Shown here piece by piece: positions 1 to 64,000 of a stretch of 64,000 nucleotides of DNA. The position numbers and the translations under genes are program-made. The notes under the pieces were generated by a model. The model had not been told where the DNA came from. It saw only the letters and a program-made list of their open reading frames with translations, and did no database searches. Origin of the DNA: Uliginosibacterium sp. 31-16 (GTDB lineage: Bacteria; Pseudomonadota; Gammaproteobacteria; Burkholderiales; Rhodocyclaceae); the NCBI RefSeq assembly GCF_030730865.1, contig NZ_JAVALZ010000001.1:1240001-1304000 (forward strand), in the 5' to 3' direction. The stretch's first letter is position 1. Every line of letters starts with the position of its first letter.

Positions 1-1
1 G

Positions 2-1069
2 GTGGGGCCGGAGGCGCCTCTGGCGGCGGGCATTGTGGATGCGTTCCGTGCCGAGGGCTTGCCCATCTTCGGGCCGAGCAAGGCCTGTGCGCAGCTTGAG
101 GCCTCCAAGGATTTTGCCAAGGCGTTCATGCAGCGTCACGGCATTCCCACCGCGAAGTATCAGACCTTCTCGGACGCCGCTGCCGCGCATGCCTACATCG
201 ATGCCGAAGGTGCGCCGATCGTCATCAAGGCCGACGGGTTGGCTGCCGGCAAGGGCGTGGTGGTGGCCATGTCGCTGGACGAAGCACATGCCGCCATCGA
301 CATGATGCTGCTCGACAACAAGATGGGCGACGCCGGTGCGCGCGTGGTCATCGAGGAATTCATGGCTGGCGAAGAAGCCAGCTTCATCGTCATGTGCGAT
401 GGCAAGCATGCACTGGCCATGGCGACCAGCCAGGACCACAAACGCCTGCTCGACGCTGATCAGGGCCCCAACACCGGCGGCATGGGCGCCTACTCACCGG
501 CTCCGGTGGTCACCCCGGCGGTGCACGCGCGTGCCATGCGCGAAGTGATCAAGCCCGTGCTCGACGGCATGATTGCCGAAGGCACGCCTTATACCGGCTT
601 CCTGTATGCCGGCCTGATGATCGATGAAGCCGGTGCGCCGCGCGTAGTCGAATTCAACTGCCGTTTCGGCGACCCGGAAACCCAGCCGGTGATGATGCGG
701 CTGAAAACCGATCTGGTCGATCTGGTCGAGGCTGCCATTGCTGGCAAGCTGGATACCGCCGAGGCCGACTGGGACCGGCGCGTCGCGCTCGGCGTGGTGC
801 TGGCTGCGGGCGGCTACCCGGATGATCCGCGCAAGGGCGATGCGATCAGCGGGCTGGAGGCCAAACAGGAGGATGCCCATGTCTTCCACGCCGGCACGAC
901 CCTGCGCCATGGCAAGGTGGTCAGCAATGGCGGCCGCGTGCTGTGCGTCACCGCGCTCGGCGACTCGGTCAAGGAAGCTCAGACCCGCGCCTACGAGCTG
1001 ACCAGCAAGATCCACTTCGAAGGCATGCAATACCGTCACGATATCGGCTATCGCGCGATCAAGCGCTGA
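2..1069 (+). CDS. purD: Phosphoribosylamine-glycine ligase (GAR synthetase), 5' end missing
   Basis: Catalyses ATP-dependent joining of glycine to phosphoribosylamine, the second step of purine synthesis, in the cytoplasm. The visible 355 residues cover the ATP-grasp part: a glycine-rich ATP-binding stretch (ADGLAAGKGVVVA), the QDHKR and NTGGMGAYSP segments, and the metal-binding EFNCRFGDPE segment near residue 217, all hallmarks of PurD. The family is about 425 residues long, so roughly 70 N-terminal residues lie before the window; the GTG at position 2 is not the real start. A hairpin terminator follows the stop. purE and purK of the same pathway lie 46 kb further on. Confidence 0.96.
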   Translation: MGPEAPLAAGIVDAFRAEGLPIFGPSKACAQLEASKDFAKAFMQRHGIPTAKYQTFSDAAAAHAYIDAEGAPIVIKADGLAAGKGVVVAMSLDEAHAAIDMMLLDNKMGDAGARVVIEEFMAGEEASFIVMCDGKHALAMATSQDHKRLLDADQGPNTGGMGAYSPAPVVTPAVHARAMREVIKPVLDGMIAEGTPYTGFLYAGLMIDEAGAPRVVEFNCRFGDPETQPVMMRLKTDLVDLVEAAIAGKLDTAEADWDRRVALGVVLAAGGYPDDPRKGDAISGLEAKQEDAHVFHAGTTLRHGKVVSNGGRVLCVTALGDSVKEAQTRAYELTSKIHFEGMQYRHDIGYRAIKR

Positions 1070-1089
1070 TTCCGGTGTTGCAGGGACAA

Positions 1090-1124
1090 AGGGCATCGCT
1101 GCATTGCACGGTGCCCTTTTGTTT
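1090..1124 (+). terminator. Rho-independent terminator of purD
   Basis: A 9-base stem (AGGGCATCG pairing with CGGTGCCCT through one G-U pair) is followed by TTTTGTTTT, 20 bases after the purD stop codon. Confidence 0.75.
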
Positions 1125-1131
1125 TGAGTGT

Positions 1132-1210
1132 GCTGAAGAGCCGCGTGCAGCAAGGTCCTTCAGCAGGCCTGCCGGGGAAGGCAATCAGGATGCGGCTTGG
1201 CGAGGCTGGT
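1132..1210. repeat. REP-like intergenic repeat copy
   Basis: CTGAAG at 1133 pairs with CTTCAG at 1158, enclosing the GCCGCGTGC core; a GGCCTGCCGGGGAAGGC half follows. It matches in layout other copies in this window (for example 50270 and 51507). Confidence 0.5.
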
Positions 1211-1262
1211 GCATGGGAATGCCCGTCACAAGCCACTCTTCGGACGGCGCTGCATCACGGGC

Positions 1263-1652
1263 CTAGCCGCCCCGCCAGCGGTCCATGCTGCGCCGGTCGC
1301 GCTTGGTCGGGCGGCCGTGGATGTCGGCGGCGGGCTCGACGCGCAGGTGGCGTTCGTCCAGCTGCTTCGCTCGGCGCGCCTGGCTGGCTTCGGTTTCGGC
1401 GTAGAGCTTGCGCGCTTCAGGGGCCGGGCCGCGTTTTTCGGAGAGCCCTTCCACCACCAGTTCCCAGTGCAGATCGCCGATGGAGAGTTCCACGCGGTCA
1501 CCGATCTTCACGTCCTTGGCGGGCTTCACGCGCAGGCCGTTGACCTGCACTCTGCCGCCGTCCACGGCGTCGGTGGCGAGCGAGCGGGTCTTGAAGAAGC
1601 GTGCGGCCCACAGCCATTTGTCGATGCGAACCGCGCTTAATTCCGTCACCAC
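1263..1652 (-). CDS. hslR: Hsp15-like S4-domain RNA-binding protein
   Basis: A 129-residue ribosome-associated heat-shock protein. In E. coli Hsp15 binds free 50S subunits that carry a stranded nascent chain. The S4 domain fills residues 8-70 (RIDKWLWAARFFKTRS, then GGRVQVNG), the classic Hsp15 opening. The C-terminal third is basic and rich in Arg, as in E. coli Hsp15. It is a single gene here, with purD convergent on the other side and about 95 bases separating it from the VOC gene upstream. Confidence 0.9.
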   Translation of the reverse strand: MVTELSAVRIDKWLWAARFFKTRSLATDAVDGGRVQVNGLRVKPAKDVKIGDRVELSIGDLHWELVVEGLSEKRGPAPEARKLYAETEASQARRAKQLDERHLRVEPAADIHGRPTKRDRRSMDRWRGG

Positions 1653-1746
1653 GGCAGCCCTGCCTTTGTCGACTTCGTCTGGCCGTGCTCAAGCACTGTC
1701 TGCGCCTCGTCTTCGCGGCAGGTCTGCCGTGGAGCGGAATTGTTCA

Positions 1747-2145
1747 TCACTCGATCCAGACGAAAGGATTGAAGGCGACTTCCCACAGATGATCATCAGG
1801 GTCGGCAAAATAGCCGGAGTGGCCACCCCAGAACACATCCTGCGCCGGTTTGACGATGCGTCCGCCAGCCGCCTCGGCCTGTGCCAGCACCTGGGCAACT
1901 TCTTCCCGGGTACGCACGTTGTGCGCCAGGGTGATACCGCGAAAGCCGCTGCCGGCAGCGTCGCAGCCCACGTCCTCGGCCAGCGCCGCGCGCGGATAGA
2001 GCGACAGCCACAAGCCGTTGAGTTGCAGAAAGACCACGCCTTCCTGAGATTCGGGGCGCAGCGGAAAACCCAACGCGAGGTAGAAGTTGCGGGCGCGGGC
2101 CAGATCGGCCACACCCAGCGTGATCAGGCTGAGGCGTGCTTCCAT
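1747..2145 (-). CDS. VOC (glyoxalase/bleomycin resistance) family protein
   Basis: A 132-residue protein with two beta-alpha-beta-beta-beta modules typical of the vicinal oxygen chelate fold. It opens with LSLITLGVADLARARNFY, and the second module ends with YFADPDDHLWEVAFNP, where the E would be a metal ligand. The substrate cannot be told. Its ATG overlaps the stop of the glutathione transferase gene by one base (TGATG), so the two are translationally coupled and may act in the same detoxification or maleyl/thiol pathway. That link is inference. Confidence 0.85.
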   Translation of the reverse strand: MEARLSLITLGVADLARARNFYLALGFPLRPESQEGVVFLQLNGLWLSLYPRAALAEDVGCDAAGSGFRGITLAHNVRTREEVAQVLAQAEAAGGRIVKPAQDVFWGGHSGYFADPDDHLWEVAFNPFVWIE

Positions 2146-2780
2146 CAGACGGGCTCAGCCGGTGTCACGGCTTCAGTCAGGGCCGCCGCTTTCCATTCGA
2201 GCATGTGCGGGTGCGCCAGCATCGTTTGCAGATAATCGTTGGCGCCGTTGTCGAGTTGTACGCCATAGCTCTCGAAACGGAAACATACCGGCGCGAACAT
2301 CATGTCGGCGATGCTGTATTCGCCGAACAGATAGCGACCACGACTGCCGTAATGGGCGCGGCAATGCTTCCAGATCTGGGTGATGCGGGCGATGTCGGCG
2401 TCGACTTCCGGCGTGCGCCCCTGGCCGCGCAGATCTGCGCCCACTTCCATCGACATGTGCGTGCGCAGTGCGGAAAAACCGCTATGCATTTCGGCCGACA
2501 CAGCGCGGGCAACGGCGCGTGCCGCGCCATCCAGCGGCCACAGGGGTGCCACTTCTTCAGCCAGATATTCCGCAATCGCCAGCGAATCCCACACCGCCAG
2601 ACCATTGTCGATCAGACAGGGCACCTTGCCCGAGGGGCTGAAGTGCTCGATCCGGGTCTTGGTGTCGGGCTGGCGCAGGGGGATGCAGATTTCCTCGAAG
2701 GCGAGCCCGCTGGCCTTGGCGGCTAGCCAGGCGCGCAGCGACCAGGAGGACCAGGTTTTTGTGCCGATGATCAGTTGCAT
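2145..2780 (-). CDS. Glutathione S-transferase family protein
   Basis: A 211-residue cytosolic GST. The N-terminal thioredoxin-like domain holds WSSWSLRAWL (catalytic Ser region), then GKVPCLIDNG with the cis-Pro that binds glutathione, then WDSLAIAEYLAEE for the gamma-Glu contact. The all-alpha C-terminal domain follows. An ATG 20 codons upstream is also in frame, but the MQLIIG start matches the family and avoids an odd basic leader. It is followed without a gap by the VOC gene. Confidence 0.88.
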   Translation of the reverse strand: MQLIIGTKTWSSWSLRAWLAAKASGLAFEEICIPLRQPDTKTRIEHFSPSGKVPCLIDNGLAVWDSLAIAEYLAEEVAPLWPLDGAARAVARAVSAEMHSGFSALRTHMSMEVGADLRGQGRTPEVDADIARITQIWKHCRAHYGSRGRYLFGEYSIADMMFAPVCFRFESYGVQLDNGANDYLQTMLAHPHMLEWKAAALTEAVTPAEPV

Positions 2781-2988
2781 GAGAAAACCGCCGTTCCTTG
2801 CGTGCAGAGTGCGTGAATTGTGGAGGATCACTTTCTTCAACGCATGGAATTATTGCACGGTCGAACCAATGTAGCCGTGCGTACGTCGGCAAACCGGGGC
2901 AGTCCGTAGAACCGCACCCAGCTTGCCTCTCCGGCATGCCATGCCGAAAAACAAGGCAGCAAGCGGCTCGGCAGGGCCGAGCCTGGAA

Positions 2989-4938
2989 TCATGGTTCGTC
3001 CGGTGCCAGCGCCAGTTCGGTGGTGTTGGCCGGCACTTTGCCCAGCCGCGTGGTCAGCGACACCGGCCGGCGCTCCAGCAGGGTGGCGTACATCTCGGCG
3101 TTGGCCATCACCTTCTTCACGTAGTCGCGGGTTTCCGTGAAGGGAATGGTCTCGGTATAGATTGCGCCTTCCAGCGGTTTGCTGTCGCGCCAGCGGCGCG
3201 CCCGGCCGGGGCCGGCGTTATACGCGGCAGAGGCCAGCACCGGGTGGTTGGCCAGCGTATCCAGCACGTGGCGCAGATAGGCGCTGCCGACCTGCACGTT
3301 GGTATCGATGGCGGTCAGCCAGCCGGAGTGGTAATCACCCCAGCCCTGGCGTTTGGCAATCCATTTGCCGGTCGCCGGCATCACCTGCATCAGCCCCTGC
3401 GCGCCCACGCCGGAGCGGGCGATGGACAGGAAGCGGCTCTCCTGCCGCACCAGCCCGAAGACCCAGGGCAGATCCAGTGCCTGTGCCTGCGCCTCGCGGG
3501 CAAACACGTCGTAGTAGGGCGCCAGATAACGCAGCGCGAAATCGTGTTCGTTGCGTGTGCGCTCTGCTGCGTTGATGGCACGGTCGTACAGGCCATTACG
3601 ACGGGCGACTTCGGCGGCGGCAAGCAGGGTGCGGTCATCCACGCTGCGCAGGCCCCAGGCCCATTCGCGCAGGGCCTCGGTACGCAGATCAAGGCGATAC
3701 AGCGCAAGCACGCGGCGCGTCTCCGGGGCGTTCTGCACGCGGACGATTTCGGTCTGGGTGACGGGCGCGGCGGCTTTCGGCCAGATGTATTGACGGCCCA
3801 GCGCCTCGGTCGACAGGATGCCGTAGAAATGGGGCTGGTCGGCGGCGCGCAGGAAGGCCATCCTTGCTTCGGCGCTCTTGCCCTGCGCCTGCAGGGCGCG
3901 GCCCAGCCAGTAGCTCCAGTCGGGCAACTCCTGTTGGGCGGCCGGCATGGCCTCGATGCCCTGACGTACGCCTGCCCAGTTGCCAGCGCGCAGCGCCACA
4001 CGCACACGCCAGGCCCGTTGCTCATCGGTCATGAGCGTGCCCTGGGCCTGCGCAAACCAGGCCGAGGCCTCCGGCATCTGCGCCAGTGCGGCCATCCAGG
4101 CCAGCTGGCCCCACACATAGGCGCGCTCTTCATCGCGGTAGGCACTGCTTTCCAGCCCGCGCCAATGCACCACGGCATCGCGTACATTGCTGCGTGCCAG
4201 ACGGGCGATGGCGGCCAGCACCACTTCACGCCCGCCGCGTCCGTTCGGATTGCGGGCGTTGGCCGAGGCGAGGAAGCGCGCCGGGTTTTCCAGCGCGACC
4301 GTCAGGCTGGCCGGGCTCGGACTCTGGTTCTCGGGCAGCCAGCTCGCCGCGTCGCGTGCCGGGTTGAAGCGCTTCGCCTCAACCAGCCGACGGAAGCGCT
4401 GCCACACATCCTCGGAGCCCAGACGGCCGCTGCTCACCAGTGCCTGCAGCGGGGCGTCGCAGGCCGCCGGTGTATCCATCATCGTCAGCCACACGCCTTC
4501 CAGGGCACGGCCGGCATCGGCGGCGTAGCTGCCGCCGGATTGGGCGGCCCAGCATTGCGCCTCCTGATCCGGTTGCATCAACAGGCCATACTCGGCCTCG
4601 AAAGCTCCCCAGCGCTTCTCGTAAGCCAGGCGCTTCACCCACTCCTGACGCAGTTTCTCGGCCAGCCAGGTGCCGGCATTGCGGCGCAGGAAATCGCTGA
4701 TTGCCTCGGCCGGAGCCGGTTCGGAAATGCGCGCAATGCGGGCCGACAGCGGCCAGTACTGCACGTACGGCTCCAGCACATGATCAGAGGTGCTGGCAGC
4801 CATTGCTACCAGACGCTGCGAATCGCCACGCGTGGCCGCCTCGCGCGCGGCGAGAATGCGCTCATCGCCGGGTTCTGCCTGCACGGCACCACTCAGACCG
4901 AGGAGGGCCAGCAGACTCGCGCACAACTTGTACTTCAT
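2989..4938 (-). CDS. slt: Soluble lytic murein transglycosylase (Slt70 family)
   Basis: A 649-residue periplasmic enzyme that cleaves the MurNAc-GlcNAc bond of peptidoglycan and forms 1,6-anhydro ends. A signal peptide (MKYKLCASLLALLGLSGAVQA) is cut before EPGDE. A long alpha-superhelical region follows. The C-terminal SLT domain begins near residue 490; the catalytic Glu is in RQESRF at about residue 500, followed by GLMQVMPAT and SAAYNAGPGR. The length matches the family. The start at 4938 was chosen because the signal peptide begins there. It is divergent from ygfA, 110 bases away. Confidence 0.94.
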   Translation of the reverse strand: MKYKLCASLLALLGLSGAVQAEPGDERILAAREAATRGDSQRLVAMAASTSDHVLEPYVQYWPLSARIARISEPAPAEAISDFLRRNAGTWLAEKLRQEWVKRLAYEKRWGAFEAEYGLLMQPDQEAQCWAAQSGGSYAADAGRALEGVWLTMMDTPAACDAPLQALVSSGRLGSEDVWQRFRRLVEAKRFNPARDAASWLPENQSPSPASLTVALENPARFLASANARNPNGRGGREVVLAAIARLARSNVRDAVVHWRGLESSAYRDEERAYVWGQLAWMAALAQMPEASAWFAQAQGTLMTDEQRAWRVRVALRAGNWAGVRQGIEAMPAAQQELPDWSYWLGRALQAQGKSAEARMAFLRAADQPHFYGILSTEALGRQYIWPKAAAPVTQTEIVRVQNAPETRRVLALYRLDLRTEALREWAWGLRSVDDRTLLAAAEVARRNGLYDRAINAAERTRNEHDFALRYLAPYYDVFAREAQAQALDLPWVFGLVRQESRFLSIARSGVGAQGLMQVMPATGKWIAKRQGWGDYHSGWLTAIDTNVQVGSAYLRHVLDTLANHPVLASAAYNAGPGRARRWRDSKPLEGAIYTETIPFTETRDYVKKVMANAEMYATLLERRPVSLTTRLGKVPANTTELALAPDEP

Positions 4939-5048
4939 GACGTAACATCCCCAACTGTTTTGACTGCACCCCTCGCCGCTTGCGGGAGAGGGGCCCGGGG
5001 GAGAGGATTGCCCCTGCCCACCTGATCCGCACCAAGGCAGCATACCAC

Positions 5049-5633
5049 GTGACTCGCCTCAACCCTGACCGCAAAGCCCGGCGCGCCGCGCTGATCGCCG
5101 AGCGTGAAGCCCTCTCGCCGCTGAGCCGCATCCATCTCACGGCCGAGCTGGCCGCGCATCTTGGCGAATTGCTGGACCGTCTCAATCCTCAGACCCTCGG
5201 ATTCTGCTGGCCGTTCCGTGGCGAGCCTGATCTGCGTGAATTTCTTTCGCTGTGGCGCGCGCAGGGCCCGGGGCGCCTGCTTGCTTTGCCCATCGTGCCG
5301 GAAACGCCCGGCCCGCTTGCCTTTCACACCTGGCGCCCCGGCGACCCAATGGTGACGGACCGCTTCGGCATACCTGCCCCGCAAGGCACGCCACAAGCGG
5401 CTCCCGACGTGGTGCTCGTACCGGTGAATGGCTTCGACGCGCGTGGCTATCGCATCGGCTACGGCGGCGGCTTCTTCGACCGCACCCTGGCGGCGCTGCG
5501 GCCCGCACCGATTGCCGTCGGGGTCGGTTTCGAAATCGCCCGGGTGGATGACGTGTTGCCCGAGCCGCACGACCTGCCACTGGACTGGATGGTGACTGAA
5601 GTCGGCGTGGTGGTCAGCCCGGCGGCTTGCTGA
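5049..5633 (+). CDS. ygfA: 5-formyltetrahydrofolate cyclo-ligase
   Basis: Converts 5-formyl-THF to 5,10-methenyl-THF with ATP, returning stored folate to the one-carbon pool. At 194 residues it has the family length. The N-terminal basic helix (RKARRAALIAEREA), the substrate-binding FCWPFRGEPD and the ATP-site GYRIGYGGGFFDRTLA are present. The likely start is GTG at 5049; an upstream TTG at 4980 would add 23 residues of atypical sequence. In many proteobacteria 6S RNA lies directly before this gene, but the 110-base gap here is too short for it. Confidence 0.92.
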   Translation: MTRLNPDRKARRAALIAEREALSPLSRIHLTAELAAHLGELLDRLNPQTLGFCWPFRGEPDLREFLSLWRAQGPGRLLALPIVPETPGPLAFHTWRPGDPMVTDRFGIPAPQGTPQAAPDVVLVPVNGFDARGYRIGYGGGFFDRTLAALRPAPIAVGVGFEIARVDDVLPEPHDLPLDWMVTEVGVVVSPAAC

Positions 5634-5675
5634 AGCAGGCACGGTGAGGCTTATACGCGGGAATCCGGCGCGCCA

Positions 5676-5726
5676 GAAAAAACGGAGCGGCAGCACGGCC
5701 CTGTCTGAACCGTGTTGCCGCTCCGT
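5676..5726 (-). terminator. Terminator of the three-lipoprotein operon
   Basis: A 17-base stem (5682-5698 pairing with 5710-5726, one G-U pair) around an 11-base loop, followed on the minus strand by a run of T. It lies 25 bases beyond the stop of the DUF799 gene. Confidence 0.85.
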
Positions 5727-5750
5727 GGCGGACATGCCGGGCGGGAAGGC

Positions 5751-6431
5751 TCAGCGCTGCGGCGCGTCGTCCTTGCCGTAGTTTGCCGCGTGCGGGCCGT
5801 AGAGCAGGCCGTTGGGGCGCGGTGCCAGCAGACGCTGGCTGGTGATGCCGGCAATCGGATGGCCCTGCTCGCTGACCGTATTCACGACCTGCTTCACCGC
5901 CGCCGTCACCAGCATGCCGATCAGCCCGCCACCGCTGTTGTTGTTATTGCCTTCGTCGTTCGAGGCCGTTGCTACGCCGTTCCACAGGGTTGTGCCGGTC
6001 CTGAGATCGACCAGTTTGGCGTTGGCGGTCACCCGCGTGACGCTGGAGAACACCATGTAGCGCGTGCCGTAATCGGTGATCTCGATGTACAGCGCGGCAT
6101 CGGCGCCGAAGATCTCACGCAGTTTGGCATGGCTTACCCCGACGATTTCGTCGGGGCTGACGAGGCCGTTCTGGCGGAAGGTCTCATCCACCATCGCCAC
6201 CGGAAACACGTAGTAGCCCGCTTCACCCAGCGGATAACTGGTCCAGGAGAGGAAGCTGTAGGTGGCCTTCACGTCCGGCGACTTGTTGACCGGCGGCAGC
6301 ACCAGGATCGACTTCGGCCTGGCCTGTTTGAAGGCGGTGTAGTCGTAAGGCTTGGGCGTTGCGCAGGCAACGAGCAGGGCGGTGGCAGCGCAGGTGGCGG
6401 CGAGCTTGAGGAAGCGGCTTGCGTGCATCAT
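5751..6431 (-). CDS. DUF799 / GNA1162-like lipoprotein
   Basis: A 226-residue putative outer-membrane lipoprotein. A signal peptide ends in the lipobox LLVACATP, with Cys at about residue 23. The body (SILVLPPVNKSPDVKATYSFLS, then YYVFPVAMVDETFRQNG) matches the DUF799 family that includes meningococcal GNA1162, whose fold resembles TolB-like periplasmic domains. A Gly/Asn-rich stretch (NNNNSGGG) lies near residue 165. It is the last gene of a three-gene operon with DUF4810 and CsgG-like lipoproteins; its ATG overlaps the DUF4810 stop (ATGA). The cellular role is unproven. Confidence 0.85.
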   Translation of the reverse strand: MMHASRFLKLAATCAATALLVACATPKPYDYTAFKQARPKSILVLPPVNKSPDVKATYSFLSWTSYPLGEAGYYVFPVAMVDETFRQNGLVSPDEIVGVSHAKLREIFGADAALYIEITDYGTRYMVFSSVTRVTANAKLVDLRTGTTLWNGVATASNDEGNNNNSGGGLIGMLVTAAVKQVVNTVSEQGHPIAGITSQRLLAPRPNGLLYGPHAANYGKDDAPQR

Positions 6432-6790
6432 TTCTTCTCACCCCCGCCCAGTTTCGCGAGCATGAAGTCCATATAGGTTGTCGACTCCGGGAACAGCGCC
6501 TTCTCGGCCTCGAAGGCCTGGCGGGCCAGATCCGGCTTGCCCTCGGCGATGTGCAGCATGCCGAGGTGGGCATGGAAGCCCGGTGGCAGTGCCTTGTTTG
6601 CCGCGCGAGCCTCCTCCTGCGTTTTCTGCAGGGCGAGGATTTCGGCGTTGTGATCACCGTCCTGCGCCTTCAGGTAGGTGTAAACCTGTGGCTGGTAGCT
6701 GCCCCAGTGGTACAGCGTCGGCGTGCCGGCACAGCCGGCGAGCAATGCGAGCGCCAGCAGTGCGGCAAAAAATCTGCAGTTCAGATTCAT
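6428..6790 (-). CDS. DUF4810 lipoprotein
   Basis: A small 120-residue lipoprotein with signal peptide and lipobox LALLAGCAGT (Cys near residue 21), then the family signature YHWGSYQPQVYTYLK. The remainder is TPR-like helical sequence (KPDLARQAFEAEKALFPES). It sits between the CsgG-like and DUF799 genes, 10 bases after the first and overlapping the second, so the three are made as a set. The conserved trio suggests a complex at the outer membrane, with the function unknown. Confidence 0.85.
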   Translation of the reverse strand: MNLNCRFFAALLALALLAGCAGTPTLYHWGSYQPQVYTYLKAQDGDHNAEILALQKTQEEARAANKALPPGFHAHLGMLHIAEGKPDLARQAFEAEKALFPESTTYMDFMLAKLGGGEKK

Positions 6791-6800
6791 CGTGCCGACC

Positions 6801-7466
6801 TTACTTCGCCGGACGCCAGGCACCGGTTTCGACACCGCGTACCAGCGTGTTGACCGCCTCGCGGATCGCCAGGTCCAGAACCTTGCCGTTGAGCGTCGAG
6901 TCATAACCTGCGGTGCCGCCGAAGCCGATCACCTCGCGGTTGGACAGGCTGTACTCGCCCGCACCGGAGGCCGAATACACGACTTCTGACGTGCGCACAT
7001 CAACGATGTTCAGATTGACCTTGGCATACGCCACCTGTTCGCGGCCACGCCCGAGAATGCCGAAGAGCTGATGATCGCCCACCTCTTTGCGGCCGAACTC
7101 GGAAACGTCACCGGTCACCACATAGTCTGCACCCTTGATGGTTTGCGCTTCCTTGTTGAAACCGGCTTCCTGCGCGGTTTCCTTCAGGTTCTCGCGGTCC
7201 AGCACGCTGAAGCGGCCGGTCTGCTGCAGGTGGGTGATGAGAATGGTCTTGGCCTGGCTGCCGAGGCGATCCACGTTGTCCGAGAAAATGCCGCGCATGT
7301 AGGACGAGCGGTTATCAAACTTGCCGACCGACAAAGGGCTGCGCGGACCGGCGTAAGACTGGCCGGCGGTGTTGACCTTGGCAACCTCCAGGGTGCGCGA
7401 GGATTCGGTGGCGCAACCGGCCAGCAGGGCCGCGAACAGGGCGGCGATAAAGAGTGACTTGCTCAT
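6801..7466 (-). CDS. CsgG/HfaB-family lipoprotein
   Basis: A 221-residue lipoprotein homologous to CsgG, the curli secretion channel. The signal peptide ends in LLAGCATES (lipobox Cys near residue 16). The core has LSVGKFDNRSSYMRGIFSD, GRFSVLDRENL and DYVVTGDVSEFG, all typical of CsgG. It is shorter than curli CsgG (about 262 residues). No curli subunit genes are near. AGGAG lies about 8 bases before the ATG, supporting 7466 as the start. First gene of the lipoprotein operon, so its regulation sets that of the trio. Confidence 0.87.
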   Translation of the reverse strand: MSKSLFIAALFAALLAGCATESSRTLEVAKVNTAGQSYAGPRSPLSVGKFDNRSSYMRGIFSDNVDRLGSQAKTILITHLQQTGRFSVLDRENLKETAQEAGFNKEAQTIKGADYVVTGDVSEFGRKEVGDHQLFGILGRGREQVAYAKVNLNIVDVRTSEVVYSASGAGEYSLSNREVIGFGGTAGYDSTLNGKVLDLAIREAVNTLVRGVETGAWRPAK

Positions 7467-7571
7467 GATGGACTCCTGAAAGACAGACAGTGAAACGCCT
7501 GCGAAGGACGCGAGGATACGCGAAATGATTGGTGACGCGTGGCTCTGGATCAACCGCCTGAGCCGGACATG

Positions 7572-7600
7572 AAAAAGGCCTGCCACACCGGCAGACCTTT
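7572..7600 (-). terminator. Terminator of pgk
   Basis: On the minus strand AAGGTCTGCCG and GGCAGGCCTT form a stem around a short GTGT loop, followed by TTTTTC. It lies 23 bases past the pgk stop. Confidence 0.75.
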
Positions 7601-7622
7601 GCACATCCGGCGTGAACCGGAA

Positions 7623-8855
7623 TTACTTGTTGCTGAGTGCTTCGACGCCCGGCAGAGCCTTGCCTTCGAGGAATTCCAGCGAAGCGCCGCCGCCGGTGGA
7701 CACGTGGGAGACCTGATCTTCCAGACCGGCCTTCTCGACCGCAGCCACGGAGTCACCGCCACCGACGATGGTGATCGCGCCCTTGGCGGTGGCTTCGGTC
7801 AGTGCGTTGGCCACCGCGTAGGTGCCGACAGCCGAAGCGTCGATCTCGAACACGCCCATCGGGCCGTTCCACAGCACGGTCTTCGCGCCACGCACGATGT
7901 CTGCGTAGAGAGCGGCGCTCTTGGAGCCGATGTCCACGCCTTCCTGATCAGCCGGGATGGCAGTGGAAGCGACTTCGACCAGACCGTCGAGGGTACGCGC
8001 ACCGAAGTCCAGCTTCTTGGTGACCATGGTGTCGATCGGCAGCACCAGCTTGTCGCCGGCCTTGGCCATCAGGCTCTTGGCCAGCTCGACCTTGTCCAGT
8101 TCGCACAGCGAGTTGCCGACTTCGTAGCCCATGGCCTTGAAGAAGGTAAAGGCCATGCCGCCACCGATCAGCAGCTTGTCGACCTTGGGCAGCAGAGCTT
8201 CGACCACGTCGATCTTGCCGGAGATCTTGGAACCACCAATGATCGCCACCAGCGGACGCACCGGCTTGTTCACGGCTTCACCGAGGAAATCCAGTTCCTT
8301 CTTCAGCAGCAGGCCCGAGGCGCGCGGCAGATTGATGCCGACGACCGAGCTGTGGGCGCGGTGAGCGGTACCGAAAGCGTCCAGCACGAACACGTCGCCG
8401 TGGCGGGAGAGCGCGGCGCGGAAGGCTTCGATGGCTTCCGGCGTGGCCTTGGTGACGTTGCCTTCCTTGTCCTTGACCTTGCCTTCTTCTTCCAGGTGGT
8501 AGCGCACGTTTTCGAGCAGCACCACTTCGCCCGCGGCGAGCTTGCTGGTCACGGCTTCGACTTCAGCGCCGACGCAGTCGGAGAGGAACTTCACCGGCTT
8601 GCCCAGCAGCTTTTGCAGGCGTTCGGCCACCGGGGCCAGGGTGCACTTGGCGACAACCTTGCCGTCCGGACGGCCGAGGTGCGACATCAGGACAACGGAA
8701 GCGCCTTTGTCCAGCGCGTACTTGATGGTCGGCAGGGCGGCGCGGATGCGCTTGTCGCTTTCGACAACACCGTTATTCACAGGCACGTTGAAATCCACGC
8801 GCATCAGCACGCGCTTGCCGGCGAGGTCCAGATCTTCGATGAACAGTTTGGTCAT
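7623..8855 (-). CDS. pgk: Phosphoglycerate kinase
   Basis: A 410-residue glycolytic and Calvin-cycle enzyme that moves phosphate between 1,3-bisphosphoglycerate and ADP. Present are RVDFNVPVNNG (substrate-binding), SHLGRPDGK, VLDAFGTAHRAHSS, the hinge IIGGSKISGK and the nucleotide-site TIVGGGDSVAAVEK. The start MTKLFIEDLDL at 8855 fits the family; an upstream extension would not. It is not joined to gap or pyk here, as it often is in betaproteobacteria. Confidence 0.97.
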   Translation of the reverse strand: MTKLFIEDLDLAGKRVLMRVDFNVPVNNGVVESDKRIRAALPTIKYALDKGASVVLMSHLGRPDGKVVAKCTLAPVAERLQKLLGKPVKFLSDCVGAEVEAVTSKLAAGEVVLLENVRYHLEEEGKVKDKEGNVTKATPEAIEAFRAALSRHGDVFVLDAFGTAHRAHSSVVGINLPRASGLLLKKELDFLGEAVNKPVRPLVAIIGGSKISGKIDVVEALLPKVDKLLIGGGMAFTFFKAMGYEVGNSLCELDKVELAKSLMAKAGDKLVLPIDTMVTKKLDFGARTLDGLVEVASTAIPADQEGVDIGSKSAALYADIVRGAKTVLWNGPMGVFEIDASAVGTYAVANALTEATAKGAITIVGGGDSVAAVEKAGLEDQVSHVSTGGGASLEFLEGKALPGVEALSNK

Positions 8856-8955
8856 GTTTATTCCATTAATGAAAACAGGGGTTTGGCAACCTACCATTCT
8901 ATTATCGGATTGTGGCAAATGCTCAACAGCCTTGCGCACATCTGTCCTGCGGCAA

Positions 8956-8980
8956 TAAAAATGGCGCCCGGAGGCGCCAT
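8956..8980 (-). terminator. Terminator downstream of the esterase pair
   Basis: ATGGCGCC / GGCGCCAT stem with a 4-base loop, followed on the minus strand by TTTTTATT. It closes the esterase gene ending at 9004. The same 8-base stem recurs in the terminator at 11063. Confidence 0.8.
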
Positions 8981-9003
8981 GAGAGGGGTATCAGCCGGGG
9001 GGC

Positions 9004-9960
9004 TCAGGGCATCATGTTATTGGCGCCAAGCCAGGCAGCGAACAGATTGGGCCATTCGCTGGCCGATCCGGTCGCCTGACGGATACCAAAACCATGCCCA
9101 CTGGCGCGGAATACATGGATTTCAGCTGGCACGCCGGATGCGCGCAGCGCCCGGTAAAAGCTCACGCTGTTATCCGGCGGTACCGAAGTGTCGTCGTTGG
9201 CACAGGCCAGGAAGCTTGGCGGTGTGGTTTTGGTGACATGCTGCTCGGCCGAGAATTCGGCGATCAACTCGGGTGCCGGTTGCTTGCTGCCAAGCAGAAG
9301 CTCGCGAGACTGGGCGTGAGTCAGCTTGTCGGTCATGCTGATCACCGGATAGAGCAGGCCAAGAAAATCGGGCCTGGCCGAGAGTTTGTCGGCTTCGTCG
9401 CGCGGCGTGTAGACCGCCTTGTCGAACTGTGTGCCCAGCGTGGCGGCCAGATTGCCGCCCGCCGACATGCCGATCACGCCGACCCGGCTGGCATCCAGTT
9501 TCCATTCGGCAGCGTTAGCGCGGATCAGCCGGATGGCCCGCTGAGCGTCCTGCAGGGGGACATTCTGGCGATTGGCATGGCCTTCGCCGGGCAAGCGGTA
9601 TTTCAGTACGAATGCAGTGATGCCTTTGGCATTCATTGCGCGGGCAATGTCGACACCTTCCTTGTCTGTCACCACGCGTGCGTAGGCGCCACCCGGCATG
9701 ATCAGCAGCGCGGTGCCATTTGGTTTGGCCGCGACATAGGCGGTCATTGTCGGGTTGAGAACGTTGGTATAAGCACGATCCCTGATGGCCGGATCCTTGC
9801 TGCGCTCGGTTGCGGTTTCGACGAGCGTGAGGTTTTCCGAGCCGGGCGCCGTGCTCGCCCATAGCCGGGTTTCCTGCTGGTCTGCCAGCGGCGCAGCGGT
9901 GGCCAGGGTCGTGGCGAATGCCATGACCAGACCGGTCAGGCTGTATGCAATGAGTTTCAT
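9004..9960 (-). CDS. Secreted alpha/beta-hydrolase, xylan/acetyl esterase-like (second of pair)
   Basis: A 318-residue exported esterase of the BD-FAE/XynB-like hydrolase group that deacetylates plant sugars. The signal peptide (MKLIAYSLTGLVMAFATTLATA) ends near residue 22. The oxyanion-hole segment LIMPGGAYARVV is at 87-98, the nucleophile Ser166 is in GMSAGGN, the acid lies in ANDDTSVPP and the catalytic His in SGHGFGI. It follows a paralogue by 29 bases. With the GH28 polygalacturonase at 41 kb it hints at use of plant cell-wall material. The substrate is inference. Confidence 0.83.
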   Translation of the reverse strand: MKLIAYSLTGLVMAFATTLATAAPLADQQETRLWASTAPGSENLTLVETATERSKDPAIRDRAYTNVLNPTMTAYVAAKPNGTALLIMPGGAYARVVTDKEGVDIARAMNAKGITAFVLKYRLPGEGHANRQNVPLQDAQRAIRLIRANAAEWKLDASRVGVIGMSAGGNLAATLGTQFDKAVYTPRDEADKLSARPDFLGLLYPVISMTDKLTHAQSRELLLGSKQPAPELIAEFSAEQHVTKTTPPSFLACANDDTSVPPDNSVSFYRALRASGVPAEIHVFRASGHGFGIRQATGSASEWPNLFAAWLGANNMMP

Positions 9961-9989
9961 GGTTTTGTCCCTGTCTTCTCTGGCGCTGT

Positions 9990-10946
9990 TCAGTTCAGGA
10001 TGCCGATGGCCTTTAGCCATTCGGTTGCGAAATTCGGCCATCTCGATACCGGCATCTGACGGGTGTCACGAATGCCGAAGCCGTGATTGCCATCCTTGAA
10101 TATGTGCATTTCAACCGGAACACCGGCCTGGCGCAGGGCCAGGAAATAGCTCAGTCCGTTTTCAGGCGAAACGGCAGGATCGTCGTTGGCCAGGGTGATG
10201 AATGTCGGCGGATTGTCCTTGGTGACGTGCAGGTTTGCCGAATAGGCCTGGATCTGCTCCGCCGATGGCGTCTTGCCGATCAGATTGGTGCGCGACTCCA
10301 TATGCGTCACCTTTTCATCCATGCTGACCACCGGGTAGAGCAGCATCAGGAAATCGGGACGTGCGCTGAGTTTGTCGGCTTCGTCGACCGGCGCATAAAC
10401 CTTTTTTGCGAACTCGGCACCGAGTGTGGCGCCCATGTGACCGGCGGCTGAAGCACCGAGGAAGCCGATGCGGTTCGGGTCCAGCCCCCATTCCCTGGCG
10501 CGGCTGCGCACCAGACGTACTGCGCGCTGGGCATCTTCGAGAGGGACGTCGGCACCGTTCTGGTGGCCTTCGGCGGGCAGGCGGTATTGCAGCAACAGCA
10601 CGGTCACGCCGTAGGGATTGAGCCAGCGCGCCATTTCGCCGGCCTCCTTGTCGAGCACGATGCGCGTGTAGGCGCCGCCGGGAGCAACGATGACGGCCGC
10701 GCCATTGGGTTTGTCCGGCACAAAGGCCGTGAGGTTCGGTTTGATCACCCCGGTGATCGCACGGTCCGGCCAATACAGCACCTTGCTGCGTTCGGTTACC
10801 GTCAGGGTGGCCGTGGATGCTTCGGAACCCGGTGCGACACCAGGCCACAGATCAATTACGTCACGGGTTTTCAGCGGTGCCGCAGTGGCACTTGTGGCGC
10901 ACAGTACCAGTGCGGTCAGCAGACCGCCTTTCCAGGATTTCAACAT
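9990..10946 (-). CDS. Secreted alpha/beta-hydrolase, paralogue of the next gene (first of pair)
   Basis: A 318-residue exported hydrolase of equal length and plan to the gene ending at 9004: signal peptide to about residue 23, VAPGGAYTRIV, DVPLEDAQRAVRLVR, ANDDPAVSP and GNHGFGI. The nucleophile elbow reads GASAAGH instead of GxSxG, so the last Gly (residue 168) is Ala while Ser166 is kept. AGGAG sits before the ATG at 10946. The two genes arose by tandem duplication and have diverged, perhaps for different acetylated substrates. Confidence 0.82.
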   Translation of the reverse strand: MLKSWKGGLLTALVLCATSATAAPLKTRDVIDLWPGVAPGSEASTATLTVTERSKVLYWPDRAITGVIKPNLTAFVPDKPNGAAVIVAPGGAYTRIVLDKEAGEMARWLNPYGVTVLLLQYRLPAEGHQNGADVPLEDAQRAVRLVRSRAREWGLDPNRIGFLGASAAGHMGATLGAEFAKKVYAPVDEADKLSARPDFLMLLYPVVSMDEKVTHMESRTNLIGKTPSAEQIQAYSANLHVTKDNPPTFITLANDDPAVSPENGLSYFLALRQAGVPVEMHIFKDGNHGFGIRDTRQMPVSRWPNFATEWLKAIGILN

Positions 10947-11062
10947 TGCGTCTCCTCGCAGGAATTGCTCTATGTCCGACAACAAAACAAATGTCAGGCA
11001 ACAATAGTCTTGCGTGACCGGTCCCTGAATCAGCACAAACCCTAGCCGCTCAAGCAGACATG

Positions 11063-11087
11063 AAAATGGCGCCCGCAGGCGCCATTC
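11063..11087 (-). terminator. Terminator of the nitronate monooxygenase gene
   Basis: AATGGCGCC / GGCGCCATT stem with a CGCA loop, followed on the minus strand by TTTC. It lies 23 bases after the stop at 11110. Confidence 0.72.
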
Positions 11088-11109
11088 GTCTTTTCGTTGC
11101 AGTGCCCAC

Positions 11110-12279
11110 TCAGGCCGGCTTGCCTTCAACCCTGCCGGTCAGCAGCATTTCCAGCAGTTCGCGCACCGGGCGGATTTCGTCGCCGAAGGGCAGCTTGCCT
11201 TTGCCACGGAAGAACAGCCCCTGGGCCACGTCGCCCATCTGCGCAGCGGCGAGCTGCTTGTCGATGCAGAACTGGCCGAATTTGGCGAGCTTGTCACGCA
11301 GGCCGCATTGCAGCAGGCAGTCGAAGCGCTGCGAGCAGGTGCGGCCCTGTGCGGCGCATTCGGCGGCCTTCTGCAGCATGCCTTCGCGGTTGAGGTAGCG
11401 ATCCAGCCAGGCCGTGCGCACGGCGCGCGCCGGCAGACCCGCCACGCTCATGAATTCCACCACGTCTTCAGGCTTGGCTTCGGCCAGCACGCGCTTGAAT
11501 TCGGGGGCGGCGTCGCTTTCTTCGGTCACGGCAAAGGCGGTGCCGACCTGCACACCGGAAGCGCCCAGACCGATCAGCTCCTTGATGCGTGCCAGCGAAT
11601 TGATGCCGCCGGCTGCGATCAGCGGGATCTCGCCGCGCTTGAGGCCGAGCTTGTCGAGTGCCTCCACGCATTCGGGCAGTACGGTTTCCATGTCGAAACG
11701 CTGGTTACCCGTCTCGACCAGATTCGCTGCGCCGAGGTGGCCGCCGGCCCAGCCCGGATGCTCCAGCACGATGGCGTCCGGCAGACGGTTCTTGCGCATC
11801 CAGCGCTTCACCACCAGCGACACGCCGCGCGCATCCGACAGGATCGGGATCAGCGCCACATCCTTGAAATCTTCAACCAGCTCCGGCAGATCCAGCGGCA
11901 AACCGGCGCCCACCACGATGGCATTCGCACCCGACTGGCAGGCCTGACGCACCAGCTCGGCATACTGGCTCACCGCGCGCATCACGTTCACTGCCACCAC
12001 ACCGGCGCCCCTGGCGCGCTCCAGTGCAGCCTTGACCTCGCGGTCCAGCGCTTCGAGGTTGGCCTTGTCGATCAGCTCGCGCGTGGCGTTCTCGGTGCGC
12101 GCCATCAGATCCTTGTGCAGGCGGCGCAGATCGACGCTGGCAATCGTGCCGACACCGCCTTCTGCTGCCACGGCACCGGCCAGACCATGGGCCGACACAC
12201 CAACGCCCATGCCGCCTTGCACGACAGGAAGCAGCGACTTGCCACGCAGCAGGAGGGACGGCAAAGAATGAGCAATCAT
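11110..12279 (-). CDS. Nitronate monooxygenase family FMN enzyme
   Basis: A 389-residue TIM-barrel flavoprotein related to 2-nitropropane dioxygenase, which oxidises alkyl nitronates to carbonyl compounds and nitrite. Seen are the N-terminal LLPVVQGGMGVGVSAHGLAG, VAVNVMRAVS, the HPGWAGGHLG segment with the catalytic His region, and the FMN phosphate site IAAGGINS / GASGVQVGTAF. The C-terminal 90 residues carry several Cys (CAAQGRTC, CLLQCGL) as in the long bacterial subgroup. Start 12279 puts MIAHSLPSLL at the N-terminus. Divergent from a truncated haemoglobin. Confidence 0.9.
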   Translation of the reverse strand: MIAHSLPSLLLRGKSLLPVVQGGMGVGVSAHGLAGAVAAEGGVGTIASVDLRRLHKDLMARTENATRELIDKANLEALDREVKAALERARGAGVVAVNVMRAVSQYAELVRQACQSGANAIVVGAGLPLDLPELVEDFKDVALIPILSDARGVSLVVKRWMRKNRLPDAIVLEHPGWAGGHLGAANLVETGNQRFDMETVLPECVEALDKLGLKRGEIPLIAAGGINSLARIKELIGLGASGVQVGTAFAVTEESDAAPEFKRVLAEAKPEDVVEFMSVAGLPARAVRTAWLDRYLNREGMLQKAAECAAQGRTCSQRFDCLLQCGLRDKLAKFGQFCIDKQLAAAQMGDVAQGLFFRGKGKLPFGDEIRPVRELLEMLLTGRVEGKPA

Positions 12280-12383
12280 GGGGAAACCTCTGAAAATGCG
12301 GAATAATTCACACATGAGCTTACTGGAGCCATGCTGCAGCGGGCTTGACCCTGCACAAGCCCGAGACTTTCCCCGGAACCGAC

Positions 12384-12773
12384 ATGAGCCCTGAAACTAC
12401 GCCTTTTGCCGAACTCGGCGGTGAAGCTGTCCTGCGCCGTCTGGTGGACCGTTTCTACGATCTGATGGACGAGTTGCCCGAGGCCTACGTGATCCGCAAG
12501 CTGCACCAGGAGGATCTTGCCAGCGCCCGGCAGAAGCTCTTCGAGTATTTCAGCGGCTGGCTGGGTGGCCCGCCCCTGTTTGAAGCGAAGTACGGCCATC
12601 CGCGCATGCGCGCCCGCCACATGCCGTTTGCGATTGGCACTGCCGAGCGTGATGCCTGGCTGCTGTGCATGGCGCAGGCGTTTGATGAGGTACTGCCGGC
12701 GGGGGCTGCGCGCGATGCGTTCTGGCAGCGGGTGGTTGATCTGGCGGATTTCATGCGCAACCGCGAAGGCTGA
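12384..12773 (+). CDS. Group II truncated haemoglobin
   Basis: A 129-residue haem protein of the TrHbO/Pgb-type. GGEAVLRRLVDRFYDLMDEL carries the B-helix with Tyr, FEYFSGWLGGPPLF the E-helix, and GHPRMRARHMPFAIG the proximal His, followed by the conserved Trp in RDAWLLCMAQAF. The group handles oxygen, NO or peroxide chemistry. The ATG at 12384 starts the family-length protein. It faces the nitronate monooxygenase gene over a 104-base shared promoter region, which would suit nitrogen-oxide stress; that is inference. Confidence 0.9.
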   Translation: MSPETTPFAELGGEAVLRRLVDRFYDLMDELPEAYVIRKLHQEDLASARQKLFEYFSGWLGGPPLFEAKYGHPRMRARHMPFAIGTAERDAWLLCMAQAFDEVLPAGAARDAFWQRVVDLADFMRNREG

Positions 12774-12824
12774 CGTGCGTCCAAGAGGATAATCGCGACT
12801 TCATTTTTGCTGTCGGAGAATCCC

Positions 12825-13252
12825 ATGAGCAATCCCTTGCCCCCGCGCTATGGCGCCCCGATTACCCTGGCTGAAGCAAAGCGCGTGATGGCGGCTGCCG
12901 AGGCGGAATGCGCGAAGCAGGGCGACTGGCCGATGGTGATTGCCATCGTCGATGGCAGCGCCAATCTGGTGATGCTGCGCAGGCGCTGGACCATGCCCAG
13001 CACGCCAGTCTGGAAGTTGCTCCGTTCAAGGCCGCGACCGCCGCACGATTCCGTCGCCCGACCAAGGTGTTCGAGGATGCGGTAGCCGGTGGGGGTCTGG
13101 GCCTGCGCATGTTGTCGATGCCGAACGTGTGCTGCGTGGAAGGCGGCCTGCCTTTGCTGCGCAACGGCGAGGTGATCGGCGCAATCGGCGTGTCCGGCAT
13201 GAACGCGGCGCAGGACGGAATCATTGCCGCGGCGGGCGTGGCGGCTTTGTAA
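12825..13252 (+). pseudogene. GlcG/HbpS (DUF336) family gene broken by a frameshift
   Basis: The first part reads ITLAEAKRVMAAAEAEC through VAIVDGSANLVMLRR-like sequence in one frame. The rest (LDHAQHASLEVAPFKAATAARFRR to the Gly-rich end GVSGMNAAQDGI) is in another frame. The break falls at about 12975-12990 in a GCGC-repeat (CTGCGCAGGCGCTGG); removing two bases would restore the usual LRRLDHAQ. A GGAGAA site precedes the ATG. Family members bind haem or accompany glycolate genes. Either a real pseudogene or a sequencing/assembly error in a GC-rich run. Confidence 0.8.
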
Positions 13253-13587
13253 GAATCGGGGGCCGATCTGCACCCTCTTGCAGACCGGCTTCTGGCGGGC
13301 GCCTTCAAGGTACATGCCCGGAAAACCGCGTATCGCGGCGCTGTGCAGGCATCCTGCCTGTTTCGCAAGGCGGGGAGCGGCTCTGCAAAGGGGTATGCCG
13401 TAAGGCTTTCTGGCTGCCCGCGTGGCCAGTCAAGAAACGCGGCGGGCCGACGTTGCTGCAGGCAAGCAGCGGTTTTGATCACGCGATTGAAAATGCCAAT
13501 TGGCAGACCTGCCGGGCGTGATCCAAGCTGGAATCAACGGGCCGTTGCGAGCCTGCCGCATTCACCCCAGACAGAGTCGAGACCATC
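13253..13587. other. Intergenic stretch with a weak REP-like repeat
   Basis: No gene is seen. At about 13345-13430 it holds GCAGGCATCCTGCCTG and GAGCGGCTCTGC, resembling the intergenic repeat found elsewhere in the window. Confidence 0.35.
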
Positions 13588-13755
13588 ATGCCCAACCTGC
13601 ACCGTTCCGCCCGTGCCCCGACCCCGCCCTCCCGTTTCCAGCCGATGCCGCTGGTGAGCGTGTTCCTGTCCCTGATCGGGCGACGCAACCGCAAGCCGCG
13701 CGCCATGCCGAATCCGGACTGGGAGCAGGATGAACCGATGACGGGGCTGTCCTGA
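13588..13755 (+). CDS. Small basic hypothetical protein
   Basis: A 55-residue reading frame starting MPNLHRSARAPTPPSRF and ending with an acidic tail (PNPDWEQDEPMTGLS). The middle LVSVFLSLIGRRNRKPR is hydrophobic then basic. I do not recognise it. Its TGA is a single base from the end of rep on the opposite strand, a tight convergent arrangement that favours a real gene. The ribosome binding site is weak (GAG about 9 bases upstream). Confidence 0.45.
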   Translation: MPNLHRSARAPTPPSRFQPMPLVSVFLSLIGRRNRKPRAMPNPDWEQDEPMTGLS

Positions 13756-13756
13756 G

Positions 13757-15757
13757 TCAGGACTGAGCGGGGCTCTTGTTCGAGCCGAGCATCGCCCGCA
13801 GGCCGGCGAGCTTGGCGCGACCTTCCTCCTGCGTGACCGGTGCGGCGTCCTTGTCGGCGCGACGCAGGCCGTCGCCCATTTCGTCGACGAAGCGTGAGAG
13901 CTCGACCATGCGGATCTCGCCGCCGAAGCGCCGGCGCTCGCAGGCGGTGATGGTCAGGCTGCGCTGCGCGCGGGTCACGCCCACGTACATGAGGCGGCGC
14001 TCTTCCTCGATCTTGTCCTCGTCGATGCTGGACTGGTGGGGCAGCAGACCCTCTTCCACGCCGATCAGGAATACGTGGCCGAACTCCAGCCCCTTGCTGG
14101 CGTGCAGCGTGGCGAGCTGCACGGCGTCCGCGTCTTCCTCATTGCCCTTGTCGAGCATGTTGATCAGCGCGATGGTCTGCACCAGATCGTGCAGGGTCTT
14201 CTGGTCTTCTTCGCCCTTGCGGCTGAGCCATTCGACGAAATCGCGCACGTTGCGCCAGCGGTTCTGGGCGTCGCGTACTTCAAAGCTTTCCATCAGCCAG
14301 GCTTCGTAGCCGATGGTGCGCAGCAGGTCTTCGAGCAGCACGCCGGCGGGCTCCTTGTGGGCGCGGTGGGCGAGCTGCTGGATGTAGTGGCCGAATTTGC
14401 GCACGCCTTCGAGCTGGCGTGCGGCAAGGTGCTCGGCGATGCCTTCCTCGAAGGCCGCACCAAACAGGCTGACATGCCGCGTGCCGGCGTAGTTGCCGAG
14501 CGCCTCCAGGGTGGCCGCACCCACGCCGCGGCGCGGTGTGGTGATGGCGCGGATGAAGGCCAGATCATCATCTTCGTTGGCCATCAGGCGCAGATAGGAG
14601 AGCAGGTCGCGGATCTCGGCCCGGTCAAAGAAGCTCTGCCCGCCGGACATGACATACGGAATGCGGTGATTGCGCAGCTGGGTTTCGATGATGCGGGCCT
14701 GATGATTGCCGCGGTACAGGATGGCGTAGTCGGAAAAGTGGGTCTTGTTTTCGAACTTGTGTGCGGTGAGCTTCATTGCCACCAGCTCGGCCTCGTGATC
14801 CGGGTCGCGCGCCAGGGTGATGTGGATCGGCTCGCCCAGACCGTGCTCGCTCCACAATTTCTTCTCGAAGAGTTTCTCGTTGTTGGCGATCAGGGTGTTG
14901 GCGGCGTTCAGGATGCGGTTGCTGGAGCGGTAGTTCTGCTCCAGCTTGATCACCTTCAGGCGCGGGTAGTCCTTCTGCAACAGGTTGAGGTTCTCCACGT
15001 CGGCGCCACGCCAGGCGTAGATGGCCTGATCGTCGTCGCCCACGGCAGTGAAGGCGCCGCGATCGCTGGCGATCTGGCGCAGCAGTTTGTACTGGGCACG
15101 GTTGGTGTCCTGATACTCGTCGATCAGCAGATAGCGCAGCTTGTTCTGCCAGCGCTCCCGCGCCTCCGGATGATCGTCGAAGAGGCGCACCGGCAGAGCG
15201 ATCAGATCGTCGAAATCCACGCCCTGATAGGCGCGCAGGGTTTTCTCGTAAGCCCGGTAGAGCTTTGCCGCCGCATTGCTGGCTTCGTCGGTGACCAGCC
15301 GGTCGGCTTCAGAGGGTGTGATCAGTGCATTCTTCCAGCCCGAGATGGCCCACTGGATGGCCTTGGTGGTGGCCTTGTCGGCATTGCCGGACAGCTCGGT
15401 GATGATCTGCAGGATGTCCGCTGAATCGAGAATCGAGAACTGCGGCTTGAGGCCGACCAGCTTGGCCTCCTGACGCACGATGCGCACCCCCAGCGAGTGG
15501 AAGGTGCACACCGTGAGCTGCTTGGCCGAGCGAGTATCGAGCAGCTTGCCGACGCGCTCCTGCATCTCGTGAGCAGCCTTGTTGGTGAAGGTGATGGCGG
15601 CGATGTTGCGTGCCTCCAGCCCGCACTCCTGCACCATGTAGGCGATCTTCTGGGTGATCACGCGCGTCTTGCCGCTGCCCGCGCCGGCGAGCACGAGGCA
15701 GGGGCCGTCGAGGTACTTCACGGCTTCGCGCTGGGGGGCATTCAGGTGGGAGAGCAT
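13757..15757 (-). CDS. rep: ATP-dependent DNA helicase Rep
   Basis: A 666-residue SF1A 3'-5' helicase that helps the replisome pass protein barriers. Motif I is CLVLAGAGSGKTRVI, motif II LLIDEYQDT, motif III VGDDDQAIYAWRGAD, motif IV KLEQNYRSSNRIL, motif V LATLHASKGLEFGHVF and motif VI RLMYVGVTRAQRSL. HQSSIDEDKIEEERR is closer to E. coli Rep than to UvrD. An ATG ten codons upstream (15787) is an alternative start; 15757 matches the family N-terminus. Convergent with the small gene at 13588. Confidence 0.95.
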   Translation of the reverse strand: MLSHLNAPQREAVKYLDGPCLVLAGAGSGKTRVITQKIAYMVQECGLEARNIAAITFTNKAAHEMQERVGKLLDTRSAKQLTVCTFHSLGVRIVRQEAKLVGLKPQFSILDSADILQIITELSGNADKATTKAIQWAISGWKNALITPSEADRLVTDEASNAAAKLYRAYEKTLRAYQGVDFDDLIALPVRLFDDHPEARERWQNKLRYLLIDEYQDTNRAQYKLLRQIASDRGAFTAVGDDDQAIYAWRGADVENLNLLQKDYPRLKVIKLEQNYRSSNRILNAANTLIANNEKLFEKKLWSEHGLGEPIHITLARDPDHEAELVAMKLTAHKFENKTHFSDYAILYRGNHQARIIETQLRNHRIPYVMSGGQSFFDRAEIRDLLSYLRLMANEDDDLAFIRAITTPRRGVGAATLEALGNYAGTRHVSLFGAAFEEGIAEHLAARQLEGVRKFGHYIQQLAHRAHKEPAGVLLEDLLRTIGYEAWLMESFEVRDAQNRWRNVRDFVEWLSRKGEEDQKTLHDLVQTIALINMLDKGNEEDADAVQLATLHASKGLEFGHVFLIGVEEGLLPHQSSIDEDKIEEERRLMYVGVTRAQRSLTITACERRRFGGEIRMVELSRFVDEMGDGLRRADKDAAPVTQEEGRAKLAGLRAMLGSNKSPAQS

Positions 15758-16026
15758 CAGGGGCGGACTGCGTGGGGGAAGGGGCATTTTACCCCATCAA
15801 GCCATGCCCTCAGGTCTGGTTCTCGGAGGCCGCAAACGGGCGTTCCGGCGTGCCTGCCCTTCGGTCTGTTATCTATTAAAATCAATGGCTTGAGCTTTGT
15901 TTTTGGGGCGAACAAACCGCCGGTCGGTCACTCCGACACAAATTGAATTTATCTATTCGCTATCGCAAGGCAAAACCACAGAATGAGAGTGACTTTTTTC
16001 ACACTTTCCTGCTTTGGAGCTCCGCG

Positions 16027-16548
16027 ATGAACAGCCCCGACACATCCGCTTTCGTGCCGCGCAAGACCTCGTTCGGTGCGCGCCTGCTCGCCAACCATGA
16101 CACCACCCTGCCTTCGGGCCTGCGCCGCCTGCTGTTGCTGGCCGACGGGCAGCGCACCGTGTTCACCCTGAGCCAGATGATGCCCGACCGCGATGTGCCG
16201 GCCGATCTGCAGGACTTGCTCAAGCGTGGTCTGCTCGAAGATGGCAGCGTGCGCCTGGCGCCGCCCGCGGCAGATCGCATGGGGGCTGCCAGCGACACCG
16301 ATCCGGATCTGCCGCAGGGCTGGGAATCGGCATCCGGTTTCATGGTGTCACGCGCCCGCGAAACGCTGGGGGTGATGGCCCTTGATGTGATCGACGCACT
16401 GGAGCAGGCCAACGACCCCGAGGCCGCGCGTGTCGCCATGAGTCAGTGGTACAAAGCCATGCGCAGTTCGCGCGAAGGGCGCGAGCAGGCCGATGTGGAT
16501 CGCATCAAGGCCGCCGCGCTGCTCAAGGCCAGCCAGTCCGCCATCTGA
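16027..16548 (+). CDS. Conserved-looking hypothetical protein
   Basis: A 173-residue soluble protein that I do not recognise. It starts MNSPDTSAFVPRKTSFGARL, with a central SRARETLGVMALDVIDALEQ helix and a charged C-terminal helix (REGREQADVDRIKAAALL). The first 85 residues (LRRLLLLADGQRTVFTLSQMM, then LQDLLKRGLLEDG) look like a winged-helix or PleD-like N-terminal module often seen in betaproteobacterial cytosolic proteins. No signal peptide. GGAG precedes the ATG; its own terminator follows, so it is monocistronic. Confidence 0.75.
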   Translation: MNSPDTSAFVPRKTSFGARLLANHDTTLPSGLRRLLLLADGQRTVFTLSQMMPDRDVPADLQDLLKRGLLEDGSVRLAPPAADRMGAASDTDPDLPQGWESASGFMVSRARETLGVMALDVIDALEQANDPEAARVAMSQWYKAMRSSREGREQADVDRIKAAALLKASQSAI

Positions 16549-16570
16549 ATCAGTCCTCCCGTAGCACCTT

Positions 16571-16604
16571 GAGCCCTGTCGTTAGCGAACGGCAGGGCTC
16601 TTTT
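16571..16604 (+). terminator. Terminator after the 16027 gene
   Basis: GAGCCCTGTCG pairs with CGGCAGGGCTC (one G-U), followed by TTTTGTGT, 22 bases past the stop. Confidence 0.85.
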
Positions 16605-16610
16605 GTGTGA

Positions 16611-16740
16611 CATGCCTGAAGATCCGCTCCCACGCTTGATTGGCGGGAGGCCTGCCTGAAAAAGTCCGATGGGAAAGGTTCTTCAGAGGGACTCTCCGCG
16701 CAGCCCTGCTGCATGCGGTTCTTCAGCCATGCAGGTGGCG
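16611..16740. repeat. REP-like intergenic repeat, about two units
   Basis: CATGCCTGAAGATCCGC, GGCCTGCCTGAA and later GCATGCGGTTCTTCAGCCATGC form imperfect inverted units that recur in other gaps of the window. Confidence 0.55.
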
Positions 16741-16765
16741 CATGTCCGCAGCAGGTGCCCGGATT

Positions 16766-17692
16766 TCATTTCGCCTGCGGGCCGGGCGCGGGCCGCGCAT
16801 CTTCACGGTGCTGGCGTGCCATGTCGGTAAAGGCGCGCACATAGTCGATGCCGGCATCCGCCTCGCGAATGCCGAGGAAGATCTGCTTGGGTACGCCGCG
16901 TTTGCCCAGCCGCACCGGCGTGAGCTTCAGCTTCGGAGCGTATTCCTCCACCAGCCAGCGCGGCAGGGCCGCGACGCCGCGGCCACTGGCCACCATCTGC
17001 AGCATGATGTCGGTGGTCTCGATGGTCTTGTGGCGGCGCGGGCTGATGCCGGCGGGGGTGAGGAACTGTGTATAGATGTCCAGCCGGTCGATGGCCACCG
17101 GATAGGTGATCAGGATTTCTTCGGAAAGCTGCCCGGGCGCTATCCATTCTGCCGTGCGCAAGGGGTGCTGCGGCCCCACCACCAGCACCTGTTCGTAATC
17201 GAACACCGGCTCGAAAACCAATCCCGGTTTGTAGAGCGGATCGGGCGTGACCAGCATGTCGATCTCGTGGCCGAACAGCGCGCCGATCCCGCCGAACTGG
17301 AATTTCTGCTTCACGTCCACATCCACGTCCGGCCAGGCGGCAAGGTAGGGCGAGACGATCTTCAGCAGCCATTGATAGCAGGGGTGGCATTCCATGCCGA
17401 TGCGCAGGGTGCCGCGCTCGCCCTGGGCGAACTGCTGCAGGCGTGCCTCGGCAAACTCCAGCTGGGGCAGCAGGCGCCTGGCGGTGGCCAGCAGGTATTC
17501 CCCGGCCTGGGTGGGGCGCAGGCTGCGTCCTTCGCGATGCCACACCGGCGTGCCGAGCTGGTCTTCCAGCTTGCGCATGGCATGGCTCAGCGCGGATTGC
17601 GTCAGATGCAGCGTGTCGGCCGCAGCGGTCAGCGAGCCCTGGCGGTCGACCTCGCGCAGGATAGCCAGATGGATGCGTTCAAGGGTTGCCAT
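16766..17692 (-). CDS. metR: LysR-type regulator MetR
   Basis: A 308-residue LysR activator of methionine genes that responds to homocysteine. The winged HTH lies in residues 1-60 (HLAILREVDRQGSLTAAADTLHLTQSALSHAM). The effector domain has GTLRIGMECHPCYQWLLKIV, which is typical of MetR. It is divergent from metE over about 100 bases that contain two MetR-like palindromes, one adjoining its own start, so it probably also represses itself. Confidence 0.93.
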   Translation of the reverse strand: MATLERIHLAILREVDRQGSLTAAADTLHLTQSALSHAMRKLEDQLGTPVWHREGRSLRPTQAGEYLLATARRLLPQLEFAEARLQQFAQGERGTLRIGMECHPCYQWLLKIVSPYLAAWPDVDVDVKQKFQFGGIGALFGHEIDMLVTPDPLYKPGLVFEPVFDYEQVLVVGPQHPLRTAEWIAPGQLSEEILITYPVAIDRLDIYTQFLTPAGISPRRHKTIETTDIMLQMVASGRGVAALPRWLVEEYAPKLKLTPVRLGKRGVPKQIFLGIREADAGIDYVRAFTDMARQHREDARPAPGPQAK

Positions 17693-17697
17693 TTGTG

Positions 17698-17710
17698 TGA
17701 ATTCTGTTCA
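17698..17710. promoter_or_regulatory. MetR box (TGAA-N5-TTCA) next to metR
   Basis: TGAATTCTGTTCA is an exact match to the E. coli MetR consensus TGAANNNNNTTCA and begins a few bases upstream of the metR ATG. Confidence 0.75.
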
Positions 17711-17718
17711 TGGATTGA

Positions 17719-17741
17719 TGAATAAATACCATTTTTATTCA
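17719..17741. promoter_or_regulatory. Second MetR-like palindrome before metE
   Basis: TGAATAAA and TTTATTCA form a perfect 8-base inverted repeat with a 7-base centre. Outer TGAA and TTCA fit LysR/MetR half sites in wide spacing. It lies 54 bases before the metE ATG and could overlap its promoter. Confidence 0.6.
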
Positions 17742-17794
17742 TTGATCAGTGATTTTACGATGTTGCCATCTCCTCCTCTCATCCGGCAACGATC

Positions 17795-20089
17795 ATGGCA
17801 AGCACCCACAACCTTGGTTTTCCGCGCATTGGCGCAAAGCGCGAACTGAAATTCGCCCTGGAGTCCTACTGGAAAGGCCAGTCCACCCGTGAGGAACTCA
17901 AGACGCTGGGCGCGCAGCTGCGCCAGCAGCACTGGCAGGATCAGGCGGCCCTGGATTTTGCCCCGGTCGGCGACTTCTCCTTCTACGATCAGGTGCTCGA
18001 CATGAGCTTCACGCTGGGCAACCTGCCCGAGCGCGTGCAAGGTTTTCACGGTGATGCGCTGGACAATTACTTCCGGGTTGCCCGTGGCCGCTCAGCGCAG
18101 TTGCCCGAAGCCCACGCGGGCTGTTGCGGCGGGGTGGCCGCTGGCGAGATGACCAAGTGGTTTGACACGAACTACCACTACATCGTGCCGGAATTCAGCG
18201 CGAACACCCGCTTCAGGCTCGATGCCACGCGCCTGGTGGCACAGCTGAGCGAGGCCCGCGCGCTGGGCGTGAAAGCCAAGCCGGTGATCATCGGCCCGCT
18301 CACCTATCTGGCCATCGGCAAGTCCAAGGACGATACCGCGAAGCTCGCACTGTTGCCGCAACTGCTGCCGGTGTATGCCGAGCTGCTCAATGTGCTGGCC
18401 GGGCAGGGGGTGGAATGGGTGCAGATCGACGAGCCCATTCTCGTGACCGAACTGGATGCCGACTGGAAACATGCCTTCGGTATTGCCTATCACGCCCTCA
18501 AGAGCTGTCGTGCCAAGCTGCTGCTGGCGACTTATTTCGGCCAGCTGCGCGAGAATCTGGAATGGGCGATCAAGCTGCCCACCGGCGGCTTCCATCTGGA
18601 TGCCGTGAATGCGCGCGACGAGGTGTTGCCTGCGCTGAATTACCTTGCCTCCCACAAGGTGCTGTCACTGGGCGTGATCAATGGGCGCAACATCTGGAAG
18701 ACCGATCTCACGGCGGTGCTGGACTGGCTGGCGCCAGTGCATGAGCGCCTCGGCGAGCGTCTGTGGATCGCGCCGTCGTGCTCGCTGCTGCATGTGCCGG
18801 TGGATCTGGCGAGCGAAGTGAAACTCGATGGCGAGATCAAATCCTGGCTGGCCTTTGCCCGGCAGAAGCTTGCCGAGCTCGGCGTGCTCGCCCGTGCGCT
18901 GAATCAGGGGCGTGAGGTGGTGAAAGCAGAGCTCGCTGCCAATCTCGCGGCGGTGGATGCGCGTCGCAAGTCTTCGCGCGTACATAACCCGGCCGTGAAG
19001 GCTGCGCTGGCACAGATCAACGCGCAACTCGGCCAGCGTCAGGGCGCTTATGCCGAGCGCGCGGAGAAACAGGCGAAGCGGCTCAAGCTGCCGAAATTTC
19101 CCACCACCACCATTGGCTCTTTCCCGCAAACAGCAGAAATCCGCATCGCACGCAGCGAATTCAAGGCCGGAGCAATCAGCGCAGCCAGCTATCAGGCCGC
19201 CATGCAGGCCGAGATTGCCCGCAGCGTGCGCGAGCAGGAAGCCCTGGGGCTGGACGTGCTGGTGCATGGTGAGGCCGAGCGCAACGACATGGTCGAATAC
19301 TTCGGCGAGCAGCTCGACGGCTATGCCTTCAGCCAGTTCGGCTGGGTGCAGTCCTACGGCTCGCGCTGCGTGAAGCCGCCGATCCTGTTCGGTGACATCC
19401 ACCGTCCGCAGGCAATGACTGTCGACTGGACCCGTTACGCGCAGTCGCTGACCGCAAAGCCGATGAAGGGCATGCTCACCGGGCCGGTGACGATCCTGAA
19501 CTGGTCTTTCGTGCGCGACGATCAGCCGCGCGCGGTGAGCTGCAGGCAACTGGCGCTCGCCATCCGCGAGGAAGTGCTGGATCTGGAGCGCGCCGGCGTG
19601 CAGGTGATCCAGATCGACGAGGCCGCGCTGCGTGAAGGCCTGCCGCTGCGCCGCACGCAATGGCAGGCGTACCTCGACTGGGCGGTGGATTCCTTCCGCA
19701 TTGCCGCCAACGGTGTGGCCGACGAGACCCAGATCCACACCCACATGTGCTATTCGGAGTTCAACGACATCATTGCCTCAATCGCCGACATGGATGCCGA
19801 CGTGATCACCATCGAAACTTCGCGTTCCGACATGGAACTGCTCGACGTGTTCGACCACTTCAAGTATCCGAACGAGATCGGTCCGGGCGTGTACGACATT
19901 CACTCGCCCAACATTCCGACCGAGCAGCACATGATCACGCTGATGCAGAAGGCCGCCGGGCGCATCCCTGCCGAGCGCCTGTGGGTCAATCCGGATTGCG
20001 GGCTGAAGACCCGGCAGTGGCACGAGGTACTCCCTGCACTGACCAACATGGTCGCCGCTGCGAAGACCCTGCGCGCCACGCTGAGCTGA
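17795..20089 (+). CDS. metE: Cobalamin-independent methionine synthase
   Basis: Transfers methyl from 5-methyl-THF(Glu)n to homocysteine in the last step of methionine synthesis. The protein has 764 residues, as in the family. The N-terminal domain starts [20 protein letters not shown]; the C-terminal catalytic barrel holds [27 protein letters not shown], the metal ligands in [12 protein letters not shown] and NPDCGLKTR. No cobalamin riboswitch is seen upstream; control is by MetR boxes. Confidence 0.97.
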
Positions 20090-20115
20090 GCTCCTGCAGC
20101 AAGCACTCAAGGTTA

Positions 20116-20141
20116 GTCCCGGCCGCGCGCCGGGACTTTTG
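20116..20141 (+). terminator. Terminator of metE
   Basis: GTCCCGGC and GCCGGGAC pair around a 5-base loop and are followed by TTTTG, 27 bases after the stop. Confidence 0.85.
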
Positions 20142-20162
20142 CATGCATCAGGATGACCCGCC

Positions 20163-20561
20163 ATGAACGCCCCGAACACCTCCGGACAGCCTGCCCTCAC
20201 GGCATTCATCAACCGGCGCCTCCGTATCCGGCAACTCTGCCTGCCCGCCTCCATCGGCTTTCACGCCGCAGAGAAGCTGCACACACAACGCGTACTGATC
20301 GATATCGAACTGAGCCTTGCACCGCTGACGCATGAAATCCCCGACGAGATAGGCGCAAGCGTCGATTACGACCTGCTGTACCAGGCCATCCCGGAATTGC
20401 TGGCTGATCGGCACTTCAATCTGCTGGAAACCCTGTGCCACGCAATCCTCGCGCGCTGCGCGGCGCTTCAGGGCGTGGTGGCCGCGCACGTTGCGGTCAG
20501 CAAGCCGGACATCTATGCGGATTGCGAGAGCGCTGGTTATTCCGCGGAATGGCGCATTTAG
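20163..20561 (+). CDS. folB: Dihydroneopterin aldolase family protein
   Basis: A 132-residue FolB-type enzyme of folate synthesis (dihydroneopterin to 6-hydroxymethyl-dihydropterin). Seen are RIRQLCLPASIGFHAAEKLHTQ (substrate-binding), VDYDLLYQAI, HFNLLETLCHAI with the conserved Glu that holds the pterin, and VAVSKPDIYAD. The N-terminus is about 15 residues longer than in E. coli. It is separated from metE by a terminator and followed by REP-like sequence. It may be a FolB/FolX paralogue; the difference cannot be told from sequence alone. Confidence 0.85.
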   Translation: MNAPNTSGQPALTAFINRRLRIRQLCLPASIGFHAAEKLHTQRVLIDIELSLAPLTHEIPDEIGASVDYDLLYQAIPELLADRHFNLLETLCHAILARCAALQGVVAAHVAVSKPDIYADCESAGYSAEWRI

Positions 20562-20576
20562 AAACTGAAATTAGCC

Positions 20577-20710
20577 TGCCCGAAGACCCGCCTCCAGAGT
20601 GGTTCTGCGAGATATGTGTCTGCACAGGTGCGCCAGAAGCAGCTCTCCGCATGGCCTGCCCGCTCAGCCTTGCTGCATGCGGCTCTCCAGCCATGCCGCC
20701 GCGCCCTTCC
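20577..20710. repeat. REP-like intergenic repeat reaching into the flavoprotein gene end
   Basis: GCCCGAAGACCCGCC and later CTGCATGCGGCTCTCCAGCCATGCCG copy the family pattern. The second unit forms the last codons of the gene that ends at 20664 on the minus strand. Confidence 0.5.
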
Positions 20711-21917
20711 CAGCTGCGCGCCCACTGGCAAAACAGGCGGTGAGCAGGTAGCCGCCGGTGGGCGCTTCCCAGTCCAGCATTTCGCCAGCGCAGAACACGC
20801 CGGGGATTTTTGTCAGCATCAGATTCGTGTCGAGCTCTTCGACACGGATGCCGCCGGCGCTGCTGATTGCCTCGGCAATCGGGCGAGGTGCGGCGAGGCG
20901 CAGCGGCAAGGTCTTGATCGCCGCGGCCAGGCGCACCGGGTCGTGCATGGCGTCCTTGCTCAGGCATTCATGCAGCAGCCCCATCTTCACGCCCTTGAGC
21001 CCCAGACGGCTCTGCAGATGAGATGAAAGCGAGCGGGCGCCGCGCGGATGGGCGACTTCGGTGGCGACCCATTCTGCGCTGCGGCCGGGCAGCAGATCCA
21101 GCCACAGTGTGGCGTGAGCATCGGCAAGCAGTGCGTCGCGCAGGGGCGCGGAGAGGGCGTAGACCAGTCCGCCCTCGATGCCGCTGGCGCTGATCAGGCA
21201 CTCACCGCTGCGCTGCCAGATCCGCCCATCCGGACCGCTGCAGCTCGCGGCGACATTCTTCACCGCTTCGCCGGCAAAACGCTCCTGGAAATGCGCACTC
21301 CAGCCGATGTCGAAACCGCAGTTGGCCGGCTGCAGCGGCGCAATGGCAATGCCCCGGTCAGCCAGCCAGGGCAGCCAGGCCGCGTCCGAGCCGAGCTGTG
21401 GCCAGCTGGCGCCACCCAGCGCCAGCACGGTGGCGGCGGGTTGCAGGCAGATCTCGCCTGCGGGGGTGGCAAAGCGCAATGCGCCGGATGTGTTCCAGCC
21501 CAGCCAGCGATGCCGGACGTGGAATGTGACCCCCGCTTCACGCAGGCGATGCAGCCAGGCACGCAGCAGTGGCGCTGCCTTCATGTCGGTCGGGAAGACC
21601 CGGCCGGATGTGCCGATGAAGGTCTCCACGCCCAGACCATGAATCCACGCGCGCAAGGCGTGCGGGCCGAAAGCGGCGAGCAGCGGGGCGAGCCAGCCGG
21701 CGCGGGCACCGTAGCGCGCCACAAAGGTGTCCGGCGCTTCGGAGTGGGTGATGTTCATGCCGCCCTTGCCCGCCATCAGGAACTTGCGCCCGACCGAAGG
21801 CATGGCATCAAAGACCTCGACACGCAGCCCGCAGCCGGCCAGGGCTTCGGCGGCCATCAGCCCCGCCGGGCCGGCGCCGATGATGGCAATGCGAAGCTGA
21901 TCAGAGTGGGCGGACAT
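20664..21917 (-). CDS. HI0933/BaiN-family FAD flavoprotein
   Basis: A 417-residue NAD(P)/FAD-dependent oxidoreductase of the TIGR03862/HI0933 type. The FAD dinucleotide motif is IAIIGAGPAGLMAAEALAG, then VGRKFLMAGKGGMNITHSE, a middle Rossmann part (ATVLALGGASWPQLGSDA), and the C-terminal GGIRVEELD, VFCAGEMLDWEAPTGGYLLTACFASGRAAG. The reaction is unknown. The start at 21917 places the FAD motif about 10 residues in. The last residues fall in an intergenic repeat. Confidence 0.9.
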   Translation of the reverse strand: MSAHSDQLRIAIIGAGPAGLMAAEALAGCGLRVEVFDAMPSVGRKFLMAGKGGMNITHSEAPDTFVARYGARAGWLAPLLAAFGPHALRAWIHGLGVETFIGTSGRVFPTDMKAAPLLRAWLHRLREAGVTFHVRHRWLGWNTSGALRFATPAGEICLQPAATVLALGGASWPQLGSDAAWLPWLADRGIAIAPLQPANCGFDIGWSAHFQERFAGEAVKNVAASCSGPDGRIWQRSGECLISASGIEGGLVYALSAPLRDALLADAHATLWLDLLPGRSAEWVATEVAHPRGARSLSSHLQSRLGLKGVKMGLLHECLSKDAMHDPVRLAAAIKTLPLRLAAPRPIAEAISSAGGIRVEELDTNLMLTKIPGVFCAGEMLDWEAPTGGYLLTACFASGRAAGKGAAAWLESRMQQG

Positions 21918-22175
21918 GGCTGGATCGTGAAGGGGTGGCAGGCGTTGCGGCATGAGGAAAGTGACCGTCAGCCGGTGTGCCGACAGGCCGCCATTCTATT
22001 ACCAAGGCGTTAGTGCGGACGCTTGGGGAGCCGGTCTGGCACAGATCAAATGTTTGCGAGATTGACTGGAAGACGAAGGGAGGAGGCTCTAACATGGCAG
22101 CGGTTTTGGCGTTTATTGTCGCATTGCAGCAAAATAACGACCTCAGCGTTGCTCCCCCCTTATCGGTAGAAAAAC

Positions 22176-24221
22176 ATGCAAACCTTTTTCCTTGCTCCGA
22201 CCCGGCAGAATGTGGGTCTCACCTCGGTTGCCCTGGGCGTTGTCCGCTCCCTGCAGCGTCAGGGCCTGCGCGTCGGCTTTGCCAAGCCGGTCACCCAGGA
22301 CGACACCGCCAACGAGCGCTCCGTGCATTTCGCACGCGAAATCTGCAAGCTCGAATGTCCGAACGCACTGACCACCGCTCAGGTTGTGGCGCGCATTTCC
22401 GAAGGCCAGATTGACGAGCTGCTCGAAGACATCGTCAGCCTGTGCATGGGCGCGGCCCAGAACGCCGACGTGCTGGTCATCGAAGGTCTGCATACCGACC
22501 CGAGCTTTTCCTACACCACCCGCCTCAACGCCGACATCGCCCGCAGCCTGCAGGCCGAGATGGTGCTGGTCACCAGCGCCCAGGACGACACCACGATTGG
22601 CGAAGTGAAGCTCACCGCCAGCCAGTTCCGCGCAGGCGGCTGCAACATTGCCGGCACCATCTTCAACAAGGCACCGGCCAACTACGACGTTGCCAAGGCC
22701 GTTGCCGGCCTGGAAGACATCCCGCTGTGGGGCGTGATCCGCAACAACCCGGCCCTGCTGGCGCCGCGCACGCTGGATGTGGCGCGTCACCTGAATGCCG
22801 AGATCGTGGTCGAAGGCGAGATCGCCAAGCGCCGCGTGCTCGAAACCGTGGTGGCAGCCCGCTCTGCCGCCGAGATGATCGATCGTCTGAACCCCTGTTC
22901 GCTGATCGTTTCCGCCGGCGACCGCGACGATGTGATGCTCGCCACCGCACTGGCCGCCTCGCGTGGCATCCAGCTCGCCGGCCTGCTGCTCACCCACTCC
23001 TCTTCGGTGGATCAGCGCATTCTGGATCTGGCTGCCAAGGCACTGGATAACGGCTTGCCGATCCTGCGCGTGGATTCCGACACCTATCTGACCGCGACCA
23101 ACATCAGCCGCATTTCGCCGGCGGTGGCGGCGGACGACTTCGAGCGCATGGAGCAGGTGCTCGATGGCGTGGCCGAAGAACTGAATACCGACGCCATCCT
23201 GGCTCGCGTGAAACTGCCGGGCACCACCCGCATGAGCCCGCCGGCCTTCCGCTACCAGCTGATCCAGAAAGCCCGCGCAGCCCACAAACGCATCGTCCTG
23301 CCGGAAGGCGACGAGCCGCGCACCATCAAGGCTGCGGTCATCTGCGAAGAGAAGGGCATTGCGCGTTGCGTGCTGCTCGGCAAGCCGGAGGTCATCAAGG
23401 CGGTTGCCGCTGCGCAGGGCGTGGTCCTGCCGCCGACGCTGGAAATTCTGGATCCGGACACGATCCGCGAAAAATACGTGGCTCCGATGGCCGAGCTGCG
23501 CAAGAGCAAGGGCCTCACCGAAGGCCAGGCCCGCGACCAGCTGCAGGACACCGTGGTGCTCGGCACCATGATGCTGGCGGTTGATGATGTCGATGGTCTG
23601 GTCTCGGGTGCCGTGCATACCACCGCCAGCACCGTGCGTCCCGCACTGCAGCTGATCAAGACGGCGCCGGGCAATTCCATCGTGTCCTCGGTGTTCTTCA
23701 TGCTGATGCCGGATCAGGTGCTGGTGTATGGCGACTGTGCCATCAACCCCGATCCGAACTCGGCCGAACTGGCTGAAATCGCCCTGCAGAGCGCGAATTC
23801 GGCCAAGGCCTTCGGTGTGGATCCCCGCGTGGCGATGATCAGCTACTCGACGGGTACCTCGGGTGCTGGCGCCGATGTCGTGAAGGTTGCCGAAGCCACC
23901 ACGATTGCCAAGGAAAAGGCCCCCGAGCTGCTGCTCGACGGCCCGCTGCAGTACGACGCCGCCTCCGTGATGGATGTCGCTGCCTCCAAGGCGCCGAACT
24001 CCAAGGTCGCCGGCAAGGCCACCGTGTTCATCTTCCCGGACCTGAACACCGGCAACACCACCTACAAGGCGGTGCAGCGCAGCGCCAATGTGGTTTCCGT
24101 CGGCCCGATGCTGCAAGGTCTGCGCAAGCCGGTGAACGATCTGTCACGTGGCGCGCTGGTTGACGATATCGTGTTCACCATCGCCCTGACCGCCATCCAG
24201 GCAGATTCGGACGCGGTGTAA
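22176..24221 (+). CDS. pta: Phosphate acetyltransferase (long, Pta with DRTGG domain)
   Basis: Interconverts acetyl-CoA and acetyl phosphate. It has 681 residues: an N-terminal BioD-like P-loop part (FFLAPTRQNVGLTSVALGVVR), a central DRTGG domain, and the C-terminal PTA_PTB domain (from about 355) with IVLPEGDEPRTIKAA, SAVHTTASTVRPALQ and PNSKVAGKATVFIFPDLNTGN. ackA is not adjacent. The ribosome binding site is weak and a strong one lies 90 bases upstream in front of another frame (see findings). A strong bidirectional terminator follows. Confidence 0.95.
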   Translation: MQTFFLAPTRQNVGLTSVALGVVRSLQRQGLRVGFAKPVTQDDTANERSVHFAREICKLECPNALTTAQVVARISEGQIDELLEDIVSLCMGAAQNADVLVIEGLHTDPSFSYTTRLNADIARSLQAEMVLVTSAQDDTTIGEVKLTASQFRAGGCNIAGTIFNKAPANYDVAKAVAGLEDIPLWGVIRNNPALLAPRTLDVARHLNAEIVVEGEIAKRRVLETVVAARSAAEMIDRLNPCSLIVSAGDRDDVMLATALAASRGIQLAGLLLTHSSSVDQRILDLAAKALDNGLPILRVDSDTYLTATNISRISPAVAADDFERMEQVLDGVAEELNTDAILARVKLPGTTRMSPPAFRYQLIQKARAAHKRIVLPEGDEPRTIKAAVICEEKGIARCVLLGKPEVIKAVAAAQGVVLPPTLEILDPDTIREKYVAPMAELRKSKGLTEGQARDQLQDTVVLGTMMLAVDDVDGLVSGAVHTTASTVRPALQLIKTAPGNSIVSSVFFMLMPDQVLVYGDCAINPDPNSAELAEIALQSANSAKAFGVDPRVAMISYSTGTSGAGADVVKVAEATTIAKEKAPELLLDGPLQYDAASVMDVAASKAPNSKVAGKATVFIFPDLNTGNTTYKAVQRSANVVSVGPMLQGLRKPVNDLSRGALVDDIVFTIALTAIQADSDAV

Positions 24222-24298
24222 GCGGCCACACAAGGCGAAGTACCCGGACGGCCCTCTTCGGTTATATGGAGTTAGTAGGGCTTAATAATTAGGCTTAA

Positions 24299-24336
24299 AA
24301 ATACCGCTTCTAATCTTTGAAGCGGTATTTTTTTGC
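24299..24336. terminator. Strong bidirectional terminator after pta
   Basis: A perfect 12-base stem (AAATACCGCTTC / GAAGCGGTATTT) with an 8-base loop, followed by six more T. It marks the left edge of the accessory segment. Confidence 0.9.
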
Positions 24337-24514
24337 TTGAGATGCATGCATATATGGAGTTGAAGTAGTAATACTATGAATGCAGCTAACAATCTCGTTG
24401 TGAGCGTGGTTTTGTTTTCTGTTTATGTAACCGGTTTCGACCGGAACAGAGTCTGGACGCGCGACGCGTAGCGGCGCGGGTCAGAAGGCAAGCGAAGTGC
24501 GGCAGGTTTTGGCT

Positions 24515-24748
24515 TTAGGTGCGGAAAAATTCGCCGGGTTCGCATTCAAGGGTGCGGGCCAGCTTCAGGATATTTAGCAAGGCGACGTTTCGTTGCCCGC
24601 GTTCAACTCCGCCCAGATAGCTACGCGCCAAGCCGCTCTCCAGTGCCAGTCTCTCCTGAGACCAGCCGCGCTCCTTTCGAATTTCAGCCAAGCGCAGGCC
24701 GAAGGCCTGCAGATCGGCTTGCTGTTCCGGAGTGAGCGAAGTTTCCAT
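24515..24748 (-). CDS. XRE-family helix-turn-helix regulator
   Basis: A 77-residue Cro/C1-type DNA-binding protein, essentially the HTH domain alone: FGLRLAEIRKERGWSQERLALESGLARSYLGGVERGQRN, residues 15-53. Such small regulators control mobile, restriction-modification and toxin-antitoxin loci. It is divergent from the zinc-ribbon gene over 103 bases, so it probably controls that gene and itself. No clear operator palindrome was seen in the gap. Confidence 0.85.
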   Translation of the reverse strand: METSLTPEQQADLQAFGLRLAEIRKERGWSQERLALESGLARSYLGGVERGQRNVALLNILKLARTLECEPGEFFRT

Positions 24749-24851
24749 AGCGCGATGCTAGGAATCGGCCCTCTTTAAGGCCACGCTCTATGAGTGACAA
24801 TTTGAAGCTTCTTGCCTATATTTCGTCGCTTTGCAGAGCGAGACATTCAGC

Positions 24852-26003
24852 ATGCCTATCCAACAGCCTCTTGAGCATCTGGATGCCACGGCTTTACAGG
24901 ATCTGATCGACCGTTACTACGCAGGCGAAAACGTGGCTGTTTTGCTTCAAAAGTTCAATGTTGCTTGTTGCCCAAGGGACTTGTGGCGTCACTTCCCTCC
25001 TAGCGAAGCTGGCCGTGATTGCCCTGTTTGCAGTGAGCCGCTTGTTGTGCCGCGCCTCTCGCGCACAGGGACGCGCGGGAAAATAACTTTACCTGCTCGT
25101 TGCACCACATGCCTTCATGTTGAAACGCTTCATTGCGCCTGCTCCGCTTGCAGTGCCGCCCGCCGCGTGGCCGATCAGGCTAAAGAGCTCAAAGTCAGAG
25201 AGGCTATCGCAAATTTCTGTGCGAACAGGTGGTCATACACCCCGCTGAAAATTACGCCCGATCAGATGAGTGCTGAAGCCGCGATAGCTTTGCTCAGCCT
25301 AGTTCGATGCGGCGGCTGGCTGAATGACAGTTCCGTTGGCGCCATCCGCAATTCAGTCATTCCATTTGCGCCCCAAGGTGCCGATTTTCCAAGACAGCTT
25401 CTCGACGTATTGCTGGAGTACGGTTTGGTCGCTCCGCAACCAAACTCACCTGCGGGGACTTTTGTGGCGACGGGAGAAGATCAAGGCTGGGAGATGGAGT
25501 CTGCGCATTGGGAATTGCTTTTCCCTGATCCGCCTGACTTCATCCGGCAGCTGGAATGTTTAGCAGCTTCGTCTTCCTGGCCGGAAGCCTGGCTTGCTGA
25601 CTGCCATCTTGTATGGAAAAAGCTGGCAGCGGCGGAGTGCTGGGAGTTCTGCAAATACAGCGTCCAGCAAAGAGATCTGCCGATGCCAGGCGCGACGGCT
25701 CTTTCCGCCTTGATTGAAAACCTGTTGCAGGATTACTCGGTATCCCAGTGTTATCAACTCATCTGGGCTAGTGCTGCAGATGCGACGGATTATCGCGCTC
25801 GAAAACGAATCACGGCTCAGCATGCGGCAAACTACCTGATAGGAGCCTGTCAGCGTAGGGCGGATCGTTCAAGGGCCGAGGACTGGCCAATCAAGGGATT
25901 CAAACGAAATTTTGAGCTGGGTCGGACGCAGGTGAGTCATGTGCTTCACGACGTTTTTCTAACGCATGGGGAAGCTGGTTTTTTTTCTTCTCAGAAAACG
26001 TAA
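24852..26003 (+). CDS. Zinc-ribbon protein of unknown function (accessory)
   Basis: A 383-residue protein I do not recognise. The N-terminal 50 residues (LQDLIDRYYAGENVAVLLQKFNV) resemble a short HTH. Then come paired cysteines CPVC (57, 60) and CTTC (84, 87) and a CACSAC cluster (95-100), the pattern of one or two zinc ribbons. Residues 110-380 are helical with no motif I can name. Base composition is more even than in neighbours, suggesting transfer. Start 24852 begins MPIQQPLEHLD; an upstream in-frame start at 24831 is possible. It may be partner of the helicase remnant. Confidence 0.65.
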   Translation: MPIQQPLEHLDATALQDLIDRYYAGENVAVLLQKFNVACCPRDLWRHFPPSEAGRDCPVCSEPLVVPRLSRTGTRGKITLPARCTTCLHVETLHCACSACSAARRVADQAKELKVREAIANFCANRWSYTPLKITPDQMSAEAAIALLSLVRCGGWLNDSSVGAIRNSVIPFAPQGADFPRQLLDVLLEYGLVAPQPNSPAGTFVATGEDQGWEMESAHWELLFPDPPDFIRQLECLAASSSWPEAWLADCHLVWKKLAAAECWEFCKYSVQQRDLPMPGATALSALIENLLQDYSVSQCYQLIWASAADATDYRARKRITAQHAANYLIGACQRRADRSRAEDWPIKGFKRNFELGRTQVSHVLHDVFLTHGEAGFFSSQKT

Positions 26004-26068
26004 TCTTCTTGCGCGGCCGATAAGAAGGGGTGATCAAGTTCACTGGATTGCGTATCAATCAAAGGGTT

Positions 26069-26995
26069 TTACACAAAAGGGGGGAGCTGCAGCGCTTTGC
26101 TAGCTTGAACAAGAACCAGGCACCGCTCGCGAGCCCTTGTGACTGCGTTGTATAGCAACCGCCGTCGCTGATCGTCATCCCCGACCACCCCTGCGGGCCA
26201 CAACACAATTACTTGGTCGAATTCACGATTCTTGGCGCCATGGACTGTCAATGCGCATCGGGATTTATCTACAGACGATTTGAGACGTTTCTGACTTGAG
26301 AAAGACTGAATAATTGATTCGATGACTTCGTCTCGGGAGAAAACCTGTCTTCCCAGAGCACGCCGTTGAACGTCGGCCCAAGATTTTACGTCTGTAGCAA
26401 CACGGCCGTTTGCTTTCGCACGAACGAGTTCGACCAAATCGAAATAACCGATTTCATCAGGCAGTTGAAGCTGCTCTACAAGATCCCCGATCTCTGCTGA
26501 CTCTGCCTTTTCCCAACGGATATTGATGGGGCCGATTCCTTTGTTTGTCTTTTTTGTCGAAGACCACTCAACAACATGTTGCGCATATCCTTTGTAAGAA
26601 GGAGAAATTACAGCAACTGTTTTTTCTTTCGCATACCACGCTATTGCATGAGATGCCCACGTCCCAGCTAGTGGTGAGTTCGAGGCCAATACGATCTTGA
26701 ATTTATCTTGTGAAACAGGTGGCTTCCCAGCGCGAAGTGCAGCCGCTGCATCAAGAAGATCTGCAATGTTTGTCCGGCGCGGTTCGGTAAGGTTAATAAC
26801 CTGACCAACAGCGGCCAGCCACTCCATTGCCGGGTTTGGACGTATGTTGGGGTCAAGGCATTGAAACTCATCTGCAGCGGCCAGCACTTCAACCCTGGTT
26901 GCCAGTGCCGATAGAATCCGCACGCGATCCGCATTGAGGTCTTGTGCTTCATCTATGATCAGGACGGGGTGTGTAATTGCCAGCAGCGTGAACAT
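26069..26995 (-). pseudogene. UvrD-like SF1 helicase, N-terminal half missing
   Basis: 308 residues remain. They start just before Walker B (VLIIDEAQDLNADRVRIL) and run through motif III (ADEFQCLD), motif IV (NLTEPRRTNIADL) and motifs V-VI (ALTVHGAKNREFDQVIVLWP, RRLLYNAVTRARERCLVLV). The Walker A (motif I) half expected 100-200 residues upstream is absent, an in-frame TGA lies three codons before the ATG and no P-loop is seen in other frames. Probably inactive as helicase. It is AT-richer than the core. The original could have been a phage-defence or conjugation helicase. Confidence 0.7.
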
Positions 26996-27306
26996 GTCGG
27001 ATCAGAATAGCTGACCACGTTCACCGGATGGCGTGACGCAATGAAGTCGGCCAGCCCGAAGGCTGGCCGAAATATTGTGGTTAACAATCAAAAACGATTG
27101 CAGCAACTCACTCACGCGGGAATATGTGTGTTTTTACTCCACATAGGGCGGGAGGGCCGTTTTTTATCGCCTCATGGAAACCCTCTCCCAGCCTCACTCT
27201 GCAGGCTGGCATGCTGGAGGCCCTTGTCAGGAGCGGGTTCTGGCGATGCTTGTTCAGATGTCCGCACGGCTTCCATTTTCGACTTTATTTCCATAAACTT
27301 GGAAAT
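26996..27306. other. Gap between helicase remnant and arsR
   Basis: No gene seen. It holds a perfect 10-base hairpin (27047-27070) that on the minus strand has a cTTCGg loop, a weak REP-like segment (27200-27270) and the arsR promoter with its operator at the right end. Confidence 0.5.
27287..27306. promoter_or_regulatory. Likely ArsR operator overlapping the arsR ribosome binding site
   Basis: ATTTCCA and TGGAAAT form a perfect 7-base inverted repeat with a 6-base centre, ending at the base before the arsR ATG. ArsR repressors bind such short palindromes in their own promoter. Confidence 0.6.
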
Positions 27307-27603
27307 ATGGAAACAAAAGCCGCCGTCACCCAGCTCGCTGCCCTTGCCCAGGAGCATCGCCTCGCCATCTTCCGCCTGCTCGTGCAGCAGGGTGAGGCGG
27401 GTCTGGCGGTGGGCCGCATTGCCGAGGCGCTCGGGCTGGCCAATGCCACCCTGTCCTTCCACCTCAAGACCCTGACTCAGGCCGGCCTGATCGAGGCCCG
27501 GCAGGACGGACGTTTCATCCACTACTCGGCGAATTTCGTCGCCATGAACAGCCTGCTCGGTTTCCTCAGTGAAAACTGCTGTGGCGGCCAGGCCTGTTGC
27601 TAA
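27307..27603 (+). CDS. arsR: ArsR-family arsenite-responsive repressor
   Basis: A 98-residue winged-HTH repressor (LAALAQEHRLAIFRLLVQQGEAGLAVGRIAEALGL then ATLSFHLKTLTQAGLI). The usual metalloid site Cys-Val-Cys in the DNA helix is absent; instead four Cys sit at the C-terminus (CC at 91-92 and 97-98), as in other C-terminal As(III)-site ArsR proteins. First gene of an arsenic operon (acr3 14 bases on). An upstream extension is excluded because the operator lies directly before this ATG. Confidence 0.9.
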   Translation: METKAAVTQLAALAQEHRLAIFRLLVQQGEAGLAVGRIAEALGLANATLSFHLKTLTQAGLIEARQDGRFIHYSANFVAMNSLLGFLSENCCGGQACC

Positions 27604-27617
27604 CCGGATCACCAGGC

Positions 27618-28643
27618 ATGAACCTCTTTGAACGCTACCTCAGCCTCTGGGTCTTCCTTTGCATCATTGCCGGCGTGCTGCTCGGTCAGGCCTTTCCGTC
27701 TGCGGTGCAGGCGGTTGGTGCGCTGGAAGTCGCCAAAGTGAATCTGCCCGTCGGCCTGCTGATCTGGGTGATGATCATCCCGATGCTGCTCAAGGTGGAT
27801 TTCGGTGCGCTGCATCAAGTGCGCCAGCATGTGCGCGGCATCGGCGTGACGCTCTTCGTCAACTGGCTGGTCAAGCCCTTCTCGATGGCCTTCCTCGGCT
27901 GGCTGTTCATCCGCACGCTGTTTGCGCCATGGCTGCCGGCGGAGCAACTCGACAGCTACATCGCCGGGCTGATCCTGCTGGCTGCCGCGCCCTGCACCGC
28001 GATGGTCTTCGTGTGGAGCCGGCTCACCAACGGCGACCCGCTGTTCACCCTGAGTCAGGTCGCGCTTAATGATTCCATCATGGTCGTGGCCTTTGCCCCA
28101 CTGGTCGCCTTGCTGCTGGGCGTGGCGAGCATCTCGGTGCCCTGGGACACGCTGTTCATCTCGGTGCTGCTGTATATCGTGATTCCGGTGATCCTCGCCC
28201 AGCTCGCGCGCCGCGCCTTGCTGAGAAAAGGCCAGACCGCCTTTGACGCCGCCATGGCGAAGATCGGCCCCTGGTCGATCAGCGCCCTGCTGCTCACGCT
28301 GGTGTTGCTGTTCGCCTTCCAGGGCAAAGCCATCATCGAGCAGCCGCTGGTGATCGCCTTGCTGGCGGTGCCGATCCTGATCCAGGTCTTCTTCAACTCA
28401 GCACTCGCCTACTGGCTCAACCGCAAGCTGGGCGAGGCGCACAACGTGGCCTGTCCCTCGGCACTTATCGGCGCTTCGAACTTCTTCGAGCTGGCGGTGG
28501 CTGCCGCGATCAGTCTCTACGGTTTCGAATCCGGCGCCGCGCTGGCCACCGTGGTTGGCGTGCTGATCGAGGTGCCGGTGATGCTGCTGGTGGTGCGTGT
28601 CGTGAACGCCAGCAAGGGCTGGTACGAGCAAGGCCAACACTGA
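27618..28643 (+). CDS. acr3: Arsenite efflux permease of the Acr3 family
   Basis: A 341-residue inner-membrane carrier that exports arsenite by proton antiport. About ten membrane spans are seen. The family's essential Cys lies in span four (LAAAPCTAMVFVWSRLTNGD, Cys126) and the ALNDSIMVVAF and NVACPSALIGASNFFELA segments are typical. It lies between arsR and arsC in the expected order. The start is the first ATG after the arsR stop. Confidence 0.94.
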   Translation: MNLFERYLSLWVFLCIIAGVLLGQAFPSAVQAVGALEVAKVNLPVGLLIWVMIIPMLLKVDFGALHQVRQHVRGIGVTLFVNWLVKPFSMAFLGWLFIRTLFAPWLPAEQLDSYIAGLILLAAAPCTAMVFVWSRLTNGDPLFTLSQVALNDSIMVVAFAPLVALLLGVASISVPWDTLFISVLLYIVIPVILAQLARRALLRKGQTAFDAAMAKIGPWSISALLLTLVLLFAFQGKAIIEQPLVIALLAVPILIQVFFNSALAYWLNRKLGEAHNVACPSALIGASNFFELAVAAAISLYGFESGAALATVVGVLIEVPVMLLVVRVVNASKGWYEQGQH

Positions 28644-28670
28644 TTTACCACCCCCAACCCGAGACCCGTC

Positions 28671-29096
28671 ATGACAACGATTTACCACAACCCCGCTTGC
28701 GGCACCTCGCGCAACACACTTGCCATGATTCGCAACGCTGGCATTGAGCCCACCGTGATTGAGTACCTTTCGACCCCGCCGGATCGCGCCACCCTCGTGA
28801 AACTGATTGCGGACGCCGGCCTCACCGTGCGCGGCGCGCTGCGCGAGAAATGCGAGCCGTATGAGCAACTCGGCCTCGCGGAAGACCGCTTCAGCGACGA
28901 GGAACTGCTGGACTTCATCGGCCAGTACCCGATCCTCATGAACCGCCCCTTCGTCGTCACCAAACTCGGCACCCGCCTGTGCCGTCCTTCGGAAGTCGTG
29001 CTCGATATCCTGCCCGCCGCGCAGCAAGCTGCTTTCACGAAGGAAGATGGCGAAGCGGTGGTCGACGCCGCCGGGCAGCGTGTGAAGCCGGTCTGA
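28671..29096 (+). CDS. arsC: Glutaredoxin-linked arsenate reductase
   Basis: A 141-residue R773-type ArsC that reduces arsenate to arsenite using glutathione and glutaredoxin. The catalytic Cys10 sits in IYHNPACGTSRNTL; the arsenate-binding Arg residues lie in LREKCEPY and PILMNRPFVV, and RLCRPSEVVLDIL closes the domain. Located 27 bases after acr3, so the operon provides both reduction and export. Confidence 0.95.
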   Translation: MTTIYHNPACGTSRNTLAMIRNAGIEPTVIEYLSTPPDRATLVKLIADAGLTVRGALREKCEPYEQLGLAEDRFSDEELLDFIGQYPILMNRPFVVTKLGTRLCRPSEVVLDILPAAQQAAFTKEDGEAVVDAAGQRVKPV

Positions 29097-29140
29097 TCCG
29101 GCGCAGGAACGGCGATCTGGCTGTGAACTAGGATCAGGGC

Positions 29141-29701
29141 ATGAACGAACACACCGCCGTCCCTTGCCTGCTGACTGCCTGGCACGATCACGAGCGTGCC
29201 TTGCGCGGCTGGCTGATCCATCAGCTGCACGACCCGGCACTGAGTGAAGATCTGCTGCAGGACGTCTTCCTCAAGGCCATGCGTCAGGGCCGCCGTTTCT
29301 GCGAACTGGAGAATGCCCGCGCCTGGCTGTTCGAGGTGACGAGGAACACCCTGACCGACCAGTTGCGGCGCACGCGCGAAAGCATCGAGCTGCCCGAGGA
29401 TCTGAGCGTAGAGGAAGAAATCACCGCACCGGTCGACAGCCTCACGCAATGCCTGCCGCGCGTGCTCGCCGAGCTCTCGGCGCAAGATCGCGAAGCCATC
29501 GTCCTGTGCGATCTGGAAGGCCTGAGCCAGGCCGACTATGCGGCTCGCCTGGGCATCAGTCTGCCGGGCGCCAAATCCCGCGTGCAGCGCGCGCGGGTGC
29601 GTCTCAAGGCGCAGCTGGCGAGCGCCTGCAAGGTGCAGTTCGATGAGCAGGGCAAAGTCTGCTGTTTCAAGTCGCGCCCGCCTGAGAGCAAGAATGGCTG
29701 A
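29141..29701 (+). CDS. ECF sigma factor of SigZ type with a cysteine tail
   Basis: A 186-residue ECF sigma. Region 2 (ALRGWLIHQLHDPALSEDLLQDVFLKAM, then LFEVTRNTLTDQLRR) and region 4 (SAQDREAIVLCDLEGLSQADYAARLGISLPGAKSRVQRAR) are clear. No anti-sigma gene follows. The C-terminus carries C163, C174 and C175 (FDEQGKVCCF), a motif typical of SigZ-like factors that could bind metal or arsenite directly. Its place 45 bases after arsC makes arsenic control likely. Overlaps the next gene by 8 bases. Confidence 0.88.
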   Translation: MNEHTAVPCLLTAWHDHERALRGWLIHQLHDPALSEDLLQDVFLKAMRQGRRFCELENARAWLFEVTRNTLTDQLRRTRESIELPEDLSVEEEITAPVDSLTQCLPRVLAELSAQDREAIVLCDLEGLSQADYAARLGISLPGAKSRVQRARVRLKAQLASACKVQFDEQGKVCCFKSRPPESKNG

Positions 29702-30953
29702 AACCAGCCGCCGCGCCAGCCAGCTCAACCTGGGCTGCGCCTGCCAGTTCCTCGATCGCGACAAACTTTGCGCGGAGCTTTCGCGCGAGCCGGCGCTGGC
29801 CGAGCTTTGCCCGGATCTCGGGAACAGCCGGCCGCACCTGTTCTCGGCGTCCAGCGTTTTCGTCAGCCCGGCGCAGGTGGCGCGCATGGCCAGCGTGATC
29901 CATGCCGTCGAGCAGCTCGCCGCCTTGCCCGCCTGGCAGACGGCGGTCGGCGTGCCCGGTCGCACCGGTCCGCGCGGCGGCCTGCTCGGCTTCGATTTCC
30001 ACCTCGATGACGCAGACGTTCAGCTCATCGAAATCAACACCAATCCCGGCGGTGCGCTGCTCAATGTCGCGCTGGCCCGGGCGCAACGCGCCTGCTGCGC
30101 CGAAACCGAAAGCCTGCTGACATCCGCCGGTGCCTGGCCGCAGGCCGAGGCCGCCATCCTCGATGTGTTCCGTCAGGAGTGGCAACAGGCCGGGCGCACG
30201 GGCGAACCGGTGCGCATCGCGCTGGTCGACAGCGCACCGGCGGAGCAATACCTCTACCCGGAATTCCTGCTCTATCGCCACCTCTTCCAGCAGGCCGGCT
30301 GGCAGGCCGTGATCGCCGATCCGGCCGAACTCGTCTGGCGCGAGAGCGGTCTGTGGCACGCCGAAGGCCGCGTGGATTTCGTCTACAACCGCCTCACCGA
30401 TTTCCGTCTGGAAGAGCCCGCCCACGCCGCCATCCGCCAGGCCCATGCGGCCGATGCCATCGTGCTGAGCCCGCATCCGCAAGCGCACGCGCTGTACGCC
30501 AACAAGCGCAACCTCGCCCTGATGTCCGACCCGGCCTTCCTCGACAGCCTGCCCCTGCCTGAAGAAGCTCGCCAGTCCTTGCTCTGCGGGGTGCCGCGCA
30601 CCGAGCTGGTGGTGCCTGCGCGTGGCGAAGCGCTGTGGGCCGCGCGCAAGGGCCTGTTCTTCAAACCGCTCGAAGGCTACGGCAGCCGCGCCGCCTACCG
30701 CGGCGACAAGCTCACGCTCCGGGTGTGGGACGAAATCCTGCAGGGCGAGTACGTTGCCCAGCGCATCGCCCCGCCCAGCGAACGTCTGGTGCCGCAACCC
30801 GGCGAAGCCGCGCGCCTGAAGCTGGACATCCGCGCCTACGCCTATGCCGGCGAGATCCTCCTGCTCGCCGCCCGCCTCTACAGCGGCCAGACCACCAACT
30901 TCCGCACCCCCGGCGGCGGCTTCGCTCCGGTGTGGGTGCTGACGGGAAGTTAG
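29694..30953 (+). CDS. ATP-grasp protein (circularly permuted, glutathione-ligase-like)
   Basis: A 419-residue protein. VQLIEINTNPGGALLN (109-124) has the Mg-binding Glu/Asn set of ATP-grasp enzymes ahead of the nucleotide lysines in NKRNLALM and FFKPLEGYGSRAAYRG, an order seen in circularly permuted family members such as glutathionylspermidine synthase. The C-terminal LKLDIRAYAYAGEILLLAARLY is the third strand set. Cys residues cluster at the N-terminus (C15, C17, C26). Its ATG overlaps the sigma-factor stop, so the two are coupled. A carboxylate-amine ligase acting on a thiol or peptide is inferred. Confidence 0.72.
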   Translation: MAETSRRASQLNLGCACQFLDRDKLCAELSREPALAELCPDLGNSRPHLFSASSVFVSPAQVARMASVIHAVEQLAALPAWQTAVGVPGRTGPRGGLLGFDFHLDDADVQLIEINTNPGGALLNVALARAQRACCAETESLLTSAGAWPQAEAAILDVFRQEWQQAGRTGEPVRIALVDSAPAEQYLYPEFLLYRHLFQQAGWQAVIADPAELVWRESGLWHAEGRVDFVYNRLTDFRLEEPAHAAIRQAHAADAIVLSPHPQAHALYANKRNLALMSDPAFLDSLPLPEEARQSLLCGVPRTELVVPARGEALWAARKGLFFKPLEGYGSRAAYRGDKLTLRVWDEILQGEYVAQRIAPPSERLVPQPGEAARLKLDIRAYAYAGEILLLAARLYSGQTTNFRTPGGGFAPVWVLTGS

Positions 30954-31332
30954 CGTCAAGGGATCCTGCCTGAAGACCCGCATGCGGTGGGCGTCTTCAG
31001 GCAGGCATGCCGGTGAGGCAATACGGGTGATGGTTTGCAGAATGCATGCCCGCAAAGCACCGCGCGAAGCGGGTTACCGTGGGGCGCAGGGTGGAGTTCC
31101 AAGTGACATTCCCCCTGCACATGCTTCCGGGGTATGCGCCAGTCTGCGCTGCGTGCCTTCCCCATCCGCTTGAAGCACAAGGTGATCGGCTGAATCCAGA
31201 TCCTGAAGCGTCCCTCATAACGCCATCTGTCAGGCGTCATCGGTTTTCTGGCGGGTATGAATTTGGCCTGAAACCGATCTCTGTTGTCATCCTGCCTTCG
31301 CCAAGTCTGCTCGATCCTGACGGAGGTTCTCC
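30954..31332. other. Intergenic region before the beta-helix lipoprotein
   Basis: After the REP-like hairpin, about 280 bases hold no gene that I can support. The last 12 bases contain CGGAGG, the ribosome binding site of the lipoprotein. Confidence 0.6.
30965..31050. repeat. REP-like repeat with a perfect 13-base hairpin
   Basis: CCTGCCTGAAGAC (30965-30977) pairs exactly with GTCTTCAGGCAGG (30993-31005); GGCATGCCGG follows. It starts 12 bases after the ATP-grasp stop and may end transcription. This is the clearest copy of the family. Confidence 0.8.
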
Positions 31333-32901
31333 ATGCCCAATCACGCCACTTTTGGCAAAACAGCCATTGTCATGCTGATGCTCGCATCCCTTTGCTCATG
31401 CGGCGGCGGTGGTGGAGGTGGTAGCAGTGGCGCGTCTGGTTCGTCGTCCTCAAGCAGCTCCGGAGCCGGCAGCACGACGAGCTCCAGCGGCGGCTCAAGC
31501 GTCACCCCCTCGGCCACTTGCGACATACCGACAGCGTGGGCCTTGCCAACGACGCGGGTAGTTGTCGGTCAGGGGACAGCCGCCAGCTGCACCGAAACCG
31601 CTCTCAGGACGGCCGCCCAGAGCGGTGGGCACATCACTTTTGCCTGCGGACAGTCGCCGGTCACGATTCCGGTGAGCAGCGAGATACGCTTCCCGAACGC
31701 GACCGTCATCGACGGAGCGGGGCTGATCACGCTTGATGGTGGTGGCAAGAACCGCATTCTGGTCTCCGCCAACAACCGCTCGCTGTCAGTGCGCAACATG
31801 CGTTTCATCAATGGCGCCGGCAGCAAGACGATGGAGGGCGCGGGCATTGGCGGGGCCGTTTCCGGGGAATACCTGAACCGGATCGAGGTGATCAACAGCC
31901 GATTCGAAAACAACACCGCCGGCCGTGGTGGTGGTGCAGTGGGCGTGGGAACGGCGAGCACGCTGGTCATCGTTGGCAGCACTTTTACCGGGAACAGCTC
32001 CTGGTACGGTGGTGCGGTCTATAGCCTTTTGTCTCCCCTGACCATCGTGAATTCTGTCTTCAGCGGAAACTTCACCACGACTGATGGCAGCCTTGGAGAT
32101 GGCGGCGCCATCGGCACGGACGGCGCCTCCACCAGCCCGGATGACAGCGTCGGGGGCGACGTCTACATCTGCGGCACGCAGATCACCGGCAACAAGGGAT
32201 ATGGCAACGGTGGCGGAGCCTATCTGTGGGTGTATCCACCCGACCGGATCATCATTGACCGCACAACGGTTTCCGCCAACAGCGCCTCACCCAACGGACG
32301 AAACAACAACGGCCTGGGTGGCGCGATGCGCGTGAGCAATGGCGAGATCATCATCCGGCGCTCGAGCTTCCTGTCGAATACCAGCGACGGAAATGGCGGC
32401 GGGCTCTACCTGGACTGCGCCCCCAGTTGCACGCTGAACAACGACACGTTCCACGGCAACGTTGCGAAGAGCTATGGCGGAGCCATTTTTGGTGACGGCC
32501 ACAGCAGCAACAACGTGACCTTTGCATCCAACCAGGCGGGTGGGCATGGTGGCGCAATCTTTGGCACGGGCTTCAGCGTGAACAACTCGGTGTTTCTCGA
32601 TAATTCCGCTGGCAATTCCTGGGGGCAAGCGATGTCCTGCAGCACGACAGGGACCGGCGCGAACGTCGTGCAATGGCTGACGGCCAAAAGCAATGGCGGC
32701 AGCGACACCTGTGTGCCTTCTCCCAAGGCTGTTGCGCCCATGCTCTCGGCCCCTGCCGACAACGGCGGACCGACCTGGACCATGCTGCCGGCCAAACAAA
32801 GCCCGCTGCTCAATGCCGGTTCCGGCTGTACCACGGAAGATCAGCGCGGCGAGTTGCGCAATACGGCTCGCTGCGATCTGGGGTCGGTCGAACTCAACTG
32901 A
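31333..32901 (+). CDS. Beta-helix lipoprotein with choice-of-anchor Q ending
   Basis: A 522-residue exported protein. The signal peptide ends in LASLCSCGGG, a lipobox with Cys near residue 22, then a Gly run and a long Ser/Gly linker (to about residue 55). Residues 95-440 are right-handed beta-helix repeats with many short turns such as GGAVYS, GGGAYL, GGAIFG. The end DNGGPTWTMLPAKQSPLLNAG and DLGSVEL is the choice-of-anchor Q motif. Such proteins sit on the cell surface and may bind or cleave polymers; the target is unknown. Confidence 0.88.
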   Translation: MPNHATFGKTAIVMLMLASLCSCGGGGGGGSSGASGSSSSSSSGAGSTTSSSGGSSVTPSATCDIPTAWALPTTRVVVGQGTAASCTETALRTAAQSGGHITFACGQSPVTIPVSSEIRFPNATVIDGAGLITLDGGGKNRILVSANNRSLSVRNMRFINGAGSKTMEGAGIGGAVSGEYLNRIEVINSRFENNTAGRGGGAVGVGTASTLVIVGSTFTGNSSWYGGAVYSLLSPLTIVNSVFSGNFTTTDGSLGDGGAIGTDGASTSPDDSVGGDVYICGTQITGNKGYGNGGGAYLWVYPPDRIIIDRTTVSANSASPNGRNNNGLGGAMRVSNGEIIIRRSSFLSNTSDGNGGGLYLDCAPSCTLNNDTFHGNVAKSYGGAIFGDGHSSNNVTFASNQAGGHGGAIFGTGFSVNNSVFLDNSAGNSWGQAMSCSTTGTGANVVQWLTAKSNGGSDTCVPSPKAVAPMLSAPADNGGPTWTMLPAKQSPLLNAGSGCTTEDQRGELRNTARCDLGSVELN

Positions 32902-33029
32902 ACACCTCTGCGATCAGGGGCGCAGCACAAGGGCGCTGTCTGTCTGGATAAAAGCTGCGAATCCTGCGCGGGAAACAGAAACTTGACGCGGGCAGGGGGG
33001 GAGTGAAATCAGCTTCGCTCCCCTGCCAT

Positions 33030-34184
33030 TCAGGCACTGCCCTGACTCGCACCGCTCAGCGCCATGACCAGATCAGACTGGGTGATGATGCCAACCAAGC
33101 GTTCGTCCGCGCCAATGATCGGAATGTGGTGGTGACCGGTGCTGCCAAAGAGCGGCAACAGCTCGACCAGATGGCGTTGCTCGCCGGCTACCCGTACCTT
33201 GCGCGTCATGATCTGGCCGACAACTTCGGGCTTGCTGGCGTCATGGCCCGGCGTGGGACGCAATAGCTGGTGCAGCTTGCCCTCGATGCCCTCAAAAGAA
33301 TCCAGCTCCGCTGCACGCATGAAATCCGCCAGGGTGACGATGCCGACCAGACGCTGGAAGTTGTCCACCACCGGCAGTGCCTTGATGCGCTTGTCGCGCA
33401 GCAAGGCCCAGGCCTCCTGCAAGGGCGTGCCGAATTCCACGGTGATCAGCGTGCGTGACATCACATCGCTGCAGCGCAGCTCGGCCAGCTTGCGCTGATA
33501 GCCGCGCAAGCCGGTTTCGGCGAGCAGTGCCTTGAGGTCGTCACGGCTGATGTCCAGTACCTGGTTGTAATGCGCCAGCACCGCATCAAGGTCGGCATCC
33601 AGACCCGCCTCGGCCGGCTTCGGCGGGGCGATCTGGGGATGCGGATAGGGTCGTCGTGTGGCGTGGTTATAGGCAATCCCCGCCGCCACCAGCAGCATCG
33701 AATTCAGCAACACCGGATACGCCGCGAAGAGCGGGCTGCTGATGCCGCCCAGGGCTATCGTCAAGGCGCTGGCGCCACCCGGCGGGTGCAGGCAGCGCAA
33801 GGCCAGCATCGCCGCCATTGCGCCGGCCACGGCCAAACAGGCGGTGAGTTCGGGAATCCCCAGTGACGCGGTCAGCGCCACCATGCCGATCCCGACCAGC
33901 GCCGATACGGTATTGCCGGCGACAACCGCCCAGGGCTGCGCCATCGGGCTTGCCGGCGCAGCAAACACCAGCACCGCACTGGCCCCCATCGGCGCTACCA
34001 GCCACACGGACGCGCCGATGCTGCGGCTGGCGAGATGACTCAGCAGGGCGGTGAATGCGATGCCGATCAGGCCGCCTAGCACCACGCGCAGGCGTTCGCG
34101 GGCATTGATCGGGGTACGGGCGGGCAGGAAAGCCTGCCACCAGACCGGCGCAGCGGCGTCGGTCTGAACTTGGGGAGTGCTCAT
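33030..34184 (-). CDS. HPP-family membrane protein with paired CBS domains
   Basis: A 384-residue protein. An HPP domain of about four spans (RERLRVVLGGLIGIAFTALL, SVWLVAPMGASAVLVFAAP, HPPGGASALTIALGG with the HPP motif) fills residues 25-175. Two CBS domains follow (CSDVMSRTLITVEFGTPL and VVGQIMTRKVRVAGEQRHL), which usually bind adenine nucleotides. Cyanobacterial HPP proteins act in nitrite transport, so a regulated ion transporter is possible. The start at 34184 begins MSTPQVQTDA; upstream in-frame codons fall in repeat sequence. Confidence 0.88.
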   Translation of the reverse strand: MSTPQVQTDAAAPVWWQAFLPARTPINARERLRVVLGGLIGIAFTALLSHLASRSIGASVWLVAPMGASAVLVFAAPASPMAQPWAVVAGNTVSALVGIGMVALTASLGIPELTACLAVAGAMAAMLALRCLHPPGGASALTIALGGISSPLFAAYPVLLNSMLLVAAGIAYNHATRRPYPHPQIAPPKPAEAGLDADLDAVLAHYNQVLDISRDDLKALLAETGLRGYQRKLAELRCSDVMSRTLITVEFGTPLQEAWALLRDKRIKALPVVDNFQRLVGIVTLADFMRAAELDSFEGIEGKLHQLLRPTPGHDASKPEVVGQIMTRKVRVAGEQRHLVELLPLFGSTGHHHIPIIGADERLVGIITQSDLVMALSGASQGSA

Positions 34185-34324
34185 GGTCGTCTGCTTCAGG
34201 GCTGCACCGTAGTGCGGAATCGGGCTGCCGATCATGGCGGCAGCCTCTCGTTGAGGCGACAGGATAGCGCAAGGCGCCGCACTGGCGGTCAGCCCCGCCA
34301 GCAAATCGCGACGCCGGCAAAGGC

Positions 34325-34384
34325 GCATGGGGCGGGCGTCTTCAGACAGGCAGGTCGGTGAGGCAGGACAGACGCGGGTTTGCC
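34325..34384. repeat. REP-like repeat copy
   Basis: GGCGGGCGTCTTCAGACAGGCAGG followed by TCGGTGAGGCA matches the right half of the copy at 30965. Confidence 0.6.
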
Positions 34385-34491
34385 GTAGGGTGCGCATTGC
34401 GCACCGTTTCAAAGAGATTTTTATTGCTGGGCCGGTTGGATGACGCCGTGAGGGGGTAAGGCGGTTTCCGCGTGCGCGGTGCGCACCCTAC
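34385..34491. mobile_element. MITE-like element with GTAGGGTGCGC ends
   Basis: GTAGGGTGCGC (34385-34395) and GCGCACCCTAC (34481-34491) are perfect 11-base inverted ends of a 107-base, gene-free segment. The left end continues as TGCGCATTGCGCA. Similar GTAGGGTGCGCATTGCGCACC repeats are known in many proteobacterial genomes. Confidence 0.65.
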
Positions 34492-34504
34492 AAGGCTGAG
34501 GGGC

Positions 34505-34560
34505 CGCGGAGAATTTAATTCGGGCCTGGCCCCTTTAATTCAAGGAAAAGGGGGCCTGTC
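34505..34560. mobile_element. Relic of a transposon-associated end (AATTTAATTCGGGCCTGG type)
   Basis: GAATTTAATTCGGGCCTGGC followed by CCCTTTAATTC contains two AATTTAATTC / TTTAATTC halves. Comparable GGGCCAGGCCCGAATTAAATT strings flank REP-associated transposase genes; here none is left. Confidence 0.4.
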
Positions 34561-34657
34561 GCTGACTCCTCAATGACAGGCTTGGTGCGGAGGACTCGTC
34601 AGCGCGGGTCAATGACCCGCCCCGCCTGGCTATGGGGCTGGGCGTCTTGCAGACGCT

Positions 34658-35188
34658 CTATGGCTGTGCAGCCCTAATTTTTTCCGGGTCAAAATCGGTT
34701 ACGTCGAATTTTACAATTCCGTGTCCATGGCGAAACAATGGTATTTGAACAAGAATAGTTTTTGCAAGCTTAATGTCATTAATTAAGTTATTGTTTTTAA
34801 TGGAAAGGAATGGTGGACTACTGTCAATGCCTATTGCTGAATAGCTCTTTACATTTCCGCCATCAAATCGTATTGAAATATCACAGCCATTTCTTTCTGG
34901 ACAATCAAATTGATGGCCGCCGATTGATGATATGTAGATATCCCCGTCTTCATAGATTGAAATTGAGACAGGGGCGGATTCGTATGGAAATATCTCAGGC
35001 AATTTGTCGTCAGAAAAGAGGGTGGCTGAGCGTGAAATTTTGTCAGTCATTTTGTCTTTTGAGGCCGTGTAAATCCAAGGAATATGTGAGGCTGACTGTT
35101 TTTGTTCGAGGGAGTTATTTAAGCTGTTTTCGGATTTGTTTCCGCATCCTGAAATTAAAAAAACAAGTGGCAGCAGTAGTTTTTTCAT
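34658..35188 (-). CDS. AT-rich orphan lipoprotein
   Basis: A 176-residue putative lipoprotein: signal MKKLLLPLVFLISGCGNK with lipobox Cys near residue 15. The mature part has a beta-rich middle (VSISIYEDGDIYISSIGGHQFD, then CDISIRFDGGNVK) with two Cys that could form a disulfide. I do not recognise the family. Codon use is AT-rich, with many AAT, AAA and TTT codons, quite unlike the neighbours, so recent transfer is likely. AAGGATTTA precedes the ATG at 35188. Confidence 0.72.
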   Translation of the reverse strand: MKKLLLPLVFLISGCGNKSENSLNNSLEQKQSASHIPWIYTASKDKMTDKISRSATLFSDDKLPEIFPYESAPVSISIYEDGDIYISSIGGHQFDCPERNGCDISIRFDGGNVKSYSAIGIDSSPPFLSIKNNNLINDIKLAKTILVQIPLFRHGHGIVKFDVTDFDPEKIRAAQP

Positions 35189-35510
35189 ATTAAATCCTTC
35201 GTGCTGTAATAGTGTTACACCGTGTATGGTGCAATCAATTCTGTCGTTACGAAGCAAGGTGCACTGAGCGCAGCAAACTGCGCCGCATGTCAGACGTTAC
35301 ACCGAACAAAAGTCTGATGTCATCACAATGAGAAAATCATCGGGCCGCAGTTCTCTGCACGCATTGTTCCCTGCGACGCCCTGCGAACGGCTTTTGTGCA
35401 AGCAGACAGATTGTCCCGGCGCTACGACCGGGCCACTGCGGCGCGACTGTCTCTGCCTGCATCGCGTCAGTTCCCGCAGACTGTGTGTTTTCCCCTGAAC
35501 AGAGTGCATC
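35189..35510. other. Intergenic region upstream of the orphan lipoprotein
   Basis: No gene is seen in these 322 bases. The left part is AT-rich and has a 9-base direct repeat GTTACACCG (35214 and 35296) and the palindrome TACACCGTGTA (35216-35226), perhaps the promoter region or the edge of the insert. Confidence 0.4.
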
Positions 35511-36416
35511 GTGCCCGCCGTCCTGCCTAGTCCGTTCCTGTATGCCACCGCCAGCCTGATCTGGGGTTCGACCTGGATGGCGATCACCTTTCAGCTGGGC
35601 ACGGTCGATCCGGCCGCGTCGGTGGGCTACCGCTTCCTTCTCGCCGGTGTGCTGTTCCTGATCTGGAGTCGCTGGCGCGGTGAAGCCTGTCTGCTGCCGC
35701 TGCCACAGCTGCGCTGGGTGGCGCTGCAGGGCGTGCTGCTGTTTGGCATCAGCTACACGCTGACCTATGAAGCCGAGCGGCATATTGCTTCGGGCCTGAT
35801 GGCGGTGCTGAATTCGAGCATGCTGCTGTTCAACCTGATCGGCATGCGTCTGGCCTTTGGCCGCCGGCTGGATGGCAAGTCGATGCTGGGCGCGGGGCTC
35901 GGCGGGCTGGGCATCGTGCTGGTGTTCTGGCCGGAGCTGGCGACGGTGCAAGACGCATCGGGCTGGTTTGGCGTGGCCTGTGGTCTGGCGGCGGCGCTGC
36001 TCGCTTCGTGCAGCAATATGGTGTCCCAGCGCAATCACCAGAGCGGCGTGCCGCTGCTGGCGGGCACCGGCTGGTCGATGATCCTCGGCGGCGCGACGGC
36101 CCTGCTGATTTCGCTGGCGCAGGGGCATCCGCTCGGTTTCGATGCGCGTCCGGCCTACATTGCCTCGCTGCTGTATCTGGCCGTGTTCGGTTCGGTGATT
36201 GCCTTCGCCTGCTACTTCACGCTGATCGGGCGCATCGGCGCGGGGCGAGCCGGTTATATCGCCGTCGCAGTGCCGATTCTGGCGCTGATCCTGTCCGGCT
36301 TCTTCGAAGGCTTCGTGTGGCGGATCTGGACCGTCGCGGGGATTGTCTGCGCCGTGGCCGGCAACCTGATCATGCTGCTGGAGCCGGGAAAGCCGCTGCC
36401 CCGATCTGCGGATTGA
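35511..36416 (+). CDS. EamA-family (DMT) permease
   Basis: A 301-residue inner-membrane protein with ten predicted spans in two EamA repeats (LPSPFLYATASLIWGSTWMAI at the start, SLLYLAVFGSVIAFACYFTLIG in the second half). Such carriers export amino acids or metabolites; the substrate cannot be read. It starts with GTG at 35511; the WGSTWMAI signature follows directly. It is convergent with the EthD gene. Confidence 0.88.
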   Translation: MPAVLPSPFLYATASLIWGSTWMAITFQLGTVDPAASVGYRFLLAGVLFLIWSRWRGEACLLPLPQLRWVALQGVLLFGISYTLTYEAERHIASGLMAVLNSSMLLFNLIGMRLAFGRRLDGKSMLGAGLGGLGIVLVFWPELATVQDASGWFGVACGLAAALLASCSNMVSQRNHQSGVPLLAGTGWSMILGGATALLISLAQGHPLGFDARPAYIASLLYLAVFGSVIAFACYFTLIGRIGAGRAGYIAVAVPILALILSGFFEGFVWRIWTVAGIVCAVAGNLIMLLEPGKPLPRSAD

Positions 36417-36439
36417 GGCACTGAAACCTCAACACGCGA

Positions 36440-36808
36440 TCATTCGAGCAGTACGTGCTCCGCAGTAAAGAACACGCTGGAGCTGGCGAGGTCGATGAAG
36501 CGGGCTTCGTCTTCCACGAACATGTTGCGCAGCTTCTGCACCGCCTCGCTGCTGACGGCGGCGCGGAAGTCCTCCTCGCTGGCCCACCAGATCTCGCCGA
36601 CGCCGTCGTATTCCGGCGCAGCGCCTCGCGAAGCACGGATTGCTTCGTTGAGCGGTATCGCCAGCGTATGGCTCTGCACGTAGCGCAACGCGCGATAGTC
36701 GGCCGCATGTTTGAGAAACAGCGGGCCGTGCTGGTTGAGCCAGTAATCGAGGAACGCTTCCCGGCTCAGCGAAGGGTGGCGACGCGCGCAAAAAATCATT
36801 TTGATCAT
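36440..36808 (-). CDS. EthD-domain protein
   Basis: A 122-residue protein with the EthD fold (MIKMIFCARRHPSLSREAFLDYWLNQHGPLF, then YDGVGEIWWASEEDFRAAVS and DEARFIDLASSSVFFTAEHV). EthD is needed for ethyl-tert-butyl ether breakdown in Rhodococcus; most relatives have no known role. It follows the thioredoxin-permease pair by 11 bases and may be in the same transcript. Confidence 0.85.
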   Translation of the reverse strand: MIKMIFCARRHPSLSREAFLDYWLNQHGPLFLKHAADYRALRYVQSHTLAIPLNEAIRASRGAAPEYDGVGEIWWASEEDFRAAVSSEAVQKLRNMFVEDEARFIDLASSSVFFTAEHVLLE

Positions 36809-36819
36809 TGCGCTACTCT

Positions 36820-37050
36820 CTATGCCAGCCAGCTTTCAACTTCGGCCACCGTCGGCAGCTTGCCGGTGGACACCAGCTTGCCATCCAGCGCCACGCCCGG
36901 CGTGGCCATCACGCCGGCAATCGCCATGGCGGCGTAGTCGGTGACTTTCTCCAGTTCGACCGGAATGCCGCGCGCCTCCAGCGTCTGCTGCACGACTTCG
37001 GCGGTTTTCTGGCAGCGGGCGCAGCCGGGACCATAGACAGTGACTTTCAT
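36820..37050 (-). CDS. Small redox-active disulfide (thioredoxin-fold) protein
   Basis: A 76-residue protein of the redox-active disulfide protein 2 type: VTVYGPGCARCQKTAEVVQQTL carries C10-x2-C13, then MATPGVALDGKLVSTGKLPT with the cis-Pro. It lies 10 bases after the permease gene; this permease-thioredoxin pairing is common in bacteria and suggests that it hands reducing power or a metal(loid) to the permease. Confidence 0.87.
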   Translation of the reverse strand: MKVTVYGPGCARCQKTAEVVQQTLEARGIPVELEKVTDYAAMAIAGVMATPGVALDGKLVSTGKLPTVAEVESWLA

Positions 37051-37060
37051 CTTTCTCTCC

Positions 37061-38122
37061 TTACAGAACTGCATTGAAAACAAAGCCCACCAGCACGATG
37101 CCGCAGGCGACCACGCCGGCGAAGGTGGCGATCAGCCGGGGCTTGAGTGCCTTGCGCAGGATGATCATCTCCGGCGCTGACAGCGCGATCACGCTCATCA
37201 TGAAGGCCAGCACGGTGCCCAGCGCGGCGCCCTTGCCGATCAGGGCCTCGACAATCGGGATGATGCCGGCGGCATTGGTGTACATCGGCACGCCCAGCAG
37301 CACGGCGGCCGGCACCGACCACCAGGCGTCGCGACCCATGATTGCGGCCATGAAATCTTCCGGCACATAGCCGTGGATGCCGGCGCCCAGCGCAATCCCG
37401 GCGATCACGTAAGGCCACACTTTGCCGACGATTTCGCGCACATGCCCGCGCCCGGCCTCAAAGCGTTGTACCCAGCTGACATCCTCGTCCGGCGCATGCG
37501 TAGCGCCTTCACCCTTGGCAATTTTCTGCACCCAGTCCTCAAGGTGGCGCTCCATCCTCAGCCGGCCGATGAGCATGCCGGCGACAATCGCAATCAGCAG
37601 ACCCATGCCCAGATACAGCGCTGCGACCTGCCAGCCGAACATGCCGAAGAGCAGCACCAGCGCGACTTCATTGACCATCGGCGCCGAGATCAGGAAAGAG
37701 AAGGTCACGCCCAGCGGCACGCCGGCAGACAGGAAGCCGATGAACAGCGGCACCGCCGAGCAGGAGCAGAACGGGGTGACGATGCCGAGGCTGGCGGCGA
37801 GCACATTGCCGAGGCCCAGACGCTTGCCGGAGAGCAGCGCACGGGTGCGCTCCGGCGCAAAGAAGGTCTGGATGATACCCATCAGGAACACGATGCCGGT
37901 CAGCAGCAACAGCACCTTGGGCGTGTCGTAGAAGAAGAAATGCACAGCTTCGCCCAGATGGGTGGCGCGGCTCAGGCCGATCAGGCCCAGCAGGGCGGTG
38001 GCGAATTCATCCAGATACGCATACGCCAGCAGCCACAAGGGGGTCAGTACGGCGAGGCTGAGCAGCCAGCGGCGCAGCCGGGTGGATGGGGGGGATGACG
38101 GCAGATTGGCAGGCTCTTGCAT
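37061..38122 (-). CDS. DUF318/ArsP-like permease
   Basis: A 353-residue membrane protein with eight spans in two halves. The LGIVTPFCSCSAVPLFIGFLSAG segment with its CSCS motif and TNAAGIIPIVEALIGKGAALG are the family signatures (UPF0718, related to the organoarsenical exporter ArsP and to putative metal exporters). A linker of about 50 hydrophilic residues (KGEGATHAPDEDVSW) joins the halves. First of a group with the thioredoxin-like protein. The metal specificity is unproven. Confidence 0.85.
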   Translation of the reverse strand: MQEPANLPSSPPSTRLRRWLLSLAVLTPLWLLAYAYLDEFATALLGLIGLSRATHLGEAVHFFFYDTPKVLLLLTGIVFLMGIIQTFFAPERTRALLSGKRLGLGNVLAASLGIVTPFCSCSAVPLFIGFLSAGVPLGVTFSFLISAPMVNEVALVLLFGMFGWQVAALYLGMGLLIAIVAGMLIGRLRMERHLEDWVQKIAKGEGATHAPDEDVSWVQRFEAGRGHVREIVGKVWPYVIAGIALGAGIHGYVPEDFMAAIMGRDAWWSVPAAVLLGVPMYTNAAGIIPIVEALIGKGAALGTVLAFMMSVIALSAPEMIILRKALKPRLIATFAGVVACGIVLVGFVFNAVL

Positions 38123-38270
38123 GATCGGTTCAGGCGCGCAGTGGAAGCGGGATGACTGGAAGACGCAGGCCGGGCGAAAAGGATGCAGCCGGTGTCCGGC
38201 GGTTGTGCATTTCCGGTCTTGGGCGGGCGGAGGAGTGCCGCTTCGGCATGTGGCGAAGCCGCTTCCAGCC

Positions 38271-38375
38271 TTGTTCTTCAGGCAGGCATGCTGGAGAGGA
38301 GCATCCCGAAAGGCTGTCCGGCAGGGCAGGCTGAAGAGCCTTGCGGGCTGCGGCTATTCAGGCACCGGTCATGCC
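38271..38375. repeat. REP-like repeat copy, about two units
   Basis: TTCTTCAGGCAGGCATGCTGG and, 50 bases on, GGCTGAAGAGCCTTGCGGGC are opposite halves of the repeat. Confidence 0.6.
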
Positions 38376-38672
38376 GAATTCAATCGGCGTCTTGACGTAA
38401 AAGACGCTGACTTTCTCTTCGGCCAGACGGGCGAAGAAGCGCTCCGCATCGGCCGCGCTCACTGCCAGCGTCACTTCCACCGGCTGATCAGCCAGCTCCA
38501 CGAAGTGCGCCGAGTGCAGCTTGCCGCGATGCCCGAAGCCTTCAGTCGCTGCGATCACGGTGGCGCCGCCCACGCCGAGCCGGCGCGCCTCCTGCACCAG
38601 CCATTCGGCCAGTGGCACGCCCTGATGCCTGCGGTTCTGCTCGGTGAAGAAACTCAGCTGGAAGCCTTGCAT
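38358..38672 (-). CDS. DUF190 protein (CrcB-associated)
   Basis: A 104-residue protein of the DUF190 family, whose PII-like fold and linkage to crcB are well known though its role is not. GVPLAEWLVQEARRLGVGGATVIAATEGFG and FHSAHFVELADQPVEVTLAVS-type segments are present (GKLHSAHFVELADQPVEVTL). It stands 77 bases after crcB on the same strand, so a shared transcript is likely. Confidence 0.87.
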   Translation of the reverse strand: MQGFQLSFFTEQNRRHQGVPLAEWLVQEARRLGVGGATVIAATEGFGHRGKLHSAHFVELADQPVEVTLAVSAADAERFFARLAEEKVSVFYVKTPIEFGMTGA

Positions 38673-38748
38673 GGGTCACCTCCGGAAAGTGCCGTGCCAT
38701 GCTTTCAGTCAAGCCCCTCGCGCAGGGTCTGTCGAGGAGGGAATGCGT

Positions 38749-39132
38749 TCAGGAGGTTTTGAACAGCGCAAACGTCGCGAGCCCCAGCAGGGTCATCGCC
38801 AGCGAACCCAGCACGTGCACCGCGATCGCGCCGCCGGCCCACAGCAGGCGGCCTTGCTGCAGCAGGGTGGTGACTTCGGCCGAGAAGGTCGAGAAGGTGG
38901 TCAGCCCGCCGAGAAAGCCGGTGATCACGAACAGCCGCCACTCCGGCGCCAGCCCGGCGTGCTGGCCGAAGAAGGCGACGGCCAGACCGATCAGGTAGCC
39001 GCCGATCAGGTTGGCGAGCAGGGTGCCGGGCGGAATTGCCGGGAACAATGCGTTCAGCGAGGTGCCCAGCAGCCAGCGCAGCACGGCCCCGAGCGAGGCA
39101 CCGGCACTGATGGCGAGAAGGGAGTTGAGCAT
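38749..39132 (-). CDS. crcB: Fluoride exporter CrcB/Fluc
   Basis: A 127-residue, four-span fluoride channel that protects from cytoplasmic fluoride. [31 protein letters not shown] and [20 protein letters not shown] are its conserved motifs (Na-site and Phe box). It works as a dual-topology dimer. No fluoride riboswitch could be recognised in the 106 bases upstream. Start at 39132 matches the usual first residues; an ATG at 39159 is in frame. Confidence 0.93.
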
Positions 39133-39238
39133 GATGCTGCGCCACGACAGGAATGACAATGCCGAAGGATACCCTGCGGCCCGGCACGCCGGAAATCGGC
39201 AGGCGGTATCATGCAGCCTCGTTTCAAGGAGATCAGGT

Positions 39239-39691
39239 ATGCGCAGATGGTTGATGGCCGGTGCGGTGGCTTTGCTGGCAACGGGCGTGCAGGCGGAAGA
39301 GACGGTGACTCAGCCGTGGGCGAAGAGTTCGCTGGCCGATTCGCGCAGCACCGGGGTGTTCATGGAGATCGTCAGTACCGAGGGCGGCGTCATCGTCGGC
39401 GCCCGTTCGCCGCTGGCGCGCTCGGTCGAGTTGCGCGACATGAGTCTGGAGCTGGATGGTGGCCCGCTGCGCCCGGTGAAGCTGGAGCAGATCGTCCTGC
39501 CGGCGCGCAAGAAACTGTATCTGACGCCGGTCAGCGAGCATTTCATGCTGATCGGTCTGAGTCAGCCCGTGAAGAGTGGCGATCGCATCCCGCTGATCAT
39601 CAAGCTGCGCCTGCGCAGCGGCGAGGAACGCGAACTGCAGGTTGAGGCCATCGCGCGCGGCCTGCCACCGCCTGCCGCAGCCGCGCGCTGA
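39239..39691 (+). CDS. PCuAC-like copper chaperone with altered copper site
   Basis: A 150-residue periplasmic protein with signal peptide [21 protein letters not shown]. The fold matches PCuAC, which delivers Cu(I) to the cytochrome c oxidase CuA site: [41 protein letters not shown]. The first copper His is Arg here (VELRDM in place of VEIHxM, residue 66), while His101 and Met103 are kept. Copper binding may be weak or changed. AAGGAG lies 8 bases before the ATG. Confidence 0.82.
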
Positions 39692-39697
39692 CCCGGT

Positions 39698-40210
39698 TCA
39701 GGCCGGCTTGCCGGCGCGGCCTTTCCGGAACAGCCAGATGGCATACAGCGCGATGATGCCGCAGAAGGCCAGCAGGCTCCATTGCGGCAGGCGCAGACCA
39801 AGGATCAGCGGCTGATTCTCGGCACACTCGACTCCGCCGACCAGACCGGCGCGGAAGAAGGCTTCGTAATAGCCCATCTTCAGGTAATACATCAGCCCTG
39901 CGCCGCAGCTGCCGCTGGCGGCTTCCGGGTTGTACAGCAGGAAGACCTGGCGGGCCGCGCTGGCCAGACCGACCAGCAGGCCCAGTTCGCCAATGCGCTG
40001 GGTCAGGATGCTGGCGCGAGGCCAGGCCGCCGCGAGCAGGAAACCGCTGCCGGCGAGCAAGAAGGCAATCCGCTGGAACCAGCACATCGCGCACACTTCC
40101 AGCTCGAACAGCTCGCCGAGCACGACGGCCGTGCCTACCGAAGCGAAGCAGAAAATCCCCAGCACCAGCAGGACAAGGCGAGGACGGCGGAGGACAAGCT
40201 CAGGCAACAT
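39698..40210 (-). CDS. dsbB: Disulfide bond formation protein B
   Basis: A 170-residue, four-span inner-membrane oxidase that recycles DsbA by passing electrons to ubiquinone. The first redox pair is in LEVCAMCWFQRIAF (C40, C43), the second in GSCGAG (C102) and VECAEN (C129). It is convergent with the PCuAC-like gene, 6 bases apart. dsbA is not in the window. Confidence 0.95.
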   Translation of the reverse strand: MLPELVLRRPRLVLLVLGIFCFASVGTAVVLGELFELEVCAMCWFQRIAFLLAGSGFLLAAAWPRASILTQRIGELGLLVGLASAARQVFLLYNPEAASGSCGAGLMYYLKMGYYEAFFRAGLVGGVECAENQPLILGLRLPQWSLLAFCGIIALYAIWLFRKGRAGKPA

Positions 40211-40300
40211 GGTCAGAGTCCGGGAAAGGGTTACGGTTAGGGGTGACAACGCCAGCCGCTTGGGCTGACGGCAGGCCAGAAGGTTCCCGCGATAACCACA

Positions 40301-40337
40301 TGCCCGCCGAGCCGCATGTGGCGGCCCTGTGCGGGCA
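40301..40337. repeat. REP-like hairpin
   Basis: TGCCCGC (40301-40307) pairs with GCGGGCA (40331-40337) around an inner GCCGC-ATGT-GGCGG hairpin, the same GCCGCATGTGGCGG core as at 63294. Confidence 0.6.
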
Positions 40338-40451
40338 GGCATCGCGCACATGCGCGCCGATCATAGCGCTCCGCGATGGGGGACTGAAGACGCAGGCCAG
40401 GAGCGGATTCCGGAGCAGGCCCTGGCATGTAGCTGGCTGTTCGCAAGCTGC

Positions 40452-41147
40452 TCAATGCGCCTTCTTCTTGCTGGCCGTGGGTTTGCTGGCGGCCTTGGCG
40501 GCCGGTTTGGCAACCGCTTTGGCTTTGGTCTTGCCGGTTGTCTTGGCCTTGGCTTTGGTCTTGCCCTTCGCCGGCACCTTGTCCATGGTGCAGGAATCCA
40601 GCTCGCGCACACTCCAGCCAGCGGCCGGCTCGGCATTTTCCAGCTTCTCGCGCAGGCTGGTAAACAGCGTGCCTTTGTTGCTGGTACCCGCCTGATACTC
40701 GATGTCGGCGATGGCCCAATGCTTGCGGACGATTTTCAGATGCACCAGATCCTGCCAGCCCGTGGTGTCAGGCTTGTCGGTGTCGTCCAGATAGAAATGC
40801 ACCGGGATGCTGGCGCTGCCGGCTTTCTGTTGCAGCTTGCCCAGGCTGAAGCGGGTCGGCGCCGTGAAGCTGCTGGAGTAGAGATCGCCCTCGACGAAGG
40901 GCGGTTTGTCATCAGGGTAGGCCTGGGCGAACTTTTCGTCGTAACGCAGGGCCGCGCCGAGCAGGCACACCAGTTCCGGGCCGAGGTGGGCAGAAAACTC
41001 CGCCAGCTCGCGGCCACTGGGGGCGCCCGTGCTCGTGCTGGCCACGCGGGCCGTGTAGAAATCCCTGACCACGTCTTCAGGCCCGCGCTGGGCGAAGGCG
41101 GAAGAGCAGCCAAGAGCAAGAATCAGGATGCCGGACAGAACGCGCAT
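40452..41147 (-). CDS. Exported protein with histone H1-like Lys/Ala tail
   Basis: A 231-residue protein: signal peptide MRVLSGILILALGCSSAFA, a 160-residue mature domain (RGPEDVVRDFYTARVAST, then SFTAPTRFSLGKLQQ) that looks like the DUF3828/NTF2-like group, and from about residue 195 a 36-residue tail of repeating K-A-K-A, K-T-K-A and KPAAKAASK units. Such tails occur in bacterial H1-like nucleoid proteins, yet here they follow an export signal. Membrane, peptidoglycan or DNA binding is possible. The function is not known. Confidence 0.75.
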   Translation of the reverse strand: MRVLSGILILALGCSSAFAQRGPEDVVRDFYTARVASTSTGAPSGRELAEFSAHLGPELVCLLGAALRYDEKFAQAYPDDKPPFVEGDLYSSSFTAPTRFSLGKLQQKAGSASIPVHFYLDDTDKPDTTGWQDLVHLKIVRKHWAIADIEYQAGTSNKGTLFTSLREKLENAEPAAGWSVRELDSCTMDKVPAKGKTKAKAKTTGKTKAKAVAKPAAKAASKPTASKKKAH

Positions 41148-41318
41148 GAGAACTTCCCGTTCAGGTAAGGTGGCGAAGTGTAGCCTGTGACAGCCCGCTT
41201 GGCTTTGCGTTCCGTCGCTTGGCAATGTAATGCGGCGGGCGCCACGGCCTGACAACTTTGCTCAAATTTGCAGTGGCTGGCGCTACCATGCGCTTACAAA
41301 AACACTCAGGAGGATGAC

Positions 41319-43205
41319 ATGCTGCACACCTGCCGTTCGTACGCACGTTCCCGTTTGCCCGGGCTTCTGTCCGGCGCACTCATGCTAGCTTTCCCCGGTT
41401 TTGCTGCGGCAGCGGGCGCGGCGCCCGGCGCCCTGAAAGTCCCCGCTCTGGCTTACGATGATCACAGTATCGTGCTGGTCTGGCAGAAGCCTGCCGACTA
41501 CGCCAAAGTGGTCGACTACAAGGTCTACCAGAACGGCAAGCTGATCGGCAGCGCGCGCGAAAACGTGGCGAAACATTCGCCCGCCGCGCCCTACATGAAA
41601 GCTTTCTACGGCGCCTATCAGGGCCGCCGGCATGTGCAGGCCGACCTCCACAACTTCACCGTCGAAGGCCTCCGGCCCGACACCTCCTACCAGTTCTCGG
41701 TGCGTGCCGAGCATGCCGATGGTTCGCTCTCTGCCCCCAGCAAGGTGATCAACCAGCGCACCGCGAAGCCCTCGCCGCGCTGCGACATCACGCAGCATGG
41801 CGCGGTTGGCGACGGCAAGACGCTCAACACCGGCGCCATCCAGGACACCATCACCGCCTGCCCCGCTGGCGGCACGGTGGTGATTCCCAAGGGGGTGTTC
41901 AAAAGCGGCGCGCTTTTCCTCAAGAGCGACATGACCCTCGAAGTGAGCGAAGGCGCCACTTTGCTCGGCTCCGAACGGGCCGAAGATTATCCGGTCAGCC
42001 TGGGCTACACGCTGTACACCTATTCCACCACCCAGCGCCCGCCCTCGCTGATCAACGCCCTGAACCGCAGTCAGCGTGAAGCTGGCGCCTTGCGCAACAT
42101 CCGCATCGTCGGCAAAGGCAGCATCGACGGCAATGGCTGGAAGCGTGCTGCCGAGGCTAGCCTGAGAGACGAAAGCGGCCGCGACATCCCGCAATTCGTT
42201 TTTGGCACGAACTCCACGTACAAGCAGCTGGGCATCCTTGCCAGCGCGCAGGTCGATGGCGCACTGGCCGAGGGCCTGTCGCTGAATGCCGCCTACAGCC
42301 AGCGCCGCTCCAGCCTGATGACCCTGCGCGGCGTGGAGAACCTCTACATCGGTGGCATCACCGGGCAGAATCCGGCCTTCCACGGCATCATGGTGCTCGA
42401 AGGGCGCAATGTCGCTGTCAATGGCGTCAAGCTGGAGACCTGGGATGTGAACAATGCCGATGGTCTGGAGTTTGGCAACAGCGAGCACATCACCGTCTTC
42501 AACAGCTTTTTCGACACCGGCGATGATTGCATCAACTTCGCTGCCGGCACCGGCGAGGAAGCCGCGAAGCAGGAACCACAGCGTGACGCCTGGATCTTCA
42601 ACAACTACATCCGGCGTGGTCACGGCGCGGTGGTCATCGGCAGCCACACCGGCGCCTGGATCGAAGACATCCTTGCCGAAGACAACGTGGTGAATCTCAC
42701 CTGGATCGGCCTGCGCGCCAAGAGCAACAACATCAACGGGGGTGGCGGGCGGCGCATCGTCTATCGCGACAATGCCCACCGCGATCTGCAGCGCGAAGGC
42801 TTCATCTTCACGCTGGAGTATTCCGACGTGAACCTGCTGCTCGACTATAAACCCGCTTCGAAACCCGGCCAGTTCAAGGACATCCAGGTTCTGCACAACA
42901 CCGTGGAATTCACGCCGGACTGGAAACCCACGCCGATTCCCCAAGGGCCGAAACGCGAGCTGAAAGTAGTCGACTTCAAGGTGCTCGAAGTCGTCGGCGA
43001 CATGAAGACGCAGAGCTTCCACGAAAACATCACCGTGGACGACCTGCTGCTGATCAACACCTCATCGATCAAGATCGACGGCCTGAAAAACGGCGTGCTG
43101 CGCAACGTGCGTTTTGAAGGCTATCAGGGCAAGGACGAGGCCCTCTCGGTGAAGAATGCACCGGGGCTGAAACAGGATGGTGTGCGCTTGCCCGCAACAA
43201 AATGA
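41319..43205 (+). CDS. Secreted GH28 polygalacturonase with N-terminal Fn3 domain
   Basis: A 628-residue pectin-degrading enzyme. Signal peptide to about residue 35, a fibronectin-III-like domain (40-150; LRPDTSYQFSVRAEHADGS), then the right-handed beta-helix catalytic domain. GH28 active-site motifs are NNADGLEFGN, FDTGDDCINF, RGHGAVVIGSHTG and the GLRAKSN Arg-Lys pair. Long form like PehX exo-polygalacturonases. AGGAGGAT is placed right before the ATG. Terminated by a bidirectional hairpin. Confidence 0.93.
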   Translation: MLHTCRSYARSRLPGLLSGALMLAFPGFAAAAGAAPGALKVPALAYDDHSIVLVWQKPADYAKVVDYKVYQNGKLIGSARENVAKHSPAAPYMKAFYGAYQGRRHVQADLHNFTVEGLRPDTSYQFSVRAEHADGSLSAPSKVINQRTAKPSPRCDITQHGAVGDGKTLNTGAIQDTITACPAGGTVVIPKGVFKSGALFLKSDMTLEVSEGATLLGSERAEDYPVSLGYTLYTYSTTQRPPSLINALNRSQREAGALRNIRIVGKGSIDGNGWKRAAEASLRDESGRDIPQFVFGTNSTYKQLGILASAQVDGALAEGLSLNAAYSQRRSSLMTLRGVENLYIGGITGQNPAFHGIMVLEGRNVAVNGVKLETWDVNNADGLEFGNSEHITVFNSFFDTGDDCINFAAGTGEEAAKQEPQRDAWIFNNYIRRGHGAVVIGSHTGAWIEDILAEDNVVNLTWIGLRAKSNNINGGGGRRIVYRDNAHRDLQREGFIFTLEYSDVNLLLDYKPASKPGQFKDIQVLHNTVEFTPDWKPTPIPQGPKRELKVVDFKVLEVVGDMKTQSFHENITVDDLLLINTSSIKIDGLKNGVLRNVRFEGYQGKDEALSVKNAPGLKQDGVRLPATK

Positions 43206-43267
43206 GCTTGTCTGCATAAGTCCGTTCCGCCGCGTGAGGCCAGTGGGACGGACTCCTTCCGGACATG

Positions 43268-43304
43268 AAAAAGGCCGCACGACGAAATCGTGCGGCCTTT
43301 TTTG
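43268..43304. terminator. Bidirectional terminator between GH28 gene and HEAT lipoprotein
   Basis: A perfect 15-base stem (43268-43282 with 43288-43302) around a CGAAA loop, with A tract on the left and T tract on the right, serving both convergent genes. Confidence 0.92.
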
Positions 43305-43326
43305 AGTCAGCGAGGCTGGCTGCGGC

Positions 43327-44316
43327 TTACTTGTACAGGGCGATGATGGCCTTGAACAGATTCGATGCGCGGTCGGACTTGTCGGCCAGAGCTGCTTCGG
43401 TCTTCTGCACGTATGCCTTGGCGGCGGCACCGTCCAGATCACAGATCGCCTTCAGGGCGATGGCGCGGTCTTCCCAGTCAGTCTTGTCATTCTCGAAGCG
43501 CTTGGTGAGCAGCGGCAACTGGTCATTGGCGAGCAGCGCGCCAAGGGACGAGATGGCGGCATGGGCCACGTCGTCGTCACCGAAGTCGGCCAGCTTCACC
43601 AGCGCCGGTACGGCACGCGGGTTGTTGCCGTAGCCCAGAGCGTAGACGTCATTGAAATCGGCAGCCTTGCCGGCAGCTTCGATCTTCTTGGCCAAGGCGT
43701 CGACCTGTGCATCACTGATGGCTGCACCGAACAGCTTCTGGTTGATCTTGGCGGCCAGTTCCTTGCTCATGATGCCCAGCGGCACATTGAAGGTCGGGTC
43801 GATGACTTCGTTGAACGACCACACCGGCACCTTGCCGCGTTTCATCCAGAAAGCGATGCGCTGCGGGCCTTTGGCGGTGATGAGGTCGGCGTTCAGGCTG
43901 GTATAGGTTTCAAAGGGCGAGAAGCCGCTGACGCGATGATTCTGGCTGCTGATCAGCTTGATCTGCACCGTGGTGGCGCCATCGGCGGCGGTTGCCTGTT
44001 TGACCGGCAAGCCACGGGCAGCGAGTTCGGTGACGGTGTTGCGAGCCAGCCAGGCCGCGGCGTCGAGCGGTTGATCCTTGTAGGTGGGCTTCATCGGGAT
44101 CAGTCCGGTGACCAGCTTGGCTTTGGTTTCGGCGCTTTGTGCGTCGACGAAGTACAGACTGGTCGGCGCTGCCTCGGCCTTGGCGAACTTGTCTGCTGAC
44201 GGCGCCGGGTCGGTGACCGGCACCGGCATGTTGATAGCGCAGCCGGACAGCAGGGCCAGTGCCAGGCCCATGGCGCCGACGCTGGTGATGCGAACGTTCT
44301 TCAGCAATCCAAACAC
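43327..44316 (-). CDS. Lipoprotein with C-terminal HEAT-like repeats
   Basis: A 329-residue protein I cannot assign. The signal peptide ends in ALLSGCAINM (lipobox Cys near residue 25). The middle (RGLPVKQATAADGATTVQIKLIS) resembles YajG-type or DUF4410 lipoproteins that bind outer-membrane partners. The end (YGNNPRAVPALVKLADFGDDDVAHAAISSLGALLA) shows two to three HEAT-like repeats. The start is GTG at 44316 with AAGGAG eight bases upstream. The promoter region beyond is AT-rich. Confidence 0.78.
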   Translation of the reverse strand: MFGLLKNVRITSVGAMGLALALLSGCAINMPVPVTDPAPSADKFAKAEAAPTSLYFVDAQSAETKAKLVTGLIPMKPTYKDQPLDAAAWLARNTVTELAARGLPVKQATAADGATTVQIKLISSQNHRVSGFSPFETYTSLNADLITAKGPQRIAFWMKRGKVPVWSFNEVIDPTFNVPLGIMSKELAAKINQKLFGAAISDAQVDALAKKIEAAGKAADFNDVYALGYGNNPRAVPALVKLADFGDDDVAHAAISSLGALLANDQLPLLTKRFENDKTDWEDRAIALKAICDLDGAAAKAYVQKTEAALADKSDRASNLFKAIIALYK

Positions 44317-44597
44317 GTGTGACTCCTTGTCTTTTTTGAGTGATGCCCGGGCGGCGCACCGCGCCGGTTTGTCCGCTGAGTAGTGCGGGCGCATCAGTAT
44401 AAATATGTTAAAAAAATTTAAAACAACATTAATGACAAGTTTGGTGAATATGCTGAATGGCCGCCTTGAGGTGTTGCGCCAACGGCACCGGAGGCTCCCC
44501 GTTTAGCCATTGCAAGTGTTGATCCGGCTAGCTGAGCTGCTACTCCCTCCTCCGTGGAGCTTGTTGGTGTTTCGCGGGCGCGCCACCGCGCCCTGAC

Positions 44598-45515
44598 TCA
44601 GACCCGGCCGGATGGGCGCTGGCGTAACTCTGCCGCGCTCGCTTCCAGATGGCGCAGGAACTCCTGTGCAATCGGCGACAGGCGTTTTCCGCGCGGGTAG
44701 AGAATCCACCAGCTGCAGAGCACGGGAAATCCGCTGACCGGCAAGACGGTGAGCTGATCGTCCTCCAGATGGGTGGACAGCGAATGCTGTGACAGCACGG
44801 ACAGACCCAGACCGCCGGACACGGCTTGCTTGATGGCTTCGTTGCTGCCCAGTTCCAGCCTCACTTGAGGGTTGAAGCCCTGGCTGCGGAAGTGCGCATC
44901 GCAGGACGTGCGCGTGCCGGAGCCGCGCTCGCGCAGGATGAAACGCTCCTGGGCCAGATCGGCCAGTTCCAGTTTGCGGCGCCCGGCCAGCGGGTGGTCG
45001 AGCGGGGCAATGACCACCAGTGGATTGGGCAGGAAGGGGAGGCGCTCGATGTCGATGTCTTCCGGCGGGATGGACATGATGTAGAGATCGTTGCGGTTGG
45101 CGCGCAGGTTGGCGACCACGCCATCGCGGTTCTGCACATCAAGTTCGATATCGATCTCGGGGTAGCGCCGGCAGAACGTCCCCAGGATTCGTGGCACGAA
45201 ATACTTGGCGGTGCTCACCACGGCCACCCGCAAACGTCCTCGGGTGAGGCCCTTCATGGCATCGATCTGCTGCTCGAAACGCGCCCATTCCTCGACCATC
45301 GCCCGCGCGGTTTCGGCCAGCGCCTCGCCGGCCGGAGTGAGGTCGAGGCGTTTGCCGACCATTTCGTAGAGCGGCAGGCCGACCGATTCGGTGAGCTCCT
45401 TGAGCTGCATGGAAACCGAAGGCTGGGTCACGTGGCAGACCCGCGCGGCGCCCGTAATGCTGCGCTGTTTGGCCACGGCGAGGAAAAGCTTCAACTGGCG
45501 GAAACTGGCGTTCAT
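44598..45515 (-). CDS. LysR-type regulator, CbbR-like
   Basis: A 305-residue LysR protein: HTH FLAVAKQRSITGAARVCHVTQPSVSMQLKEL (10-40), then the effector domain. STAKYFVPRILGTFCRRYPEI, IMSIPPEDID and LRERGSGTRTSCDAHF closely follow CbbR, which senses NADPH or Calvin-cycle intermediates, but no Rubisco gene is in the window. It faces sbtA across 93 bases with a LysR-type palindrome, so it probably controls bicarbonate uptake with purE and purK. Confidence 0.88.
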   Translation of the reverse strand: MNASFRQLKLFLAVAKQRSITGAARVCHVTQPSVSMQLKELTESVGLPLYEMVGKRLDLTPAGEALAETARAMVEEWARFEQQIDAMKGLTRGRLRVAVVSTAKYFVPRILGTFCRRYPEIDIELDVQNRDGVVANLRANRNDLYIMSIPPEDIDIERLPFLPNPLVVIAPLDHPLAGRRKLELADLAQERFILRERGSGTRTSCDAHFRSQGFNPQVRLELGSNEAIKQAVSGGLGLSVLSQHSLSTHLEDDQLTVLPVSGFPVLCSWWILYPRGKRLSPIAQEFLRHLEASAAELRQRPSGRV

Positions 45516-45526
45516 CAGTAAATACC

Positions 45527-45545
45527 TATTCTGAACATTAGAATA
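45527..45545. promoter_or_regulatory. LysR-type operator between the regulator and sbtA
   Basis: TATTCT-GAACATT-AGAATA is an inverted repeat containing a T-N11-A core, the LysR-family consensus. It lies 12 bases from the regulator ATG and 63 from sbtA. Confidence 0.6.
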
Positions 45546-45608
45546 ATAGATTTTTAATGATCTTGCGTCCTCGCTAGGATTGCGCCGTTTCCACAGCAAG
45601 GTTTCGCC

Positions 45609-46601
45609 ATGCAAAACCTCATTGATCCGGCCATCCTGTTTTTCGCTTTTGGCCTGCTGGCCGGCGCCGTGCGCTCGAATCTGGAGATTCCTCCGCAGAT
45701 CTCGCGCTTCCTGTCGCTCTACCTGTTGATGGCGCTGGGGCTCAAGGGCGGGTTCGCGCTGGCGGTTTCGGGCCTGACCAGCGAGGTGGCCACCAGTCTG
45801 GCCTGCGCCGTGGCCCTGGCCTTCATCGTGCCGGCCTGCGGCTATCTGCTGCTGCGGCGTTATCTGCCGGGCTTTGATGCAGCGGCCATCGCGGCAACCT
45901 ACGGTTCGGTCAGCGCGGTGACCTTCATCACGACCATCCAGTATCTGGAAAGCCGTGGGGTGGCTTTCGGCGGACACATGGCTGCCGCGATGGCCTTGAT
46001 GGAGTCGCCCGCCATCATCATGGCCGTGCTCTTCGCCAACACCTTGCGTCAGCGCGGTGCGGTGCCTCTGGGGGGCGGCACGGCGGCGCTGGGCGGGCCT
46101 GCCGGGGGTTTCTCGCTGCGCAAGGTGCTGCACGAATCCTTTACCGATGGCGCGCAACTGCTGCTGCTCGGCGCCATGCTGGTCGGCATCATCACCGGCG
46201 AAGCCGGCAAGCACGCGATGCAGCCGTTCTCGGGCGATCTTTTCAAGGGCATGCTGGCTTTCTTCCTGCTGGACATGGGCCTGCTTGCCGCGCGCAACCT
46301 GCGCGAACTGAAGGGCGTGCCGCGCTGGCTGCTGCTCTACGCCCTGGCCGGGCCGCTGTGCCACGCCGTACTGGCTCTGGCGCTGGCCAGCGCAGTGGGG
46401 CTTGGCGCGGGCAATGCCACCCTGCTGATGGTGCTGGCCGGCAGTGCCTCCTACATCGCGGTGCCTGCGGTGCTGCGCTATGCCATCCCCGAAGCCCGCC
46501 CCTCGATGTATCTGGGCATGTCGCTGGGGATTACCTTCCCGTTCAACATCCTGTTCGGCATTCCGCTGTATGCCGGGATTGCTCACTTTTTGCTCGCCTG
46601 A
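45609..46601 (+). CDS. sbtA: Sodium-dependent bicarbonate transporter SbtA
   Basis: A 330-residue carrier with about ten spans in two repeats ([35 protein letters not shown] at the start, [23 protein letters not shown]-like spans later). SbtA takes up HCO3- with Na+ in cyanobacteria. The N-terminal [10 protein letters not shown] and [15 protein letters not shown]-type segment ([15 protein letters not shown]) are family features. The PII-like SbtB is not adjacent. The stop overlaps TGATG at the purE region, and the gene is followed directly by purE. Confidence 0.9.
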
Positions 46602-46615
46602 TGGAGTTTCACCGC

Positions 46616-47119
46616 ATGCAACACCCCACCTCACCACTGATCGGCATCGTCATGGGTTCGGATTCGGACTGGCCCACCCTGCAGGCGGCCGCGCGCATCC
46701 TGGAAGAGTTCGGCGTCGCGTTCGAAGCGCGCGTGGTCTCGGCGCACCGCACGCCGCAACTGCTGTTTGACTATGCCAGCAGCGCACGCGAACGCGGGCT
46801 CAAGGCCATCATCGCCGGGGCGGGTGGCGCGGCGCACCTGCCGGGCATGCTGGCGGCCCTGACGCCATTGCCGGTGCTCGGCGTGCCGGTGCAGTCCAAG
46901 GCCCTGTCCGGGCTGGATTCGCTGCTCTCCATCGTGCAGATGCCGCGCGGTGTGCCGGTCGCCACCTTTGCCATTGGCGAAGCCGGCGCGGCCAATGCCG
47001 CTTTGCTGGCCGTGGCCCAGCTGGCGACCCACGATGCCGCGCTGGCAGCGAAGCTCGATGCCTTCCGCCAGAAACAGACGGACAAGGTGCTGGCCATGCA
47101 GCTGGAGGGCGCGCCATGA
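46616..47119 (+). CDS. purE: N5-carboxyaminoimidazole ribonucleotide mutase
   Basis: Converts N5-CAIR to CAIR in purine synthesis. 167 residues: [15 protein letters not shown] with the CO2/phosphate Ser, VVSAHRTP with the catalytic His, [14 protein letters not shown] and [20 protein letters not shown]. Start at 46616 has GGAG nine bases upstream; an ATG at 46601 that overlaps the sbtA stop would add five residues. It overlaps purK by four bases (ATGA). Confidence 0.96.
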
Positions 47120-48246
47120 TTCTGCCTCCCGCAACCCTGGGCATCCTCGGTGGCGGCCAGCTGGGCCGCTATTTCACCCTGGCCGCCCGCGACATGGGTT
47201 ATCGTGTGATCGTGCTCGACCCTGAAGCCGATTGCCCGGCGGCCAGCGTGGCCGACGGACATATCCGCGCGCAATATGACGATGAACTCGCGCTAAGCGA
47301 GCTGGCGGCACGCTGCGCGGCGGTCACCACCGAATTCGAAAGTGTGCCGGCCGAGTCACTGCGCTGGCTGGCGGCACGGGTGCCGGTGCATCCGGCCGCA
47401 GAAGCCGTGGCGATCTGCCAGGACCGCCTGCGTGAAAAGCGTTTTCTTGCCGCCCATGGTCTGCCCCACGCAGCGTTTGCCAGCGTGGCCTCGGCTGAAG
47501 ATCTGGCCGGACTGGATGCGAAGCTGTTCCCGGCCATCCTGAAAGTGGTCCGCTGCGGCTACGACGGCAAGGGGCAGGCGCGGGTGCGTGATGAACAGGA
47601 GGCGGCGGCGGCCTTCGCCCAGCTGGGTAATGAGCCCTGCGTTCTGGAGCAGATGCTGACGCTGGACGCGGAGCTTTCCGTCGTGCTGGCGCGCGCCGGC
47701 GACGGCGCCGTGGAATGTTTCACCGCCAGCGAAAACCAGCATCGCGATGGCATTCTCGACATTTCGATTGCGCCTCCGGCGAGCATTCATGCCGGGCTTC
47801 AGGCCGAAGCGCGCAGCATCGCGGCTGAAATTGCGCACAAGCTCAATTACGTTGGCACGCTCGCCGTGGAGTTCTTCCTCGTCGGCCAGTGCCTGCTGGT
47901 TAACGAAATCGCCTCCCGCCCGCACAACTCCGGTCACTGGACGCTGGATGCCTGCTTCGTCAGCCAGTTCGAACAACAGGTGCGCGCGCTCTGTGGCTTG
48001 CCTCTGGCCAGACCCGAAGCGCATTCCGCGGCCGTGATGGTCAATCTGCTGGGAGGGCTGTGGTCACCGCGTGCGCCAGACTTCGGCAAGGCACTCCGTC
48101 ACCCCGGTCTGAAGCTGCATCTGTATGGCAAGAAGCAGGCGCGCAGCGGGCGCAAGATGGGGCATTTCACCGTACTGGGTGATTCGGTTGATGCGGCCCT
48201 GTCGCTGGCCCGGCAGGTGCAGGCGGAGATACCACAGACTATTTGA
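47116..48246 (+). CDS. purK: N5-CAIR synthase (ATP-grasp)
   Basis: Uses ATP and bicarbonate to carboxylate AIR. 376 residues: [22 protein letters not shown] opens, [20 protein letters not shown] has the ATP-binding Lys, [26 protein letters not shown] the metal and AIR site. It forms one operon with purE and, upstream, sbtA. The substrate bicarbonate is what SbtA imports. Confidence 0.96.
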
Positions 48247-48300
48247 GCACCGCAGACTGACACTTCCCCTCGATTCGGAGCAGCTGCGATACTCCGCAAC

Positions 48301-50247
48301 ATGCTCCGCCTCCTGTTTCTCACCCTTCCCGCTGCCGTCTGCGCGCTGTTCATGCCCGTCGGCTATCTGCTGCTGGCCGGGGCAGCGTTGCTGGTCGGGC
48401 ATCGCGCCAGTTACCGGCTGGACTGGCCGCGCTACCGGCGCATGCTCGGCGGCTTGTATGGCGGTCTGGCGCTGGGTCTGGGCCTGCAGTTCCTGGTGGG
48501 CTATGCGGTGGCGGGTGAGTGGCTGGCGATGGTGTTTGCGCCGCTGTTCACCTGGCCCTGTGCCTGGGTGCTTTTCGTCCTGGTGAGCGAGCCTTCCTCC
48601 GCCAGTGCGGGCCGTCCGGCGCGTGAATTACCTTCCTTCCTGATCAGCGAGTTACCCATGCCCGAGCTGCGCGCAAATGGCACGATCAATCTGCATCGCC
48701 CGGAGAGTACGGAAGCGCCAGATGCATTCCACAGCTTCATGTGGGGTGAGCTCGGCATGGGCGGGCCGAGCTATGGCGAGATCATTTTCGGGAATGGCTG
48801 TGCGTTCAGATCGATGTTGGACTCGGTGCAGCTGCTGGACGGGGGGCGCTATGCGCGCCTGAGCCCGGCCAGCCGCGAGGAGGAAGATTTGCTCGTCGAC
48901 CTGCAGGAGAAGTGCTGCTACCGGGTGAGCGGACCACTGCCGGATGACGGGAGCCTGCCCCGGCGACTGGCCGGATGGCAGGCGCTGCCGATGGTGCAGG
49001 ATGATGGCTGGTGGGTGCCGGACGAGCCGGAGCGCGAGCCTTTTCCGGATTTTGCGGAGACGCGCATCGTCAGCTCAGGCGGGCATCATGTGGTGAGCCT
49101 GCTGCCGGATACGGCGGGCATGCTGCGCAATCCGTTCCTGCGCTACGACCATGCACGCTATCAGGTGAGTATTGACGGCGAGGTGTTCGGTGAGCCGGCG
49201 CGCGTGCTGCCCCGCGTGCAGTGGATCGACGCGCCGCATGCGCCCGAGGAGCAGGCTGACTGGAAACGCTGGGAGGGCTGTTACCTGATCCTGCGTGACG
49301 AGCTGCTGGATTTCTGCAGCCTGCGCGGCCATTTCAGCCTGGATGCGGCTACCCGCGTGGCGCTGGGGCATTGCGATCCCTCCACCTGGCAGCATTTCGA
49401 GGAAATGACGAGCGATGCGCCCGGCCAGCTTGTCGCCACCGCCTGTGCCATGCCGCGCAGCACCGGCCGACGCGAGGCAGAGACCTATGACGCAAGCTAT
49501 TTCTTCCCCAGCGATGATGACGAGGTGAGCTGGTGGGATGCCGAGGGGCGCGAGCACGAAGAACTGCGCGCACGCGCAACACGCCATTACCGCTATCGCA
49601 TCGACCTGTCGAAACTCAGCTACGTCGGCGTGCTGCGCCTGAGTGCGGAGGCTGAGCTGATCAACCGCGCCCGGCCGGAGAACACCGCACGCTTCTTTCA
49701 TGACGTCAGCAATGGCCTGGATGCCGAGGCCTGGCACGGCTATCGTCTGCAGACTTCCTGCGGCGTCGATCCGGGTCTGGTGGCGCACGAGGCGATCTGG
49801 TCGGACTGCGGGCGCTATCTCGCGGTGGTGGGCTTTGCGCATGCCCCCGAGGTGCCGCATGAAATCCGCATCATCGATTTCGACACCAGCACGCTGCGCC
49901 GCCTGTCCGGCTACTACGCATTGCCGAGCTTCATCTGGTTCGACGCGCACAAGCTGGATTTCAGCCACATCGTCGGCATCAAGGAAGACTGCCGTTTGCC
50001 GGGCTTGCCGATGCGCTGGGAACAGCATGATTTCCGTCTGGATGACGGCACGGCGGATGCCGCGCCCTACGAGCTGCTGATTGGTGGCGTCGCAGCCCGC
50101 CGCGAGCGCCTCAAGGCCTTGCAGGCCCGGCGCATCAAACCGGGTGAAGACGATTCGTCCAGCGTGCATCTGATCAACCGGCATTGCATGCTCTTCGCGC
50201 CGGATTTCGCTGCGCCAGTGTTGCAGCCGCCGGCGAAGCGCGACTGA
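48301..50247 (+). CDS. Large membrane-anchored protein of unknown function
   Basis: A 648-residue protein that I do not recognise. Two or three hydrophobic spans lie in the first 95 residues (LLFLTLPAAVCALFMPVGYLLLAGAALLV, later LALGLGLQFLVGYAVAGEWLAMVF). A long soluble part (110-640) has many Trp, Asp and Glu, short WDAEGREHEELRA and SYVGVLRLSAEAEL segments, and propeller-like strand pieces (AIWSDCGRYLAVVGFAHAPE). No catalytic motif is visible. It lies 54 bases after purK without a good ribosome binding site. Confidence 0.7.
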   Translation: MLRLLFLTLPAAVCALFMPVGYLLLAGAALLVGHRASYRLDWPRYRRMLGGLYGGLALGLGLQFLVGYAVAGEWLAMVFAPLFTWPCAWVLFVLVSEPSSASAGRPARELPSFLISELPMPELRANGTINLHRPESTEAPDAFHSFMWGELGMGGPSYGEIIFGNGCAFRSMLDSVQLLDGGRYARLSPASREEEDLLVDLQEKCCYRVSGPLPDDGSLPRRLAGWQALPMVQDDGWWVPDEPEREPFPDFAETRIVSSGGHHVVSLLPDTAGMLRNPFLRYDHARYQVSIDGEVFGEPARVLPRVQWIDAPHAPEEQADWKRWEGCYLILRDELLDFCSLRGHFSLDAATRVALGHCDPSTWQHFEEMTSDAPGQLVATACAMPRSTGRREAETYDASYFFPSDDDEVSWWDAEGREHEELRARATRHYRYRIDLSKLSYVGVLRLSAEAELINRARPENTARFFHDVSNGLDAEAWHGYRLQTSCGVDPGLVAHEAIWSDCGRYLAVVGFAHAPEVPHEIRIIDFDTSTLRRLSGYYALPSFIWFDAHKLDFSHIVGIKEDCRLPGLPMRWEQHDFRLDDGTADAAPYELLIGGVAARRERLKALQARRIKPGEDDSSSVHLINRHCMLFAPDFAAPVLQPPAKRD

Positions 50248-50269
50248 TCGGCCGGAAATCCGCATCCAG

Positions 50270-50365
50270 CAAGGATCTTCGGTTATTCACTTCGCGAGCC
50301 CCCGGATGGCAAGGCTCTTCGGGCAGGCCTGTCGGAGAAGAACGCCGGATGCGGCTGGGCGAGGT
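50270..50365. repeat. REP-like intergenic repeat copy
   Basis: AAGGATCTTCGG, GGCAAGGCTCTTCGGGCAGGCCTG and GCCGGATGCGGC reproduce the layout seen at 1132. Confidence 0.55.
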
Positions 50366-50463
50366 TCTTGTCACCCGAACGCAAAAAATATCCGCTCGCC
50401 ATCACCCCGTTGAGGTCCGCGTGCCGTTGAACGCAGGGATACTTTCCGGGCAAGGACGGATGC

Positions 50464-50682
50464 ATGCGTAACATGTTGCTGTGGCTGGTTCCCGGCGTGG
50501 CCCTGTTGCTGGCGCTGCTCGTCCTTGCTCTGGCGGCCAGCGCGCTGAACCTGAGTTTCGACGAGCTGGATGCGGCCGGTCCTGGCCTGGTGGTCTGCGC
50601 GTTTGCCGCGTGCTTCATGCTGCTGGCGCTGCTGCTGGGTGCCGTGCTGCGCCGGCGTTGCGTCGGCAAAACTTCCCGATGA
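50464..50682 (+). CDS. Small two-span membrane protein
   Basis: A 72-residue protein with two hydrophobic segments (LLWLVPGVALLLALLVLALAASAL, 5-28, and GLVVCAFAACFMLLALLLGAVL, 41-62) and a basic end RRRCVGKTSR, suggesting both ends lie inside. I do not recognise it. It precedes the exported hydrolase by 16 bases, so the two may be co-expressed. Confidence 0.6.
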   Translation: MRNMLLWLVPGVALLLALLVLALAASALNLSFDELDAAGPGLVVCAFAACFMLLALLLGAVLRRRCVGKTSR

Positions 50683-50698
50683 TCCAAAGGACTCAAAC

Positions 50699-51496
50699 AT
50701 GTCACTGCTCAAACCGATATTCGCAAGCCTGCTCCTGCTGACCTCCCTGCCGGGCTTCGCTGAAGTCTGCGATGCCGAAGATTTCACGCAGAAGGTTTCC
50801 GGTGCTTCGCAGTGTCTGCTGATGCGGCGCTTCGGTTCGCCGACGCCGGACACGCTGGTGGTGTGGCTGCACGGTGATGTGTCCTCCGGTGGGCCGGCGA
50901 ATTATCACTTTCCGTATGCCGAGAAACTGGCGCAGGAGCCCTTCGCCAGCAAGATCCTGTCGGTGGCACTGGTGCGCCCGGGCTATCCGGATGGCAGCGG
51001 CGCTGCGTCTGGCGTGGCCGAGACAAGCAGCGGGCGCTCGGATCACTACACGCAGGAGAATCTGACCGAGGTCGGCACGGCCATCGAGCGTCTGCGCGCA
51101 AAGTACAAGCCGGCCCGGCTGATGGTGGTCAGCCACTCCGGCGGGGCGGCGACGACGGCTACGCTGATCGGGATGATGCCAGGACTGATCGATACGGCCG
51201 TGCTGGTGTCCTGCCCCTGTGACACGGTGGCTTGGCGCGCCGGGCGGCGGGCCTGGAGCAAGAGCGAGAATCCGCTGAACTGGACCGGCAAGGTGCCGGC
51301 GAGCACACGGGTGATTGCGCTGACCGGTGACAAGGATGACAACACCGCGCCTGCCCTGGCGCAGGCCTACGTGGCGGCGCTGCAGGTACGCCAGATCGAT
51401 GCGAGATTCGAGCTTCTGCCCGGCGAAAACCACAACACGGCCTTCCGCCCGGCCAGCGTGTTTCCCGTGCTGCAGAAGCTGCTGAGCGAGAAGTGA
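50699..51496 (+). CDS. Exported alpha/beta-hydrolase family protein
   Basis: A 265-residue protein with signal peptide MSLLKPIFASLLLLTSLPGFAE. The fold shows TLVVWLHGDVSSGGP (oxyanion region), the nucleophile elbow VVSHSGGAATTATLIG, then VIALTGDKDDNTAP and the final GENHNTAF with a likely catalytic His. It has two Cys near the N-terminus (CDAEDF and SQCLL) for a disulfide. The substrate is unknown; serine-peptidase S9-like or esterase roles are possible. AAAGGA precedes the ATG. Confidence 0.8.
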   Translation: MSLLKPIFASLLLLTSLPGFAEVCDAEDFTQKVSGASQCLLMRRFGSPTPDTLVVWLHGDVSSGGPANYHFPYAEKLAQEPFASKILSVALVRPGYPDGSGAASGVAETSSGRSDHYTQENLTEVGTAIERLRAKYKPARLMVVSHSGGAATTATLIGMMPGLIDTAVLVSCPCDTVAWRAGRRAWSKSENPLNWTGKVPASTRVIALTGDKDDNTAPALAQAYVAALQVRQIDARFELLPGENHNTAFRPASVFPVLQKLLSEK

Positions 51497-51506
51497 TTTA
51501 TCCGTG

Positions 51507-51597
51507 CCTTGAAGAGCCGCTTCTGGCGGGCTTCTTCAGGCATGGATCGTGAAGCGCATTGCGCGACAAGGCTTTTCGGAAGGCATGCCCGGAGAGT
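51507..51597. repeat. REP-like repeat, two units
   Basis: GAAGAGCCGC (51511-51520) pairs with GGCGGGCTTCTTC (51525-51537) around TTCT. A second half (GAAGGCATGCCCGGAGAG) follows at about 51580. Confidence 0.65.
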
Positions 51598-51771
51598 CAG
51601 ACCAGAAGCCGATCTGCAGACCGCTCTCCGATAATTTCGACCGTGCGCAACAAACTCTTACTGCAGCGCAACTGCATACGGGGTCGTGTGGTGCTAGGAT
51701 GCCGCGCTTCCCGTGCCCTGCTGGCTTGTGGTGTCGGCGGTCGGGAAAAATCTGTGCACCAGGAACATACG

Positions 51772-53325
51772 ATGAATGCTCCCGCGTCCGCCCCGGCACG
51801 GGGCGATGGGCTGCGCCGCAGCCTGAAAACCCGCCACCTGACGATGATTGCGATCGGTGGCTCGATCGGTACCGGCCTGTTTGTGGCTTCCGGCGCCACC
51901 GTGGCGCAGGCAGGCCCCGGTGGTGCCTTGCTGGGTTACGCCCTGATCGGCCTGATGGTGTATTTCCTCATGACCAGCCTGGGCGAGATGGCCGCCTACA
52001 TGCCCGTGGCCGGTTCCTTCGCCACCTATGGTGCGCGCTTCGTGGAGCCGGGCTTCGGCTTCGCGCTGGGCTGGAACTACTGGTACAACTGGGCCGTGAC
52101 GATCGCGGTGGAGCTCTCCGCCGCGGCCATCGTGATGAAGTACTGGTTCCCCGAGATCCCCGGCGTGGTGTGGAGCGGCGTGTTCCTCAGCGTGATGTTT
52201 GCGCTCAACGCGATTTCGGTGAAGGGCTTCGGCGAGGGCGAATACTGGTTCTCGCTGATCAAGGTGGTGACCGTGCTGCTCTTCATCGTCGCCGGTGTGG
52301 CGATGATCTTCGGCCTCATGAAGGGCGGCCAGACCCTGCCGCTGGAGAACTTCACCATCGGTGATGCGCCCTTCGCAGGCGGCCTGCCGGCGCTGATCGG
52401 GGTGGCGATGATCGCCGGTTTCTCCTTCCAGGGCACCGAGCTGATCGGTATCGCCGCGGGTGAATCCGCCGATCCGGGGCGCAGCATTCCGCGTGCGGTG
52501 CGGCAGGTGTTCTGGCGCATCCTGCTGTTCTACGTGCTGGCGATTGCGATCATCGGCCTGCTGATTCCCTACACCGATCCGAACCTGCTCAAGACCGACG
52601 TGACCGAGATTGGCGTGAGCCCCTTCACCCTGGTGTTCCAGCGTGCCGGCATCGCCTTCGCGGCGAGCGTGATGAACACGGTGATCCTCACCGCCATCCT
52701 CTCCGCCGGCAACTCGGGCATGTACGCTTCCACCCGCATGCTCTACGCGCTGGCCTGCGAGGGCAAGGCGCCGGCCCTGTTCGCGCGCCTGTCACGCAAT
52801 GGCGTGCCGCTCAACGCGCTGTATGCCACCACGGCCGTCGGCGCGCTGTGCTTCCTGACCTCGATCTTCGGCGACCAGACAGTCTATCTGTGGCTGCTCA
52901 ACACCTCGGGCATGACCGGCTTCATCGCCTGGCTGGGCATCGCTGTATGTCACTACCGTTTCCGCCGTGCCTGGCGCGTGCAGGGGCGTGATCTGGCCGA
53001 GCTGCCCTATCGCTCGCCCTTCTTCCCCTTCGGCCCGCTGTTCGCCTTCGGTCTGTGTTTGCTGATCACGCTGGGGCAGAACTGGCAGGCTTTCAGCGCC
53101 GAGCATGTGGACTGGGTCGGGCTCACCGCCACCTACATCGGCATTCCGCTGTTCCTCGCGATCTGGTTCGGCTACCGCTGGCGTCATGGCAGCCGCCTGA
53201 TTCCGCTCGCCACGATTGACCTGACCAGTGATGGCCAGCCGCGAGTCGCCGCAACGGAATCTGCAGACGAGCCGGACGATGACGACGATCTGATCGGTGG
53301 CGCCGTGCCGGTGGCGGCTAACTGA
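51772..53325 (+). CDS. lysP: Lysine-specific permease
   Basis: A 517-residue amino-acid/proton symporter with 12 spans. It follows E. coli LysP nearly throughout: LRRSLKTRHLTMIAIGGSIGTGLFVASGAT, GFALGWNYWYNWAVTIAVELS, GFSFQGTELIGIAAGES and SGNSGMYASTRMLYALA-type (SAGNSGMYASTRMLYALACEGKAP). The C-terminus adds an acidic tail (DEPDDDDDLIGG) beyond the usual end. In E. coli LysP also senses lysine for CadC; no cad genes are near. Confidence 0.93.
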   Translation: MNAPASAPARGDGLRRSLKTRHLTMIAIGGSIGTGLFVASGATVAQAGPGGALLGYALIGLMVYFLMTSLGEMAAYMPVAGSFATYGARFVEPGFGFALGWNYWYNWAVTIAVELSAAAIVMKYWFPEIPGVVWSGVFLSVMFALNAISVKGFGEGEYWFSLIKVVTVLLFIVAGVAMIFGLMKGGQTLPLENFTIGDAPFAGGLPALIGVAMIAGFSFQGTELIGIAAGESADPGRSIPRAVRQVFWRILLFYVLAIAIIGLLIPYTDPNLLKTDVTEIGVSPFTLVFQRAGIAFAASVMNTVILTAILSAGNSGMYASTRMLYALACEGKAPALFARLSRNGVPLNALYATTAVGALCFLTSIFGDQTVYLWLLNTSGMTGFIAWLGIAVCHYRFRRAWRVQGRDLAELPYRSPFFPFGPLFAFGLCLLITLGQNWQAFSAEHVDWVGLTATYIGIPLFLAIWFGYRWRHGSRLIPLATIDLTSDGQPRVAATESADEPDDDDDLIGGAVPVAAN

Positions 53326-53334
53326 GTCACGCCT

Positions 53335-53369
53335 GCCGGCACAGGCCCGTCAGGCGGGCCTGTGCCGGC
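53335..53369. terminator. Strong 15-base hairpin after lysP
   Basis: GCCGGCACAGGCCCG pairs perfectly with CGGGCCTGTGCCGGC around a 5-base loop, ten bases after the stop. There is no T tract, so it may end transcription weakly or guard the 3' end. Confidence 0.6.
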
Positions 53370-53373
53370 CGCT

Positions 53374-53410
53374 TGCCTGAAGATCCTTGCTGGACGCGGG
53401 TCTTCGGGCA
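53374..53410. repeat. REP-like hairpin between lysP and priA
   Basis: TGCCTGAAGATCC pairs with GGGTCTTCGGGCA (one G-U), enclosing TTGCTGGACGC. It faces the end of priA. Confidence 0.7.
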
Positions 53411-53425
53411 TGTCTTGCGCCGGAT

Positions 53426-55600
53426 CTACAACTCCCCCGGATCCACATCCATGTGCCAGCGCAGTTCGCGTGGCATTTTCAGGGCGTAGAGCAGCGGCAT
53501 CAGCTCGCTGAGCATGCTTTGCAAGCCGGGTCGGGTGTCGGATTCGATCACGAGCTGGGCGCGCTCCAGCCGCGCCTTGCGCACCAGCCGCATCGGCACC
53601 ACGTCGTAGAGGCGCACGGCACTTTGCAGGGTGTTCGCGGCGTCACGCGCTGTCGTCAGGAAGGCGACGGCTGTGTCCAGCTCGGGCGCTTCGGCCCGGA
53701 GTACGGCGTGAAAGCCGTAGGGTGGAAAGCCGGCCAGACGCCGGTCGGCCAGCTCGCGTTTGGCGAAGCCGGGGTAGTCGCGCCGCGCCAGATGTTCATA
53801 CAACGGATGCTCCGGGAACTCGGTCTGCACCAGCACTTCGCCGGGCAGTTCGCCACGTCCGCTGCGCCCCGCCACCTGCATCAGCTGCTGGAACAGACGC
53901 TCGGGCGCGCGGTAGTCGGCGGCATACAGGCCCGCATCCGCGCCGACGATGCCGACCAGCGTGAGCATCGGGAAGTCGTGGCCCTTGGCGAGCATCTGGG
54001 TGCCGACCAGCACGTCGATTTCGCGTGCTTCGATGCGGCTGCGTACTTCTTCCCATTGCGCCGGAGTGCGCACCGAGTCGCGGTCCACGCGTTCGATGCG
54101 CGCTGCGGGGAAGTGCTCGCGCAGGCGTTCTTCGAGGCGTTGGGTGCCGCGGCCGAAGGCGTGCAGATCCTGATTGCCGCAGCCGGGGCAGACGCGTGGC
54201 ACGGGCGCTTCCGAGCCGCAGTGATGACAGCGCAGGCTGCGGTCGGCCGCGTGGAAAACCATGTTGGCCGAGCAGTGCGGGCAGGCGCTGACCCAGTTGC
54301 ACTGCGGACAGGCGATTACCGGGGCGTAGCCGCGCCGGTTAAGGAAGACGAGGCTCTGCTCCCGGCGTTCCAGGCGCTCGCCAATGGCTTTGAGCAGGCC
54401 CGGCGAGAGGCCGTTGTCGAGCTTGGCGCGGCGGGTGTCGATGCGCCGCAGGCTGGGCGGTTTGTCGGCCACGGCAGGCACCGGCAGGTCCAGTCGCGTG
54501 TAACGTTTGGCCTCGGCATGCAGCCAGGTTTCCAGCGAGGGCGTGGCCGAGCCAAGCACGATCGGCAGTTTCTCGAAGTTCGCCCGCCATACGGCCAGAT
54601 CGCGTGCCGAGTAACGCAGGCCGTCCTGCTGCTTGAAGGAGCTGTCGTGCTCCTCGTCGATGACGATCAGGCCCGGCCGTGGCAGCGGCACGAAGACTGA
54701 CAGGCGTGTGCCGAGCACGATGTCGGCCTCGCCTTTGAGTGCCTGGATGAAGCCCAGCGAACGAGCGCCGTCGGCCATGCCGCTGTGCAGACTGACCAGA
54801 TTGGCGCCGGGGAAGCGGCTCGCCACGCGCTCCATCAACTGCGGCGTCAGGCCGATCTCCGGCACCAGCATCAGGGCCTGCTTGCCGGCCGCCAGGGTGT
54901 GGGCGATCTGGTGCAGGTACACCTCGGTCTTGCCCGAGCCGGTCACACCGAAGAGCAGGAAGGGGGCAAAGGTGCCGGCGGCGGCGTTCACCTTTTCCAC
55001 CGCGCGGGCCTGTGCTTCGTTCAGGGTGAGTGCGCCGATGGGCTCGCGCTCACCGGCACGGGCGACAACTTCCAGCCAGCCCTTGGCGCGGGCTTCGCGA
55101 ATGGCAGCCGAAGCATCTCCCTCAAGGTCAGTCAGCAACTGGCTGCGGCGGCGCGCGCCCGCCGATTGAACGGTTTCGACCGCCGCGAGCGCCCGGGTGA
55201 TCTTTCTGGCCTCGCCCAGTGCGGTGCGGCCGGCGGCCGTGGTGGCCAGCCAGGGATCGTCATCGCGCGGCAGCTTCACGGCGCGGCGGATGCCCGGCGG
55301 CAGGGCGGCAGAGATCACTTCGCCGAGCGGGTGCTGGTAATAGCGCGCGGCGAACTGGGTCAGGGCCAGCCATTGATCGGGCAGGGGTGGTACGTCGGCG
55401 AGGACTTCGAGCACCGGCTTGAGTTTGTCCACAGGCAGGGCGTCGGCGGGGTCTACCTGAATGATGACCCCGGTTTTTTCTCCGGCCCCAAAGGGCAGGC
55501 GGACACAGTGACCGACAACCGGTCGGGTTTCAGGGCCGGCAAGGTAATCGAACAGGCGAGGCCTGGGCAGCGGGAGGGCGACGCGGACAATCCGGCTCAA
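53426..55600 (-). CDS. priA: Primosomal protein N' (replication restart helicase)
   Basis: A 724-residue helicase that reloads the replisome at stalled forks. The 3'-binding N-terminal domain is followed by GVTGSGKTEVYLHQI (motif I), VIDEEHDSSFKQQDGLRYSARDLA (motif II/Ia), the zinc-binding set CPQCNWVSACPHCSAN and CHHCGSEAPVPRVCPGCG, and GTQMLAKGHDFP, VAGRSGRGELPG. It begins with TTG at 55600; the SRIVRVALPLPRPRLFDYLAG opening fits the family. Upstream lies a pair of DnaA boxes (see findings). Confidence 0.95.
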   Translation of the reverse strand: MSRIVRVALPLPRPRLFDYLAGPETRPVVGHCVRLPFGAGEKTGVIIQVDPADALPVDKLKPVLEVLADVPPLPDQWLALTQFAARYYQHPLGEVISAALPPGIRRAVKLPRDDDPWLATTAAGRTALGEARKITRALAAVETVQSAGARRRSQLLTDLEGDASAAIREARAKGWLEVVARAGEREPIGALTLNEAQARAVEKVNAAAGTFAPFLLFGVTGSGKTEVYLHQIAHTLAAGKQALMLVPEIGLTPQLMERVASRFPGANLVSLHSGMADGARSLGFIQALKGEADIVLGTRLSVFVPLPRPGLIVIDEEHDSSFKQQDGLRYSARDLAVWRANFEKLPIVLGSATPSLETWLHAEAKRYTRLDLPVPAVADKPPSLRRIDTRRAKLDNGLSPGLLKAIGERLERREQSLVFLNRRGYAPVIACPQCNWVSACPHCSANMVFHAADRSLRCHHCGSEAPVPRVCPGCGNQDLHAFGRGTQRLEERLREHFPAARIERVDRDSVRTPAQWEEVRSRIEAREIDVLVGTQMLAKGHDFPMLTLVGIVGADAGLYAADYRAPERLFQQLMQVAGRSGRGELPGEVLVQTEFPEHPLYEHLARRDYPGFAKRELADRRLAGFPPYGFHAVLRAEAPELDTAVAFLTTARDAANTLQSAVRLYDVVPMRLVRKARLERAQLVIESDTRPGLQSMLSELMPLLYALKMPRELRWHMDVDPGEL

Positions 55601-55714
55601 AAAAGGTTCTCTTTATGTTTGTTGAAGTTCTTTTTATTCAGGTGCTTGGCGTGCAAAGCTGAAGTGTTTCAGGCAGTTTGATCTGCAACATGTTGCTGTA
55701 GCGCTACGTTCCTC

Positions 55715-55739
55715 TTTATCCACAGCTCCTGTGGATAAA
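55715..55739. promoter_or_regulatory. Head-to-head DnaA boxes
   Basis: TTTATCCACAG (55715-55725) and CTGTGGATAAA (55729-55739) form a perfect 11-base inverted repeat with CTC between. Both halves hold the strongest DnaA box TTATCCACA. Confidence 0.75.
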
Positions 55740-55908
55740 AGTGTGAGTAGTGCGGCCGTGCAGCTTGCCGGTACGGGGCTTGCGCAAGTCTGCAAATTCG
55801 TGCTATTGGCGAATCTCTCTTTAAAAACCCTTTAAAAACATTGGCTTGCGAGCGGTCAAAAAAGCCGTACGGATGTTGCGCTGCACACAGGCGCTGTGAT
55901 GGTGTTCT

Positions 55909-55917
55909 TGTGCATAA
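55909..55917 (-). promoter_or_regulatory. Third DnaA box
   Basis: The minus strand reads TTATGCACA, which fits the DnaA consensus TTATNCACA, 170 bases from the palindrome. Confidence 0.5.
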
Positions 55918-56032
55918 GTCAAGCCCTTGCCATGCCGCGCGGGCTGGGGCTGTGGGCCCGAGGTGCCCCGCCGAGGGGCTTGCAGCCTCACTCTGCATGT
56001 CATGCCCCTGCAACACACCCGTCACAGGCCGG

Positions 56033-57106
56033 TCACACGCCTGCGTGGCCTCGCAAGGCCCGGCTGTGGCTGTGCACGGTGTCGACCAGTACCCGCACAT
56101 TGTCGTGCGGGGCGTGCTGTGAAATACCGTGGCCGAGGTTGAAAACGTGGCCAGGCCTTGTTCCCATGGCATCGAGGATGCGTTTTGCTTCGGCCGCGAC
56201 GCCTTCGGGTGAACCCATCAGTGCGCCCGGATCGAGGTTGCCTTGCAGAGATACCTTGCTGCCCACAAGGGCATGCGCCTGAGCAATATCAACAGTCCAG
56301 TCCAGACCCAGTGCATCGCAGCCGGTGTCGGCCATGTCGGTGAGCCATTGCCCACCGCCCTTGGTGAACAGGACGACCGGCACGCGTTCGCCGGCGTGTT
56401 CGCGCTTGAGCCCGGCGACAATGCGGCGCATGTATTCGAGCGAGAACTCGCGGTAGGCTGCGCCGCTGAGGATGCCACCCCAGGTGTCGAACACCATCAC
56501 GGCCTGCGCACCGTGCTCGATCTGCTGGTTGAGGTATTCGGTGACGGTGCGGGCGTTCACCTCGAGGATGTGGTGCAGCAATTCCGGGCGCGAGTACATC
56601 AGGGCCTTGATATGGCGGAAGTCATCCGAACCACCGCCCTCGATCATGTAACAGGCCAGCGTGAAGGGGCTGCCGGAGAAACCGATCAGGGGCACGCGAT
56701 TGTTCAGCGCCTTGCGGATTTCGCTGACCGCGTTGAACACGTAGCCGAGCTTGGCCATGTCCGGCACTTCCAGCGCACGGATCGCGGCCTCCGAGCGCAA
56801 GGGCGAGGCAAAGCGCGGGCCTTCTCCCTCGGCGAAGGACAGGCCCAGGCCCATTGCATCCGGCACGGTGAGGATGTCGGAGAACAGGATCGCCGCATCC
56901 AGCGGAAAGCGCGCCAGTGGCTGCAGGGTCACTTCGGTGGCGAAGGCCGCGTTGCGGCACAGATCCATGAAACTGCCCGCCGTCGCGCGCGTGGCGCGGT
57001 ACTCCGGCAGATAGCGGCCGGCCTGGCGCATCAGCCAGATCGGCGTGTATTCAGTAGGCTGGCGCATGAGCGCACGCAGGAAAGTGTCGTTCGTGGGGCG
57101 GGTCAT
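56033..57106 (-). CDS. hemE: Uroporphyrinogen decarboxylase
   Basis: Removes four carboxyls from uroporphyrinogen III to give coproporphyrinogen III in haem synthesis. 357 residues: [20 protein letters not shown] with the substrate Arg residues, [19 protein letters not shown] with the catalytic Asp, [19 protein letters not shown], and [12 protein letters not shown]. It sits upstream of priA, an order known in betaproteobacteria, but the 432-base gap argues for separate transcription. Confidence 0.97.
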
Positions 57107-57419
57107 GTTTTTGGCGTTCTCGGGTGGAGTGAGAATTGTACGGTGAAGAAAGGGCTGAGTACCGGGTTCCAGGTGCTGAGTGAGCTTTGCGTCGGCTGCG
57201 TCGATGCTGGATTTTGCAGGGGCGGGGATTGATCACTCCCGCATGCATGCTTGAAAAGCCGCGCCTGTATTGCCTTTCCGGCATGCATGCCTGAAGACCG
57301 GGGCCCTGCGCGGCTCTGCGAGCATGTCGGTCTGTATGACCCATTCAGCACTCAATCCGCCGCCGCAGGCGGGCGGTGGTGCGCTACCATCCTCCCTTTC
57401 CCGTTTCAGCTCCGATACC
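57107..57419. other. Gap between hemE and ubiB with a REP-like repeat
   Basis: No gene seen in 313 bases. It carries the REP-like copy at 57240, and the hemE and ubiB promoter regions are divergent at its ends. Confidence 0.5.
57240..57330. repeat. REP-like repeat with two GCATGCATGC units
   Basis: GCATGCATGC recurs at 57241 and 57281, followed by CTTGAAAAGCCGC and CTGAAGACC respectively, and GCGCGGCTCTGCGAGCATG ends the block. Confidence 0.65.
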
Positions 57420-58943
57420 GTGCGCCTGTTCCGTCTCGCCAAGATCATTTCCGTCGGTTTGCGCTTTGGTCTGGACCAGATGGTCCTTGACCATGCCTCC
57501 AACACGCGCGCCGGTGAATGGGCCCAGCGCCTGCTGCCGACGCGGAGTTTTGCCGAGCCGCGCGCGGTGCGCCTGCGCCTGGCACTGGAGTCGCTGGGGC
57601 CGATCTTCGTGAAGTTCGGCCAGCTGCTGTCCACACGGCGCGATCTGCTGCCGCTGGACATCGCCGACGAGCTGGCCAAGCTGCAGGATCAGGTGCCGCC
57701 CTTTCCTTCGGCGCAGGTTTTCGAGGTGCTGGAGGCTGAGTACGGCAAGCCGGCGAGCGAGATCTTCCGCAACATAGCGGCCGAGCCGGTGGCCTCGGCC
57801 TCGGTGGCGCAGGTGCATTTTGCCGAGCTGCCGGATGGCACCGAAGTTGCCGTGAAGGTATTGAGACCCGGCATCGAGCCGGTGATTGCCCACGACCTTG
57901 CGCTGATGGACAGCGCGGCCTTGCTCATCGAGAAACTGTGGCGCGACGGCAAGCGCCTCAAGCCGCGCGAGCTGGTCGCCGAGTACGCGCGTCACCTCGA
58001 CGACGAGCTGGACATGATGCGCGAGGCCGCCAACTGCTCGCAGCTGCGACGCAATTTTGCCGATTCGCCGCTGCTGATCGTGCCTGCCGTGCATTGGGAT
58101 TTCTGTACGCGCAAGGTCATGGTGATGCAGCGCATGCACGGCACGCCGATCTCGCAAATCGATGCTCTGCGCGCGCAGGGTGTAGACCTGAAACAGCTTT
58201 CGCACGCCGGGGTGGAAATCTTCTTCACCCAGGTCTTTCGTGACGGCTATTTCCACGCCGACATGCATCCCGGCAACATTCTGGTCACCCCGCAGGGGCA
58301 GTATGTGGCGCTGGATTTCGGCATCATGGCCAGCCTGACGGATCGTGACAAATCCTATCTGGCGCAGAATTTCCTGGCTTTCTTCCAGCGCGATTACGAG
58401 CGTGTGGCGCAGGCGCACATCGACGCAGGCTGGGTGCCGGCACATGTGCGTGTGGATGAGTTTGAAACCGCGATTCGCGCCGTATGCGAGCCAATCTTTG
58501 ACCGCCCGCTGAAAGACATCTCCTTCGGCAAGACCCTGTTGCGTCTGTTCCAGACCGCACGCCGTTTCGAGATGGAAGTGCAGCCGCAGCTCGCCATGCT
58601 GCAGAAGACGCTCCTCAACATCGAAGGGCTGGGTCGCCAGCTCGATCCGGAACTGGACCTGTGGCAGACCGCCAAACCTTTCCTCGAAAAGTGGATGAGC
58701 GAGCAGATCGGCTGGCGCGCTTTCGTGCGGCATCTGAAGAGCGAGGCCCCCAACTGGGCGGCGACCCTGCCGCAGTTGCCCCGCCTGCTGCACCGCGCGC
58801 TCAACACCGACGCGCAGGAACGTGAGGCGGCACGTCACACTGAACTGCTGGCCAATCTGCGCCGGCAGAATCGCCTGCTGACGATCCTGTGCCTGGCTGC
58901 CTGTGTGCTGGCTGTCAGTGCCCTGTTGCATGTAATGAATTGA
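57420..58943 (+). CDS. ubiB: Ubiquinone biosynthesis kinase-like protein UbiB
   Basis: A 507-residue atypical kinase/ATPase (ABC1/COQ8 family) of the inner membrane needed for ubiquinone synthesis. The KxGQ segment is [16 protein letters not shown], the A-rich loop [14 protein letters not shown], the nucleotide lysine in VAVKVLRPG, then [22 protein letters not shown] and [13 protein letters not shown] hydrophobic tail ([20 protein letters not shown]) anchors it. Start at GTG 57420 (VRLFRLAKI) fits the family N-terminus; the ATG at 57270 would add 50 foreign residues. Confidence 0.93.
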
Positions 58944-59024
58944 GTCCACCGGGGCAGGCCACGGATAGGGCCTGATGATTGATTGCTAGATTCAGGCGGT
59001 AACTCCTCCGTGATCGGCGCTGTC

Positions 59025-59819
59025 ATGATCAGAAAAACCATCCTGTTTTTGCAGGCTTTTTTTGCGCTCGTCGTGGCAGGCCTGGTGCAGGCGCAAGCCG
59101 ACCCGCCAGTGATCATTACCTATTCGACCAACCCGACTTATCCACCCTATCACTGGGCCGTGGGCGATGCGGCCTTCGATGGCGCCAGCATTGAACTGCT
59201 GGAAATGGTCCGGCCAGCCAATGTCCGTTTCCAGCCTCTGGTTTATCCCTGGAAGCGGGTACTTGGTATGGCTGCCCTGGGGCAGATCGACATGCTGGTG
59301 AGCCTGCGCATCACGCCGGAGCGCCAACAGTTCCTGAGGTTCACCGAACATCGCTCCTTTCCCAATCCGATTGCGGTGTTCGTCCGCAGCGACAAGGCTT
59401 TCGTGTTTACCTCATGGGATACCCTGCAGGGCCGGACAGGGGGCTACAGCGCGGGCGATACCTTTGGCGCCGGTTTCGATGATTACTGGCGGCAGAGCCT
59501 GAAGATGGATGAGGCTCCGACCATGGAGAACAATTTTGCCAAACTGGCTTTGGGGCGCATTGATTACTTCGTCACCAGTTACTACCTCGGCCAGGCCTAT
59601 CTTCAAAGTCATTCCGACAAAGCCGGGATCATTGCGCTGACGCCAATGATTTCGACGCAGGATATTCATTTTGCCTTCAGCAAGAAATTTCCCCATCAGA
59701 GCGTGATCAACGAAATCGACAAGCGTCTGGCCGAGTTGAACCGGCGCGGTGTTCCTGAGGCCTTGTTGAAAAAGCATCTGGAGCGGTTTTCGCGAAATCC
59801 GGTGATCTACGCGCCCTAG
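59025..59819 (+). CDS. Periplasmic solute-binding protein (SBP_bac_3-like)
   Basis: A 264-residue exported binding protein: signal peptide to about residue 25 (FFALVVAGLVQAQA), then ITYSTNPTYPPYHWAVGD and SIELLEMVRPANVRF, the amino-acid type two-lobed fold. MLVSLRITPERQQFLRFTE and GRIDYFVTSYYLGQAYL are family features. No ABC permease is linked; orphan members may be signalling domains. The start at 59025 heads the signal peptide. Confidence 0.85.
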   Translation: MIRKTILFLQAFFALVVAGLVQAQADPPVIITYSTNPTYPPYHWAVGDAAFDGASIELLEMVRPANVRFQPLVYPWKRVLGMAALGQIDMLVSLRITPERQQFLRFTEHRSFPNPIAVFVRSDKAFVFTSWDTLQGRTGGYSAGDTFGAGFDDYWRQSLKMDEAPTMENNFAKLALGRIDYFVTSYYLGQAYLQSHSDKAGIIALTPMISTQDIHFAFSKKFPHQSVINEIDKRLAELNRRGVPEALLKKHLERFSRNPVIYAP

Positions 59820-59887
59820 TACCATGCGTGCAGCAGGGGCGCTTGCGCTGCTATGATCCGGGCATCCACTTCCCGGGAGCCTTGATC

Positions 59888-60856
59888 ATGTTCAGCCGCC
59901 TGTGTCGTCTGCTTGTCTGTGTTGCCAGCAGTGTTCTGCCCCTTGCCGCACTGGCTCAGGCCTGGCCAAGCCAGACTGTGAAGATCGTGGTGCCCACCCC
60001 GGCAGGCAGCTCGGTGGACATCGCGGCGCGCGTGATCGGCGAGAGACTCACCCCCATGCTTGGCCAGCCGGTGATTGTCGAGAACCGGCCGGGGGCGGGT
60101 GGCACCATCGGCAGTGATGTCGTGGCTAAGGCGCGCGATGGCCACACCCTGTTGATGGGCTACAACGGCCCGCTCACCGTAGCGCCCGCCCTGTACCCGA
60201 AGCTGCCGTATGACCCCGCGAAGGATTTCGTGCCGGTGATCCTGGTCGTGACCCAGCCCAATGTGCTGGCTGTGCGCAGCGAGCTGAAGGTGAACAACAT
60301 CAAGGAGCTGGTGGCACTGGCCAAGAGCAAGCCAGGCAAGCTGGATTATGCTTCGGTCGGCAATGGCTCCCTGTCGCATCTGTCGATGGAGATGCTCAAG
60401 ATGACCACCGGCAGCTTCATCGTGCACATCCCCTTCAATGGTGGCCCGCCTGCTGCGCAGGCGCTCAACAGTGGCGAAGTGCATATGGCCTTTGCGGCCT
60501 TGTCGAATGTGCAACCCCTGCTGAAGGCGGGCAAGGTGAAACTGATTGCCGTGTCCAACGGGCGTCGCTCGGTGGCCGCGCCGGATGTGCCGACAGTGGC
60601 CGAACAGGGCTTTCCCGGCTTTGATGCGACGACCTGGAATGGTCTGCTGATGCCTGCGGGAACGCCGAAAGACGTGGTTAACAAGATCAACAAGGCGGTC
60701 GCCCAGATCCTTGCCCAGCCCGAGGTGCAGGCACGCTTGCTGGCAGCCGGGGCGGAGAGTGCCGGCAGCACGCCGGAGCAGTTTGGCGCGCTGATGAAAT
60801 CCGAGCTGGCGGCCTGGCCGGCGGTGGTGAAGCGTTCCGGCGCCAAGCTGGATTAA
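59888..60856 (+). CDS. tctC: Tripartite tricarboxylate transporter substrate-binding protein
   Basis: A 322-residue Bug-family periplasmic receptor: signal peptide LVCVASSVLPLAALAQA, then WPSQTVKIVVPTPAGSSVDIAARVI, PVIVENRPGAGGTIGSDVVAKA and DYASVGNGSLSHLSMEMLK with the ligand-pocket loops, and PDVPTVAEQGFPGFDATTWNGLLMPAGTP. It supplies the substrate to TctA/TctB; citrate-like carboxylates are usual, but the ligand cannot be read. Followed by an extra gene within the operon. Confidence 0.92.
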   Translation: MFSRLCRLLVCVASSVLPLAALAQAWPSQTVKIVVPTPAGSSVDIAARVIGERLTPMLGQPVIVENRPGAGGTIGSDVVAKARDGHTLLMGYNGPLTVAPALYPKLPYDPAKDFVPVILVVTQPNVLAVRSELKVNNIKELVALAKSKPGKLDYASVGNGSLSHLSMEMLKMTTGSFIVHIPFNGGPPAAQALNSGEVHMAFAALSNVQPLLKAGKVKLIAVSNGRRSVAAPDVPTVAEQGFPGFDATTWNGLLMPAGTPKDVVNKINKAVAQILAQPEVQARLLAAGAESAGSTPEQFGALMKSELAAWPAVVKRSGAKLD

Positions 60857-60862
60857 GTGTCG

Positions 60863-61339
60863 ATGCTTGAGTGGCTGGGCGAACTGCGCGGGGCTGACAT
60901 CGCCTGGCTGGTGCCGGTGCTGTTCGTCGCGCCCTTGCTGGTCGGGTTATGGTTTCGCAAGCCACGCAGCTTCCGCGCCAAACCCCAGATCAATGCCTGG
61001 CTGACGGAGCAAGGGCTGAGCACTGCAGGTTTCTACAACTACTACCATGGACAGCCTTTCACGCAGGGCGAGGATGCGGCGGTGGCCATCGGTGTGGCGC
61101 AGCGTGCCGATGGTTCGCGCTGCGGTTTCGTGGTGGAAGTCAGTCCGCACGTGCCACCCCTCAGCCATATTCTGCAAGCCGAAACCGGCAAGGCGCGCGA
61201 CAAGCTGTTTCGCCTGTCGGTGTCCTGCGCGCAGGATCTGCTGACGGTAGCGAGCGACTGGGATCAGGCCCGCAGCGCGATCGCGCGTGAGGCCGGGCTG
61301 GTGGCTAAATGGAGGACACGTGGCTCGGATCTCGTCTGA
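60863..61339 (+). CDS. One-span protein embedded in the tct operon
   Basis: A 158-residue protein. A single N-terminal span (DIAWLVPVLFVAPLLVGLWF, about residues 12-31) is followed by a 125-residue cytosolic or periplasmic part (KPQINAWLTEQGLSTAGFYNYYHG, then FVVEVSPHVPPLSHILQAE) that I cannot assign. It begins seven bases after tctC (GTG 60857 is an alternative) and overlaps tctB by 20 bases, so it is part of the operon. Tct operons seldom carry an extra gene here. Confidence 0.75.
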   Translation: MLEWLGELRGADIAWLVPVLFVAPLLVGLWFRKPRSFRAKPQINAWLTEQGLSTAGFYNYYHGQPFTQGEDAAVAIGVAQRADGSRCGFVVEVSPHVPPLSHILQAETGKARDKLFRLSVSCAQDLLTVASDWDQARSAIAREAGLVAKWRTRGSDLV

Positions 61340-61769
61340 CCGGTTTGCTGGTCTGCTGTTTATTCTCTTTGGTGGCGGCTTCGTCTTCGGCGCGGGTGCG
61401 TATGACATGGGCACCGCTGCGCAGATGGGGCCGGGCTATTTCCCACGCCTGCTTGGCGGTCTGCTGGTGCTGTTGGGCATTGCGATTTTCGCCTCCGTGA
61501 AGACGAGCGCGGGACGGCCTTCTGCCGGCAGCCTGCCGTGGCGGGCAATCCTGGCGGTGCTGTGCGGGGTGGCCGCTTTTGGCCTGTTGCTCAAACCGCT
61601 GGGCCTGTTTCTGGCCGCGCTGCTGCTGGTGGGTCTGAGCAGTCTGGCGCAGCAGCGGCCGCGCTGGGGCGAGGTGTTGCTGAGCGCACTGGTGCTGGCT
61701 GGCGCCGCCAGCGTGGTCTTCGTGTGGGGGCTGAAACTGCCCTTGCCGCTGTGGCCGGCCTTCGGGTGA
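61320..61769 (+). CDS. tctB: Tripartite tricarboxylate transporter small membrane subunit
   Basis: A 149-residue four-span protein: RFAGLLFILFGGGFVFGAGAYDMGTAAQMGPGYFPRLLGGLLVLLG is the TctB signature, then RAILAVLCGVAAFGLLLKPLG and the final VLAGAASVVFVWGLKLPLPLWP. Starts with GTG at 61320 with GGAGG seven bases before; the upstream in-frame ATG at 61287 has none. It lies just before tctA. Confidence 0.92.
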   Translation: MARISSDRFAGLLFILFGGGFVFGAGAYDMGTAAQMGPGYFPRLLGGLLVLLGIAIFASVKTSAGRPSAGSLPWRAILAVLCGVAAFGLLLKPLGLFLAALLLVGLSSLAQQRPRWGEVLLSALVLAGAASVVFVWGLKLPLPLWPAFG

Positions 61770-61775
61770 ATCAGC

Positions 61776-63281
61776 ATGGATCTGCTGGCCAATCTCGCGC
61801 TTGGTTTTGACACCGCCCTGTCCTTGCAGAACTTGCTGTACTGCTTCATGGGCGTGCTGCTTGGTACGGCAGTCGGTGTGTTGCCGGGCCTTGGCCCGCT
61901 GTCCACCATCGCGATGCTGTTGCCGATGACCTATGCGCTGCCGCCGGTGGCCGCGCTGATCATGCTCGCCGGGATCTATTACGGTGCGCAGTACGGCGGC
62001 TCGATCACGGCCATTCTGGTCAATCTGCCGGGCGAGTCGTCGTCGGTGGTGACCTGCCTGGATGGTTACCAGATGGCGCGCAAAGGGCGCGCCGGCGCGG
62101 CGCTGGCGATTGCGGCGCTGGGCTCGTTTTTCGCCGGCACGGTAGCCACCTTGATCGTGGCGGCGTTTGCCACGCCCCTGACAGAACTCGCCAGCAGTTT
62201 TGCCTCGGTCGAGTATGTGGCGTTGATGGTGCTGGGGCTGGTCGGAGCGGTCGTGCTTGCGCATGGCTCGCTGCTCAAGGCGCTGGCGATGATCGTGCTG
62301 GGTCTGTTGCTTGGCACGGTGGGAGCCGATGTGAATTCGGGCACGGCACGCTTTGCCTTCGATGTGCCGGAGCTGATGGATGGCTTCAATTTCGTGGTGG
62401 TGGCGATGGGCCTGTTCGCCTTCGCCGAGATCATCCGCAACCTCGAATCGGTGGAAGCCGGCCAGACCGTGCTGCAGAAAGTCGGTAGCCTGTGGCCGAC
62501 GCGGGCCGAGTTGCGCGCGGCCTGGCCCGCGGCCTTGCGTGGCACCTTCCTGGGGTCGTTGCTGGGGGTGTTGCCGGGCGGTGGAGCGGTGATGTCTTCG
62601 TTTGCTTCGTACTCGCTGGAAAAGAAACTGGCGCCTCACCCTGAGGAATTCGGCAAGGGCGCTGTCGCCGGTGTAGCCGGGCCGGAATCGGCCAATAACG
62701 CCGGTGCACAGACTTCCTTCATTCCGCTGTTGACGCTGGGTATTCCCCCCAATCCGGTGATGGCGCTGATGATCGGCGCGATGACCATCCACAGCATTCA
62801 GCCCGGCCCGCAGGTGATGACCAGCAACCCGGATCTGTTCTGGGGGCTGGTTGCCTCGATGTGGATTGGCAACGGCATGTTGCTGGTGCTCAACCTGCCG
62901 CTGATCGGCGTGTGGATTCGCATGCTGTCCTTGCCTTACCGCCTGCTTTATCCGGCGATCCTGCTGTGCTGTGCGATCGGCGTTTACGGCATGCAGAACA
63001 ATCCGGTCGATGTGCTGCTGATCCTGCCTTTCGCTGTGCTCGGCTACCTGTTTCACCGGCTGGGCTGCGAGCCCGCGCCGCTGCTGCTGGGCTTCATCCT
63101 CGGCCCGCTGCTGGAGGAGAATCTGCGCCGGGCGTTGCGTCTATCGCGTGGTGACCCGACGGTGTTCCTGACCCGGCCGGTTTCACTCGTGCTCCTGCTG
63201 CTCGCAGCCGGACTGCTGCTGGCCGTGTTGCTGCCGAAAGTGCAGCGCGGGCGTGAACAGGTGTTCGTGGAAGAGGATTAG
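61776..63281 (+). CDS. tctA: Tripartite tricarboxylate transporter large membrane subunit
   Basis: A 501-residue protein of about 12 spans. [66 protein letters not shown] and [19 protein letters not shown] with [38 protein letters not shown] are the defining TctA motifs. Six bases after tctB. With TctC and TctB it forms a proton- or sodium-driven carboxylate uptake system. Confidence 0.95.
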
Positions 63282-63288
63282 CCTGTCT

Positions 63289-63370
63289 GGAGAGCCGCAT
63301 GTGGCGGTCTTCTTCGGGCATGCATCTTGCAGAGCAAGGCGGGACGCGGGTCTGCAGGAAGGTGCATCAG
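63289..63370. repeat. REP-like repeat copy
   Basis: GGAGAGCCGCATGTGGCGG followed by TCTTCTTCGGGCATGC; the GCCGCATGTGGCGG core is shared with the copy at 40301. Confidence 0.65.
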
Positions 63371-63445
63371 GCTGCGCCTGCGCCGGTATAATCGGCACGA
63401 AATTTCTTGTGGGCCACAGAGCCTGTTTTCCGGGGTTTTCCGTCA

Positions 63446-64000
63446 ATGCTGATCGCATTTGTAGTGCTTTATCTGCTGGTGTCCATCGCCATCGGTCTGT
63501 ACGCCGCCACGCGCGTCAAGAACTCGACCGACTATGTCACCACGGGTCGTCACCTGCCCTTCTACATCACGGTTGCCACGGTATTTGCGACCTGGTTCGG
63601 CGCCGAGACGGTGCTGGGCATTTCGGCCACCTTCGTGCGCGAAGGCATGTCCGGCATCGTGGCAGATCCCTTCGGGTCTTCGGCAGCGCTGATCTTCTTC
63701 GGCCTGTTCTTCGCCCTGCCCTTGTACCGCATGAACCTGATGACCCTGGGCGATTTCTATCGCCGCCGTTATGGCCGTGCGGTGGAAATCATCACTTCGA
63801 TCGTCATCACGATTTCCTATCTTGGCTGGGTGGCCGCGCAGATTTCGGCGCTGGGTCTGGTGTTCGCGGTGCTCTCGCGAGGTGCGATCACGCCGGAATG
63901 GGGCATGGTCATTGGCACCGGCGTGGTGCTGCTGTACACGCTCTACGGTGGCATGTGGTCGGTGGCACTGACGGACTTCATGCAGATGAGTGTGATCGTC
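63446..64000 (+). CDS. Sodium:solute symporter family protein, 3' end beyond window
   Basis: 185 residues are visible with no stop. It opens MLIAFVVLYLLVSIAIGLYA (first span), then the signature NSTDYVTTGRHLPFYITVATVFATWFGAETVLGIS, RMNLMTLGDFYRRRYGR, and ISYLGWVAAQISALGLVF. These match the sodium:solute (SSS/PutP) family, N-terminal third. The transported solute cannot be told. TTTTCCGTCA precedes the ATG with no clear ribosome binding site. Confidence 0.9.
   Translation, partial: MLIAFVVLYLLVSIAIGLYAATRVKNSTDYVTTGRHLPFYITVATVFATWFGAETVLGISATFVREGMSGIVADPFGSSAALIFFGLFFALPLYRMNLMTLGDFYRRRYGRAVEIITSIVITISYLGWVAAQISALGLVFAVLSRGAITPEWGMVIGTGVVLLYTLYGGMWSVALTDFMQMSVIV

Follow-up and report, generated by a model that had tools for sequence, protein, structure and literature searches.

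The window, a stretch of 64,000 nucleotides from Uliginosibacterium sp. 31-16 (genome G000), carries at the locus considered here four genes, sbtA, purE, purK and a LysR-type regulator, all of them open frames and each matching its own family in profile models. The gene sbtA (45609–46601, plus strand), identified by profile and by a match to Slr1512, encodes a predicted Na+/HCO3- symporter of the SbtA family (PF05982). It is followed by purE (46616–47119, plus strand), recognized by TIGR01162 and placed by PurE trees in the group whose members are partnered by purK (group A), and by purK (47116–48246, plus strand; NF004677), which encodes the N5-CAIR synthase and of which G000 showed no second copy. 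The spacing described in the sequence-only reading was confirmed: 14 bases separate the sbtA stop from the purE ATG at 46616, and purK overlaps purE by 4 bases. Were purE to start instead at the in-frame ATG at 46601, its start codon and the stop of sbtA would overlap (TGATG). From sbtA to the end of purK, a scan of the plus strand showed no terminator-like site, and no sigma-70-like promoter was seen in that terminator scan; no tRNA, tmRNA or Rfam element was found in the window. The three genes form one tight, operon-like unit that would be expressed as a single transcript.

Divergent from sbtA is the gene for the regulator (44598–45515, minus strand), whose product has Pfam LysR_substrate and HTH_1 domains and whose best matches among proteins of solved structure are 5y2v, a regulator of the Rubisco operon (E 1.3e-85), and 5z49, the regulator CmpR (E 7.2e-64). 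Its earlier description as CbbR-like stands as a resemblance but not as an equivalog, since the NCBIfam CbbR equivalog model gave 240.4 bits, under its cut-off of 450. Because G000 has no RuBisCO_large match, we name the regulator CbbR/CmpR-like only. The same-genus genome G001 encodes a LysR 94% identical to it.

The intergenic control region between the two genes (45516–45608) was analyzed by a pattern search with 88 distinct LysR-sbtA intergenic regions, from loci in which the LysR and SbtA matches both started at residue 1 or 2 and lay 31–249 bases apart. The palindrome noticed previously, TATTCT-N7-AGAATA (45527–45545), is present in the window as a candidate LysR recognition site; the element common to relatives, however, is the adjacent ATNGATTTT box, of which the window copy is ATAGATTTT (45546–45554, plus strand). 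This box was found in 75 of the 88 regions, the window's included, with all quartiles of its position at 30 bases from the LysR start, while 100 shuffled sets gave a mean of 1.3 and a maximum of 6. In G001 another inverted repeat, TCCTGA-N2-TCAGGA, overlaps the position of the window palindrome.

The sbtA product matches PF05982 (Sbt_1) over its full length (residues 7–325; 362.1 bits, cut-off 27) and is the sole match to this model in G000. Its relation to Slr1512 is distant (E 7.1e-28); for the latter, the structural account (PMC8352866) models Ser114, Tyr140, Ser324 and Ser327 as HCO3- residues and describes Na+ binding through main-chain oxygens. In the alignment with Slr1512, Ser114 and Ser324 are kept (S102 and S281), Tyr140 and Ser327 are changed (M128 and A284), and three of the five Na+-binding residues are identical. 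That only two of the four modelled residues are kept, in a protein so distant from Slr1512, would agree with transport of another anion, the neighborhood of purEK then reflecting something else. We hold this to be very unlikely, given the identical Na+ main-chain residues, the SbtB-like PII genes at the linked loci described below, the CbbR/CmpR-like regulator, and the activity on HCO3- reported (PMC10880623) for SbtA-family transporters of autotrophic Proteobacteria. The window protein is a predicted, Na+-dependent HCO3- transporter.

SbtA is studied within carbon concentration of autotrophs. As the sequence-only reading had noted for the stretch in view, no Rubisco was found: PF00016 had no match in the whole G000 genome, which is 99.75% complete, nor in any of the eight genomes of the genus. 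The reading was equally correct that no SbtB gene is found among the genes next to the window sbtA, which are purE and purK; in G114 and G152, genomes of the family sample, a PII-like gene follows sbtA. Its proposal of a role distinct from carbon concentration fits G000, in which no Rubisco was found, but is not general, because the purE-purK-sbtA-sbtB cluster of G114 adjoins Rubisco and CbbQ genes. In G152, which has the same gene order, sbtA is present and no Rubisco was found.

The purine genes score above the cut-offs of their equivalog models (window PurE, TIGR01162, 213.6 against a cut-off of 149.6; window PurK, NF004677, 550.8 against 441, and TIGR01161, 377.7 against 318.4), and the other purK-type match of G000 is PurT (NF006766, 635.9 against 339). 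G000 has a single purK alongside purE genes of two kinds, the second without a purK and on another contig, where it occupies the usual purine locus (folD-purE(B)-hydrolase-sua5). The counterpart is folD-purE-purK-sua5 in G001 and folD-purE(B)-320-aa gene-sua5-like in G005. Contamination was rejected as the origin of the second PurE, since its neighbors match those of G001 and G005 in order and sequence. It was also rejected as a class II enzyme, because its best matches are 4grd (E 6e-58) and 3oow (E 8e-54), against E 3.2e-13 for 3rg8, which we take to be a class II PurE; as the second PurE is class I-like, its use of CO2 is only something that we infer.

Across the family sample of 199 genomes, purK is absent from 57. 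A PurE tree of 70 rows, built from 108 harvested loci (of the 38 omitted, 22 had the same sequences and 16 different ones), placed the 27 rows of purK-less genomes, without exception, together with all four second copies on one side of one branch and every purK-partner PurE on the other, with support of 99/97, the program warning that the bootstrap had not settled. The split held, with support of 96/96 and the same warning, when the tree was rebuilt with 84 rows by adding 14 of those 16 sequences and leaving out L045 and the short L150; in this tree the placement of the second PurE of G152 may, according to a further warning, be a long-branch join. Four family-sample genomes carry a PurE of the purK-less type plus a purE-purK pair. 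G059, G073, G150 and G180 have two PurE matches each, the second outside the matches listed; a second-kind PurE of full length would have scored high enough to be listed.

Of the four genomes with both PurE kinds, three have the purE-purK pair next to sbtA, with two different gene orders; the fourth, G189, has no SbtA match. Of the 57 family-sample genomes with SbtA, 3 have purEK next to it; by coordinates, read by eye, none of the 54 others with both sbtA and purK does. Where a draft genome has the genes on different contigs, this exclusion reaches no further than the flanks. SbtA itself was found in 57 of 142 purK-bearing against 0 of 57 purK-less genomes; Fisher values on such family-sample counts take the genomes to be independent, and the tests were framed once the data had been seen. 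Outside the family, at the level of the order, purK lies within about 2.5 kb of sbtA in 17 of 128 loci. The 17 belong to four other families, all have an SbtB-like gene, and 16 also have purC. The 128 loci (28 with flanks of about 1.5 kb and 100 of about 2.5 kb; on the upstream side, 94 reach 2 kb or more and 122 reach 1.4 kb or more) do not include family members examined separately or most of the fragment matches, L251 being inside L275, and more distant linkage of sbtA to purK would be missed with flanks so limited. At locus L367 (G323), purC and sua5 are near sbtA, with no purK within the stretch examined.

The exact order sbtA-purE-purK was seen in none of the seven other genomes of the genus (only G001 has sbtA, without purEK), the 198 other family-sample genomes, the 128 order-level loci, or 80 named SbtA loci. 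The latter are the best 80 of 546 relatives, mostly titled Burkholderiales or Betaproteobacteria with a few others, such as Akkermansia and Opitutae, and 75 have at least 1.5 kb after sbtA. A conserved unit in this exact order was thus rejected. The sequence-only reading had held that a neighborhood confined to this strain would count against it; among the related genomes searched, such confinement was found for the exact order but not for the association of purEK with sbtA. In Polaromonas glacialis (L045) purE-purK precedes sbtA by 6 to 8 kb; it was rejected as a further case, as nothing separates it from chance. Nor does linked purEK imply a second PurE outside the family: the 40 genomes tested there (17 linked and 23 unlinked SbtA genomes picked from 121) had one PurE match each, with the exceptions of an extra 36-residue PurE match in G435 and a sole, partial PurE match in G558.

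Could purE-purK have been acquired horizontally and have come to lie behind the sbtA promoter by chance or promoter capture, without any metabolic connection? The window PurE and PurK group apart from those of genus mates in the trees (the PurK tree was built from 37 of 79 harvested sequences); G001 has sbtA and LysR without purEK; and the exact order is private to G000 among the genomes examined. Such capture is nevertheless unlikely in our judgment, since purEK and sbtA are joined in other orders in G114, G152 and the 17 order-level loci, the SbtAs of the three purEK-linked loci compared are 40–44% identical to the window's, and the two genes are adjacent in none of the 54 other family genomes with both. 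The data support a tie between the SbtA family and PurEK that goes beyond a private accident. We found no report of this linkage in the literature searched.

A more serious competitor, possible though less likely than not, is that SbtA feeds every user of HCO3- (acetyl-CoA carboxylase, carbamoyl-phosphate synthase, PEP carboxylase and PurK), purEK being just one gene set co-regulated at low CO2. HCO3- is a substrate of several carboxylations in lipid, nucleotide and arginine synthesis (PMC9894237); sbtA occurs without purEK in G001 and in the best 80 of the 546 named relatives; and the G114 cluster lies beside Rubisco genes. The recurrent physical tie of sbtA to purE, purK and purC speaks against such general supply only weakly, because the flanks were searched only for purine genes, Sua5, LysR and SbtB.

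We consider it likely that SbtA and PurEK are functionally linked, and fairly probable that the operon serves as a branch of purine synthesis fed by bicarbonate, for use at CO2 levels that do not suffice for the PurK-less PurE. SbtA would import HCO3- together with Na+, PurK would spend ATP to put it on AIR, giving N5-CAIR, and PurE would rearrange N5-CAIR to CAIR. By analogy, the second PurE at the usual locus would use CO2 or spontaneously formed N5-CAIR and, needing CO2, should serve only when CO2 is plentiful; at low CO2 its place would be taken by the sbtA-purE-purK unit, which the CbbR/CmpR-like regulator would turn on through the older sbtA promoter. The link is drawn from comparative genomics, and HCO3- transport, low-CO2 induction and the division of labor between the PurEs may hold; for the full two-route switch we put the chance a little short of even. 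The earlier proposal of a bicarbonate supply for purine synthesis is partly supported, by the recurrent linkage and by the finding of no Rubisco in this genome, yet needs changing: given the second, PurK-less purE at the usual purine locus, the window purEK probably serves conditionally, as a second route, rather than as the sole source of purines. Several observations count against this preferred reading. Among the genomes examined the exact order is found only here, two of the four modelled HCO3- residues differ, the window PurK has the longest branch in its tree, the two-PurE pattern fails outside the family (17 linked genomes with one PurE each), and G189 has both PurE kinds and purEK yet no SbtA match. 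The beta-carbonic anhydrase of G000 could also supply HCO3-.

The locus resembles known systems in part. As in cyanobacterial sbtA-sbtB under CmpR/CbbR-type LysR control, an SbtA-family gene faces a CbbR/CmpR-like LysR, but here the genome has no Rubisco match, SbtB is not adjacent and purE-purK is in the unit. Carbonic anhydrase and MpsAB supply HCO3- to biosynthetic carboxylases of heterotrophs at air CO2 (PMC8567241, PMC6689103, PMC9894237); the window, in contrast, has a transporter of another family physically joined to one HCO3- user, in a genome that also has its own beta-carbonic anhydrase. The human mTORC1-SLC4A7 axis likewise raises bicarbonate import for nucleotide synthesis (as cited in PMC10912719), although with eukaryotic regulation and an SLC4-family carrier. 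The PurE-PurK pair and the PurK-less PurE are standard AIR carboxylation enzymes (PMC3261824), but G000 has both PurE kinds, with the PurK pair inside a transporter operon. PurK-less PurE is said to work where inorganic carbon is very high, and purK mutants of cyanobacteria to need high CO2 (PMC10880623), and the absence of purK in archaea to fit CO2-rich habitats (PMC3261824).

The already known link between PurK and CO2 supply gains a genomic marker in the lack of an SbtA match in all 57 purK-less genomes of the family sample. SbtA occurs where no Rubisco was found (G000 and G152), and its tie to purE, purK and purC offers a concrete, testable role. Tentatively, and with somewhat less confidence than in the two-route switch itself, we picture a CO2-responsive purine switch in a Rubisco-less heterotroph, which would rely on a CO2-dependent PurE in CO2-rich times and on an importer with PurK-PurE when CO2 is scarce, under a repurposed CbbR/CmpR-type sensor. 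If true, the window SbtA would owe its selection to purine synthesis and not to carbon fixation, and the same would apply wherever else in the order sbtA-sbtB lies among purE, purK and purC.

The sequence-only reading had placed the bicarbonate transporter gene sbtA at the head of a purE-purK pair, facing a CbbR-like LysR regulator gene, and this order is indeed present in the window. By family matches, sbtA (45609–46601), purE (46616–47119), and purK (47116–48246) are consecutive, same-direction genes on the + strand; 14 bases separate the first two, the last two overlap by 4 bases, and a scan of the three genes found no terminator-like site on that strand. The LysR gene (44598–45515, − strand, also a family match) is divergent from sbtA, from which 93 bases separate it. 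The nearest solved-structure sequences to its protein are the Rubisco operon regulator and CmpR, yet it falls under the CbbR equivalog cut-off, and we therefore name it CbbR/CmpR-like, a label of resemblance. In the window SbtA, two of the four residues modelled to bind HCO3- in Slr1512 are conserved in the alignment. The window PurK deviates from the NE(M/L)APRPHNSGH stretch of the four solved PurKs compared. A gene for a 648-aa protein with no Pfam match (48301–50247), located 54 bases past purK on the same strand, may extend the operon.

The motif ATNGATTTT was found in 75 of the 88 distinct LysR-sbtA intergenic regions, and all quartiles of the position place it 30 bases from the start of LysR; 100 shuffled sets averaged 1.3 such regions and never exceeded 6. 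The window copy (45546–45554) is directly preceded by the palindrome noted in the first reading (45527–45545); in G001, a genome of the same genus, a different inverted repeat overlaps that place, and it is the box that is common to the relatives. Relatives without purEK also have the box, so the control region appears to predate purEK, and the pair would have come under it on arrival.

The genome of the strain (G000; 3.9 Mb, 99.75% complete) has one SbtA match, and the absence of a Rubisco gene, claimed for the window, holds genome-wide, as a profile search gave no RuBisCO_large match. Of its two purE genes one lies in the window, as does its only purK; the remaining purK match is PurT by NCBIfam. 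The second purE (contig 5, 124010–124486) is located between sua5 and a gene that, from its sequence, we take to be folD, with a dienelactone-hydrolase-like gene before sua5. Comparison with two genomes of the same genus distinguishes three states. G001 has a housekeeping purE-purK at the folD/sua5 locus and a solitary sbtA, its SbtA and LysR being 89% and 94% identical to those of the window, with neither purE nor purK beside them. G005 has the PurK-less kind of purE at that locus, and neither an SbtA match nor a purK-level match. G000 combines the PurK-less kind of PurE with sbtA-purE-purK. Close to LysR-sbtA, but on different sides of it, both G000 and G001 have an amino-acid-permease-like gene (51559–53325 in the window; 10904–12523 in locus L144) with 89% identity between the two genomes, a sign of local rearrangement.

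A purK-level match was absent from 57 of the 199 family genomes (best E above 1e-40 in 37, no match in 20). PurEs with 73% or more identity to the second PurE occur in 44 family genomes, 41 of them without purK; the remaining 16 purK-less genomes comprise six with a PurE 65–71% identical to it, seven with no PurE match, and three with weak or split matches. In a tree of 70 PurEs, one branch (99/97) separates all purK-partner PurEs from every second copy (four) and every row from a purK-less genome (27), and the split is kept at 96/96 when 14 purK-partner rows are added (84 rows). Both supports are rough, and the position of G152's second PurE, on a long branch, is uncertain. The second PurE is nearest to that of G005 (93/91 with 70 rows, 81/92 with 84). 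The window PurE instead pairs with the sbtA-linked PurE of G114 (98/83 and 97/90), apart from its genus mates in both trees, and the window PurK is the longest branch of its own tree, also apart from them, which suggests that the window purEK was acquired. Passages of PMC10880623 state that very high inorganic carbon lets PurE function without PurK and that cyanobacterial purK mutants require high CO2, and passages of PMC3261824 that missing purK in archaea fits CO2-rich habitats. From this literature, its PurE group, and its lack of a purK partner, we infer that the second PurE would serve at high CO2 without PurK.

SbtA was found in 57 family genomes, all among the 142 with purK and none among the 57 without it. 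Judged from coordinates, sbtA and purK are neighbours in three of them (G000, G114, and G152) and in none of the other 54 with both genes. Both PurE kinds are present in these three and in one further family genome, G189, which has purEK and no SbtA match. Fisher values, which ignore kinship among the genomes and were framed after the data had been seen, are 6.5e-11 for SbtA with purK, 8.6e-6 for adjacency in 3/4 two-PurE genomes vs 0/138, and 3.4e-5 for 3/3 vs 0/54 within SbtA genomes. G114 and G152 have the order purE-purK-sbtA followed by a PII-like gene, and because this order differs from that of G000 and the G152 SbtA is 40% identical to that of the window, the linkage is counted, on these comparisons, as having at least two probable origins in the family. 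On contig 17 of G114, a Rubisco gene, a CbbQ gene, and a VWA-domain gene, presumably CbbO, adjoin purE-purK-sbtA-sbtB; G152 gave no RuBisCO_large match. An S30AE-type (ribosome hibernation-like) gene precedes purE in G114, G152, and G189 (Pfam-confirmed in the latter two, loci L230 and L231; by eye in the first, L229); the LysR gene facing the purE-purK unit in all three is of a different type.

The linkage recurs in part in relatives: the exact order sbtA-purE-purK was seen only in G000 among the genomes examined, and other orders occur in G114, in G152, and at order level outside the family, where purK is upstream of sbtA on the same strand, within about 2.5 kb, in 17 of 128 loci. These 17 represent four families (9, 5, 2, and 1 genomes), far from 17 independent events. 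An SbtB-like gene is present in all 17, against 51 of the 128 overall. In flank searches covering purine genes, Sua5, LysR, and SbtB, purC was found in 16 of the linked stretches and sua5 in 10 (five of the purC genes and one sua5 checked by Pfam). In most of the 17, purC and further genes fill a distance of about 2 kb from purK to sbtA; sbtA is close behind purK in L316 and L346, and about 0.95 kb behind in L329. L367 (genome G323), with purC and sua5 near sbtA and no purK within the stretch examined, is possibly an 18th such place. The pairing of two PurE kinds in one genome is not seen in these 17 linked genomes, so that sbtA-sbtB there accompanies ordinary purine genes. No purE or purK adjoined sbtA in any of the best 80 named SbtA relatives, which all belong to the same SbtA branch as the window protein. 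Several relatives, among them L009 (about 9000–9858) and, at comparable positions, other Limnohabitans and Comamonadaceae loci, encode a roughly 285-aa protein (containing RRVAFLTQHGKQ) that begins at most about 10 bases from the sbtA stop and is a candidate SbtA partner.

Proteins of the SbtA family import HCO3-, and the window SbtA would, by family, do the same. PurK and PurE would then convert AIR, ATP, and HCO3- to CAIR, an established reaction (passage of PMC3261824). Titles, abstract starts, and passages of the literature on SbtA, purK, and bicarbonate transport yielded no report of an sbtA-purE-purK linkage; PMC10880623, in its passages, treats purK and SbtA each apart from the other. 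The LysR protein would sense some low-inorganic-carbon signal, RuBP being unlikely as its effector because the genome has no Rubisco. The single beta-carbonic anhydrase gene of G000 could be a source of HCO3- without import, which counts against the proposed bicarbonate supply for purine synthesis by SbtA, as do the gene order private to G000, the lack of the two-PurE pattern in the linked genomes of other families, and the conservation of two of the four modelled HCO3- residues. We consider a functional link between sbtA and purEK probable; more tentatively, the organism may switch between two routes to CAIR, with the second PurE serving at high CO2 and sbtA-purE-purK at low CO2.
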